From positions 1 to 41,760 of the forward strand of contig CANGTC010000015.1 of NCBI GenBank assembly GCA_947456505.1: a DNA stretch of 41,760 nt, in the 5' to 3' direction. The translations under genes and the position numbers were made by a program. Origin of the DNA: Beijerinckiaceae bacterium. Lineage in GTDB: Bacteria; Pseudomonadota; Alphaproteobacteria; Rhizobiales; Beijerinckiaceae. The notes under the pieces are model-generated. The model worked only from the letters and a program-made list of their open reading frames with translations. It did no database searches and was not told where the DNA came from. Within the stretch, counting starts at the first letter, position 1. The number at the start of each line of letters is the position of its first letter. This document shows positions 1 to 41,760 of the stretch, piece by piece.

Positions 1-780
1 ACAATGCTGTCAACACCAACCCCGCCATCAACGGTGTCCGCGCCAACAAACCCGTTGATAACGTCATCCCCGGCGCCCGCGCTGATGGAATCAGCACCAG
101 ACCCGCCCGCTATTGTATCGGCGGCGCTGCCGCCAGTAATCGAGAAGCCCTCAGTCTGGCCCGTCAGCGTAATGCTAACCGCAGCTGTCGCGCCAGAGGC
201 CGAAACCGCCTCAACAGTCGCAACCTGCGCATTGCTCGCCGTGTTAAGGTTCGTTGACGTCGCCGTCAGAACGATGGTGTCAACGCCACCACCGCCCGTC
301 ACCGTGTCCGCGCCAACAAAGCCCATGAAGCTGTCGTTACCAGAACCGCCCGTCAGCGTATCTGCAGCGCTGCCACCAGTAATCGAGAAGCCCTCAGTCT
401 GAGCCGTCAGCGTGATGCTAACCGCAGCTGTCGCGCCAGAGGCCGAGACAGCCTCAACCGAAGCCAACTGCGCATCGCTAGCCGTATTGAGGTTCGTTGA
501 CGTTGCCGTAAGAACGATTGTGTCAACACCCGCGCCGCCCGTCACTGTGTCCGCGCCGACAAAGCCCATGAAGCTATCGTTACCAGCTCCGCCTGTCAGC
601 GTATCGGCGGCGCTACCGCCGGTGATCGAGAAGCTCTCTGTCTGATTGGTAAGCGTGATGCTCACCGCAGCTGTCGCGCCAGAGGCTGAGATGGCCTCTA
701 CGTTGACCACCTGTACGTCGGACGCAGTGTTGAGGTCCGATGACGTCGCGGTCAGAACTAGCGTATCGACGCCCGCTCCG
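1..780 (-). repeat. Tandem 243-bp (81-codon) coding repeat
   Basis: The block accgcagctgtcgcgccaga (+ strand) recurs at about 178, 421 and 664, exactly 243 bp apart, with its flanks also repeated. The units are near identical at nucleotide level, which suggests recent duplication or gene conversion inside the RTX-like gene. The period is in frame, so unit number can change without breaking the protein. Confidence 0.9.
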
Positions 781-878
781 CCATCTATCGTATCAGCTCC
801 CACAAAACCGATAAACGAATCGGCAGCAGTGGTCCCTACAAAGTTGTCTGGGCCTGAAGTGCTAGTGTACGTAGCCAT
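1..878 (-). CDS. RTX-like calcium-binding repeat protein, N-terminal part (runs off window)
   Basis: The frame opens with ATG at 878 and stays open on the minus strand for at least 292 codons to the window edge, so the C-terminus is not visible. The protein has no N-terminal signal peptide, as expected for type I secretion. After a short lead it consists of near-identical 81-residue units. Each unit holds RTX-like turns (GGAGNDSF, GGAGVDT, GFVGADT), a VLTATS strand segment and a conserved ASGATAAVSITLT block. GGxGxD motifs bind calcium and fold as a parallel beta roll outside the cell. Likely roles are adhesin, S-layer or biofilm matrix protein, but no catalytic domain is in view. The PrtD/HlyD-type exporter at 37383-40432 is the nearest candidate secretion apparatus. 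Family confidence is high; the specific role is unknown. Confidence 0.85.
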   Translation of the reverse strand, partial: MATYTSTSGPDNFVGTTAADSFIGFVGADTIDGGAGVDTLVLTATSSDLNTASDVQVVNVEAISASGATAAVSITLTNQTESFSITGGSAADTLTGGAGNDSFMGFVGADTVTGGAGVDTIVLTATSTNLNTASDAQLASVEAVSASGATAAVSITLTAQTEGFSITGGSAADTLTGGSGNDSFMGFVGADTVTGGGGVDTIVLTATSTNLNTASNAQVATVEAVSASGATAAVSITLTGQTEGFSITGGSAADTIAGGSGADSISAGAGDDVINGFVGADTVDGGVGVDSI

Positions 879-1177
879 CTAATTACACCGGCTCCAAACG
901 AATCCCCACGAGACAGATAGTGACGGCCTCTATACTAATTATCTTAAATATAACTTTTTAGATTTACAAATAAATTATTTATGAGCTATAAGTTTCATTT
1001 TTTGAAAAAATATTATATTTTAGGAAGAAATCCGCACGGCAGATGATAGGATCAAATCAAATATTTTTTCATAAATTTATTAAGCGTTTTTTCTCACTTT
1101 ACGTTTAAATCGTTACTGAACGTATTGTAATTGTCAATATTGATATCCGGCCTTGGGAAATTCTGCTGGGAGCCAGC
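879..1177. other. AT-rich gap between two minus-strand genes
   Basis: About 300 bases, strikingly AT-rich at roughly 930-1140, separate the RTX-like start from the end of the RAD52-type gene. I see no open frame worth calling. The stretch should hold the promoter of the RTX-like gene, but no clear -35/-10 pair can be defended by eye. Confidence 0.5.
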
Positions 1178-2185
1178 TCAATAGTCCGTAGCATTTACTG
1201 AGTTGGTTTCCTCTCCATCCAAATGGAAACGCCATAATTGATGAGCAATTGAAAGCGGCTCGATTTGCTTTTCCTTCCACCACTCTTGCTCATTGCCACG
1301 TATATGTAGTTCATGATGATGCGTGGCGCAGAGAGGGACGGTGAACTCATCAGAGACCTTTCGTCCCATGGCTCGGGGTTGCGCGAAACGGAGATGATGG
1401 GCTTGAGATGGCGATCGCCCACAGACTGAGCATGGCTGCGAGGCGACAAACCGAAGATGGTCGCGATTACGGATCCGTTTGGGCTCACCTATTGGCAGGA
1501 TTGATTTCTCAATTCTCCCCCGAAAAGTGTCAGAAGAGGTGGGTGCTGACTTCATCTCCACATCGTCAAGACTATTCACACTCGCTGGTGCAGGCACCCA
1601 GATTGGGATAGAGGTCTCGATCATGCTGGAGTCGAGAGGGCCAGTAGGTTGAACCTTATCTTCAGCCATCGGCTCTGCGATCTCGGCTTCCTGGGGGGGC
1701 ACACCTTTTATGGAAGCGTATGTTTTGGCGGCTGCGCCTTGGGCCTTCTTGGGTTGCGGCGCTTCGCTCTTGTCTCTGTAAAGCGAGAGACCACAAGAAT
1801 TGCCGAATGTTGATAGCGCCCGCTTGGTCGCGTCGGTCTCGGCAGCCTTGCTGGCTCGCTCATGGGCCTGCCCTGCAGTTCCGGCTAGAGCTTCACCAGA
1901 GCCAAGGCCCTCGCGTTGGATGACTAGGTCTCCCGCCCGCACCGTTATCTTTACGCGTGTGAGGTAGGCCGCAGCGTAGCGATAATCTATCTGCTTTTGC
2001 CAAACGCATTGGCTTTGGAGCGTCTCTCGGTCCCACCCATCATAGCCGAAAATCCGGTTTGCCTCCGAGATTATGTGCCAGCCCTCCAGATAATGGAGAA
2101 CTTTGCCCTCGATCTCTCGCTGCTTCACAACCTCAGGTCGTATCGGGGCGCGCAACTGGCGCAATTGGCTCGTCGTAAAGGTCAT
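1178..2185 (-). CDS. RAD52-type single-strand annealing protein fused to an HNH-like zinc domain
   Basis: The product is 335 residues. Residues ~1-150 match the RAD52/Rad22 annealing family, which pairs complementary single strands in recombination: an N-terminal LRAPIRPEVV segment, the YLEGWHIISEANRIFGYDGW block, and the AHERASKAAETDATKRAL helix near residue 130. A poor-complexity linker follows. Residues ~230-320 hold CSVC, AHH and CATHHHELH, the pattern of DUF968/HNH-like zinc proteins common in phages. An annealing protein and a possible nuclease domain are therefore on one chain. ATG at 2185 lies one base after the stop of the Gp157-like gene with GGAG upstream, so the two genes should be co-translated. 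The gene probably belongs to a prophage remnant or island. The RAD52 call is firm; nuclease activity of the C-terminus is inference. Confidence 0.85.
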   Translation of the reverse strand: MTFTTSQLRQLRAPIRPEVVKQREIEGKVLHYLEGWHIISEANRIFGYDGWDRETLQSQCVWQKQIDYRYAAAYLTRVKITVRAGDLVIQREGLGSGEALAGTAGQAHERASKAAETDATKRALSTFGNSCGLSLYRDKSEAPQPKKAQGAAAKTYASIKGVPPQEAEIAEPMAEDKVQPTGPLDSSMIETSIPIWVPAPASVNSLDDVEMKSAPTSSDTFRGRIEKSILPIGEPKRIRNRDHLRFVASQPCSVCGRSPSQAHHLRFAQPRAMGRKVSDEFTVPLCATHHHELHIRGNEQEWWKEKQIEPLSIAHQLWRFHLDGEETNSVNATDY

Positions 2186-2186
2186 T

Positions 2187-2690
2187 TCAAAGGCTCCGAA
2201 TTGTGAGGATTAACTTGGGCTGTGCCAGATTTGCCCCCGGCACCACCGCCCCGCGGGTCATTGCCTCTAGGATCCCACGTTTGTCTGGTTTGGGTGCCTG
2301 AGGGACAAGATAGTCGATGGGCAGCGCGTCATCATTTTCGATAACGACTGATGGCGGCCCGAGGCGGATCGATGCGGTGAAGTCGGGTTGGATGAACTTT
2401 CGGAGGTCCGCCGCCTCCATGTTTTCCACCACGACCAGCCTTTTGCTTGCCGCCCCTCCTTCAATTCTGGCTAAGCGTGCCCTCATGTCACTGATGCGAT
2501 CCCTGAGCGCTGATGCTAGACACTCATCGTCAAGGGCGGATCGAATGAGAACAGACAGCGCTTCCTTAAAATTGGTTGCTCCTTCCAGCGTGTCGTTTAG
2601 GGTCTGGTCATCCAACTCCGGATGAAGTTCAACCAAACGGCGGCGGAGTTCGGTGAAGCGGGTACGTTCGGGGGTAAGGTTGTCAGACAT
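2187..2690 (-). CDS. Siphovirus Gp157-like protein
   Basis: The product is 167 residues from ATG at 2690, which has GGAGG five bases upstream; an in-frame TTG at 2702 would overlap that ribosome site and is rejected. Residues ~1-85 are charged and helical. The C-terminal part, with a LPIDYLVPQAPKPDKRGI segment and then VVPGANL, resembles the end of the Siphovirus Gp157 family, where a 'P.PDK..I..AL..G..VPGA.L' pattern is typical. Gp157-like proteins occur in phage recombination modules and one was linked to phage resistance in Streptococcus; their biochemical role is not settled. Here it is the first gene of a two-gene unit with the RAD52-type gene and starts next to the twin palindromes at 2703-2745. 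The family call rests on the C-terminal motif only. Confidence 0.65.
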   Translation of the reverse strand: MSDNLTPERTRFTELRRRLVELHPELDDQTLNDTLEGATNFKEALSVLIRSALDDECLASALRDRISDMRARLARIEGGAASKRLVVVENMEAADLRKFIQPDFTASIRLGPPSVVIENDDALPIDYLVPQAPKPDKRGILEAMTRGAVVPGANLAQPKLILTIRSL

Positions 2691-2702
2691 TAACACCTCC
2701 AA

Positions 2703-2745
2703 TAGTCCGATTTTAGGACTTATATGTCCATTTAATGGACATATA
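2703..2745. promoter_or_regulatory. Twin operator-like palindromes (GTCC-N7-GGAC, twice)
   Basis: Two inverted repeats sit between the divergent Gp157-like and XRE genes. Site 1 spans 2705-2719: GTCC, seven bases, GGAC. Site 2 spans 2726-2740 with the same half-sites and spacing, inside a longer palindrome (2721-2745) whose 12-base arms TATATGTCCATT are perfect around one central base. The centres are 21 bp apart, about two helical turns, so two dimers would bind the same face. Site 1 lies 13 bases upstream of the Gp157-like start and site 2 ends 11 bases before the XRE start. The natural reader is the XRE protein itself, as in phage repressor circuits. Confidence 0.75.
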
Positions 2746-2756
2746 AGGGTTTGTCA

Positions 2757-2993
2757 ATGCTAACAGGGGCTCAAATCAGAGCAGCCCGAGCTGCATTAGG
2801 ATGGTCCGTTGTCGTTCTGGCGGGGCAAGCTGGCGTTGCTGCGAAGACCATCTCCCGTTTCGAAGAGGTCGATGGTGTTCCGCCAGGACGTCTTTCTACG
2901 ATGATGGAGGTGAAATCGGCCCTTGAAGCAGCCGGAATCGAGTTCGTTGGCAGTCCTGAAGATCGACCGGGGATACGGCTCGGCAAAAAGTGA
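2757..2993 (+). CDS. Small XRE-type helix-turn-helix regulator
   Basis: The product is 78 residues. It opens MLTGAQIRAARAALGWSVVV, then has LAGQAGVAAKTISRFE, a canonical XRE/Cro helix-turn-helix spanning residues ~5-35; the rest is a short tail ending GIRLGKK. ATG at 2757 has AAGGG seven bases upstream, better than the TTG at 2751. The family binds palindromic operators as dimers. The twin palindromes immediately upstream make it a likely autoregulator and controller of the divergent recombination genes. There is no ligand or protease-cleavage domain, so any induction must be indirect. Confidence 0.88.
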   Translation: MLTGAQIRAARAALGWSVVVLAGQAGVAAKTISRFEEVDGVPPGRLSTMMEVKSALEAAGIEFVGSPEDRPGIRLGKK

Positions 2994-3183
2994 CCCTCCC
3001 GAGGGGCATCTTGGCGCCTAAGCAGCTGTAATATAATAATAATTTATGCTTCGAACCGCAACTTATCCCCAACTCGGGTTTACCTAATTATTGTTTATTT
3101 TCAATCTACTAAGCATGTCCACGGCCTAAATGGCGGGCCTATGGTATAAAAAGATTGTCCTCTTATATTGGGAGCCAAGCTCC
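2994..3183. other. AT-rich gap before the hypothetical pair
   Basis: This stretch contains a weak GC inverted repeat just after the XRE stop and an AT-rich segment (3028-3115) that probably carries the promoter for the genes at 3184-4539. TTATCCCCA near 3062 resembles a DnaA box but is single. Confidence 0.4.
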
Positions 3184-3834
3184 ATGACCGCATCCCCAAC
3201 TCCCCGCCGTCGTGGTCGTCCGCCAAGGGGGTCGCCAGCGGCAATGCGCCCTGAGAATGCACCAATCTTGCGTTCTATTGATGACTTCCTGGGCCCCGCC
3301 CCCGTTTTAGAGGGCGAAGATCAGGATGGCTATAGCGGCTTGCTGGAGGAAGTCCGGCGGCAGGTCACACCAAAGGACGCGATAGAGCGCATTTACGTCC
3401 GCGATATTGTTGATCTGACCTGGGAACTGATGCGCTACCGCAGGATTAAAGTCGCCCTCCTACATAGGGGGCAGGTGCGCGCCGTCCATCAGCTCGCATC
3501 GGCAAATAATTGGCCAGGGTTGGATGCCGATGCAAAATGGTCGATCAATGCCGCCATCAAGACCAGTTTCACAGATGGAATGAAGGAGCTTGCGAAATAC
3601 GGCGTCACCCTTCAGGACATAAACGCACACGCCTACTCAATAGAGCGCGAGCCACTCCTCCTGCTAGATCAATATATGATGCAGATTGAAGGTCGCAGAA
3701 CTTTCGCCCTTCGGGAGATCGACCGTCGGCGAGCGGCACTGGGACGCCAGTTAATTTCAGTCATCAAGGAGGTCGAAGGTGAGTTCGCGGAAGTCCAGAT
3801 CGAAGGATCTCCGTCTGATCCCAAGGGGGCGTAA
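3184..3834 (+). CDS. Hypothetical protein with AT-hook-like N-terminus
   Basis: The product is 216 residues. ATG at 3184 is chosen because GGAG lies nine bases upstream; the frame is open further back to 3130. The N-terminus TPRRRGRPPRGSP carries an AT-hook-like RGRP core flanked by basic residues, suggesting DNA contact in the minor groove. The remainder is charged and mostly helical (RDIVDLTWELMRYRRIKVALL; a C-terminal basic helix with RREIDRRRAALGR-like pattern) without known catalytic motifs or membrane segments. It ends three bases before the next gene, so the two form an operon. I do not recognise a named family; similar proteins are common hypotheticals in Rhizobiales accessory regions. 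Confidence 0.7.
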   Translation: MTASPTPRRRGRPPRGSPAAMRPENAPILRSIDDFLGPAPVLEGEDQDGYSGLLEEVRRQVTPKDAIERIYVRDIVDLTWELMRYRRIKVALLHRGQVRAVHQLASANNWPGLDADAKWSINAAIKTSFTDGMKELAKYGVTLQDINAHAYSIEREPLLLLDQYMMQIEGRRTFALREIDRRRAALGRQLISVIKEVEGEFAEVQIEGSPSDPKGA

Positions 3835-3837
3835 GAC

Positions 3838-4539
3838 ATGGGCCGCAGGAGGGCGTCGCCTCGGGTTCGGGCTAACAGATTAAATGCCAAGAGAAGCACC
3901 GGTCCTAAAAGCACCATCGGGAAACAGCGCTCAGCAAGGAACTCCTTCTTGCATGGGCTATCCGCAAAGCCCCAAGGCTTCTCATCTCATCCAGATATGG
4001 ATCGCTTCCTCAAGTTGCTGTGCGAAGGTGACGAACGCTCGCAGGTGATAGAAGCTGCCCGCGAATTAGCAGATGCACAATTCGATTTAAACACAGCCCG
4101 CCAGTACAGGCTCATCTTGCAGACGCTCAAAGCCAAAGGACGTTCTATGCCCGAACCAGGCTCTGAACTCTTGAATGATCCGATCATAAGGGAGTTCATG
4201 GATTATATGACTACGGGTGAGCCCGTAGATTTTGGTGTTCCCCAAAAGGCTGATCACAGATTGCATAAACGCCTCCTAAACTTCATTTTCAAGCAGGCCG
4301 GAAGAAGCAAAGATCCAGACAAAGAACTCATCAAGCTTAATCGGTATGAATGGATGGCGTTGCGGCGTCGCCTTGCCGCTATCGAAAAACTGGATGCGCT
4401 TCGCGCCAGCCCTTTAAGTGAGGAAGACATTACTTATTCGCCTGTCGCCCAGCCACGCAGAGCATCTGGCCCTCTGACCTCAGCCGTCAAGATGCGTTCT
4501 TTAGTTCAAATAAAAATTTTCAAAACGAAGCCAATATAA
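3838..4539 (+). CDS. Hypothetical protein with 'STGPKS..GK..SARNSFLHGLS' N-terminal motif
   Basis: The product is 233 residues starting three bases after the preceding stop. Residues ~10-42 (RANRLNAKRSTGPKS, then GKQRSARNSFLHGLSA) match a motif seen at the N-terminus of many uncharacterised bacterial proteins of the 'N..KSTGP.T.EGK..S..NALKHGL' type, which often occur in accessory regions. The middle is helical and charged, with no transmembrane segment or enzyme signature. Its partner in the operon is the AT-hook-like protein. Function is unknown; DNA or RNA association is only suggested by the basic N-terminus. Confidence 0.7.
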   Translation: MGRRRASPRVRANRLNAKRSTGPKSTIGKQRSARNSFLHGLSAKPQGFSSHPDMDRFLKLLCEGDERSQVIEAARELADAQFDLNTARQYRLILQTLKAKGRSMPEPGSELLNDPIIREFMDYMTTGEPVDFGVPQKADHRLHKRLLNFIFKQAGRSKDPDKELIKLNRYEWMALRRRLAAIEKLDALRASPLSEEDITYSPVAQPRRASGPLTSAVKMRSLVQIKIFKTKPI

Positions 4540-5053
4540 TCTATATAATTGAAGATATTGATATTTATTCATTATTAAGATCGTCCCAGAACAAGTTTTT
4601 CGATTACCACGAGCCAGCCTCTTTAGTAACTATCAGCAGATTTCATAACGCAATGAACCAAATTCTCAGCCTGAGCTCGATAAACGTGAGGCAGAAAAAG
4701 TAAAGATTCGTTCGAGGCAACCACTTCCATACCTTTGCTGCCCTTCTGCACCTTCGAACCACCAGACAGCGCCCTTCACAGCCCATCACTTGCGCAATGC
4801 AGCGACGCATTCTGCGACGAAAGTAGTCCGAGCAATTTACACTTGATCATGTTTGTGCGCATCGCTGACAACGCCAATTCGCGAAGTTGATACAGGCCAT
4901 AAAATTTTCTCAATTCGAAACTTCTATTTGCCTGTAGACAGACCCATGAGCCAAAATGATAATCATTCCGTTCACGCTCATTTCCGCCCGAGCTTTGTGG
5001 CGCCCTATCCAAGGACATGCTAAAACTTTCTCGGTCTCAACATTGTAACCATC
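4540..5053. other. Long gap with no supportable gene
   Basis: About 510 bases separate the hypothetical pair from the flavin monooxygenase. Short frames here (minus-strand 4776-5018 and 4910-5329) lack ribosome sites and recognisable sequence. The only structured element noticed is the Fur-box-like palindrome at 4955-4967. Confidence 0.5.
4955..4967. promoter_or_regulatory. Fur-box-core-like palindrome
   Basis: AATGATAATCATT matches the central 13 bases of the classical Fur consensus exactly and is palindromic. It lies 86 bases before the flavin monooxygenase start. In Rhizobiales iron control is usually by Irr and RirA, while Fur homologues often act as Mur with manganese, so the reader is uncertain. 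It may be chance in an AT-rich stretch. Confidence 0.35.
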
Positions 5054-6739
5054 ATGCGCCCTACCCTTCATGTACCCGTTCTTGTTGTTGGCGCAGGCCC
5101 TGTCGGGCTGACTCTTGCGACCGATCTGGCCTGGCGTGGCGTCAACTGTCTTCTGGTCGAGCCCCGAACCTCCATCAATCCGCACCCCCGCGCAATCTCG
5201 ATCGGGGTGCGCAGCATGGAACATTTTCGTCGCCTTGGGCTTGACCAAAAAGTTATTGAAGCTGGGGTGCCACGCGAGCAAAGGCTCGATGTGGTTTATG
5301 TCACGCGAATGCTGGGACGAGAAATTCATCGGTTTCCCATTCCATCAATAGATGATCTCGTCATCCGTCGCGACGAACTCGCGAGTGAAATTCCTGAGAC
5401 CACGGCTTCTCCCTTTTACAAGACGTGGACCGCACAAGCACCACTTGAACGAGTATTGGACGCTCATGTGACCGCCCAGGCGGGCGTCGAATTTCGTCGC
5501 GGCTGGCGACTTCAATCCTATACCGAATTGGACGAGTGCGTTGAGGCGTTGCTGGTGCAGGACACCACAGGGCGCCAGGAAAAAATCGTTGCAGACTTTC
5601 TTGTTGGCTGCGACGGCGCCAACAGCCCGGTGCGCGAGGGCCTTGGCGTAACGCTCACGGGTCGCGGCGCCCTTGGGGCAGCCCTTGGCCTTTATTTCAG
5701 AGCGCCCGGGCTTCGTGCGCGTCTCGGCGCCAAGGCTGGCGTCATGTATTGGACATTGGCGCCGGGCTGCGGGGGAACAATCTATACGATCGATGGCGGC
5801 GATGAATGGGTGTTCAATCGTTACTTTTCGCCAGGAGAAAAGCCTTACATTGACGATCCTGTCGCGCTCATCAAGGCAGCTATCGGTGAAGATTTACATG
5901 TAGAGTTGATTTCAGCCCTCGACTGGACCCCACGTCAACTCGTGGCTGGCTCTTATGGCGCTAGACGGACCTTCCTCGCGGGCGACGCTTGTCACCTTTT
6001 CGTTCCAACCGGTGGCTTTGGCATGAACACAGGCATTGGCGACGCCGCCGACCTCGCCTGGAAAATTGAGGCTACCCTCGCCGGGTGGGGAGGGCCGGGG
6101 TTGATGGCGTCTTATGACAGGGAGCGTCGGTCAATTGGCATACAAAATACACTTGAAGCCGCTGACAATTATTCCCGTAGCGGCGATATCTTCCTGGCTG
6201 TTCAGGACATTGAGCATGACGGCGAGAGCGGCGAGCGAACGCGAGCCTCGATAGCCGCTGCGCTATCCCCGAAGATTAAGCATTTCGCTCCGATTGGCGT
6301 TCACCTCGGATATCATTACGATGGCTCGCCAATTATTATTCCGGACGGAACGCAACCGCCCACCTTTAACGCAGCAAGCTATAAGCCGACAACGCGTCCG
6401 GGGCATCGCGCGCCACATGCGTGGATGAAGGACGGCCGATCCACACTTGATCTTTTTGGACGCGGGTTTGTGCTGCTGTCTTTTGGCGACAGGCCTGATA
6501 ACTTTGCGAGCCTTATAGATGCGGCGCGCGGCCGAGGCCTCCCCCTGACACACAACTCAATTGATGATGGCGTCACTGCGGCGACCTACGAACAAAAGCA
6601 TTGTCTTGTGCGCCCAGATGGTCATGTGGCCTGGCGCAGCGATCATTCGCCAAACGATCCCACATATATCATCGACATCGTCCGCGGGGCAGTTGCATGC
6701 CCGGATTTAGGCGCTCATCGAGAGCGCGTGGACCATTAG
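5054..6739 (+). CDS. FAD-dependent aromatic-ring monooxygenase (PheA/TfdB-type)
   Basis: The product is 561 residues, typical of class A flavoprotein hydroxylases, which use FAD, NAD(P)H and O2 to hydroxylate phenolic rings in the cytoplasm. VVGAGPVGLTLATDLAWRGV near residue 10 is the FAD-binding Rossmann motif. VGCDGANSPVREGLG near residue 186 is the DG motif. GDACHLFVPTGGFGMNTGIGD near residue 312 is the second FAD contact region. The last ~150 residues form the thioredoxin-like tail seen in PheA/MhpA/TfdB relatives (GHRAPHAWM; CLVRPDGHVAWRSD). The start has no good ribosome site. It converges with the Bug gene at 6781. Substrate cannot be told from sequence; chlorophenol, hydroxyphenylpropionate and related phenols are family substrates. 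Confidence 0.88.
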   Translation: MRPTLHVPVLVVGAGPVGLTLATDLAWRGVNCLLVEPRTSINPHPRAISIGVRSMEHFRRLGLDQKVIEAGVPREQRLDVVYVTRMLGREIHRFPIPSIDDLVIRRDELASEIPETTASPFYKTWTAQAPLERVLDAHVTAQAGVEFRRGWRLQSYTELDECVEALLVQDTTGRQEKIVADFLVGCDGANSPVREGLGVTLTGRGALGAALGLYFRAPGLRARLGAKAGVMYWTLAPGCGGTIYTIDGGDEWVFNRYFSPGEKPYIDDPVALIKAAIGEDLHVELISALDWTPRQLVAGSYGARRTFLAGDACHLFVPTGGFGMNTGIGDAADLAWKIEATLAGWGGPGLMASYDRERRSIGIQNTLEAADNYSRSGDIFLAVQDIEHDGESGERTRASIAAALSPKIKHFAPIGVHLGYHYDGSPIIIPDGTQPPTFNAASYKPTTRPGHRAPHAWMKDGRSTLDLFGRGFVLLSFGDRPDNFASLIDAARGRGLPLTHNSIDDGVTAATYEQKHCLVRPDGHVAWRSDHSPNDPTYIIDIVRGAVACPDLGAHRERVDH

Positions 6740-6780
6740 CGAAGCCGTCGCTCAGGACCCCCTCAGCCTTCGCGACGTGA

Positions 6781-7803
6781 TTACTGCGCCGCGAAAATCT
6801 TGCGCATGCGGGCGATTACCGAAGGGGGCATAGCATAAACGTTAGTCAACATTTGCGCTACCGAACCGCCATCGATGGGAGCGATGTTGAGCGTTTGCTG
6901 CTTCGCCTCTGCCAACAAATCGGGATCGCCAAGCGCGTCCATGAACGCTTTTTGCATCGCCACCACGCGATCCTTAGGCACATCTGGCCCGGTCATGTAT
7001 ACATAGCCTGTCTTCAGGAACCCGGTAGCGAGGTCGATCAGATCGCGATCCGCCTCGTTGGCGGTCAAGGCCGGCGCCCAAGGCACTTCTGGATAAGCCT
7101 TCAGCGGCTCCGGGCCAAATTGCAAAACGAGACGTATATCCCCATCAGCAAGTTGCTTGCCATAGAGACGACGCAGGGCTTCCTCCGGGGCGGAAGGGTA
7201 ACCGTTGATCTCGCCCCGTTGCAAGGCGAACATCGCGTCGTTCATGCTTTTGTGTCCATGTATACCCTTGATCCGGGCGCCCAAAGCTTCACGCACAGCG
7301 GCGACGATTAACGAATTCGATTGACCGGGCGCGATCGTCGCTTGCACTGTTTCGTGAATGCGCATATCCGCGATGGTTCGTACTGGCGAATCGCCTCGCA
7401 CAAGCATGAACATATGATAGGCGGTCGTTGAGCCAATCCAGTTGATGCGGGCGATATCCAGTGGCGGCGAAGCTGGATCGTAGAGCTGTTGGTAAGGCAA
7501 CGCCGCCCCGAGCGCGCCAATCGTCAAACCATCCTGCGCCGCGAGGCTGACCACACGACGCGCAGCAAGATAACCTCCGGCCCCCGTGAGATTTTGTACA
7601 ATGACCGTCGGCCTTCCGGGCAAGTATTTACCCAGATGACGCGCCAGAGTGCGGCCATAGAGATCGTATGTGCCCCCAGGTTCAGAACCGACCACAATCG
7701 TCACAGTTTTGCCCGCATAGAAATCAGCCACGGGATCTGCGCTCACGGGTGCGGCGGCATAGATCCAGACCCAGGCTATGATTGCCAGGACGCAGCAACG
7801 CAT
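6781..7803 (-). CDS. Bug/TctC-family periplasmic binding protein
   Basis: The product is 340 residues with a signal peptide of ~22 residues ending PVSA. VTIVVGSEPGGTYDLYGR (residues ~33-50) is the usual strand and ligand loop of Bug proteins, and PTVIVQNLTGAGG follows. Bug proteins bind carboxylates, amino acids or small aromatics and deliver them to TctAB-type permeases or act in signalling. No tctA or tctB is in the window, so this is an orphan. The start is secure: AAGGAGG lies five bases before ATG 7803. It follows the monooxygenase gene at 8024-9271 on the same strand after a 220-base gap, so a shared transcript is possible and suggests its ligand is that enzyme's substrate. Confidence 0.9.
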   Translation of the reverse strand: MRCCVLAIIAWVWIYAAAPVSADPVADFYAGKTVTIVVGSEPGGTYDLYGRTLARHLGKYLPGRPTVIVQNLTGAGGYLAARRVVSLAAQDGLTIGALGAALPYQQLYDPASPPLDIARINWIGSTTAYHMFMLVRGDSPVRTIADMRIHETVQATIAPGQSNSLIVAAVREALGARIKGIHGHKSMNDAMFALQRGEINGYPSAPEEALRRLYGKQLADGDIRLVLQFGPEPLKAYPEVPWAPALTANEADRDLIDLATGFLKTGYVYMTGPDVPKDRVVAMQKAFMDALGDPDLLAEAKQQTLNIAPIDGGSVAQMLTNVYAMPPSVIARMRKIFAAQ

Positions 7804-8023
7804 GCTTTCCTCCTTCGACTTTTCATTTTCAACTTCTCGACCGCTGCTACCAGTGTCTGCGTTATGTTTGCAACGACTGAGCGTTCAAAGGCCTATCGAT
7901 CCGTCTCACCACGTCAAAGTAGGTGCAATATATCGCCGAAAATACCACCGGCGCCTCAGTCTCCGGAGACGCTTCGGTTTTTGAACGTTGCAAGAGGTAA
8001 ATTTGTGGTTTGCCAAGTTCGAC

Positions 8024-9271
8024 CTAAACGAGATTCCGAAAACCCCATTTTTTCCCTTGGGCCAAATTCAGCAACTCTCGCGAGCATTCCGCAAGAACGG
8101 GAGGAGAAGCAGTGCCATGCTGAGCGCCAGTTTGCATGTCTCTAAAACAACGTTGCAGCGCCCCGTTGCGCGTTGCCCGACCGCCTGCAAATCTGAATGC
8201 AAATTGCGCTATTTCAGCCGAGGTGCTCGTTGCATGATTTACAACAAGGCGCATAAGCGTTCCCTGTCTAATTGATAGATCATCTCCTTTCTCAAGACTT
8301 TTCTGAATGTCGTGCCAAACGTCAAACGCCAGCGCACGGACAGAACGAAGCTTCGCCTCAGCATCGCCATAATGAAGCAAAAAATTCTCCATTGATGGTC
8401 CAGCCATATAAGTTGGCGGTTTATCTGCCTTGTTTACTGCCGAAAGTTCCTCCAGAATTCGGCGGCCCACCCCAAGAGCGAAGGCTGTATGTCCAATCGC
8501 ACTTAATCCAGGAACTGACAAACGATAAAGATCACCACCTTGATTGGGAACATTTGCCGTCAATTTATGTGTGTAATCCCTATGAACGAAGGTTTTTGTT
8601 ATGGTGTAATCGACACTTCCGGTAGCTCTCAACCCCAGCGTATCCCAATTCGCAAGTAACGTCGCGTCACGAATTGGAACTATAAAGATCATGGAATCCG
8701 GAGCTGAGGTTTCGGGATTTATTGTTGGCTTCCCGTCATGATATACAAGTCCGCCAGTGTGCAGATAATCTGCATGCCGCACGCCGCTGCCATAGGTCCA
8801 ATGCCCACTCAGATCATATCCGTCACCATTGGGAACCGCCTGACCATTGGGGGCTCCCTGTCCGCCAATGATAGCTGCACGGCCAGAGAAAATCTCTCTG
8901 GCGGCTGAAGGCGACAAGTAGGCGGCTGCTGTAGCGCTGCAAAGCTGGCTCGCCATAGCCACCCAACCCGTCGAGGCATCAGCATGGCAGATCAGCTCCA
9001 GCGCCTCCAGCGCGTCTATCGGGAAGGTTTCATCTCCCCCGAAGCATCGCGGAAGCCAGAGGTGGAAAATCCGCGCGCTTCTTAGGGCTTCGATTGTCTT
9101 TTGCGTCAGAGCGCCTTCCGCTTCACCCGCCTCTGCTTCTTCAGCCAATATGGGCGCAATCTCTTTCACCCGATCAACCGGTGATGTTAATTTTTGTTGT
9201 CCTGAAAAGACCGCTGACGATTGAACTCTGGTCGAAAGACACCGGATTGCTGACGCCTCGCCCATTGTCAT
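8024..9271 (-). CDS. Acyl-CoA dehydrogenase-fold flavin monooxygenase (HsaA/HpaB-like group D)
   Basis: The product is 415 residues. It has the acyl-CoA dehydrogenase N-terminal helical domain (residues ~30-130; PILAEEAEAGEAEG), a middle beta domain (GGQGAPNGQAVPNGDGYDLSGHWTYGSG, here split across ~155-185, and WDTLGLRATGSVDYTI near 230) and a C-terminal domain of the 'acyl-CoA dehydrogenase, type 2' form. Members with this arrangement are often two-component hydroxylases or desulfurases (HsaA, HpaB-like, DszC) using reduced flavin from a separate reductase, not true dehydrogenases. No reductase gene is adjacent. GGGGAGGGG precedes two in-frame ATGs at 9271 and 9265; spacing favours 9265 slightly. 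It is divergent from the Bug gene at 9506 across a palindrome at 9300-9312. Substrate unknown. Confidence 0.8.
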   Translation of the reverse strand: MTMGEASAIRCLSTRVQSSAVFSGQQKLTSPVDRVKEIAPILAEEAEAGEAEGALTQKTIEALRSARIFHLWLPRCFGGDETFPIDALEALELICHADASTGWVAMASQLCSATAAAYLSPSAAREIFSGRAAIIGGQGAPNGQAVPNGDGYDLSGHWTYGSGVRHADYLHTGGLVYHDGKPTINPETSAPDSMIFIVPIRDATLLANWDTLGLRATGSVDYTITKTFVHRDYTHKLTANVPNQGGDLYRLSVPGLSAIGHTAFALGVGRRILEELSAVNKADKPPTYMAGPSMENFLLHYGDAEAKLRSVRALAFDVWHDIQKSLEKGDDLSIRQGTLMRLVVNHATSTSAEIAQFAFRFAGGRATRNGALQRCFRDMQTGAQHGTASPPVLAECSRELLNLAQGKKWGFRNLV

Positions 9272-9505
9272 CCCCTCCCCTTGTTTGCTTGTGCTTCGCC
9301 TGTCTGAGACAGATCAGGTCTCGTCAACTTTCTCAAGTCGGGGCTCGCATCCCGCCCGACGGAACTGCCAGGCGGGACAGAACGCCTCCACCGGCTTGCA
9401 TATGGGCACCAAATTATTCACAGGTAAGGCCACATCGCCAAATGAGAGCTGCTGCGCCGCTCGGGGCGCGAGCTCATGGGATCGCATGGATCATGGGAGG
9501 ACAAA
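9272..9505. promoter_or_regulatory. Divergent promoter region with operator-like palindromes
   Basis: CTGTCT-G-AGACAG at 9300-9312 is a perfect 6+1+6 palindrome 29 bases before the minus-strand start, and GAGAC(9306-9310)/GTCTC(9317-9321) overlaps it as a second inverted repeat. TCCCGCC (9350-9356) pairs with GGCGGGA (9371-9377). No regulator gene is adjacent, so the reader is unknown. The region must serve both the monooxygenase and the Bug-NicC-like pair. Confidence 0.5.
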
Positions 9506-10501
9506 ATGGCTGGAAACCCGCCCAAAAGCTGGATCACATGGCCCAAGGCGCTGGTGCTGCTGGCAGCCCTGGGCACCATAGCGCTCATGGGTCCGGGCTT
9601 GGCGACCGCCCAGACCTATCCGGACCGTCCCATCCGGATCATTTCACCCTACACGGCAGGCGGGCTGGGCGACACGCTGCCGCGTATTGTGGCGGCCGAG
9701 CTCAGCGAGCGGCTTGGGACGCGGGTGATCGTGGAGAACATGCCGGGGGCCAGCCAGGCGATCGGTGTGCAGGCAGCGGCCCGAGCCAAGCCCGATGGCT
9801 ACACGCTCCTCTTCGCCAGTTCGACCAGCATGGGAATCAACGTCAGCGTCACCAGGACGCTTCCCTACGATCCGGTTCGCGACTTCGCCCCCATCGGCAT
9901 TGCATTTTCGACGCCGCTTTACCTGGTGGTGAACCCGAATGTTAAGGCGGGGACGGTTCAGCAATTGATAGAACTGGCGAAACGGGAGCCCGGGAAACTC
10001 AATTTCGCCTCGGGCGGCGACGCCACCTCCAATCATCTGGCGGGCGAGATGTTCAAGGCGCTCGCGGGCGTCGACATCGTGCATGTGCCATATAAAGGTA
10101 CGGGGCCGGCCTTGATGGACCTGATCGCGGGGCATGTCGACCTCATGTTCGCCGGGGAAGGCGCGGAACATGCGCGTCAGGGATCTTTGCGCGCACTGGC
10201 TGTATCCGATTCCGTGCGCTCCAAAAGCGCTCCAGAACTGCCAACAATGCAGGAGGCGGGCGTCAAGGACTATGAGATGGCGATCTGGTTTGGTTTCGTG
10301 GCGCCAATCGGGACACCGAAGCCGATCATCGACCTGCTCTCCAGCGAAATTCTGAAGGTGCTCGACAGTCCGGCGACGCGCCAGCGTGCTAATGGCGCTG
10401 AAGTCACCCCCAGCACGCCCGAGGAGATGCAGACGCGCATTCCCAAGGATATCGAAATGTGGCGCAAGCTGATCAGCGTCGCCAAGATCAAGTTGCAGTG
10501 A
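9506..10501 (+). CDS. Bug/TctC-family periplasmic binding protein
   Basis: The product is 331 residues from ATG 9506, which has GGGAGG five bases upstream; the frame is open further back to 9476 but that start lacks a site. The signal peptide runs to about residue 37 (LATAQ). YPDRPIRIISPYTAGGLGDT and VIVENMPGASQAIG are classic Bug ligand-loop sequences. IVHVPYKGTGPALMDLIAGHVDLMF, spanning roughly residues 187-212, is the signature of the second lobe. The NicC-like hydroxylase starts two bases after the stop, so these two are one operon and the ligand is plausibly an aromatic or N-heterocyclic acid. No permease is present nearby. Confidence 0.92.
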   Translation: MAGNPPKSWITWPKALVLLAALGTIALMGPGLATAQTYPDRPIRIISPYTAGGLGDTLPRIVAAELSERLGTRVIVENMPGASQAIGVQAAARAKPDGYTLLFASSTSMGINVSVTRTLPYDPVRDFAPIGIAFSTPLYLVVNPNVKAGTVQQLIELAKREPGKLNFASGGDATSNHLAGEMFKALAGVDIVHVPYKGTGPALMDLIAGHVDLMFAGEGAEHARQGSLRALAVSDSVRSKSAPELPTMQEAGVKDYEMAIWFGFVAPIGTPKPIIDLLSSEILKVLDSPATRQRANGAEVTPSTPEEMQTRIPKDIEMWRKLISVAKIKLQ

Positions 10502-10503
10502 GA

Positions 10504-11667
10504 ATGATGAACATGACAAAAAATGGTCTTTCCATCGCCATCGTCGGCGCGGGCATCGGCGGGCTGGCGGCAGCCTCCCTGCTGCTGAAGCGTGGCTTCA
10601 ATGTGATCGTCTACGAACAGGCGACCCGCTTCGCCCGGGTCGGCGCAGGCATCCAGCAAAGCCCTAACGTCATGAAGGTGCATCGTGGGTTAGGCATCGA
10701 GGGGCGGTTGCGCGAGATTGCCTTCACACCCACCAGCTCACTCAATCGGGACGCGCTTACGGGTGCGACGACCAATGAATATCCACTCGGCAAAGACGCC
10801 GAGGATCGCTATGGCGCCCCCTTCCTCGCGATGCATCGCGGGGATCTGCATGCAGCTTTGGCGGATCTCGTGCCCGCAGAACGCATTCATCTCGGCCGTA
10901 AACTCCAAAGCATCGATCAAGACGGCTCGCAGGTCACCCTCACTTTCGAAGACGGCGAGCGCGTTCAGGCGGATGTCGTAATTGGCGCGGATGGTGTGCA
11001 TTCGCTGATCCGCGACTATGTCGCCGGGCAGGAAACCCCCCGGTTCACAGGCAGCATCGCCTATCGCACGACATTTCCGACCTCCCGCCTTCAGGGCGTC
11101 GATATCGGCATGTCCAGAACCAAATGGTGGGGACCCGACAGGCATATCGTCATCTACCATACGACCGCCAAGCGGGATGAGGTCTATTTTGTCACCAGCA
11201 CGCCCGAGAAGGCTGACTGGATCACCCGGGAAAGCTGGTCGATCAAAGGGGATCTGAACGAACTGCAAGAGGCCTTCAAGCATTTTCATCCAGACGTCCG
11301 CGCCGTACTGGCTGCTGCGCCCGAGGTGCACAAATGGGGGATTTTCGAGCGTGATCCCTTGCCGCTATGGACGCGTGGACGGATCACGCTACTGGGGGAC
11401 TCCTGCCATCCCATGACCCCTTACATGGCCTCTGGCGCAGCCATGGCGCTTGAGGACGCCGTGGTTTTGGCACGGTGCCTTGAGGATGCGACAGTCTCCA
11501 CCATAGAAACCGCCTTGCAGACTTATGAGGCTAACCGCAAACCGCGCACCTCCGCAGTACAGGCGGGATCCAGCGCCAACACATGGATGCGAAACGCCAC
11601 AGATCCAAACTGGCTCTATGGCTACGACGCATGGACGGTCCCGATCGAGCCGCTTCCTGCGGCTTGA
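10504..11667 (+). CDS. FAD-dependent hydroxylase resembling 6-hydroxynicotinate 3-monooxygenase (NicC)
   Basis: The product is 387 residues, matching single-domain class A hydroxylases of the salicylate/6-hydroxynicotinate group. IAIVGAGIGGLAAASLLLKRG binds FAD, VVIGADGVHSLIRD is the DG motif and GDSCHPMTPYMASGAAMALE the second FAD contact. From memory of Pseudomonas NicC, similarity runs throughout: SPNVMKV, MHRGDLHAAL, KWWGPDRHIVIYHTTAKRDE and the ending DPNWLYGYDAW. NicC decarboxylates and hydroxylates 6-hydroxynicotinate to 2,5-dihydroxypyridine. Two positions differ: GAGIQ where I recall GAGIH (His47), and PYM where NicC has PHM, so substrate may differ. ATG codons at 10504, 10507 and 10513 compete; ribosome site is weak, fitting translational coupling to the Bug gene. 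Family firm, substrate uncertain. Confidence 0.85.
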   Translation: MMNMTKNGLSIAIVGAGIGGLAAASLLLKRGFNVIVYEQATRFARVGAGIQQSPNVMKVHRGLGIEGRLREIAFTPTSSLNRDALTGATTNEYPLGKDAEDRYGAPFLAMHRGDLHAALADLVPAERIHLGRKLQSIDQDGSQVTLTFEDGERVQADVVIGADGVHSLIRDYVAGQETPRFTGSIAYRTTFPTSRLQGVDIGMSRTKWWGPDRHIVIYHTTAKRDEVYFVTSTPEKADWITRESWSIKGDLNELQEAFKHFHPDVRAVLAAAPEVHKWGIFERDPLPLWTRGRITLLGDSCHPMTPYMASGAAMALEDAVVLARCLEDATVSTIETALQTYEANRKPRTSAVQAGSSANTWMRNATDPNWLYGYDAWTVPIEPLPAA

Positions 11668-11728
11668 TGACACGCAATCGGCTGCGGAGGCGAAGACGCA
11701 GCTGTCCAGCCCTCTCCGCTTCGTCGTG

Positions 11729-14059
11729 TTACTGAAGCGCGCGGGCCTTCTGGATCGCCTCCCAAATCTTCGAGGGGGTCGCGGGCATCATGATGTTGCG
11801 GATCCCCAGCGGCGCAAGGGCGTCGTTGATGGCATTCATCACAGCCGGCAGGGCCCCCACGGTTCCGCATTCGCCCGCTCCCTTGACACCAAGCGGGTTG
11901 GTCTTCGTGGGAATGGGGTTGCGATCAATCTCGATGCGCGGAAAAACCTCCGCATGAGGCATGGCGTAATCCATGAAAGAGCCCGATAGCATCTGACCGT
12001 CGCCGGGATCATAAACGATCTGTTCCATCATGGCCTGTCCGGCCGCCTGGGCGATGCCGCCGAGCACCTGGCCATCGACCAACATGGGATTGAGCTCCAC
12101 ACCCACGTCATGCACCGCCGTGTAGCGGTCAATGGTCACAACGCCGGTTTCGGGATCGATCTCCACCTCGCAGATATGGCTGGAATTGGGGATATTGCCG
12201 GTATCCGGCGACCAGGTTGCGGTTTCATAAAGACCGATCTCGATATCAGGCGGCAAGCGCGCCGGATTGAAAGCGATCTTCACCACTTCGGGGAAATCGA
12301 CGCCATGGTCAGTGCCCGAAACGCTGAAGCGGCCATTATCGAAGGTCACATCATTCACATTGGCCTCAAGCACATGGGCGGCGATGCGCTTGCCCTTGGC
12401 GATCACCTTCTCGACGGCTTTGTAGACCACGGTGCCGCCAATGGTTGCGGTTCGCGCGGCGCCGGTTCCGGTGCCCCATGACAACTTGTCCGTATCGCCC
12501 TCGATGACGCGGATCATCTCGGAATCAAGACCCAGTTTGTCGCTGACGATCTGGGTGTAGATGGTCTCGTGGCTCTGCCCGCCAGCGGTGGAGCCCACGA
12601 GGATCGTGAGGTGGCCGCCCGGATCAAAGCGCAGTTCGGCGGCTTCGGGAGAAGGACCGGCGGAGGGGTCGATGCTGCTCGACACGCCAACGCCGCGCAA
12701 CAGGCCGCGCTTGCGCGACGCCTCCTTGCGGGCCCCGACACCAGCGTAGTCCGCCTTGACCACGGCCTTTTCCAGCAACGCCGGGAAGTCGCCGCAGTCA
12801 TAGACCTCACCGACAACCGACTTGTAGGGCATGGCCGAGGCCGGGATCAGGTTACGGCGACGGATCTCCGCCTGATCCATGCCCAGTTCACGGGCGGCCA
12901 TGTCCACCAACCGCTCGATGACATAGGCGCTCGGCGCGCCGCCGGGAGCGCGATAATTCGATACTGGCAAGGTGTTGGTGAAGACGGCGGCGCCCTCGGC
13001 GAAAACTGCCGGGATCATATAGGGACCAGCGGTATCCTTGATGATATTGCCTGTCGAAAGGAAGCCAAGCATCGAAATGTAGGCGCCAATATTGTTGCGC
13101 GACGAGAAGCGCATACCCAGGAATTTGCCATCTTTATCGACAGCGAGCCCCGCATCGACCACCATGTCGCGTCCCTGATCGTCCGCGACGAGGGCTTCGC
13201 TGCGCTCGCAGGCCCATTTGACGGGCCGCCCGACCTTTTTCGACGCCCAGGCGATGACAGGCACCTCCGGATAGAGGCCGCCCTTCATACCGTAACTGCC
13301 GCCGACATCGCCCGCTATCAGCGAAATCCGCTGCTCGGGCACGTCAAACACATATTGCGCCAGCATGGAGCGCCACACATAGGGCCTCTGGTGGCATGCA
13401 TAGATGGTGAAATGCTCACGGCCCCGGTCGTAGGTGGCGCAAACGGCGCGCGGCTCCATGGTGTTTGCAGCCACGCGGCTGACCACGAAGCGGTCCTCGA
13501 CCACCACGTGGGCTGCTGCGAAGGCCTTGTCGGCCGCCTGCCCGTCGCCCTTGACCGCATAAACCGGCTCGTTATTCGGGCATTCGTCCCAGACCATCGG
13601 CGCGCCAGGCAGATTGGCGCTCGCCGTCTCCAGTTGGATGGGGAGCAGTTCGTAGTCGACCTCAATTGCCTCGGCGGCATCCTTGGCCTGAGCAATGCCT
13701 TCGGCCACAACCACAGCGATGGCTTGGCCGACGTGGCGCACCCGGTCACGGGTAAGGCCTGGACGCGGCGGCCGAAACATGGGCGAACCATCTCGCCGCT
13801 TGGCCGGATTGGCTCCGCGAACATCGCCCAGCCCCTCGGCCGCGTAGTCCTCGCCGGTGAGCACAGCAAGCACCCCGGGCATTTGGCGGGCGGTCGTCGC
13901 ATCGACGCGCAGCAACTTCGCATGGGCGTGGGGAGAGCGCAGGAACACGGCGTAGGTCTGCCGATCGAGAAAAATATCGTCGGTGAAGCGGCCCTGCCCC
14001 TGCAGAAGACGCGGGGCCTCCACCTGGAGAACCGGCTGACTGATGGAATAACGCGGCAT
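11729..14059 (-). CDS. Xanthine dehydrogenase-family molybdopterin-binding large subunit
   Basis: The product is 776 residues, the usual length of CoxL/XdhB-like large subunits. GRFTDDIFLDRQTYAVFLRS opens the first domain; GDVGGSYGMKGGLYPEVPV lies near residue 260, and NYRAPGGAPSAYVIER near 370. GGQSHETIYTQIVSDKLG sits near 495. GVKGAGECGTVGALPAVMNA near residue 740 contains the glutamate that acts as base at molybdenum. Such enzymes hydroxylate aldehydes, purines or N-heterocycles with water. They normally need a 2Fe-2S subunit and often an FAD subunit; neither is in the window. It converges with the NicC-like gene, and hydroxylation of a pyridine-type ring would fit that neighbour. Beware a long open frame on the opposite strand (12569-14209), which is an artefact of GC-rich codon use. 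Confidence 0.9.
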   Translation of the reverse strand: MPRYSISQPVLQVEAPRLLQGQGRFTDDIFLDRQTYAVFLRSPHAHAKLLRVDATTARQMPGVLAVLTGEDYAAEGLGDVRGANPAKRRDGSPMFRPPRPGLTRDRVRHVGQAIAVVVAEGIAQAKDAAEAIEVDYELLPIQLETASANLPGAPMVWDECPNNEPVYAVKGDGQAADKAFAAAHVVVEDRFVVSRVAANTMEPRAVCATYDRGREHFTIYACHQRPYVWRSMLAQYVFDVPEQRISLIAGDVGGSYGMKGGLYPEVPVIAWASKKVGRPVKWACERSEALVADDQGRDMVVDAGLAVDKDGKFLGMRFSSRNNIGAYISMLGFLSTGNIIKDTAGPYMIPAVFAEGAAVFTNTLPVSNYRAPGGAPSAYVIERLVDMAARELGMDQAEIRRRNLIPASAMPYKSVVGEVYDCGDFPALLEKAVVKADYAGVGARKEASRKRGLLRGVGVSSSIDPSAGPSPEAAELRFDPGGHLTILVGSTAGGQSHETIYTQIVSDKLGLDSEMIRVIEGDTDKLSWGTGTGAARTATIGGTVVYKAVEKVIAKGKRIAAHVLEANVNDVTFDNGRFSVSGTDHGVDFPEVVKIAFNPARLPPDIEIGLYETATWSPDTGNIPNSSHICEVEIDPETGVVTIDRYTAVHDVGVELNPMLVDGQVLGGIAQAAGQAMMEQIVYDPGDGQMLSGSFMDYAMPHAEVFPRIEIDRNPIPTKTNPLGVKGAGECGTVGALPAVMNAINDALAPLGIRNIMMPATPSKIWEAIQKARALQ

Positions 14060-14315
14060 CTGTTCTTCGCCCTTTTCAGAGATCTCTATCGGATTATGGG
14101 AAAAATGCTCCGGCTTAGCAATGTCGAAGCTTCTTCGGCGATACTTCCCTCAAGGGCCCAAACGATCTGGCCAAGGCCATTGCCAAACTCAAGGTTCGCC
14201 CCGGGATGACGCACATATCGACCCACTTTTTGGATCGACGCAGAGGTTTGCCCCGCTTATGGCTCGGTGATAGGTTTGATAACCAAGCAATATTGGCCTT
14301 TTATCGAGAGCCCCG
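14060..14315. other. Divergent intergenic region
   Basis: About 250 bases between divergent genes; promoters for both are expected here. No palindrome or hairpin stood out. Confidence 0.35.
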
Positions 14316-14954
14316 ATGCGCAATGCCTGTCGCCTTCTGCTGCTGACCACTGGTCTCGCCCTAGCAGCGCCCGCCTTGGCGCAGGAGGCGACCTTCGCCA
14401 TTCAGGGCTTCACTGTGGGCGAGCGTGTAAGTCAGGATGAGCTCGAGCGCCTCGAATGTATTCGAAGCCGATGGACCGGCGCCGAGCGAGAATGCCGCAA
14501 GACAAAGGAGTGGAAACAGGTTTCAGCCTCAACCTCTCTCTTCCTCGACAATCAGGACCGACTCAAACTGCTCACCCAAAAATTCGACAATATACCGATG
14601 AGCGAACGCTCAGCTGAGGAAGTCATTGCAGCCCACACGAAGCGTTTCAGACTCGAACCGCGCCGCGTCGTCAGACAAATCGGCGCCGATAAGGTGATCG
14701 TTGCGTCATGGGGCGATGTAGAACTTGCAGACATCGACATCCAGACACGGCTTGCGGCGATCCAGGGTCGGCATTCGGATGAGCTTTTATTGGTGGATCT
14801 CATCAACAATATAGAAAAATCTGCGCTCGACGTTCTCCCCATCTATCAAGTCAAAGGGGGGAATGGCGCCGTCTGGACCTTTTATATCCGTTCCGGAGGT
14901 TCAGGCTGGGCCATGGCCAGAATAATCAGTCGTGGTGAGAGCGGGGCGCACTAA
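14316..14954 (+). CDS. Exported hypothetical protein
   Basis: The product is 212 residues with a clear signal peptide (MRNACRLLLLTTGLALAAPA, cleavage near ALA-QE at residue 23). The mature part has two cysteines close together (LECIRSRWTGAERECRKTKE, near residues 48 and 59) that could form a disulfide in the periplasm. There is no transmembrane helix beyond the signal, no catalytic motif and no lipobox. GAGAG five bases before ATG 14316 supports the start. It is divergent from the molybdenum hydroxylase and isolated from other genes. I do not recognise a family. Confidence 0.75.
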   Translation: MRNACRLLLLTTGLALAAPALAQEATFAIQGFTVGERVSQDELERLECIRSRWTGAERECRKTKEWKQVSASTSLFLDNQDRLKLLTQKFDNIPMSERSAEEVIAAHTKRFRLEPRRVVRQIGADKVIVASWGDVELADIDIQTRLAAIQGRHSDELLLVDLINNIEKSALDVLPIYQVKGGNGAVWTFYIRSGGSGWAMARIISRGESGAH

Positions 14955-15153
14955 AGCAGTCCCTGCGCGTCTCATCAGCCCGACACAATCCTCAAAGTAC
15001 ATAATCATTGCAAAAGAGCGCACCCTTCATTGGGGTAATGCGAATCATGATCCGTCCAGATCCAATAAAAAGACCGTAGCGGAACGGCGCCGATCTTGCT
15101 CAATCACAGCGCGACCAAAACAACATGGATACAATGCGAAAGCGGCTAAGATC

Positions 15154-15333
15154 ATGAGCCAGATCTCCCCTCAGGATGGAAAACCATCGACAAATCAATC
15201 GACTACAACACCCTCCCGGCTGGATCCGGCCCAGTTTGAGGCATATGCGAAAGCTATGAAACAAGCAGTCGCCGAAGGACTCGCACGCCGCGCTCTGATG
15301 GCGCAGCAACCGCCGACAAAAGCAAGGCACTAG
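15154..15333 (+). CDS. Possible small hypothetical protein (59 residues)
   Basis: ATG at 15154 opens 59 codons. The first half is polar and disordered-looking, the second (DPAQFEAYAKAMKQAVAEGL) is a good amphipathic helix, more protein-like than chance. The ribosome site is poor and the frame is open upstream to 14932, overlapping the previous gene. No family recognised. It may be a real small protein or noise. Confidence 0.35.
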   Translation: MSQISPQDGKPSTNQSTTTPSRLDPAQFEAYAKAMKQAVAEGLARRALMAQQPPTKARH

Positions 15334-16115
15334 ACGAGTAGCGCGATAACACCCGGACCTTCCCCGAGTTGTGGCGGCAACTGTGCAACTCTTCTGCTAA
15401 ATGGGCGCGTCACCATCCTCGCCCTCTCCGCGGCTACCTTGGGCGATCTTCCGTAACGAAAAAGTGCTTTCTAGATCTAGGGCCTACAAGCGCCAGAACA
15501 GCAATCGTAAATGCAATGTGCGGACCGGTGCTGTCAGCTTGCACAGCACGATTGCAGATAGCCATTCAGGGCGCGCAGGGATCCATATTGAAAAGAAATT
15601 TTGCAACGTACAAAACTACGGGACGCCCTTTGTTGAACGCCGGTGCAGCCAAAAATTAGGCAATGGTCAGAACTCCAATCGCCAAAGAGAGCTCCCCCCA
15701 TCAAACACATAATGATCATGCCTGAAGCGGTATATGTTTTAAGTTCGCAGAAGCCCTGAACAGCCATTATTTCTTTCAGGGGAGCCCCAAAGTCACACGA
15801 CCACAGCCTGGTATAAGCGCACTCCGCGAAGGCTTAGCCGATGATAGAGATCACCGAGCCTTCATGGCGCTAGGCTAAGCAACCTTTCAAAGGCGATAAA
15901 GCCAAATTATTCTTGCGGTACTACAATGAATTAAATTGGCAGTGGCAGGTGCTCACGCCCGCCACCATGTAAGGGGCGAGCCTTTACACTCTGAGGCGCC
16001 TCCAATGGTAGCGAGTTGGCCAAACCTCAAGAGTTGCTGAAGCTGCAGAGCAAGAACCGGCGCCTACGCAAGATTGACCGGGGCGCAACAGACAGACGGG
16101 GCTCTTTTGTGCAGC
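15334..16115. other. Gene-poor stretch with possible transposase remnants
   Basis: No intact gene is supportable in these ~780 bases. In plus-strand fragments, codons at about 15890-15972 read FLRYYNELNWQWQVLTPATM then stop, recalling the 'YYN...LTPA' end of IS3/IS481 integrase cores. About 15998-16075 reads ELAKPQELLKLQSKNRRLRK, recalling the leucine-zipper end of IS3 OrfA. The fragments are in the wrong order for one element and short, so this is a weak indication of old insertion-sequence debris. Confidence 0.25.
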
Positions 16116-17737
16116 TCAGTCAAGGGGCTCAACCTTGATAATCGAAGCGCCGTGATTGTTCCCGATCCAAAGAGATGGCTTGGTCTGGCTATCATCCACA
16201 AAAATGCGCCGCACATTGGTGTAACGGGGGAGTTGATATTCGGTTGATTTGCCCGTTGCCGTGTCGAAGCGCACCACGCGATCCGCGTTCATTCCCGCTG
16301 TCCAAAGGTGACCGGTTTTATCGAGGGCCGCGTCGTAGGGCGCGAAAAACTTCCCGGGCACTTCCCATTCGATGAACTTCTCTGTCTTCGTGTCGAAAAG
16401 TCCTACGCGCCCCCGGTAAACTCAGCGAAAGCGATCCGGCCCTGGGCGTCAATCCTGCCGCGACGCGGGCGCGAACGTCTCGTCGGTGTCGGATAAAAGG
16501 TCGAAGCGCCGGTCGCCGCATCAATCTTTCCAATGTTTTCACCGCCAAAGTCGAGGTACCAAAGGTTGTTCTTCTCATCGGAGAAAATGCTGTATGGGCT
16601 ACCCAGCTTGTTGCCAAAAGGTTCGAAAAGTTCTGTCTTGCCGCTCGCCACCTCGATCCGATAAACGCCGCGCCGTGCGGGGTACTGCATCCACAATTTC
16701 CCATCCACATGACTGTTCTGCGGGCTCACCATGGCCTGCTGGGAATCAGCCTTGAGATAATCAGTGGGCAACCGCACCATTGAGAATTGTTCGGTCTTGC
16801 GGTCAAACTTTGCGGCCCCATGTTGGAACATGAGCCCGAGCCAGAGATTGCCGTCCTTATCCGGTTCAAGGTCCAGCGCGCCAGTGGGCCAGCCCTGGCG
16901 CTGCAATGGCACAGGATAGGACTTGTGCTGGAGCGTTTTAGTGTCGAGCTTGCCGAGTATCTGCCCGCTGAAATCCGTATGCCAGACGGTAGCTCCATCC
17001 TGATCAACGAAGACGTCATGAGGTTGTATCGTAGCTTCCGGCAGATCATATTCGGTGATGATCACCCTGGTGCTGTCACCGGTGAGGCGAGGCAAAGCTT
17101 TCAATTCCCATGTCCGCTCCCCCTCGCTGCGATTGATAGACGCGAAATAGGCTGCGACCTTGTCTGCATTTGGTACGAAGCGATTGATGTCGCGCACCTC
17201 CGCTCGGATCTGCGGCTTCTTGTAGAAGCTGTTATTGGAATATTGCGCCATGCGCTTGATTACTTCCAGCATCTCCTCAGCGTTATAGGCGGAAGCGACG
17301 ATGCGCTCGACGCTATGACAATTGGTGCAATTCGACAGACCCTTGCGTTGCTCATCTGAGCCAGGCGCGCTCATGATCCACTCGAGATTCGTGAGTTGCG
17401 AGGCCAGATTACGTGTTTTAACAAGCTTGAGTTCGATTGCGGTCAACCCATCCGCTGCAATCGAGACCGACTTGGGGCCCTCGAGGTTGTAGCCAATGGC
17501 GCGGGTTGAAAGGTTCCAGACGCCAGAATCAAGCCGCCCCGGTGGAAATGAAAACTCGCCCTTCGCATTGCTGACGACGCTCACAGTCAGGATACCCTTT
17601 TTTGCGCTGACGACCACTCCTTCCATGGTGGATTCAGTTGCCGATGAAACCTTGCCCGCAAGGATCGCCTGCTGGGCGATACACTGTGAGGCGGAGATGG
17701 CGAAGGCCGTAGTTAGAAGAAATGTTCTCACACGCAT
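16116..17737 (-). pseudogene. Exported haem c / beta-propeller (Vgb-like) protein, single-base frameshift
   Basis: The reading frame from ATG 17737 (GGGAGG six bases upstream) runs 444 codons to TAG at 16403-16405, but homology with the adjacent paralogue continues in another frame to 16116. The span is 1622 bases, one short of 541 codons, and adding one G to the five-G run (C16410-C16414 on +) restores the alignment. Order: signal peptide (~22 residues), carboxypeptidase-regulatory-like beta domain (GKVSSATESTMEGVVVSAKK), a CTNCH haem c site near residue 138, then propeller strands like the Vgb/streptogramin-lyase family (IITEYDLPEATIQPHDVFVD; NHGASIIKVEPLD at the end). Whether truncation is real or a sequencing slip cannot be told. 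Function likely overlaps its neighbour. Confidence 0.85.
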
Positions 17738-17793
17738 GATGACCTCCCTGGCTTCGCCCATATGCAGATTTTGCATTTACTTTTGCGCAAGTC

Positions 17794-19446
17794 TCAATCC
17801 AGAGGCTCCAGCTTAATAATGGACGCGCCGTGATTCGAGCCCGTCCAGAAAACCGGTCGTGGCCTGGTGTCATCCACCACAACCCTGCGCACATTGGTGG
17901 GTCTTGGCAGTTGATATTCAATGGTCTCGCCGGTTTTCTGGTTCACCCTCGTAACGCGATCCGTCGCCATGCCCGCGCTCCAGATATCCCCGCTCTTGTC
18001 GGTCACCAGATCGTAAGGAGCCGACCACGGCGAGGTCATGGACCACTCCTTGAACTCAAGAGTTTTTGTGTCGAACACAGCAACTTTGTTGCCGCGATAT
18101 TGCGCGAACCAGAAACGGTCCTGCTCATCCATACGACCACGTCGGTTACGCGATTTTTCTGTGGGCGCTGGATAGAATTTCGTTTCCCCGGTCTTCGCGT
18201 CGATGCGGCCTATGTAGTTGTTGCGGAACTCCGCCAACCATCCATTATTCTGACTATCGGGCGAAATTTGGTAGATTGCGTTTGCCGCAGGGCCGCCCGG
18301 AAGCAACTTCAAAGGCTGAAAAAGCTCATATTTACCTGTATTGATGTCGAGTCGGTAGACGTTCCCGGTGCCATCATTAGTGTTGGTCCAAACCTTACCA
18401 TCCACATGATGATTGATGGTGACCTGGTTCAACTGGATGTTCTCCTTGTTGAACTCCGGCGGCATTTCCCAAATCTTCCATTGGTCCGCCTTCGGGTCGT
18501 ACTGGCCAATGGCCCCCTGATTCATCATACCCACCAGTAATTTTCCATCAGGCTCCAATTCCAAATCAAGAGATCCGGTTGGGCGTCCGGGAACGGCGAG
18601 GGGTATGCGGATCTCCGTATGCTCAAGCGTCCTTGGATTGAATCTCCCGATCATCTGATCGCCAAAATCCGAATACCAGGCGACGCCTTCCTTATCGATC
18701 ACCACATCGTGGGGCTGGATCGTGCGACGCGGCAAATCATATTCAGTGATGATCACCTTCGTGCCGCGCCCGGACACGCGCGGCAGAGTCTTGAGGGGAT
18801 AGCTCCAAGTCTCCTGCGCACTGAGATTGAAACTGGCGATATAGTCCGCCATCTTGCGGAACTGTTCAGGATTGCTGGCCCGGTTCACCGGCCTCGTCTG
18901 CGGTTTCAACCAGAAACTCTCGGAGGCGTAATTCGCCATGCGCGTGAGCACCTGCGTGAAAGTGTCGGAATCATAGCTTGAGCGGAAGACACGCTCCAGC
19001 GTATGGCATGTCTGGCAATCAAGCAGAGCCGCCCGCATATCGTCAGGGCCCGGGACGCTCTGCATCCATTCCGAATTGGTGAGTTGCCCCGCGATGTTGC
19101 GGGTCTTCTTCAGGTTGATGTCCTGGACAGACCCGCTGGAAGCTATTTCGACGGTTCTGGCGCCGTCAAGTTCGTAGCCGGTAGCGCGTATGGACAGCGC
19201 ATATTTACCGGGTTCAAGCCGTCCTGCGGGAAATGCGAACCGTCCCTCGTCATCAGAGATGACCGATAGCGTGACGATCCCGCCTTCCTTCTTCGCACTG
19301 ACGACGACACCCTCCATAGCGCCTTCACCGGGCGCAGAGACTCGGCCCGAGAAGGGCGCCTGTTGAGCAAGTGCGCTTACGGCGAAGGTCAATCCCGCAA
19401 GGAATCCGCCGAAGGCTTGTGTTTTTGAGAATTGCCCCATGTGCAT
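17794..19446 (-). CDS. Exported protein: regulatory-like beta domain, haem c motif, Vgb-like beta-propeller
   Basis: The product is 550 residues. A signal peptide (to ~residue 27, SALAQ) precedes a carboxypeptidase-regulatory-like beta sandwich (GRVSAPGEGAMEGVVVSAKK; ~30-110). DCQTCHTLERVF near residue 143 is a single c-type haem attachment site. From ~215 onward, repeated units (VIITEYDLPRRTIQPHDVVI, GVAWYSDFGDQMIGRFNPRT, GRIDAKTGETKFYPAP) form a propeller like virginiamycin B lyase relatives. The combination suggests a periplasmic redox or carbohydrate/lactone-handling protein; the substrate is unknown. GGGAGG precedes ATGs at 19446 and 19440, the latter better spaced. It is a tandem paralogue of the frameshifted gene downstream (57 bases away) and sits 56 bases after the FMN oxidase, so the three probably form one operon. 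Confidence 0.85.
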   Translation of the reverse strand: MHMGQFSKTQAFGGFLAGLTFAVSALAQQAPFSGRVSAPGEGAMEGVVVSAKKEGGIVTLSVISDDEGRFAFPAGRLEPGKYALSIRATGYELDGARTVEIASSGSVQDINLKKTRNIAGQLTNSEWMQSVPGPDDMRAALLDCQTCHTLERVFRSSYDSDTFTQVLTRMANYASESFWLKPQTRPVNRASNPEQFRKMADYIASFNLSAQETWSYPLKTLPRVSGRGTKVIITEYDLPRRTIQPHDVVIDKEGVAWYSDFGDQMIGRFNPRTLEHTEIRIPLAVPGRPTGSLDLELEPDGKLLVGMMNQGAIGQYDPKADQWKIWEMPPEFNKENIQLNQVTINHHVDGKVWTNTNDGTGNVYRLDINTGKYELFQPLKLLPGGPAANAIYQISPDSQNNGWLAEFRNNYIGRIDAKTGETKFYPAPTEKSRNRRGRMDEQDRFWFAQYRGNKVAVFDTKTLEFKEWSMTSPWSAPYDLVTDKSGDIWSAGMATDRVTRVNQKTGETIEYQLPRPTNVRRVVVDDTRPRPVFWTGSNHGASIIKLEPLD

Positions 19447-19501
19447 TCGCCTCCCTGCGACGCATCGCCCGGTTAACCTGAACAGCTTCCGCCAGCGCAG
19501 T

Positions 19502-20755
19502 TCAGGCGCGCTTCACCATCGCAGGAACCAGATGTTTGATAGAGGGCGCGCCGGCCTGCTGCATCGCCGCATAAAGCTCAGTCCGCAAAAGTTCGAGGAC
19601 CCGCTCAACGCCCTCTTGGCCGAAAGCGCCGAGGCCCCACAAATAGGGGCGACCGATGGCGATTCCCGTGGCCCCCATGGCTAGCGCCTTCACGATATCC
19701 GTTCCGCGCCGAAATCCGCTGTCAATCAACACCGGCGTACGCCCGCCAACCGCCTCAATAACCTCAGGCAGTGTGTCGATGGTGGACCGCCCGGCTTCGT
19801 CCGAACGCCCACCATGGTTGGACACGATAATCGCGTCATAGCCATTGTCTGCAGCGATCTTTGCGTCTTCTGCTGTCAGGATTCCCTTGATCACGCATTT
19901 CATCTTCGTCGCATCACGAATGCGCTTGAGATAATCCCACGACATGGCGGACGATTGAAGGTTTTGCAGGCCGGACATGTCAATTCCGTCATACATGGGC
20001 CCGCCCAACCGGTTAGGCTTATGGCAATCGGAGCAAGTCCGGGGGTCGATGCGCCGAAGCCGCGCCAGCGTTTCCTGATTCCGGCCGCCGCTGCGGTCAA
20101 CCGTGACGGCGACGGCAGTGCAGCCTGCTTTTTCGGCGCGTTGAACCACCTGCCGCGCCACCTCGAATTTGTTGGTCGCATACAGTTGCATCCAGACCGG
20201 CGCACCTCGCGCCTTGATCACGTCTTCGACTAAGGTTGATGTTTGCGTGGACAGAATCATGCCATGATTGCCAGCCTTGGCGGCTTTCGCGACGGCGCCC
20301 TCCCCATCCGCATGATAGGCCCGGTGGCCGCCTGTGGGTGCGATCATAATGGGCGAGTTATATTTCTCCCCGAACAATTCCATGGTCATATCGACCTTGC
20401 TCACGTCCACGAGGCGGCGCGGACGCAACTGGAACTTGAGAAAACCCTCGCGATTGGCGCGCAAGGTCACTTCATCGTCGATCCCCGAGGCCATGTAGCC
20501 AAAATGACCTGGCGGCACATTTTCCTTCATCACGGGCTCGAAATCGAAGATATTTATCGCCTCTTTGGGCGAAGAAATCAGGTAATTCAGGTCACGGGGC
20601 GCCCACATCATCGGGTCTGGCAAACGATTTGGGGCCTCCAGCGCCTCGGCAAGGGGACCAGAGCCCGCAAACGCAACGGCGGAAGAACCCGCCAGCCATT
20701 GCAGGAAGCGTCGGCGGCTGGCCGCTGTTTGGACTTGTGCTATCGATGATGACAT
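19502..20755 (-). CDS. Tat-exported FMN alpha-hydroxy-acid oxidase/dehydrogenase with CxxCH
   Basis: The product is 417 residues. SRRRFLQWLAGSSAVAFAGS at residues ~13-32 is a twin-arginine signal, so the enzyme folds with FMN before export. The core is the glycolate oxidase/lactate dehydrogenase barrel: PIMIAPTGGHRAYHADGE, QLYATNK, AVAVTVDRSGGRNQE, VIKGILTAEDA (FMN lysine), IIVSNHGGRSDEAGRSTID (catalytic His and Arg) and DSGFRRGTDIVKALAMGA. The reaction is oxidation of an L-2-hydroxy acid to a 2-oxo acid. Unusually, the variable loop near residue 240 reads DPRTCSDCHKPNRLGG, a potential haem c site, suggesting electrons pass to a cytochrome rather than O2. GGGAGG precedes ATG 20755. Probably first gene of an operon with the two haem-propeller proteins. 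Confidence 0.9.
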   Translation of the reverse strand: MSSSIAQVQTAASRRRFLQWLAGSSAVAFAGSGPLAEALEAPNRLPDPMMWAPRDLNYLISSPKEAINIFDFEPVMKENVPPGHFGYMASGIDDEVTLRANREGFLKFQLRPRRLVDVSKVDMTMELFGEKYNSPIMIAPTGGHRAYHADGEGAVAKAAKAGNHGMILSTQTSTLVEDVIKARGAPVWMQLYATNKFEVARQVVQRAEKAGCTAVAVTVDRSGGRNQETLARLRRIDPRTCSDCHKPNRLGGPMYDGIDMSGLQNLQSSAMSWDYLKRIRDATKMKCVIKGILTAEDAKIAADNGYDAIIVSNHGGRSDEAGRSTIDTLPEVIEAVGGRTPVLIDSGFRRGTDIVKALAMGATGIAIGRPYLWGLGAFGQEGVERVLELLRTELYAAMQQAGAPSIKHLVPAMVKRA

Positions 20756-20940
20756 TATGGATTCCTCCCAATTCTGCCCAGTTTAACGGCGGGTTTTGAA
20801 GGACTTTAGGTCTTCTTCAGCAAATTACAAATGACGGAGCGCCGAAGTCTCCTCCTCCGCCGCCAGAAGGTGTTTCATCTTTTGCAAAGCGAGCTTCCCC
20901 TGGTTCCGTTGTGCAACAAGATGCACACTTAACCAACCAG

Positions 20941-20968
20941 ACGCCCGCACCGAGGCAACTGCGGGCGT
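20941..20968 (-). terminator. Hairpin after decayed gene (terminator-like)
   Basis: ACGCCCGCA (20941-20949) pairs perfectly with TGCGGGCGT (20960-20968) around a ten-base loop. It starts eight bases after the stop codon (20976-20978) of the remnant frame on the minus strand. The tail that follows on that strand is only moderately T-rich, so termination would be weak. Confidence 0.5.
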
Positions 20969-20975
20969 CAGCTAG

Positions 20976-21366
20976 CTATGGCTCCATCGCGGGCGCCGTC
21001 GCGATCTTGACCAGGCGCGCTGCTGGCTCAGCGAAATTCTGAAGAGGATCTGGCTGATCATCATCATATTTCATCATGTCTCGAACCATCGGCAAGGGGG
21101 CGGCAGCCGCACGCACCCATTAGGCGTCAGGCAACAGCTTGTCCCCTTCGATAATATTTCCGTAGAAGGCGATGATGGGAACAGGGCGCTCCAGGAAGTA
21201 TGTTGAGGCAAACTCGCGCAGCCATGATCCGTCAAACGAACGTTTCAGGAACGCGAAGCCAAACAGGCAGGCTCACACAATCAGGAGGCGCTTTGAACTA
21301 TGCGTCACCCACTCCATCAAGGCGCCTTCCGACCAGTTTGACCCCACGCCATAGATCAGAGCCACA
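20976..21366 (-). pseudogene. Decayed coding remnant with two in-frame stops
   Basis: One minus-strand frame reads like protein over ~130 codons: ALIYGVGSNWSEGALMEWVT, stop, LFGFAFLKRSFDGSWLREFA, then YFLERPVPIIAFYGNIIEG, stop, then APLPMVRDMMKYDDDQPDPL and LVKIATAPAMEP to a final stop at 20976. It begins right after the Bug gene stop (21376) and ends at a hairpin, so it looks like the 3' part of a gene that lost its start and gained stops. Family not recognised. It lies between the Bug gene and the FMN oxidase on the same strand, so it may have belonged to the same operon. Confidence 0.45.
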
Positions 21367-21375
21367 TCAGCAGAC

Positions 21376-22362
21376 CTATTCCGCCTTGAGGTTGATGGAC
21401 CGAATGACCGGCGTCCAGCGCGCGATTTCTTCATCGACAAATTTTGCGGCCTTTGCCGGGGTATCCTCGCTCGAAACCTCCAGGCCAGCCTTGTCGTAGA
21501 CGTCGCGCAAACTCGCGTCCGCCATCGCCTTGCGGGAGGCCTCCGCAAGCTGATTGACTATCGTGTCGGTCGTCCCCGCAGGCGCAAAGAGACCTGCAAA
21601 GTTCACCGCCACCATGCCCGGCAAGCCCGCTTCCACGGCGGTTTCAATCTCGGTCGCAGCTGCATTTCGGGCGGCGGAGGTAACGGCTAGAATTCTAATG
21701 CTGCCGGCATGGTGCAAGGCGATCAAGGGGCCCGTGACGTTCGGAAAAGCGAGTTTGATTTGCCCGGCCGCCAAATCCGTCATCGCAGGGCCGCCGCCCC
21801 GGTAGGGAACGTGCTGAATGCTCTGATCCTTAATCAGACTTTTGAACAGTTCCGCTCCAAGGTGGGTGGCCGAACCCACTCCAGCGGAGCCATACGAAAG
21901 CGCCCCAGGATTGGCCTTGGCGAAGTCGAGCAGCTCTTTCAAGGACCTGACAGGGAGCGACGGATGCGTCGCCATAGCGAGGCCGCTCACAGACAGGATC
22001 GATACCGGCTTGAAATCCTTGACCGGATCAAAGGTTTTGGTAGGGGTGATCAGGGGGCCGACGAGAAGCGTCGCGCCACTGCCCAGCAGAAGCGTATATC
22101 CATCAGGATCGGCCCGAGCCACTGCACTCCCGCCAATCACCCTCCCCGCCCCGCCGCGGTTCTCGATCACGATATGACCCAGAATCGTGCTGAATTTTTC
22201 GGCGAAGGGGCGCGCCACCACGTCATTCACGCCTCCCGGCGGGAAGGGAACAATGAGCTTGATTGGTTGATTGGGATAGACTTGCGCCTGCACTTTGCCG
22301 GCCATCGCCAGCGCCAGCATAGGCATGGCAAGAAGCGCTATTGTTCTAACAAAATGTCTCAT
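21376..22362 (-). CDS. Bug/TctC-family periplasmic binding protein
   Basis: The product is 328 residues with a signal peptide (MRHFVRTIALLAMPMLALAM, cleavage near VQAQ at 26). YPNQPIKLIVPFPPGGVNDV is the textbook Bug ligand-loop start, and IVIENRGGAGRVIGG and IQHVPYRGGGPAMTDLAAGQ mark the first and second lobes. No TctAB permease lies nearby, making this the third orphan of its type in the window. It is divergent from the Liv-type binding protein at 22681 and upstream of the remnant and the FMN oxidase on the same strand, so it may feed hydroxy acids to that module. Family call is certain; ligand is not. Confidence 0.93.
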   Translation of the reverse strand: MRHFVRTIALLAMPMLALAMAGKVQAQVYPNQPIKLIVPFPPGGVNDVVARPFAEKFSTILGHIVIENRGGAGRVIGGSAVARADPDGYTLLLGSGATLLVGPLITPTKTFDPVKDFKPVSILSVSGLAMATHPSLPVRSLKELLDFAKANPGALSYGSAGVGSATHLGAELFKSLIKDQSIQHVPYRGGGPAMTDLAAGQIKLAFPNVTGPLIALHHAGSIRILAVTSAARNAAATEIETAVEAGLPGMVAVNFAGLFAPAGTTDTIVNQLAEASRKAMADASLRDVYDKAGLEVSSEDTPAKAAKFVDEEIARWTPVIRSINLKAE

Positions 22363-22680
22363 GATCGCCCCCCGATATCTTCTCTCTACGCCGCGCGTCT
22401 TTTTGCGATCCTAACAGGGCGGTCGCGATCTGTCAGGAAATCACCTTCGACGCCTCAGGCGCCATGGCGTCGCGGCGCCATCCGGGGCTACGGTAAGCTT
22501 CTCAGCACCCTTTGAGTCATGGGTGCGAGATTACAATCCCTACAGCCCCACGGCCGTCAACAGCATGAATTTCCGGCGTGGCCTGACGAATGCACGCCCG
22601 GCCACCTGAACGGTTCTGGCTTTGACCGCATTGCATCTCGCCATTAGCCTCGATAGACTTCCTGAAAACGGGAGGGACTC
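22363..22680. other. Divergent promoter region, Bug / Liv transporter
   Basis: About 320 bases between divergent genes. GGCGCCAT occurs twice close together near 22458-22482, but no clean operator could be defined. Promoters for the Bug gene and for the five-domain ABC transporter operon must lie here. Confidence 0.4.
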
Positions 22681-23901
22681 ATGGCTTCTGGGAAAAGCAT
22701 CATTTCGCAACCTTCGCGCCGGGACCTTCTGGCCATGGCGCTGGCGGCGGGCGCAAGCACGACAACCCTGGCGCAAACCTCAGGCCCCCCAGTTCGCGTG
22801 GGTGGCACCCTTTCGCTTACCGGACCCTTGGCAGCCACTGGCGCCATTCACAAGATCGTAGGCGATCTGTTCGTTCAGGAGGCGAACAAGAAGCAGGGTA
22901 TGTTGGGCCGCCCCATCGAATGGGTGCTGCTGGATGATCAATCCAAACCCGATCTTGCGCGCACGCTTTATGAGCGACTGGTCACGGTGGACAAGGTCGA
23001 TCTGCTGATCGGCCCCTACGCCACCGCGAATATCCTCTCGGCCATGAGCGTCGCCCAGCGCTATAACAAGGTGCTGGTGCATAGCACCTTCGGCATTCCC
23101 AAACTTGCGACATATGATCGCCACTTCCCCGGCTGGCCCATCGGCTTCACGCCGGAAGACACCGTTTCGAACATGGCGCTGGATGGCATTCTATCGACGG
23201 GCAAGCAGGTCAAGACCTTCGCTGTGGTCACCAGCAAGTTTCCCTCAGTCCATTTCCTGGCGGTGGGCGCGCGCGAGGTGTTCAAGAAACGTGGGCTGAC
23301 GGAAAGCCTCTATCTGGAGTTCGAATTCGGCGCCCGCGATTTCGGTCCCATCGCCGCGCGGGTGCGCGAAGCCAACCCTGACATTCTTTATATGGGCGCC
23401 ATCGGTCTAGAGGGCAATCAGCTTCTGGAGGCGCTTGAGAAGATCAATTACACTCCGAAAAATCACTTGTATGTCTATCCCTCGCCCGGGCAACTGGCTC
23501 AGTCGCCGCTTGGCAAGGACGCCCTGTCCCTCACGATCTATGAGGATCTGCCGCCATTCAGCGACAATCCGGAGGCCGCCACTTTCGCCCGGCTTTATCG
23601 GGAAGCCGCGACCAAGGCGGGCTTTCCCTTCGTGGATCCCGAGACGCAAGCGGGCGCAAGCTATTCCAGCTGGCAAATCCTGACTGGCGCCGTCAATGCG
23701 ACGAAATCCCTCGATGACGATGCGCTCACAGCCCATCTCAAGAAGAACGGCGCGGACACGATCATCGGCAAGGTGCGTTTTGACGGGCCGCAGAACTATG
23801 GCGACGACCTCATGCGCCTGAAGCAGGTGCAGGACGGCAAATGGGCCATCGTCTGGCCGAAACAGGTGGCGACTCCCGGCAAGACCATCATCATCAAGTA
23901 G
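22681..23901 (+). CDS. Liv-type ABC transporter substrate-binding protein
   Basis: The product is 406 residues. SRRDLLAMALAAGASTTTLAQ is a Tat-like signal (RR at residues 13-14). The mature protein begins VRVGGTLSLTGPLAATGAIH, the usual opening of type I periplasmic binding proteins of the LivK/amide-urea group, and continues with NKKQGMLGRPIEWVLLDDQS and LIGPYATANILSAMSVAQRY. It captures the ligand for the permease genes that follow. GGGAGG lies five bases before ATG 22681. The family spans branched-chain amino acids, amides, urea and aromatic acids; given the catabolic neighbours, an aromatic or hydroxy-acid ligand is possible but unproven. Confidence 0.92.
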   Translation: MASGKSIISQPSRRDLLAMALAAGASTTTLAQTSGPPVRVGGTLSLTGPLAATGAIHKIVGDLFVQEANKKQGMLGRPIEWVLLDDQSKPDLARTLYERLVTVDKVDLLIGPYATANILSAMSVAQRYNKVLVHSTFGIPKLATYDRHFPGWPIGFTPEDTVSNMALDGILSTGKQVKTFAVVTSKFPSVHFLAVGAREVFKKRGLTESLYLEFEFGARDFGPIAARVREANPDILYMGAIGLEGNQLLEALEKINYTPKNHLYVYPSPGQLAQSPLGKDALSLTIYEDLPPFSDNPEAATFARLYREAATKAGFPFVDPETQAGASYSSWQILTGAVNATKSLDDDALTAHLKKNGADTIIGKVRFDGPQNYGDDLMRLKQVQDGKWAIVWPKQVATPGKTIIIK

Positions 23902-23925
23902 CGGGATGATGATGAGCGCAAGTCA

Positions 23926-24774
23926 ATGAGCGCAACGCTTCTGGGTCAATCCATTCTGTCGGGGATCTTCTCCGGCAGTCTCTACGCCTTGCTGGGCCTG
24001 GGGCTGACGCTTTCGTGGCGCTATCTCAAGATCATCAACCTCGCCCATTTCGCCTTCATCTTTCTGGCGGCCTATCTCACCTATCAGCTGGCCGGGCCGG
24101 GCGGCTTGCCGCCCCTGCTGGTGATCGCCCTGGTGGCGCCGCTGTTCTTCGTGCTGGGCTATGCGCAGCAGGCCTTTCTCGACCATTTCAAGGTGGATGA
24201 ATTCGCCTCCATCATCATCACCTTCGGCATGACCATCCTTGCCGAAGCCTTCATTCAATGGATCTGGTCGGCGGATTTCGTGCGGCTCGAAACACATTTC
24301 CTTAGGGGATCCTGGGAGCTCGGCCCTTTCTTTCTGCCCAAGCAGGAGATGCTGATGTCCGCCGCAGCCCTTGCGCTGTGCCTGCTGACGGCCGCATTTC
24401 TGCGTTTCACCTGGGTCGGCAAGGCCCTGCGCGCGGGGCTCGACAATCCCCAGATCGCCGCCAGCTTCGGCGTGCCAAACAAGAAGCTCTCTTTGCTGAT
24501 AGCGGGAATCGCTGGCGCGCTGGCGGGCGTTGGCGGCAGCTTCATGGCGCTCCTCTTCACGCTCGCGCCCAGTCAGATCTACAGTTGGTTCGGGGTTGTG
24601 CTGGCTGCGGTATTGCTCGGGCGCATTGGCAGCGCGACCGGCGTCTTCGCCGCAGGCCTGCTGATTGGCGTCAGCGAGGCCATCACCATGGCGGTCACCG
24701 CTCCCGCCTGGGCGCCCTTGGCGCCATTCACCCTGCTGATCCTCATTCTGGTTTTCTGGCCGGAGCGCGTGTGA
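23926..24774 (+). CDS. LivH-type ABC transporter permease
   Basis: The product is 282 residues and nearly all hydrophobic, with about eight membrane helices. ILSGIFSGSLYALLGLGLTL is the conserved first helix of LivH proteins, followed by INLAHFAFIFLAAYLTYQLA, and the cytoplasmic coupling region near residues 160-190 (GKALRAGLDNPQIAASFGVP) touches the ATPases. It forms the transmembrane pore with the LivM part of the next gene. It starts 24 bases after the binding-protein stop and ends one base before the next ATG, so translation is coupled. Confidence 0.93.
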   Translation: MSATLLGQSILSGIFSGSLYALLGLGLTLSWRYLKIINLAHFAFIFLAAYLTYQLAGPGGLPPLLVIALVAPLFFVLGYAQQAFLDHFKVDEFASIIITFGMTILAEAFIQWIWSADFVRLETHFLRGSWELGPFFLPKQEMLMSAAALALCLLTAAFLRFTWVGKALRAGLDNPQIAASFGVPNKKLSLLIAGIAGALAGVGGSFMALLFTLAPSQIYSWFGVVLAAVLLGRIGSATGVFAAGLLIGVSEAITMAVTAPAWAPLAPFTLLILILVFWPERV

Positions 24775-24775
24775 G

Positions 24776-26530
24776 ATGAATGCGCAATCCAGCAGAAGCT
24801 ATCGGGGGCTCCTCGCAATTCTTACGGCGACCCTTGCCTTTGCAGCTCTGCCCCTGCTCCAGCTCTCCCCCTTCGTGGAATCCTTTCTATACCTGCTGTT
24901 CTTCTGGATCGCTCTGGCGACCTCATGGACAATCCTCAGCGGCTTCACAGGCTATGTCTCCTTTGGGCATGGCGCCTTTTATGGGGCGGGAGTCTACGCT
25001 ACGGCCAATCTGGGACCGCATGCGCCCCTGTGGGCTTGCCTGCTGGCGGGCGGTTTGATTGCTGCTGTTCTGGGGGGCGGCGTGGGCTTCGTCGTCTTTC
25101 GAGTGCGGCGCTTGCGGGGGGAGCTCTTCGCGCTATTAACGCTGGCGCTCGCCATTGTGCTGGCCACCATCATTCTCAACACCCCCATCGATGGCGGGCC
25201 TGGCGTGTCGCTGATGAGCGTGCGCCTGCCAAGAATCTACACCAACCCGTCATCGACCATCTATCTGCTGGGCGCCCTCGTCGCCATGGGGTCCCTCGCG
25301 ACTGCATGGCTCGTGCAATATTCCAGCTTCGGGCGCGGCCTTTTCGCCATCAGCGACGATGAGGATGTGGCGGAAATCCTTGGCGTGCCGACACTTGGCT
25401 TCAAGGTAGCGGCCCTCGCCCTCTCGTCCTTCCTGGCGGGAGTGGCTGGCGCAGTGCATGCGCTGTTCGTCAGTTACGTGACGGTGGGGGAAACCTTCTC
25501 CATCACTGTGCCGCTCTTCGTTCTGCTGATGAGCGTGCTCGGCGGCGCACGGCACTGGCTGGGCCCCGCCATTGGCGCGATTTTCGTCGCCACCCTCACC
25601 AACGCTCTGGTGGGTGGCGACTGGGCGCTTGCAGCCCGCGCGCTCATCGGTGTGAGCCTGATCGTGGCGACGCTCTATTTGCCGGAGGGGGTGATTGGGT
25701 TTCTAGTCCATCGTTTCCGCGCCCGCGCAAAACCGACCACGGCCACCGCGACGATTGTGGCGCCGTCGCAAGAAGCCACAACGAAGCGCCCTGTCGGCGA
25801 CGTATTGCTTCATTGCGACGACGTGCATCTGGCCTTTCGCGGCGTGCGCGCTCTCAATGGAGTGACTTTGGATGTGCGCGAAGGCGAGATCCTCGGTCTT
25901 GTCGGCCCCAACGGCTCGGGCAAGTCAACGCTCATCAACGTCATAAGCGGTTTCTATAGCCCTAACGCCGGCCGACTCGTCTTCGCAGGCACAGACGTCA
26001 CAGCGGACGCAGGCAACCGAAGGGCCCGCCGTGGCGTCGCCCGCACCTTCCAGATCCCGCGACCCTTCAATCGACTCTCAGTGCTGGATAACGTGGTCGT
26101 CGCCGGGCAATTCGGCGCGCGTAGCCTCGACCATGGCGCGGCGCTGGCTCAGGCGCAGGAATGGCTCAGCTTCGTGGGCCTCCACGCCCGTGCCGAGGCC
26201 TTGCCCAGAGAGCTCAACCTGCATCAGCGCAAGTTCCTCGAATTGGCCCGGGCGCTCGCCTCGGGCGCGAGGTTGATCATGCTGGATGAGGTGCTCGCAG
26301 GCCTGACCCCTGCGGAAATCACCACCGCGATCGACATGGTGCGCAAGATCCACGCGAACGGGGCGACGATCATCTTCGTCGAGCACAACATGCGCGCGGT
26401 GCTCGCACTCACAGATCGGCTGGTAGTGCTCAGTCAAGGGCAGATCATCGCGGAGGGCCATCCGCGCTTAGTGGTGCAGGATCCCCTCGTCATCAGCGCC
26501 TACCTCGGGGATGCCGATGCTCAGCATTGA
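24776..26530 (+). CDS. Fused LivM permease - LivG ATPase
   Basis: The product is 584 residues, joining two usually separate subunits. Residues ~1-320 are the LivM permease: several helices, TILSGFTGYVSFGHGAFYGA near 45-65, and the coupling motif FGRGLFAISDDEDVAEILGV near 185. A linker rich in Thr/Ala (~320-345) leads to LivG: Walker A GPNGSGKST at ~377, FQIPRPFNRLSVLDNVVVAG, then LELARALASGARLIMLDEVL with Walker B, and the H-loop VEHNM. The ABC signature is atypical (ELNLHQRKFLELARAL instead of LSGGQ), as is common in LivG. ATG 24776 follows the LivH stop by one base; the end overlaps livF by 14 bases. Permease-ATPase fusions of this type are known in Proteobacteria. Confidence 0.92.
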   Translation: MNAQSSRSYRGLLAILTATLAFAALPLLQLSPFVESFLYLLFFWIALATSWTILSGFTGYVSFGHGAFYGAGVYATANLGPHAPLWACLLAGGLIAAVLGGGVGFVVFRVRRLRGELFALLTLALAIVLATIILNTPIDGGPGVSLMSVRLPRIYTNPSSTIYLLGALVAMGSLATAWLVQYSSFGRGLFAISDDEDVAEILGVPTLGFKVAALALSSFLAGVAGAVHALFVSYVTVGETFSITVPLFVLLMSVLGGARHWLGPAIGAIFVATLTNALVGGDWALAARALIGVSLIVATLYLPEGVIGFLVHRFRARAKPTTATATIVAPSQEATTKRPVGDVLLHCDDVHLAFRGVRALNGVTLDVREGEILGLVGPNGSGKSTLINVISGFYSPNAGRLVFAGTDVTADAGNRRARRGVARTFQIPRPFNRLSVLDNVVVAGQFGARSLDHGAALAQAQEWLSFVGLHARAEALPRELNLHQRKFLELARALASGARLIMLDEVLAGLTPAEITTAIDMVRKIHANGATIIFVEHNMRAVLALTDRLVVLSQGQIIAEGHPRLVVQDPLVISAYLGDADAQH

Positions 26531-27227
26531 AAACCTCGATGTCTACTATGGCGAGGCGCGCGCACTCGCCAATGTCTCGCTAACCCTGGGCGATGGGGAA
26601 ATCGCCTGCGTGATTGGTCCTAATGGCGCAGGCAAGACGACGCTTGTAAATGCGCTGGCGCGCCTGTTGCCGATACAGACCGGGCGCATTCAGTTCGATG
26701 GAGAGGACATTACCCGTCTCACGCCGCAGGAGCTGGCGGATCGTGGCATCGCTCTGATCCCGGAAGGGCGCCGGCTCTTTACCACGATGACGGTTGAAGA
26801 GAATCTGGAACTGGGATGCTATCGCCCTGCCGCACGCATGCATCGCACCCAAGGTCTCGACCAAATCTACGCCATGTTCCCGATTTTAAGCGAGCGCCGG
26901 TGGCAAATCGCGGGCACCCTATCGGGTGGGCAACAACAAATGGTCGCCATAGGCCGCGCCTTGATGGCTCGCCCGAAGCTGCTTCTCATAGACGAGCCAT
27001 CGCTGGGTCTGGCCCCGCTCATCATCACCCAGGTATTCGAGACGATAAAGGCGATCCACGCCAGTGGCGTCTCCATTCTTCTCATCGAGCAAAATGCGGC
27101 CAAAGCGCTGTCCGTATCCCAGCGCGCCTATGTGCTGGATTGCGGCGCCATTGTCGCGCAAGGCGCGCCAGAGACTTTGCGCCAAAGCCATGAGATCAAC
27201 GCGGCATATTTCGGACATGGTTTGTGA
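26517..27227 (+). CDS. LivF-type ABC transporter ATPase
   Basis: The product is 236 residues from ATG 26517, preferred over 26511 because GGGG then sits six bases upstream. Walker A is GPNGAGKTT at residue ~34, the signature LSGGQQQMVAIGRALMARP near 135, Walker B LLLIDEPSLGLAP and the H-loop LIEQNA. It pairs with the LivG half of the fused protein as the two ATPases of the importer. It overlaps that gene by 14 bases, and is last in the operon. No clear terminator follows. Confidence 0.93.
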   Translation: MLSIENLDVYYGEARALANVSLTLGDGEIACVIGPNGAGKTTLVNALARLLPIQTGRIQFDGEDITRLTPQELADRGIALIPEGRRLFTTMTVEENLELGCYRPAARMHRTQGLDQIYAMFPILSERRWQIAGTLSGGQQQMVAIGRALMARPKLLLIDEPSLGLAPLIITQVFETIKAIHASGVSILLIEQNAAKALSVSQRAYVLDCGAIVAQGAPETLRQSHEINAAYFGHGL

Positions 27228-27782
27228 TGGCGAGCGTTGCACAACTCCAATGCCGCCCGCCGCCAGTGTCTAAGCCTGGTCTAAGGAATACTTTTTGCCA
27301 TGGTCATGTTCAAAATCTTGATGATAAATCTCCCCCATGATCAAGCCAAGCAGTTCGACGATTTTCTGAGTCCACTCCCACCAGCAAAATCCAATTCATC
27401 GATGACGCAACGAGGCCCCCGGGAGATGGATCCCGCAGCGCCTTCCAATCACCCTTCTCGATATTTATCTTCACGAACCGCCACGGTATGAACCGAAAGC
27501 AGCGCTCGACAAGACACCCGAAACGCATGACCGGTTGCGATAATCAGGATAAGTTATCGGATCACCAATTGTTCGTCACAGACGCCATTTTATTTTGCGT
27601 TAACGCGGATTAAAGTTATTTGCGTTACAATATGAGCAACGTCCGGTTAAAAGTTAATTTAACCGCAAGTTGGGGGCCTAACGGGGGTAATGCTACGTCT
27701 TTTTGATTCTTGAGTGATCCGAAAATAAATCAGAGCCGAAGGATTGGTTCAGCCAAGCGTAACCAATCTGCCGCGAGAACAT
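27228..27782. other. Gap with a possible gene fragment and an inverted repeat
   Basis: On the minus strand at about 27310-27528 one frame includes RFVKINIEKGDWKALRDPSP, faintly like the 'KIDVEG.E..AL.G' core of FkbM-type methyltransferases, with the tail continuing in another frame; it could be a decayed fragment, but the match is weak. GGTTAAA (27645-27651) and TTTAACC (27658-27664) form a 7-base inverted repeat around six bases, and TTGCGTTA occurs twice (27595, 27620), 25 bases apart. These probably belong to the promoter region of the following TPR gene. Confidence 0.35.
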
Positions 27783-29513
27783 ATGCAGCATCAAAGCGGG
27801 TTCACAACAACAATGCAGACCTCTGGCGGCAACCCTCCGATCGAAATGCTTCAGACTGCTATAGCCTTTCATCAGAGAGGCGATTTACCGACTGCACTTA
27901 AATTATACTCAATGGTTTTACAGACGGATCCAGAAAATTTTGATGCTCTCCACCTGTCCGGGGTCATCTCATATCAACTTGGCGACCTTGATAACGCGAT
28001 ATTCTGCTTATCAAAGGCAATCAGTGTAAATTATGCTTCCGCCTCCCTACATTTGAACTATGGAGCTGCATTACACCAGGCAAAGCGCTATGGGGAAGCA
28101 TTGGAAAGCTACAACACTGCAATCGCCATAAGTCTTGATAATTCCGACGCATTCTATAACCGCGCGAATCTTTTCTATGAAATGAAACGCTTTGACGAAG
28201 CGCTGGAAAGTTATGATCAAGCTATTGCTATCAACGAGAAACATGCTGATTCATTTTACAATCGCGCCAACACTCTAAGAGAGATCATGCGTTATGAGGA
28301 AGCGTTAAAAAATTACGATCAAGCGATTTCACTCAAAGCGGACTCATGTGTCTACATTAATAACCGTGGCGTGGTGCTTCAGGAAATGCATCGCTATGAT
28401 GAGGCCTTACAATCCTATACTCAGGCCATTTTCACAAAGCCGGATTATACCGAGGCTTACATCAACAGAGGCAACGCGCTCAAAGATTTCAAAAGATTTG
28501 AAGGCGCATGGCAAGCCTATGAAAAAGCGATGTTAATCGAACCGTACGGCGCCGAAGGCTATTGGAATGCCGGATTGTATTTGCTTTTGCAGGGAAATTA
28601 TTCAAAGGGCCTCATTCTGTACGAATCCAGAAAATTTAAGCAAGATCCGTTAGGCAATAGAACATACAATTGCCCCAAATGGGAAGGCGGGCAAAATCTA
28701 TCAGACAAGACGATCCTCGTACACTGGGAGCAAGGGCTCGGCGATACGATACAATTCAGTCGCTACATTTTCGAACTGACGAAAATGGGGGCGACTGTTT
28801 TGTTTGCGCCTCAAAAACCCCTCCAGAAACTCATGTCAATGTTGCAAGCCCCCGTACAAATAGTGAATGTCGAGGACCAATCAATTGTATTTGATTTCCA
28901 TTCTCCACTATTAAGCCTGCCCCTCGCTTTCAACACCGACTCTGAAACAATCCCTCACCAAGTTCCCTATTTGGTCGCGGAAAGTGAATTGTTATCGAAA
29001 TGGAAGAAAGCCATTGGACAGAACGGCTTCAAAATCGGCATCTGCTGGCAAGGCAGCACGGGAAAAGTTGACGCCGGACGATCCTTCGCCGTGAGCCATT
29101 TCGAAAGTTTGTCAAAAATTCCAGGGGTTCGCTTAATTAGCCTCCACAGGGGTGAGGGAGAAGCGCAACTCGAAAATTTGCCTCATGGGATGATGGTGGA
29201 GACTTATCAACTTGATTCGGGATCAGACGCATTTATGGATACAGCGGCTGTGATCAAATGCTGCGATCTTGTCATTTCATCTGATACGGCTGTAGCACAT
29301 CTCGCCGGAGCGCTGGGCGCGAATACCTGGATATTGCTAAAATATGTGCCGGACTGGCGATGGATGCTGGATCGCGATGATAGTCCTTGGTATCCAACGA
29401 TGCGCTTGTTTAGGCAAAATTCCAACGGCGATTGGGATGATGTTTTCTGCAGGATTAAGAACGCTCTCCTTGCGAGTTTGCGCGAGGGCGCGCCTCCCAC
29501 GACCCACCTTTAG
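27783..29513 (+). CDS. TPR-repeat protein with C-terminal GT9-like glycosyltransferase domain
   Basis: The product is 576 residues. About seven tetratricopeptide repeats fill residues ~15-265, e.g. AFYNRANLFYEMKRFDEALE and AYINRGNALKDFKRFEGAWQ. The C-terminal half has TILVHWEQGLGDTIQFSRYI, IGICWQGS and SSDTAVAHLAGALGANTWIL, the pattern of TPR-linked transferases related to LPS heptosyltransferases (GT9). TPRs usually bind the acceptor. Start choice is uncertain: an in-frame TTG at 27744 sits directly on AAGGA, while ATG 27783 has only GAGA upstream; ATG 27813 is also possible. Base composition is clearly AT-richer than in the flanking transporter genes. It faces the OGT-type gene at 29637 tail to tail. 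Confidence 0.8.
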   Translation: MQHQSGFTTTMQTSGGNPPIEMLQTAIAFHQRGDLPTALKLYSMVLQTDPENFDALHLSGVISYQLGDLDNAIFCLSKAISVNYASASLHLNYGAALHQAKRYGEALESYNTAIAISLDNSDAFYNRANLFYEMKRFDEALESYDQAIAINEKHADSFYNRANTLREIMRYEEALKNYDQAISLKADSCVYINNRGVVLQEMHRYDEALQSYTQAIFTKPDYTEAYINRGNALKDFKRFEGAWQAYEKAMLIEPYGAEGYWNAGLYLLLQGNYSKGLILYESRKFKQDPLGNRTYNCPKWEGGQNLSDKTILVHWEQGLGDTIQFSRYIFELTKMGATVLFAPQKPLQKLMSMLQAPVQIVNVEDQSIVFDFHSPLLSLPLAFNTDSETIPHQVPYLVAESELLSKWKKAIGQNGFKIGICWQGSTGKVDAGRSFAVSHFESLSKIPGVRLISLHRGEGEAQLENLPHGMMVETYQLDSGSDAFMDTAAVIKCCDLVISSDTAVAHLAGALGANTWILLKYVPDWRWMLDRDDSPWYPTMRLFRQNSNGDWDDVFCRIKNALLASLREGAPPTTHL

Positions 29514-29636
29514 AACGATTTGCCATTCGACTGAGGACGATGTGGAGCGATATTTTTAAGGCCGAGGTTGCAGAGGATACGATACGGTACGGATTTATTG
29601 TTACAGCCCGGCGCAACAGGGACGCCGCCAGAGTGC

Positions 29637-31505
29637 CTACTTCCTGTTTTTATAATCAAACCACATTTCAAATATTGCTTTTTCAAATTTATGGGCAAAG
29701 CTCTTCGAATTGAAAAGCGGAGAAGCCAATAGCTGATGTCGCAGACTTGATCGCAACTTTGCTAGAAGTTGTAAATCTGATGAAAACATGATCGCCTTTG
29801 ACAGATAGTCATTATCATCGTCAGCAATCCAAGCTGCTTGTCCAGAATTATGTGCTATGGATTCGCCAGTGTGTGTAATAAACCTGTCACCTTTTTTCGT
29901 AAGAAAAGGCACACCCATCCAAAGGGACTGGACGCTGGTGGTGACGCCATTAAAAGGAAATGGGTCGAGGGCTATATCAATCCTGTTATAGGCTTCAAAA
30001 TAACTTCTCAGAGTGCTCGTTCCCTCGAATAACAAGCGCTCCGCTTCTATTCCCAGAGATCCAAACAATGCGACTGTCTCTCTCACAAGGTCGGGATCCG
30101 CCAACTGCGCCGCCCTTAAAAACAACTTTGAACCATCAACCGAAGACAGGATTTTCGCCCACAGCCGTATGACGTTCTCGTTGACCTTGGAAAAATTATT
30201 AAAACATCCGAAGGTCACATAGCCATTTTTGAGAGCCGGAAGCTCGTTGACTTTAACGTCCTCTTCCGGCTGCGTGAAACATATGTAGCATCCAGGTAGC
30301 CGCTTAATTTTTTCAGAGAAATGATGATCTTCATCCGGCGGTGACACGAATGAATCACCAATAAAATAGTCTATCTCCTCCACACCGGTCGTGGCCCAAA
30401 ATCCAAGCCAGGATGCTTGGATCGGGGCAGGTCTTTGGAGGAAGACTGGTAGACGATTCAAAGCGGTATGCCCCGATAGATCGATCAATAGATGCACTCC
30501 GTCATCACGAATTAAATCAGCGGCCTCCTCGTCACTTTTGCCTACCAGACTCTTGTATTCGCTAAATATGTTTTTAAATCTCTTCGTCACGTCATCTTCG
30601 TCAGGATTGTTCGTATATCCAATGAGGCGCAAATTGGATGTATTGAGATTGCAAACAACATTTTCAAGAAAAAAAGCGACCGAATGGCTCCGAAAATCAG
30701 CGGAAACAAATCCAACCTTCAACGTACCTGTGCGTTCTGAAAATTTCCATGTTCGAGAATTTTGCGGCGTCGATTGTTTCACTTTGCGAGCATATAATCT
30801 TGCCTCATTCAATTGATCTTCTGGCGCTATGGCGCTTACATAAGTCATATAAAACAATAAATTACTATGAATTTTAGGAAGATAGTTTTCCAATTGAACA
30901 GCCTGCCGCAATAAATTGATCGCCTCATCAAAACGACAACGATCCGCCAATAAAATCGCCAGGCTGTTATATGCTTGCGGATAATTTCGATCCAGCAAGA
31001 TTGACTGCCGGTAACGCTCCTCAGCTTCAGCGTTGCGATGGCTTACTCGGAGCACATTTCCTAGATGCAGATAGGCGTATGCTGAGTATGGCGCGAGTTC
31101 AATGGCCCGCCGATAACAATCACCCGCCTCGATGAAACGCCTTATTCTAAAAAGAAGATTGCCCAGATTGTTCCACCCCTCATGTGAATGAGGATGGAGG
31201 AAAAGAAATCGGCGATAATGAACTTCTGATTCAGAAAACCGTCCTGCGGACAGCAATAAATTGCCAAGACTACCGTATGGCAGAACAAATTCTGGATTTA
31301 ACTCGATTGTTCTGCGAAATTGAGATTCTGCGCCAGACACATCTCCAAAGCGTTTCAATATGAAACCAACGTTATGCTGAGCCTCAGAAGATTCGGGCCA
31401 TTTTTCCAAAAGTCCATTATAAACCTCCAGGGCCGAATGAAGGTCATCTCGCCTGAGAAGACGCAACGCTTCTCTCAAATCATTTTCGAGGGAAATGCCA
31501 CTCAT
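29637..31505 (-). CDS. TPR-containing O-GlcNAc transferase-like protein (OGT/SPINDLY, GT41)
   Basis: The product is 622 residues. Five to six TPRs (~10-205; e.g. GWNNLGNLLFRIRRFIEAGD) lead into the GT41 catalytic lobes: LKVGFVSADFRSHSVAFFLE near 260, LIDLSGHTALNRLPVFLQRP and PIQASWLGFWATTGVEEIDY, then FGCFNNFSKVNENVIRLWAK, where the lysine corresponds to the UDP-contacting lysine of OGT, and DPFPFNGVTTSVQSLWMGVP near 540. The enzyme should transfer a sugar from UDP- or similar donors to Ser/Thr of proteins. Bacterial relatives glycosylate surface or flagellar proteins. AT-rich composition matches the neighbours, suggesting one acquired island. No strong ribosome site is seen before ATG 31505. 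Confidence 0.88.
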   Translation of the reverse strand: MSGISLENDLREALRLLRRDDLHSALEVYNGLLEKWPESSEAQHNVGFILKRFGDVSGAESQFRRTIELNPEFVLPYGSLGNLLLSAGRFSESEVHYRRFLFLHPHSHEGWNNLGNLLFRIRRFIEAGDCYRRAIELAPYSAYAYLHLGNVLRVSHRNAEAEERYRQSILLDRNYPQAYNSLAILLADRCRFDEAINLLRQAVQLENYLPKIHSNLLFYMTYVSAIAPEDQLNEARLYARKVKQSTPQNSRTWKFSERTGTLKVGFVSADFRSHSVAFFLENVVCNLNTSNLRLIGYTNNPDEDDVTKRFKNIFSEYKSLVGKSDEEAADLIRDDGVHLLIDLSGHTALNRLPVFLQRPAPIQASWLGFWATTGVEEIDYFIGDSFVSPPDEDHHFSEKIKRLPGCYICFTQPEEDVKVNELPALKNGYVTFGCFNNFSKVNENVIRLWAKILSSVDGSKLFLRAAQLADPDLVRETVALFGSLGIEAERLLFEGTSTLRSYFEAYNRIDIALDPFPFNGVTTSVQSLWMGVPFLTKKGDRFITHTGESIAHNSGQAAWIADDDNDYLSKAIMFSSDLQLLAKLRSSLRHQLLASPLFNSKSFAHKFEKAIFEMWFDYKNRK

Positions 31506-32004
31506 CAGATCGGGCCGCCATGCTCTTATAATAGATCAACAAAACTCACCAGCGCTCGCAGGATGATTCATTCATTAAGTTAATGTAAAATAGACCAAAA
31601 CGCCAGAGCAATTTGCGGTTTTGACTGACCGATAAGATGAAAATCAAGGGACCGACCTCCGAAGGACTGAATCATTCTCACTCAATGAATTCTTCTGACG
31701 GAATTCGGCGACAAGTCATTGCGCCGTTAGCTTTATGGCGGTGGCTCAAAACACCTCACATTCATCGCAAGTTGAGGATGCCGGGCCTAAGGCCTCCTAT
31801 TCAGCACGCCGATAAGAAATGGGTTAATTGCATCTGCGGGATGGATTCAAGACATAAAATCATGTTCGTACCAAGCGTAGATCACCTGCAGCAACACACT
31901 TGCCGCATCAGCCAAAAGACGCTAACATTTTTATCGTTGGCTATTTCAGATGGGAGGCGTCTCGATTTCTTCAATTTTTTGTCTTTGGATAAGGGATAAC
32001 ATTA
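31506..32004. other. Gap between divergent OGT-like and DUF707 genes
   Basis: About 500 bases. A plus-strand frame of 120 codons (31637-31999) ends five bases before the next start, but its sequence is low in protein-like pattern and has no clear ribosome site, so it is not called. Promoters for both divergent genes are expected here. Confidence 0.4.
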
Positions 32005-33159
32005 ATGAGCGTCGATCAGCCAGAGTTACAATCTCCCGAAAATTTGATATTATCCAAGGAAAAGCTTGTTTCTAAAACCTGGTCTTTTACGAGCTCTAGC
32101 CGGGGCGTGGTAAGCCCGCATTGCAAATTTCTGATAAGCGGATTTGTCAGCGGTATTCTGGGCCATGGAGCTTGCTGGTGGGAATTCAACGCAAACCAGC
32201 TGTTTTTACGTGACCACACAGATCGTCCTACAGCGGCATTTGATCGTTTTTTCATGGACTCCGCAGGTCATTTGTCCCTAACAGGCAGGTCTTTGTTGGA
32301 TGCTGATCTCATATTTATTCTGAACGAGAGGGCGGCTATCTCTGAAATTTGTGAAGACTCTACTGATGTTTCTTTCATTTCGAAAAACCGGCAATCGCGC
32401 CGGCGTAATTTGGTTGTCATTCGGGCGAATGAAACGTCTGTTCATCCTTCATGGCCGATTGATGTCCGTACCGAGGATAGGAACTGGGATCTATGTACTA
32501 GTTTTTACGGCGATGCTTCTTCATTTCCGATGAATGACTTCGCAGAGTATCAGGTTCTACAAAACAAGAACAGGAAGTGGCCGGCGATCCATAAACTCTT
32601 TCACCGGAATAGTCCCTTGTGGGATTATGATTACTTCCTTTTCCCTGATGATGATATAGACATGTCTTGGGGCTCAATCAATCGCATATTCGACGTATCA
32701 CGAAGGCTCAATCTCCATCTTGCGCAACCGGCCTTGGGAGCCGGAAGTTATTTTTCTTATAAAATTACCTTGCAGAATGAATTATTCAATTTGAGATATA
32801 CGAATTTTATTGAAGCTATGATCCCGCTATTTTCTCGTTTCGCCATGGAAATTTGCGCGCCAACTTTTGCAACATCCCATTCGGGATGGGGACTTGATTA
32901 TGTTTGGTCTTATCTTCTTGGAAACATACCGCGCAGCATCGCCATCATTGATGAGACCCCGGTACTTCATCGGCGGCCTGTCGGCAATAGTTATGACACT
33001 TCAGCCGCTCGTGCTGAAATGTATCGGGTTATGGCTCAATATGGAGCCCCGATTTCCCAAAGCGCTTTTGGGGGTCTTGTGCCATCTGGCTGGCGTCTGA
33101 TCTCCTCAGAGCCAGTCGACGAATGTCTGAGCAATCCGTCAGATAAATCTTTTCGGTAA
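32005..33159 (+). CDS. DUF707-family protein (putative glycosyltransferase-like)
   Basis: The product is 384 residues. NRKWPAIHKLFHRNSPLWDY followed by DYFLFPDDDIDMSW and LNLHLAQPALGAGSYFSY matches the DUF707 pattern ('K....L...W.YD.I..PDDDI....I......Y.L.L.QP.L'). THSGWGLDYVWSYLLG near residue 295 is the second conserved block. The acidic DDD cluster and the fold suggest a metal-dependent nucleotide-sugar enzyme (GT-A-like), but no activity is established for the family. AAGGG lies nine bases before ATG 32005. The gene is AT-rich like the TPR glycosyltransferase genes beside it. The first ~130 residues show no recognised domain. Confidence 0.78.
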   Translation: MSVDQPELQSPENLILSKEKLVSKTWSFTSSSRGVVSPHCKFLISGFVSGILGHGACWWEFNANQLFLRDHTDRPTAAFDRFFMDSAGHLSLTGRSLLDADLIFILNERAAISEICEDSTDVSFISKNRQSRRRNLVVIRANETSVHPSWPIDVRTEDRNWDLCTSFYGDASSFPMNDFAEYQVLQNKNRKWPAIHKLFHRNSPLWDYDYFLFPDDDIDMSWGSINRIFDVSRRLNLHLAQPALGAGSYFSYKITLQNELFNLRYTNFIEAMIPLFSRFAMEICAPTFATSHSGWGLDYVWSYLLGNIPRSIAIIDETPVLHRRPVGNSYDTSAARAEMYRVMAQYGAPISQSAFGGLVPSGWRLISSEPVDECLSNPSDKSFR

Positions 33160-33216
33160 TTTTGCTGGCCGAGCACTGTGTTTTTTGCCAATTTTTTTGA
33201 GACGGAAAAAACATAG

Positions 33217-33795
33217 TTAAAAACTTTGTTTGAATTTAGTTTTTGTCGCAGGGGCAGGCGGAAATGGGGTGATGAAATCGGAGAGTTTTGGGAGGGCGCG
33301 ATCACGATCGGAGAGGACAGGATCCTTAATGGGCCAGGAATAGCCAAAACTGTCGAAGCGTATCCCAAGATCATGGGCGGGTGCGTGAACTGAGGTAACG
33401 TCATAGAGAAGCAGCGCCTCCTCAAGCGCCAGAAACCCATGCGCCAAACCGCTCGGCACGTAAAGCGAAGCGCCTTCCTCCCCGGATAATTCCAGCGCCA
33501 CGCTGCGACCGTGATCCGGACCTGGCCTTAGGTCAACCACCACATCGATAATGCGGCCGGAAAGTACGGTGACGAGTTTGTCGTGACTGTGCGGCGGGGT
33601 CTGGAAATGCATGCCACGTAAGACACCCGTAGCTGAGACGGTGACGAATTGCTCGGTGAAATCATTTCGCAGTCCAGCCGCTGCGAATGCATCTGCATGC
33701 GCGATCTTACGGAAGCTGCCACGATGATCGCGCATGATAGGGCGATGAAGTCGAAACAGGCCAGCAAGACAAAGCGGCTCAAGATCGAACATCAT
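33217..33795 (-). CDS. dTDP-4-dehydrorhamnose 3,5-epimerase family protein (RmlC-like)
   Basis: The product is 192 residues, the normal RmlC length. The cupin core shows RDHRGSFRKIAH, QFVTVSATGVLRGMHFQTPP near residue 48-67 with the catalytic-type histidine, DKLVTVLSGRIIDVVVDLRP and YVPSGLAHGFLALEEALLLY. RmlC-type enzymes epimerise C3/C5 of dTDP-4-keto-6-deoxy-hexoses to make L-rhamnose or related sugars. Its ATG overlaps the stop of the upstream reductase gene (ATGA), so the two are co-translated as a deoxysugar pair. rmlA, rmlB and rmlD are not in view. The C-terminal lysine-rich tail is unremarkable. Exact sugar unknown. Confidence 0.88.
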   Translation of the reverse strand: MMFDLEPLCLAGLFRLHRPIMRDHRGSFRKIAHADAFAAAGLRNDFTEQFVTVSATGVLRGMHFQTPPHSHDKLVTVLSGRIIDVVVDLRPGPDHGRSVALELSGEEGASLYVPSGLAHGFLALEEALLLYDVTSVHAPAHDLGIRFDSFGYSWPIKDPVLSDRDRALPKLSDFITPFPPAPATKTKFKQSF

Positions 33796-34745
33796 CCACC
33801 TCTGACCAGTGCGGCAAGCCCCTCTTTGAGGCCGATCTTAACCCGCCAGTCCGGCAGGATCTCGCCAGGCGCAGGTTCCATCGCCTCGCCCTTTCGGTAT
33901 GGGCGTTCGCCAAATGCGACGGCCATCTTCCGACCTGAGAGCTGCTCAAGCATCGCCACCAGCTCTTTTATGGAGATTGGCTGTCCGGATCGGACGGTGA
34001 AACGCTCGAAGCCACCGTGCTCGGTGGCGATTAAACGGGTCTCGGCGACAAGAAAAGCTTCGACGACATCCTCGACATGCACAAGATCAATTCGCTGGTC
34101 ACCGGGAGATAGACCTAAATGCGAACCTGAAGCGAGCGTCGAGAGCAATAGAGATAGTAATTTGCCCCGCGGATCATCAGCGCCGAAGGTGTCGTAGAGC
34201 CGCAGCGACATGACCCTCAGACCATCGGTTGCCGCATAATGTGCGAGGATCGCTTCGAAGGCGGCCTTTGTTGCGGCATATAGTGAATTGGGCGCCTCTC
34301 GCCCGAACTGGTCGACTTGCCAGGATGTGCCCGCCACGATCATCCGCTGACATCCCGCGCGCACGGCCGCCTCCGCCACACGAGTGGCGAAGCCAAGATT
34401 AGAGGCTACGAGATCATCAACATCTTCGGTATTGTGACGGGCGATAAATTTTCCAGCGAGATGGAAGACTGTCTTCGGCTTGATCTTTGCAATCTTCTCC
34501 GCGAGGACAGTGGCGCTTGCATCATCATGCAAAACCATGGCGCCCGCAGCCTCAAGGTCTGATGCGTTGGTCGCGGTCCTTACTAAAGCAACGACCGGGC
34601 GTCCTTCAGCAAGAAGACGGCGCATTAAGCGAGAACCGATAAATCCCGTAGCGCCGGTCAATAGCGCCAAATCACGTGATGTCTCTCGGGCGATCATGGG
34701 CGATTTTCGAAGTACGTCGAAGCGTGAGGCTGTTTCAGGATGCAT
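33792..34745 (-). CDS. NAD(P)-dependent sugar-nucleotide epimerase/reductase (extended SDR)
   Basis: The product is 317 residues. LALLTGATGFIGSRLMRRLL near residue 25 is the dinucleotide-binding motif, HLAGKF follows, and GTSWQV with LYAATKAAFE supplies the Tyr-x-x-x-Lys catalytic pair near residue 165. DLVHVEDVVEAFLVAE is typical of GDP/CDP/dTDP-sugar dehydratases and reductases. It likely reduces or epimerises a 4-keto-6-deoxy sugar together with the co-translated RmlC-like epimerase. An internal ATG at 34697 would give a family-typical short N-terminus and may be the true start; neither has a good ribosome site. GC content is back to the genomic level here. Confidence 0.85.
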   Translation of the reverse strand: MHPETASRFDVLRKSPMIARETSRDLALLTGATGFIGSRLMRRLLAEGRPVVALVRTATNASDLEAAGAMVLHDDASATVLAEKIAKIKPKTVFHLAGKFIARHNTEDVDDLVASNLGFATRVAEAAVRAGCQRMIVAGTSWQVDQFGREAPNSLYAATKAAFEAILAHYAATDGLRVMSLRLYDTFGADDPRGKLLSLLLSTLASGSHLGLSPGDQRIDLVHVEDVVEAFLVAETRLIATEHGGFERFTVRSGQPISIKELVAMLEQLSGRKMAVAFGERPYRKGEAMEPAPGEILPDWRVKIGLKEGLAALVRGG

Positions 34746-35627
34746 GGCTGATCGATCAATGCGCCATTAAACATGATCATCATCACCGCATTCAGAGCCC
34801 GCCAACATTTCGCCAGTCTCTGGCCTCAAGGCTCCATTCAATTTGGAGCCTGCGCCAATTTGTAATGTGATCGATAATTTCAAACTGGCGATGAACATCC
34901 ACAAATCCTACGCGCGCTCTGGTTAACGAATTGATATATCATTTTAATTGCAATTGCGGCGCGTCAGGAAATTGGCGGTTTCGATCGCATTCGCTGTTCA
35001 TGTCTGCTCTGGTTCGACTGGATGCTGATGACTGTCGCGTTTGATTTTGATCACTCCGGACGCCAACTTTATAAACAGCGCGCTTGAATCAGTTATTTCA
35101 TTAAAGCCAAGATCAAGCTAACTTCTTCTATCGGGTAGATTTTCGTCTCGTGCCATCAGCCCTGCGGCTTCGTTGTGTTTATTCATTCGCTGATCCGAAG
35201 CGTTTCGCCGCCGAATGGCATGCATACAATGAATGGCGTCTCATACGCCCGTGCGTCTTACAATCAAAAAAGCAGTGTCATAGGAGAGCGCATAGATAGA
35301 ACAGATAAAGCTTGACCAATTCCGCAATGAGTTTCTGACTTCGAATAGCGACCGCCTTGAACTCGACATTAGATGCATATTTCCATATTTCGCGCGCAGC
35401 TATGAATGTCAGGTCCCACGCAACTCCACTGCTCCACTAGCCGTTGTCCGGATGACGCGGGGGCGACTGCGGTGGAGATGAAATGCGCAACGAAGCGAGG
35501 CCGTTTGGGTTTTCCGGGCTGGTCAGCCCAGCATGGGACTCCCGGGATAGCGGGCGCTGGCGCGTCGGGCGACCTGGCGATCCGGGTAAGCCGCGCAATA
35601 ACCTTCCGTGCGGGCTTGGAGGCTCCC
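34746..35627. other. Long gap upstream of the Crp/Fnr regulator
   Basis: About 880 bases with no gene I can support. The first two thirds are AT-leaning; from ~35400 it turns GC-rich and the regulator frame happens to be open back to 35406, but the sequence there is not protein-like and the ribosome site favours 35628. Promoters for the sugar genes (minus) and the regulator (plus) must be here. Confidence 0.5.
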
Positions 35628-36335
35628 ATGCTTGATCTTGAGCCCCGGGCGCGATCCGCGCATCCGCTGAATATTTCTTTGGAGATGTCGCCCAAGGCCG
35701 GGGCGGATGAGGCTATGGTCGAGTTGGATCTCGCAGATATCTCCCGCCACATCAGGCTTGACGCCAAGGCGACGGTCTTTACCGAAGGCGCAAGGGCCGA
35801 TGCCGTCTGGACGCTCGTCAGCGGTTCCATACTGCTCTCAAAGCTTCTGCGTGATGGGCGCCGTCAGGTCGTGGGCATCGTCGTTCCCGGCGACTTTCTG
35901 GGCCTTCCCCTGCAATCGGCGAATGGGTTCACGGCGACCACGCTGACCCCCTCAACCCTGTGCCGTTTCGACCGGACCCGCTTCACCGATCTTCTCAACC
36001 GCACGCCGGGCCTGATGCGCCAGGTTTTTGAGACCTTTTCTCATGAACTCGCTCTGGCGCAGGCCCATATGCTTCTGCTTGGCCGGCGCAGCGCCGAGGA
36101 AAAGGTGGCCGCCTTCCTGCTGAGCCTGCGCGACCGCTGGGCGCCCTTGCAGGGCCTCACCTCCCGCGTCGACCTGCCCATGACGCGGCAGGATATTGGG
36201 GACTATCTCGGCCTGACGCTGGAAACCGTCAGCCGGACCATGACCAAGCTGGCGCAACGCAAGATCATTGCGGTGATTCCGGACGGGGTGCGAATCCTTG
36301 ACGCGGAAAGGCTGGAGCGGGCCGCGAGCCTTTAA
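35628..36335 (+). CDS. Crp/Fnr-family transcriptional regulator (FixK-like)
   Basis: The product is 235 residues from ATG 35628, which has GGAGG five bases upstream; this trims 74 codons from the longest frame and gives the family length. The cyclic-nucleotide-type beta roll spans ~30-140 (VFTEGARADAVWTLVSGSIL; RRQVVGIVVPGDFLGLP), the dimer helix has LGRRSAEEKVAAFLLSLRDR, and the winged helix TRQDIGDYLGLTLETVSRTM near 185 contains the E..SR recognition pattern (ETVSR) that reads TTGAT-type FNR/FixK boxes. The N-terminal Fe-S cysteine cluster of FNR is absent, so it does not sense oxygen that way. It precedes the TAXI-type gene by 78 bases on the same strand and may control it. Confidence 0.9.
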   Translation: MLDLEPRARSAHPLNISLEMSPKAGADEAMVELDLADISRHIRLDAKATVFTEGARADAVWTLVSGSILLSKLLRDGRRQVVGIVVPGDFLGLPLQSANGFTATTLTPSTLCRFDRTRFTDLLNRTPGLMRQVFETFSHELALAQAHMLLLGRRSAEEKVAAFLLSLRDRWAPLQGLTSRVDLPMTRQDIGDYLGLTLETVSRTMTKLAQRKIIAVIPDGVRILDAERLERAASL

Positions 36336-36413
36336 GGTTTGGCGGGCTTGTCCAGCAGGTCTCTTGAGCGCACGACGCTCCCGTGGCAGCATGGCGCAAA
36401 AGGGAGAACGTCC

Positions 36414-37373
36414 ATGCCTGAACCGCTTCCGCGCGGCGCCAATTTCCGGCGTACCAAATTCCTCTGGGAAATCGGCCTTGATGTCGCTGGCGACCCCACA
36501 ACGCCCTATGGCGGCGATAGAGACATGTGCATCAGCATTGGCAACGGCTCCGGCGAGGCCTGGCGCCCGGCCATGCGCATGGGCACAGGCTCACCGATCC
36601 TGGCGCTGGATGTGGCGCGGGGCGGGCTTGAGATGGCCATGGTGAACCCCTCAGCCTTTCTCACCCAGGCTGTGCGCGGCGTGGGACTGTTCAAGGAGCC
36701 CCTGCCCCTGCGGATCGTCGCCAATTATCCCAGCTTTGACCGTTTCGTTTTCATGATCAACCCGAAGACCGGTCTAAAGTCGCTCAAGGATGTGAAGGAC
36801 CGCAAATTTCCTTTGCACGTCTCAGTCAAGGAGGACGTCACCCATTCGACCCGGGTCTTCATCGATCAGGCGCTGGCCTTCTATGGCTTCAGCCTCGCCG
36901 ACATCGAATCGTGGGGCGGCAAGCTCAATCTAACCGGCGCCCCGGCGGATCCCCGACGGGTGTCGGCGCTGAACACGGGAGAACTTGACGCCATCTTTGA
37001 CGAGGGCCTCACCGTCTGGCTCGACATGGCGGTCAAGGCGGGCATGCGTTTCATGGATCTGGAGCCCGACCACTTCGCTTATCTCAACACGCTCGGTTGG
37101 CGTCGCGTCTTGCTGCGCAAAGGCTATTGGGGCGCGCCGGAGGACCATTGGTGCATCGACTACAGTGGCTGGCCGCTCTATGCACGCGCGGATTTTCCTG
37201 AGCATCTCGCCTACAAGGCGGCCCGTGCGGCCGTGGCGCGGGAGGCGGAAATCGTCTGGGAACCCGAGTATCGGGGGGTCGCGGAGCTTTTCACGGAAAC
37301 CGAGTCGACGCCCATGGATGTTCCCCTCCATGCGGGGGCGGCGCGATTCTGGCGCGAGCATTCGGGGACCTGA
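36414..37373 (+). CDS. TAXI-family TRAP-type solute-binding protein without signal peptide
   Basis: The product is 319 residues from ATG 36414, with GGGAG eight bases upstream. DMCISIGNGSGEAWRPAMRM near residue 38 is the ligand-cradle start of TAXI proteins, followed by LEMAMVNPSAFLTQAVRG. FPLHVSVKEDVTHSTRVFID and GELDAIFDEGLTVWLDMAVK complete both lobes. TAXI proteins are normally exported and deliver dicarboxylates or aromatic acids to TRAP permeases. Here no hydrophobic leader is present with this start or any upstream one, and no dctQM-type permease is near. It may be a cytoplasmic ligand sensor, or an enzyme-like relative. It ends nine bases before the convergent HlyD gene, inside a hairpin. 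Confidence 0.8.
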   Translation: MPEPLPRGANFRRTKFLWEIGLDVAGDPTTPYGGDRDMCISIGNGSGEAWRPAMRMGTGSPILALDVARGGLEMAMVNPSAFLTQAVRGVGLFKEPLPLRIVANYPSFDRFVFMINPKTGLKSLKDVKDRKFPLHVSVKEDVTHSTRVFIDQALAFYGFSLADIESWGGKLNLTGAPADPRRVSALNTGELDAIFDEGLTVWLDMAVKAGMRFMDLEPDHFAYLNTLGWRRVLLRKGYWGAPEDHWCIDYSGWPLYARADFPEHLAYKAARAAVAREAEIVWEPEYRGVAELFTETESTPMDVPLHAGAARFWREHSGT

Positions 37374-37390
37374 CAGTCCCCGTCATTTTT
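37364..37390 (+). terminator. Rho-independent terminator for the TAXI-type gene
   Basis: GGGGAC (37364-37369) pairs with GTCCCC (37376-37381) around six bases, followed by gtcattttt. The stem overlaps the stop codon at 37371-37373, and the T run lies inside the last codons of the convergent HlyD gene. The stem is short but all strong pairs. Confidence 0.6.
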
Positions 37391-38693
37391 CTCGCCAGGT
37401 CTTCTGGATCTGATCCACCAATGGCTTGGTGAGATAGGACAGGACAGTTCGGTCGCCGGTGCGGATAAAGGTCTCCACAGGCATGCCCGGCACGAGCCGC
37501 AATCCATTGAGGCGCTGGATCTCGCTTTCGGAAACATTGATCCGGAGCGTGTAAAAGCTTGCGCCGGATTTCTGATCCTGGCTCACATCCGCTGAAATGC
37601 GGCTGACCTCCCCCTCCAATTCCGGCGTCGTACGCTGACTGAAGGCTGAAAAACGGACCATGGCGGTCTGCCCCACCCTTACCTGATCAATGTCCTGTGG
37701 CGCGATCTTCACCTCGGCGCTCAGCGCGTCAGCCTCAGGCACGATCAACATGATCGGCTCGCCCTGGGATGAAATCACGCCGCCCACGGTATGCGCGGTG
37801 AGTTGATGCACCACGCCATCCTGCGGCGCGCGAATATCGATGCGGCGCAACTGATCCTCAGCGGCGACCTTCCGCTCAACATATTCAGAGATCCTCGACC
37901 TGATCTCCGCCAGATCCTTGCTCACCTCGGACCGCAAATCCTGATCAACCTGAAGTATTTGCAGCTCGGTCTCCGCGATCTTGCCGCGGGTCTGGGCGAT
38001 GTTGGAAATCAGAGCGCCGCGCTCTCCGTCCAGCCGCGCGCCGTCACGCTCCAGCGCTGTGAGGCGCGTCAACTGGATCAGATTTTTCTGCCAGAGGATG
38101 CGCACCCCCTTCAGCTCCTCGCCGATCAAAGCGATCTCGCGTCCCTTGGCGACAACCTGATCATTAAGGCCCTGAATTTGTTCCTTAAGCTGTGAAATTC
38201 GCTCGCGCAGCTGGGCCACCTGGCCATCGCGCGCCGACCGACGGGTCTCGAAGAACCTGCGCTCTCCCTCGACCGCATGCGCCACGTCAGGCTCGGCGAT
38301 CCGCGTCAACAAGTCCTCCGGAAAGATGACCTCAGCGGCCGAGTCCCGTTCCGCCTCGTCGCGGGCCCGCCGCGCGGCGAGCTCATCCAGAGCCTTGGTG
38401 ACAATCGCCAGATTGGCCCGAGTCTGTGTTTCGTCGAGGCGGACCAGAATATCCCCCGCCTTCACCCGGTCGCCATCGCGCACGCGCACCTCGCCCACGA
38501 CACCGCCTGTGGGATGCTGAACCTTCTTGACGCTGGAATCCACGACCAGTGCGCCTGACGCGACGACCGCTCCAGCAATTTCGGTATTGGCCGCCCATCC
38601 GCCAATTCCCATGGTGAGCATGCAGGAGACCGCAACGCCCCCGAGCAGCGCGCGGCGCATGGAGACCAGGGTCTTGTTCAAGGGGTCCCTCAT
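37383..38693 (-). CDS. HlyD/PrtE-type membrane fusion protein of type I secretion
   Basis: The product is 436 residues. One membrane anchor (ALLGGVAVSCMLTMGIGGWA, residues ~14-33) is followed by a lipoyl-like beta segment (VQHPTGGVVGEVRVRDGDRV), a long alpha-helical hairpin (~100-285; AQLRERISQLKEQIQGLNDQ) and a return beta barrel (RRIDIRAPQDGVVHQLTAHT near 290; GMPVETFIRTGDRTVLSYLT at the end). It bridges the inner-membrane ABC exporter to a TolC-type outer-membrane channel. ATG 38693 overlaps the exporter stop (ATGA), so both are translated together. No tolC gene is in the window. Serralysin/RTX-type cargo is encoded immediately upstream of the exporter. Confidence 0.93.
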   Translation of the reverse strand: MRDPLNKTLVSMRRALLGGVAVSCMLTMGIGGWAANTEIAGAVVASGALVVDSSVKKVQHPTGGVVGEVRVRDGDRVKAGDILVRLDETQTRANLAIVTKALDELAARRARDEAERDSAAEVIFPEDLLTRIAEPDVAHAVEGERRFFETRRSARDGQVAQLRERISQLKEQIQGLNDQVVAKGREIALIGEELKGVRILWQKNLIQLTRLTALERDGARLDGERGALISNIAQTRGKIAETELQILQVDQDLRSEVSKDLAEIRSRISEYVERKVAAEDQLRRIDIRAPQDGVVHQLTAHTVGGVISSQGEPIMLIVPEADALSAEVKIAPQDIDQVRVGQTAMVRFSAFSQRTTPELEGEVSRISADVSQDQKSGASFYTLRINVSESEIQRLNGLRLVPGMPVETFIRTGDRTVLSYLTKPLVDQIQKTWREK

Positions 38694-40432
38694 GTGCCGG
38701 TCGCCACGGCTGGGGGTTGGAGCGCCGTCGCCACAGGCCGCAGCACCTTGCGCAGAACCTCATCGCGCGGCCCAAAGCCTTTCGCCTCGCCATTCGCCAT
38801 GGCGAGCACGAGATCAACGGAAGCAAGAGCGCTGGGCCTGTGCGCCATCACCACCGCCACGCCGCCGCGCTGACGCACATTCAAAATAGCCTGAGTCAGC
38901 GCCTGCTCGCCCTCAACATCCAGACTCGAATTTGGCTCATCGAGCACCACAAGGAAGGGATCTCCATAGAGCGCGCGTGCAAGAGCGATGCGTTGCCGCT
39001 GCCCGCCTGACAACGTGACGCCACCCTCGCCAAGACGTGTGTCATAACCCTGGGGAAAGTTGACGATCATCTCATGAACGCCCGCTTGCCGGGCCGCCCG
39101 CATGACAGCCTCCGGTTCGGGATGAGGGTCGAAGCGGGCGATGTTGCTGGCGATGGTGCCACCGAACAATTCAACGTCCTGAGCCAGATAGCCGATATGG
39201 CGGCCCAGTTCCTCCCGCGACCACTGGCCCAACATGGCGCCATCCAGCCTGACCGCCCCGCGCTGCGGTCTCCAGATCCCCACCAGGGCTCGAGCCAGCG
39301 ACGACTTGCCCGCAGCGCTTGGTCCAATCACCCCCAGCGCACTGCCAGCCTTCAATTCGAAGGAGACGTTGTTGACCGCCACCCGCGCGCCGCCGGGCGT
39401 GGTGACCATGAGCCCCTCTGCAGCAAAGGTGCGGCAGGGTTTATCCAGAGGCATCGGATCGGCGGTTTCCGGAAACGTGGCGAAAAGGTCCCGCAGACGC
39501 CGCCAGCCCTGACGCGCGGCGCCAAAAGCTTTCCATTGGGAAATCAACAGTTCAACTGGGGCCAGCGCCCGCGAGGTCATGATGGAGGAGGCGATGATCA
39601 CCCCCCCGCTCGCCTCATTGTTGATGACCAAATAGGCCCCAAGCCCAAGAACCCCAGACTGAAGCGCCGCGCGCGCAGCCTTGGAGAGGCCCGACAGGCC
39701 GCTGGCGACGCCACTGGCCCGATCCTGCGCATCAAGGTGTTTCTGATTCGCCTGTTCCCAGAGGTCGCCAACCCGCCGACCCATGCCCAGGGCCGCCACA
39801 ACTTCCGCATTCCGACGGCTCGTCTCGGCGAGGCCGTTTCGAACTGCGGCGTGCCGCGCGACCTCGGCGATGGGCTTACGCGTGAAAACCTCGGCGCAAA
39901 TCGTGATCGTTATCAACATAATCGCGCCCATAAGAGCAGCGATTCCGATCAAGGGGTGGAACAAAAAACAGATCCCCAGGTAAAAGGGCATCCAGGGAAG
40001 ATCGATCAATCCAAGCGGCCCTCCGCCGGACAGAAAGCTCCGGACCTGATCGAGATCGCGCATAGGCTGCAAACCATTGGCGGATCCGTTGCCGGTCAAT
40101 GACATCTGCCCGACAATGCGGAACACAGCCGGGCTGAGCCGTTCGTCGAGCGATCGAGCCATTTGAAGCAGCACGCGAGACCGAAAATAGTCCAGCGCCG
40201 CCTGCCCGGCGAACAAGGTCGCCGCCAGCAAAGACAGGGCGATGAGCGTGGGCACGCTGCGGCTCGGAATCACCCGGTCATAGACCTGGAGCATATAAAA
40301 TGAGCCCGTGAGATAGAGAACGTTGATCAGTCCACTGAACAGGGCGAGCCCCAAAAAGGCGCCCCTGGACGCGCTGATCACCGATAAAAAGCCGGGAGCG
40401 CCGACAAGCCGGGCGCCCGAACCACCGGTCAT
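38690..40432 (-). CDS. PrtD-type type I secretion permease/ATPase
   Basis: The product is 580 residues from ATG 40432 (a GTG at 40435 is also in frame). Residues ~20-300 form the transmembrane domain (LALFSGLINVLYLTGSFYML; VYDRVIPSRSVPTLIALSLL). The ATPase domain follows: Walker A GPSAAGKSS near 369, signature TLSGGQRQRIALARALYGDP near 470, Walker B FLVVLDEPNSSLD near 490 and the H-loop MAHRPS. No C39 peptidase domain is present, in line with PrtD/AprD exporters that read a C-terminal uncleaved signal. It drives export of the RTX protein upstream, and is translationally coupled to the HlyD-type adaptor. A long opposite-strand frame (39074-40102) is an artefact. Confidence 0.93.
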   Translation of the reverse strand: MTGGSGARLVGAPGFLSVISASRGAFLGLALFSGLINVLYLTGSFYMLQVYDRVIPSRSVPTLIALSLLAATLFAGQAALDYFRSRVLLQMARSLDERLSPAVFRIVGQMSLTGNGSANGLQPMRDLDQVRSFLSGGGPLGLIDLPWMPFYLGICFLFHPLIGIAALMGAIMLITITICAEVFTRKPIAEVARHAAVRNGLAETSRRNAEVVAALGMGRRVGDLWEQANQKHLDAQDRASGVASGLSGLSKAARAALQSGVLGLGAYLVINNEASGGVIIASSIMTSRALAPVELLISQWKAFGAARQGWRRLRDLFATFPETADPMPLDKPCRTFAAEGLMVTTPGGARVAVNNVSFELKAGSALGVIGPSAAGKSSLARALVGIWRPQRGAVRLDGAMLGQWSREELGRHIGYLAQDVELFGGTIASNIARFDPHPEPEAVMRAARQAGVHEMIVNFPQGYDTRLGEGGVTLSGGQRQRIALARALYGDPFLVVLDEPNSSLDVEGEQALTQAILNVRQRGGVAVVMAHRPSALASVDLVLAMANGEAKGFGPRDEVLRKVLRPVATALQPPAVATGT

Positions 40433-40435
40433 CAC

Positions 40436-40703
40436 CGCTATGGGAGGGTCCCCCCTGCAAGCGCAAGGACCGACAGAACGTTACACCGCAAACCCAACAA
40501 ACCGGGCGAGAAACCCTTGATTTTTAAAGCCTTGTCCAAATCATCACCTGTCAATCAAAAGCGCAACCCAATTCAAACCACATAATCATAGCAATAATAA
40601 GACGCGCGCTCCAGAAAACACAAGAGTCGAAATGGAAACACCCATATTCCGGATGCGGCGCCACCCAACCGCGCCCCCCGGATCCAGCTTTCTCAGACGC
40701 AGC
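40436..40703. other. Gap between RTX gene and exporter gene
   Basis: About 270 bases, partly AT-rich (40530-40640), between the RTX stop and the PrtD start on the same strand. A separate exporter promoter or an RNA processing point is plausible; no strong hairpin was identified. Confidence 0.35.
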
Positions 40704-41760
40704 CTATAAAACGAAATCCGTACTGTGCAGCGCAGCCGGATTGTTCGTGAGCAGGATCTTGAAATCAGCCAGCCCGTCTCCATTCACATCACCCAGAACG
40801 GCATGGCCTGACGTTTCGTAAATCAATTGCCCGGCGACCCCGGTAAGTTTCGTCGAGCTGCTGAAGGCGAAATGCTGCTGATTGGCAACATCCGGATTGA
40901 TGTCGATGGAGCTCAGATCGATCTTGTCCGCGCCGACGACGAAATCGGTAATCGTGTCAGGCGCAGCTGCCGGTGATTCCGAGACAAATTTAAAAACAAA
41001 GGCGTCATTGCCCGCGCCACCCGTCAGGGTATCGACCCCAGCGCCTCCATAGAGCGTGTCGGCGCCCGCACCGCCATTCATCAAATCGTCGCCAGCGCCG
41101 CCATCAAGGTAGTTATTCCCGTCATTGCCTGTAATGACATTGTTGGAAACATTTCCGGTTGCGGTGAAATCCTTGAACGCCCTGGTGTCGGAAGGATTCA
41201 TCAGCGTCAGATTTTCCACATTGATGAATTTCGCAAGGGAAAAATTCGTGTAAGCAAGGACGGTGTCTGTCCCCTCTCCAACACACTCCTGAACGATATC
41301 GCCGGAGTTATTGACGATATAGTTGTCATTCCCAAGGCCGCCGACCAATGTGTCAACGCCGACGCCGCCATCAATCGTATCATCGCCAAGAGCGCCAAAA
41401 AGGATATTATTGCCATCATTCCCCGTGATGTAATTATTATTGTCATTGCCGATCGCATACATCACACCCGCCCCGCTCAAAACAGCGGGATTAAGCAAGG
41501 TCAGATTCTCCACGTTGGGGAGCGTCTTGAGAGAATAGCTGAAAGCAACCTGTATCGTATCGATCCCACCGCCTGCGGCCTCGATCACTATATCGCCTGC
41601 ATTATCGACGATATCCACGACATAGGTGTCGTCGCCGATGCCGCCGATCATCGTATCAGCGCCTGCGCCGCCGTCGAGCGTGTCGTTACCGCCGTTACCG
41701 ATGAGCTTATTATTCGCCTGATTGCCAACCAGCAGATCATCGCCTGATCCGCCAACGGCA
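40704..41760 (-). CDS. RTX calcium-binding protein, C-terminal part (start beyond window)
   Basis: The frame is open from the right edge to TAG at 40704-40706, at least 351 residues. It alternates haemolysin-type nonapeptide runs (GGAGDDLMNGGAGADTLYGG; LVGGLGNDNYIVNNSGDIV) with segments of the 'VENLTLMNPS' type seen in many RTX proteins. The end resembles serralysin-like C-terminal domains: VFKFVSESPAAAPDTITDFV and then SSTDFVL-like residues, so the last four are DFVL, an acidic residue plus three hydrophobic ones as required by PrtD-type exporters. The exporter and adaptor genes follow on the same strand. No protease or lipase domain is visible in this part. Calcium binding and secretion are firm; function depends on the unseen N-terminus. 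Confidence 0.92.
   Translation of the reverse strand, partial: AVGGSGDDLLVGNQANNKLIGNGGNDTLDGGAGADTMIGGIGDDTYVVDIVDNAGDIVIEAAGGGIDTIQVAFSYSLKTLPNVENLTLLNPAVLSGAGVMYAIGNDNNNYITGNDGNNILFGALGDDTIDGGVGVDTLVGGLGNDNYIVNNSGDIVQECVGEGTDTVLAYTNFSLAKFINVENLTLMNPSDTRAFKDFTATGNVSNNVITGNDGNNYLDGGAGDDLMNGGAGADTLYGGAGVDTLTGGAGNDAFVFKFVSESPAAAPDTITDFVVGADKIDLSSIDINPDVANQQHFAFSSSTKLTGVAGQLIYETSGHAVLGDVNGDGLADFKILLTNNPAALHSTDFVL

Follow-up and report, generated by a model that had tools for sequence, protein, structure and literature searches.

The first of three adjacent genes on the minus strand of the window, the 41,760-nucleotide stretch of contig CANGTC010000015.1 of a Beijerinckiaceae bacterium (GCA_947456505.1) analyzed here, likely encodes a periplasmic flavocytochrome c of the FMN-dependent alpha-hydroxy-acid dehydrogenase family. 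Judging from residue conservation and a structure model, this protein (the oxidase; Table 1) would carry its haem in loop 4 of the barrel. The two genes that follow encode tandem propeller proteins, propeller 1 and propeller 2. The original prediction regarded the three products as consecutive exported proteins with one haem c motif each; the three CxxCH motifs are real, but the frame of the third gene is broken at position 16403, and three intact proteins were rejected on this ground.

Table 1. Positions in the window of the genes, motifs and candidate ligand discussed in the text.
Feature	Position	Strand	Remark
Oxidase gene, 417 aa	19502..20755	minus	Twin-arginine-tagged FMN-dependent alpha-hydroxy-acid dehydrogenase with CxxCH in loop 4
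Arginines R14 and R15 of the export signal	20711..20716	minus	Leader ASRRRFLQ
His84 codon	20504..20506	minus	Candidate for the distal ligand of the haem; precedes active-site Tyr87 by one helix turn
CSDCH of the oxidase, residues 241-245	20021..20035	minus	In loop 4; haem c would be attached here, with His245 as proximal ligand
Propeller 1, 550 aa	17794..19446	minus	Leader judged by eye to be of the Sec type, then CarboxypepD_reg, a helical domain with CxxCH and a Vgb-like propeller
CQTCH of propeller 1, residues 144-148	19003..19017	minus	
Propeller 2, first part	16403..17776	minus	Probably starts at 17734; the frame is interrupted at 16403
CTNCH of propeller 2	17315..17329	minus	Read directly
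Propeller 2, C-terminal remainder in another frame	16116..16402	minus	From three-frame translation

In the Pfam search, the oxidase matched FMN_dh with an E-value of 3.3e-111 (372.2 bits against a cut-off of 24.9). The match spans residues 77-415 and includes the CxxCH motif; both the twin-arginine start and the CSDCH in the variable loop, as originally predicted, were recovered. The same type of search found in the oxidase neither a cytochrome c domain nor Cyt-b5, the latter at E up to 1. The AF2 model (mean pLDDT 84.3) was most similar in fold to the glycolate oxidases 5zbm and 1gox, with a Foldseek TMt of 0.90 for 1gox. Among the 82 members of the subfamily described below, the residues that we take to be catalytic were aligned as follows: Tyr87 and Tyr192 are kept in 81 members, and Asp220, Lys290, His314 and Arg317 in all. 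R225, aligned near a catalytic Arg, is replaced in eight of the 82, which counts against our best reading.

Relatives of the oxidase were found in several bacterial phyla, and named strains with a member of the subfamily are Polynucleobacter kasalickyi, P. nymphae, P. finlandensis and Bradyrhizobium sp. dw_411. Our scan used two N-terminal peptides as patterns, so that CxxCH was not selected for. The main alignment had 75 rows, namely the window gene and 74 loci with open frames of >380 aa. One of these loci (L098) is cut before the loop, leaving 73 that show CxxCH in the alignment. The 82 members are the 75 rows minus L098 plus eight genes from other searches, and they include two exact duplicate pairs (L032/L007 and L033/L008); 43 representatives remain below 80% identity and 13 below 65%. 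A fragment with CTQCH (L009) was left out, as were L003, L006 and L126, which repeat the window gene. For comparison, loci 1-25 and 126-155 supplied 43 non-members, namely their genes with scores of 60 to 500 bits, some of them from one genus and two of them identical (L144/L145). The members formed one clade with a FastTree support of 0.88, even when the residues before 60, residue 84 and residues 226-268 were omitted. Across 398 Pseudomonadota genomes, six matches exceeded 500 bits (one being the window gene), and the next scored 315.

Conservation across the subfamily had been named as a check on the loop motif, and the motif is conserved: CxxCH occurs in 74 of the 80 named loci, comprising the 73 long genes aligned at the site and L105, an internally deleted remnant of 182 aa in which the enzyme middle is gone and CxxCH is kept. 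Each of the other six is cut by a contig end before loop 4. The motif stays invariant as pairwise identity falls to about 40%, and around it the loop differs in sequence as well as in length, with 50 to 62 residues separating the fixed points. Its two inner positions are occupied by 33 different pairs among the members. Each of the three motifs in the window is more than a chance occurrence, being invariant in the family it belongs to except for the inner residues, which vary freely. With the twin-arginine leader in addition, the oxidase bears the sequence hallmarks by which we would recognize an exported c-type cytochrome. In the model, CxxCH comes after barrel strand 4 (214-218) and ahead of the helix preceding strand 5, which places it in loop 4, and a short helix is predicted at 241-245. 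The pLDDT here is low to moderate, the ten-residue blocks from 221 to 270 scoring 69, 76, 57, 84 and 74, with only 57 for the block of the motif itself (241-250). Loop 4 of FMN_dh enzymes is described as mobile and contributing to catalysis (PMC10153336), and that of lactate oxidase as closing the active site (PMC4908395).

Twenty-two positions are specific to the subfamily, and His84 is the only usual ligand of haem iron among them besides CxxCH. It is present in all 82 members and in none of the 43 other FMN dehydrogenases. His84 sits in helix 82-90 of the model, and in the alignment with glycolate oxidase it falls three positions ahead of the tyrosine in DYYASG. With His245 as one axial ligand, His84 is possibly the other, to judge from conservation. 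Met88 (72 of 82) and Met285 (71 of 82) are enriched in the members, neither being invariant, and a Met may be the distal ligand in place of His84, which itself could instead serve in substrate binding.

The motif RRx[FLMIV][LMIVF] was found in the leaders of all 82 members, and the strict RRxF in 65 of them, by which we infer that the subfamily consists of Tat substrates; export is a prediction from this leader. From the sequences and the model we deduce how haem would be attached and ligated and how electrons would flow, and we propose the following course. The oxidase would fold with FMN in the cytoplasm and leave by Tat, as the invariant twin arginine suggests. The Ccm system would then attach haem to C241 and C244, with H245 as the proximal ligand, a step suggested by the unvarying CxxCH and by CcmE being present. 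A hydroxy acid would reduce FMN by the usual His314/Arg317 chemistry, the residues for which are conserved, and FMN would pass single electrons to the loop haem, perhaps held over the mouth of the active site via H84. Finally, the haem would be oxidized by a soluble cytochrome c, presumably any periplasmic cytochrome in most species and possibly the adjoining monohaem propeller cytochrome in the lineage of the window. CcmE was detected in the genome of the window and in all 14 further oxidase-bearing genomes tested. It also occurs in five of the 14 control genomes, including those of E. coli and Caulobacter, and its presence is thus weak support. According to the published accounts, Ccm recognizes little beyond CXXCH and attaches haem to 12-residue peptides (PMC3601427), and CXXCH placed in non-cytochrome shell proteins received haem (PMC6962350). 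The same accounts describe Ccm as acting on Sec-exported chains that are unfolded on arrival (PMC3601427; PMC6962350), whereas a Tat substrate arrives folded, and this counts against a haem in the loop. A bolder version of the proposal, about which we lean slightly to doubt, is that the barrel itself forms the haem c pocket with no cytochrome domain: CxxCH with His245, and distal His84 on the helix of the active-site tyrosine, would place the haem next to FMN, and Ccm would act on the exposed loop of a folded, FMN-loaded Tat protein.

We weighed three readings of the oxidase in which no haem is bound. C241, C244, H245 and H84 are invariant together, and two Cys and two His could make up a zinc set, so that zinc or another metal might clamp loop 4; a Tat substrate could moreover carry such a metal out already folded. 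We nevertheless consider this improbable, as a strict C-x-x-C-H at every locus reaching the loop, with so many inner pairs, is the signature of haem c. It is unusual for one zinc to be ligated by an adjacent Cys and His. CxxCH is also confined to a twin-arginine clade with CcmE in 15 of the 15 tested genomes, yet an apparently exported paralogue (L011) is devoid of the motif. Even less probable is a thiol switch, in which a disulphide in loop 4 opens and closes the lid of the active site. The position in a mobile loop (PMC10153336) and export to an oxidising compartment would fit such a switch, which leaves the invariant His245 and His84 unexplained. We give least credence of all to an oxygen-reducing hydroxy-acid oxidase of the ordinary kind, exported and with CxxCH as an incidental feature: its FMN chemistry residues are the same as in glycolate oxidase, but an incidental motif would not have stayed invariant at such low identity while the loop around it varied. 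Altogether, we prefer the flavocytochrome c with haem in loop 4.

The motifs CQTCH and CTNCH predicted in the tandem propellers, between a regulatory-like beta domain and a Vgb-like propeller, were both read in the sequence, and propeller 1 matched CarboxypepD_reg (residues 33-111) and Vgb_lyase in Pfam. Its model comprises a beta domain (32-114), a helical domain (120-204, low confidence) and a propeller (231-548), and resembles 2z2n (Foldseek TMt 0.88); it was built on four sequences, with block pLDDT values of 30 to 58 in the helical part (121-210). Cys144, Cys147, His148 and Met170 are invariant in 26 of 26 propeller rows, some of which are duplicates, and Met170 is likely the distal haem ligand. 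No cytochrome domain was matched in the propellers by Pfam at E up to 1. With CxxCH and a second conserved ligand in the helical domain predicted at low confidence, the propellers are credible monohaem cytochromes on sequence grounds. The NCBIfam Vgb models scored far below their cut-off of 600 (propeller 1, 62.3 and 55.7 bits; propeller 2, 35.7 and 25 bits), and by this test the propellers are not streptogramin lyases. Propeller 2 is 47% identical to propeller 1. After the stop at 16403, its last ~95 residues continue in another frame to 16116, and positions 16119-16460, interrupted by two in-frame stops, give a 54% match to residues 435-550 of propeller 1. In this draft genome of 325 contigs, the break may stem from faulty assembly or be a genuine frameshift.

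Gaps of ~56 bases had been noted within the gene cluster, close to the 55 bases measured between the oxidase and propeller 1; the second gap is 17 bases, or 59 if propeller 2 starts at the likely true ATG. A GGGAGG stretch resembling a ribosome site was read before each of the three genes. The same gene order was sought in other genomes and was not found as such: besides the window, just two of the 80 loci have a propeller next to the oxidase (L026 and L027, with oxidases 94 and 90% identical), and propeller 2 was found in neither, with flanks of at least 1.8 kb available downstream at 62 and upstream at 72 of the 80. Six of the 11 oxidase-bearing genomes tested had no propeller match at E 0.001; the other five had one, weak and limited to the propeller part in one case. 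A general three-gene module was rejected on these counts. No cytochrome gene was regularly found beside the oxidase among the same-strand open frames with CxxCH near the 80 loci, and a regular cytochrome neighbour was rejected accordingly. There were four such frames, namely the propeller of L026, one in L034, and a further copy of the oxidase in each of L032 and L049; the propeller of L027 lies just outside the limits of this survey. Longest-open-frame gene calling around further oxidases was too noisy for naming partners. As a separate observation, the largest cluster of neighbours, which resembles TctC/Bug receptors by eye from the sequence starts, occurs within ~7 kb at 36 of the 80 loci, a raw count. 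It holds 86 open frames, some resembling antisense shadows. Because the label was given by eye and the count is raw, and because of the shadows, we propose no substrate from it.

These data bear on whether the oxidase haem feeds a dedicated relay through the haem of propeller 1 to that of propeller 2. The tight same-strand spacing and the recurrence of the oxidase-propeller pair in two loci are consistent with a relay, as are the invariant propeller ligands. Two FMN dehydrogenases outside the subfamily, which have no CxxCH, also lie beside propeller cytochromes (L170, ~56 bases; L174, ~106 bases). On the other hand, the pair is rare and more than half of the genomes tested gave no propeller match; only two of the 43 propeller genes listed outside the window (some on short contigs) adjoin an FMN dehydrogenase, and propeller 2 is frameshifted here and was not found at either locus with the pair. 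Thus, the haem-bearing oxidase of the original prediction is supported, whereas the relay is a local and speculative part of it that we regard as rather unlikely.

By title and the start of the abstract, no description of an oxidase with a built-in loop haem was found among the matches listed, from a mostly open-access literature, and propeller cytochromes were likewise not described in that literature on the same basis. If our reading is correct, the FMN_dh family has a further exit for electrons, a haem c in loop 4, besides oxygen, quinone and the haem b of an added domain. The oxidase would then amount to a miniature flavocytochrome made by nature, and would lend itself to direct electron transfer to electrodes. 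It would also put Ccm to the test on a folded Tat substrate, a case unforeseen in the relevant parts of the accounts cited above (PMC3601427; PMC6962350), and would change how one reads those genes whose label, we expect, is simply hydroxy-acid oxidase.

The oxidase shares its FMN_dh fold and chemistry with flavocytochrome b2 (EC 1.1.2.3), and the A2 profile matches 1fcb with an E-value of 3e-80. Flavocytochrome b2 is an L-lactate:cytochrome c oxidoreductase with a built-in haem between FMN and the external cytochrome c (PMC6472588; PMC8491902), its haem b residing in a separate cytochrome domain of a protein of the yeast mitochondrial intermembrane space (PMC6472588). In contrast, the oxidase is a twin-arginine-tagged bacterial protein with no b5 domain, and the haem c proposed in loop 4 would be covalently bound. 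Another fold match is 6bfg, whose title calls it a monotopic membrane protein; this is a structure of (S)-mandelate dehydrogenase (EC 1.1.99.31). Loop 4 of that enzyme binds the membrane, and the enzyme is not known to have CxxCH or a leader; in loop 4 of the oxidase, haem would take the place of the membrane anchor. (S)-Mandelate dehydrogenase is an FMN_dh enzyme marked by a lengthened loop 4, and delivers electrons to quinone (PMC8491902). Glycolate oxidase and lactate oxidase, which include the closest solved folds and have the same catalytic residues, use oxygen as the acceptor (PMC8491902); in the chains compared, the aligned loop has no CxxCH and a residue other than His stands at the position of His84. 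The propellers share their fold with virginiamycin B lyase (Vgb; 2z2n) but have two domains more, CarboxypepD_reg and the one with CxxCH.

We regard a subfamily of FMN alpha-hydroxy-acid dehydrogenases, whose sequences point to a haem c carried in loop 4, as the finding worth keeping. The nearest named oxidases, both from Beijerinckiaceae metagenome bins, are 94 and 90% identical to that of the window. A scan with N-terminal peptide patterns, in which each species was represented by a single genome, yielded 80 loci titled Alpha-, Beta-, Deltaproteobacteria, Bryobacterales, Myxococcales and others, the lowest identity to the window protein among the long genes being 43% (L095). CxxCH was found within the main open frame in 74 of the 80 loci, namely 73 long genes, at the aligned site, and an internally deleted oxidase remnant (L105), while the other six (L094, L098, L099, L101, L103, and L104) are each cut by a contig edge before the loop. 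The conservation of the motif across the subfamily, which the original prediction called for, was thus borne out. The inner residues of CxxCH comprise 33 different pairs, and the surrounding loop is variable in length and sequence. A profile search against 398 Pseudomonadota genomes gave six matches above 500 bits including the window gene, all with CxxCH, and the next match scored 315 bits; none of the 43 lower-scoring genes compared has the motif in the loop. The 82 aligned members formed a single clade against these 43 with a FastTree support of 0.88 in a tree built without the stretch ahead of residue 60, without residue 84, and without residues 226-268. The catalytic residues are retained, on which ground the enzyme should be active.

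In the remnant (L105:10017-10562), the middle of the enzyme is gone and a CASCH loop is still present. Tandem copies of the CxxCH oxidase with differing inner residues were observed at L160:2854-5485 (CGDCH/CTACH) and L049:4807-7503 (CDQCH/CNACH). Six loci (L052, L059, L062, L065, L066, and L067) are of metagenome bins labelled Bordetella parapertussis, probably, at a guess, a wrong name.

The original prediction of three consecutive exported proteins with one haem c motif each was largely right as to the three genes, an FMN_dh protein and two propellers (see the table), except that the frame of propeller 2 is broken at 16403 and its reading resumes in another frame, down to 16116, on the minus strand. 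The CarboxypepD_reg score of propeller 2 (29.2) is below the Pfam cut-off (32.3). The source genome is a 4.39-Mb draft of 325 contigs, 88% complete and 6% contaminated. The group is flanked by genes for a TctC receptor, a branched-chain-type ABC transporter, and a molybdenum hydroxylase large subunit, and FAD-binding monooxygenase-like genes also lie near the oxidase and propeller genes. Within this otherwise catabolic region, a Rad52/22-family protein with a DUF968 match is encoded at 1178-2185, perhaps with mobile DNA close by.

Coordinates of the oxidase, the propeller proteins, and the CFQSCH propeller branch
Feature	Position	Strand	Pfam match
FMN_dh oxidase	19502-20755	minus	FMN_dh
Propeller 1	17794-19446	minus	CarboxypepD_reg, Vgb_lyase
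Propeller 2	start 17776, or 17734 going by ribosome site; frame ends 16403	minus	Vgb_lyase
CFQSCH propeller branch	L156:8651-10258, L170:1436-3022, L176, L177, L178, L179, L181, L183, L188

The reading of these proteins as a possible periplasmic redox module was right only locally. The same gene order was expected in other genomes, but the oxidase-propeller pair of the window recurred in just 2 of the 80 loci (L026 and L027); 62 of the 80 had at least 1.8 kb of downstream sequence, enough to reveal a propeller. Among 11 oxidase-bearing genomes, the propeller match was clear in four, weak in one, and absent in six. Two same-genus FMN dehydrogenases outside the subfamily and without CxxCH (L170 and L174) adjoin propeller cytochromes, which makes 2 of the 43 propeller genes listed, and these pairs count in favour of some link between FMN dehydrogenases and propellers. 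At L170:159-3022, an FMN dehydrogenase that begins with a twin-arginine motif but lacks CxxCH (identical with the L011 gene) lies ~56 bases ahead of a CFQSCH propeller cytochrome; the propeller haem could therefore be the first electron acceptor there. Set against the CxxCH oxidase, this arrangement suggests two wiring modes, with the haem either within the oxidase or within a neighbour protein.

The propeller proteins are best read as periplasmic cytochromes carrying a propeller for some partner or ligand. A search of 41 genomes turned up relatives of propeller 1 in 15, mainly members of the window's genus, which often encode many copies. Cys144, Cys147, His148, and Met170 stand without exception in an alignment of 26 rows that includes several duplicates of one gene, a pattern like that of a His/Met cytochrome. 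The model of propeller 1 comprises a beta domain, a helical domain of poor confidence, and a propeller that matches virginiamycin B lyase (TMt 0.88), although in score the proteins fall far short of the curated lyase models. In one branch, CFQSCH, possibly a variant haem c motif with three residues between the cysteines, replaces CxxCH, and two relatives, L180 (CFACH) and L182 (CFGCH), have normal spacing. In the window's own genome, genes for four propeller cytochromes cluster with one for a small CTICH protein within ~10 kb (L156:4227-14468, G000:C8). At L158:2567-10137, a distant CSGCH propeller stands in a row with an apparent molybdenum hydroxylase with a twin-arginine start, an apparent quinoprotein, and an apparent small cytochrome, judging by the sequence starts.

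The twin-arginine motif was found in all of the 82 oxidase members in a loose form and in 65 in a strict form. CcmE is present in the window's own genome, in all 14 of the other genomes tested that carry the oxidase, and in 5 of 14 control genomes. There is a real tension between a twin-arginine-tagged oxidase and the Ccm substrates, which are described as Sec-exported (PMC3601427, PMC6962350) and as arriving unfolded (PMC3601427). The latter source also describes Ccm as requiring little besides CXXCH, and an exposed CxxCH loop may be accessible even once the oxidase has folded. Predicted twin-arginine leaders are listed for archaeal split-Soret cytochromes c (PMC4429474).

The acceptors known in this enzyme family are oxygen, cytochrome c via flavocytochrome b2, and quinone (PMC8491902), and no haem c form was described among the open-access literature matches listed. 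Subfamily-specific positions, at least 95% conserved in the 82 members and at most 15% shared in the 43 non-members, numbered 22. Cys241, Cys244, His245, and His84 occur in 82 of 82 members each, and no other usual haem-iron ligand was found among the 22. Non-members have mainly Phe, Val, Ala, Ile, or Thr in place of His84 (0 of 43). Met88 (72 of 82) and Met285 (71 of 82) are enriched in members but not invariant. Other subfamily-specific residues lie close to His84 along the chain (Ile60, Pro63, Ala66, Val69, Phe70, Phe72, Glu73, Pro82, and Asp93) or adjoin CxxCH (Asp237 and Arg239). In the model, His84 resides in a predicted helix (82-90), three residues ahead of Tyr87. The counterpart of Tyr87 in the alignment is the earlier tyrosine of the glycolate oxidase DYYASG stretch. 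This tyrosine is Tyr24 of glycolate oxidase, and its equivalent in flavocytochrome b2 contacts the haem propionate. One of the works cited in PMC10153336 calls Tyr24 substrate-binding in its title. By analogy with the b2 tyrosine, a haem held by His84, the candidate second ligand, and His245 would occupy about the position of the haem in flavocytochrome b2.
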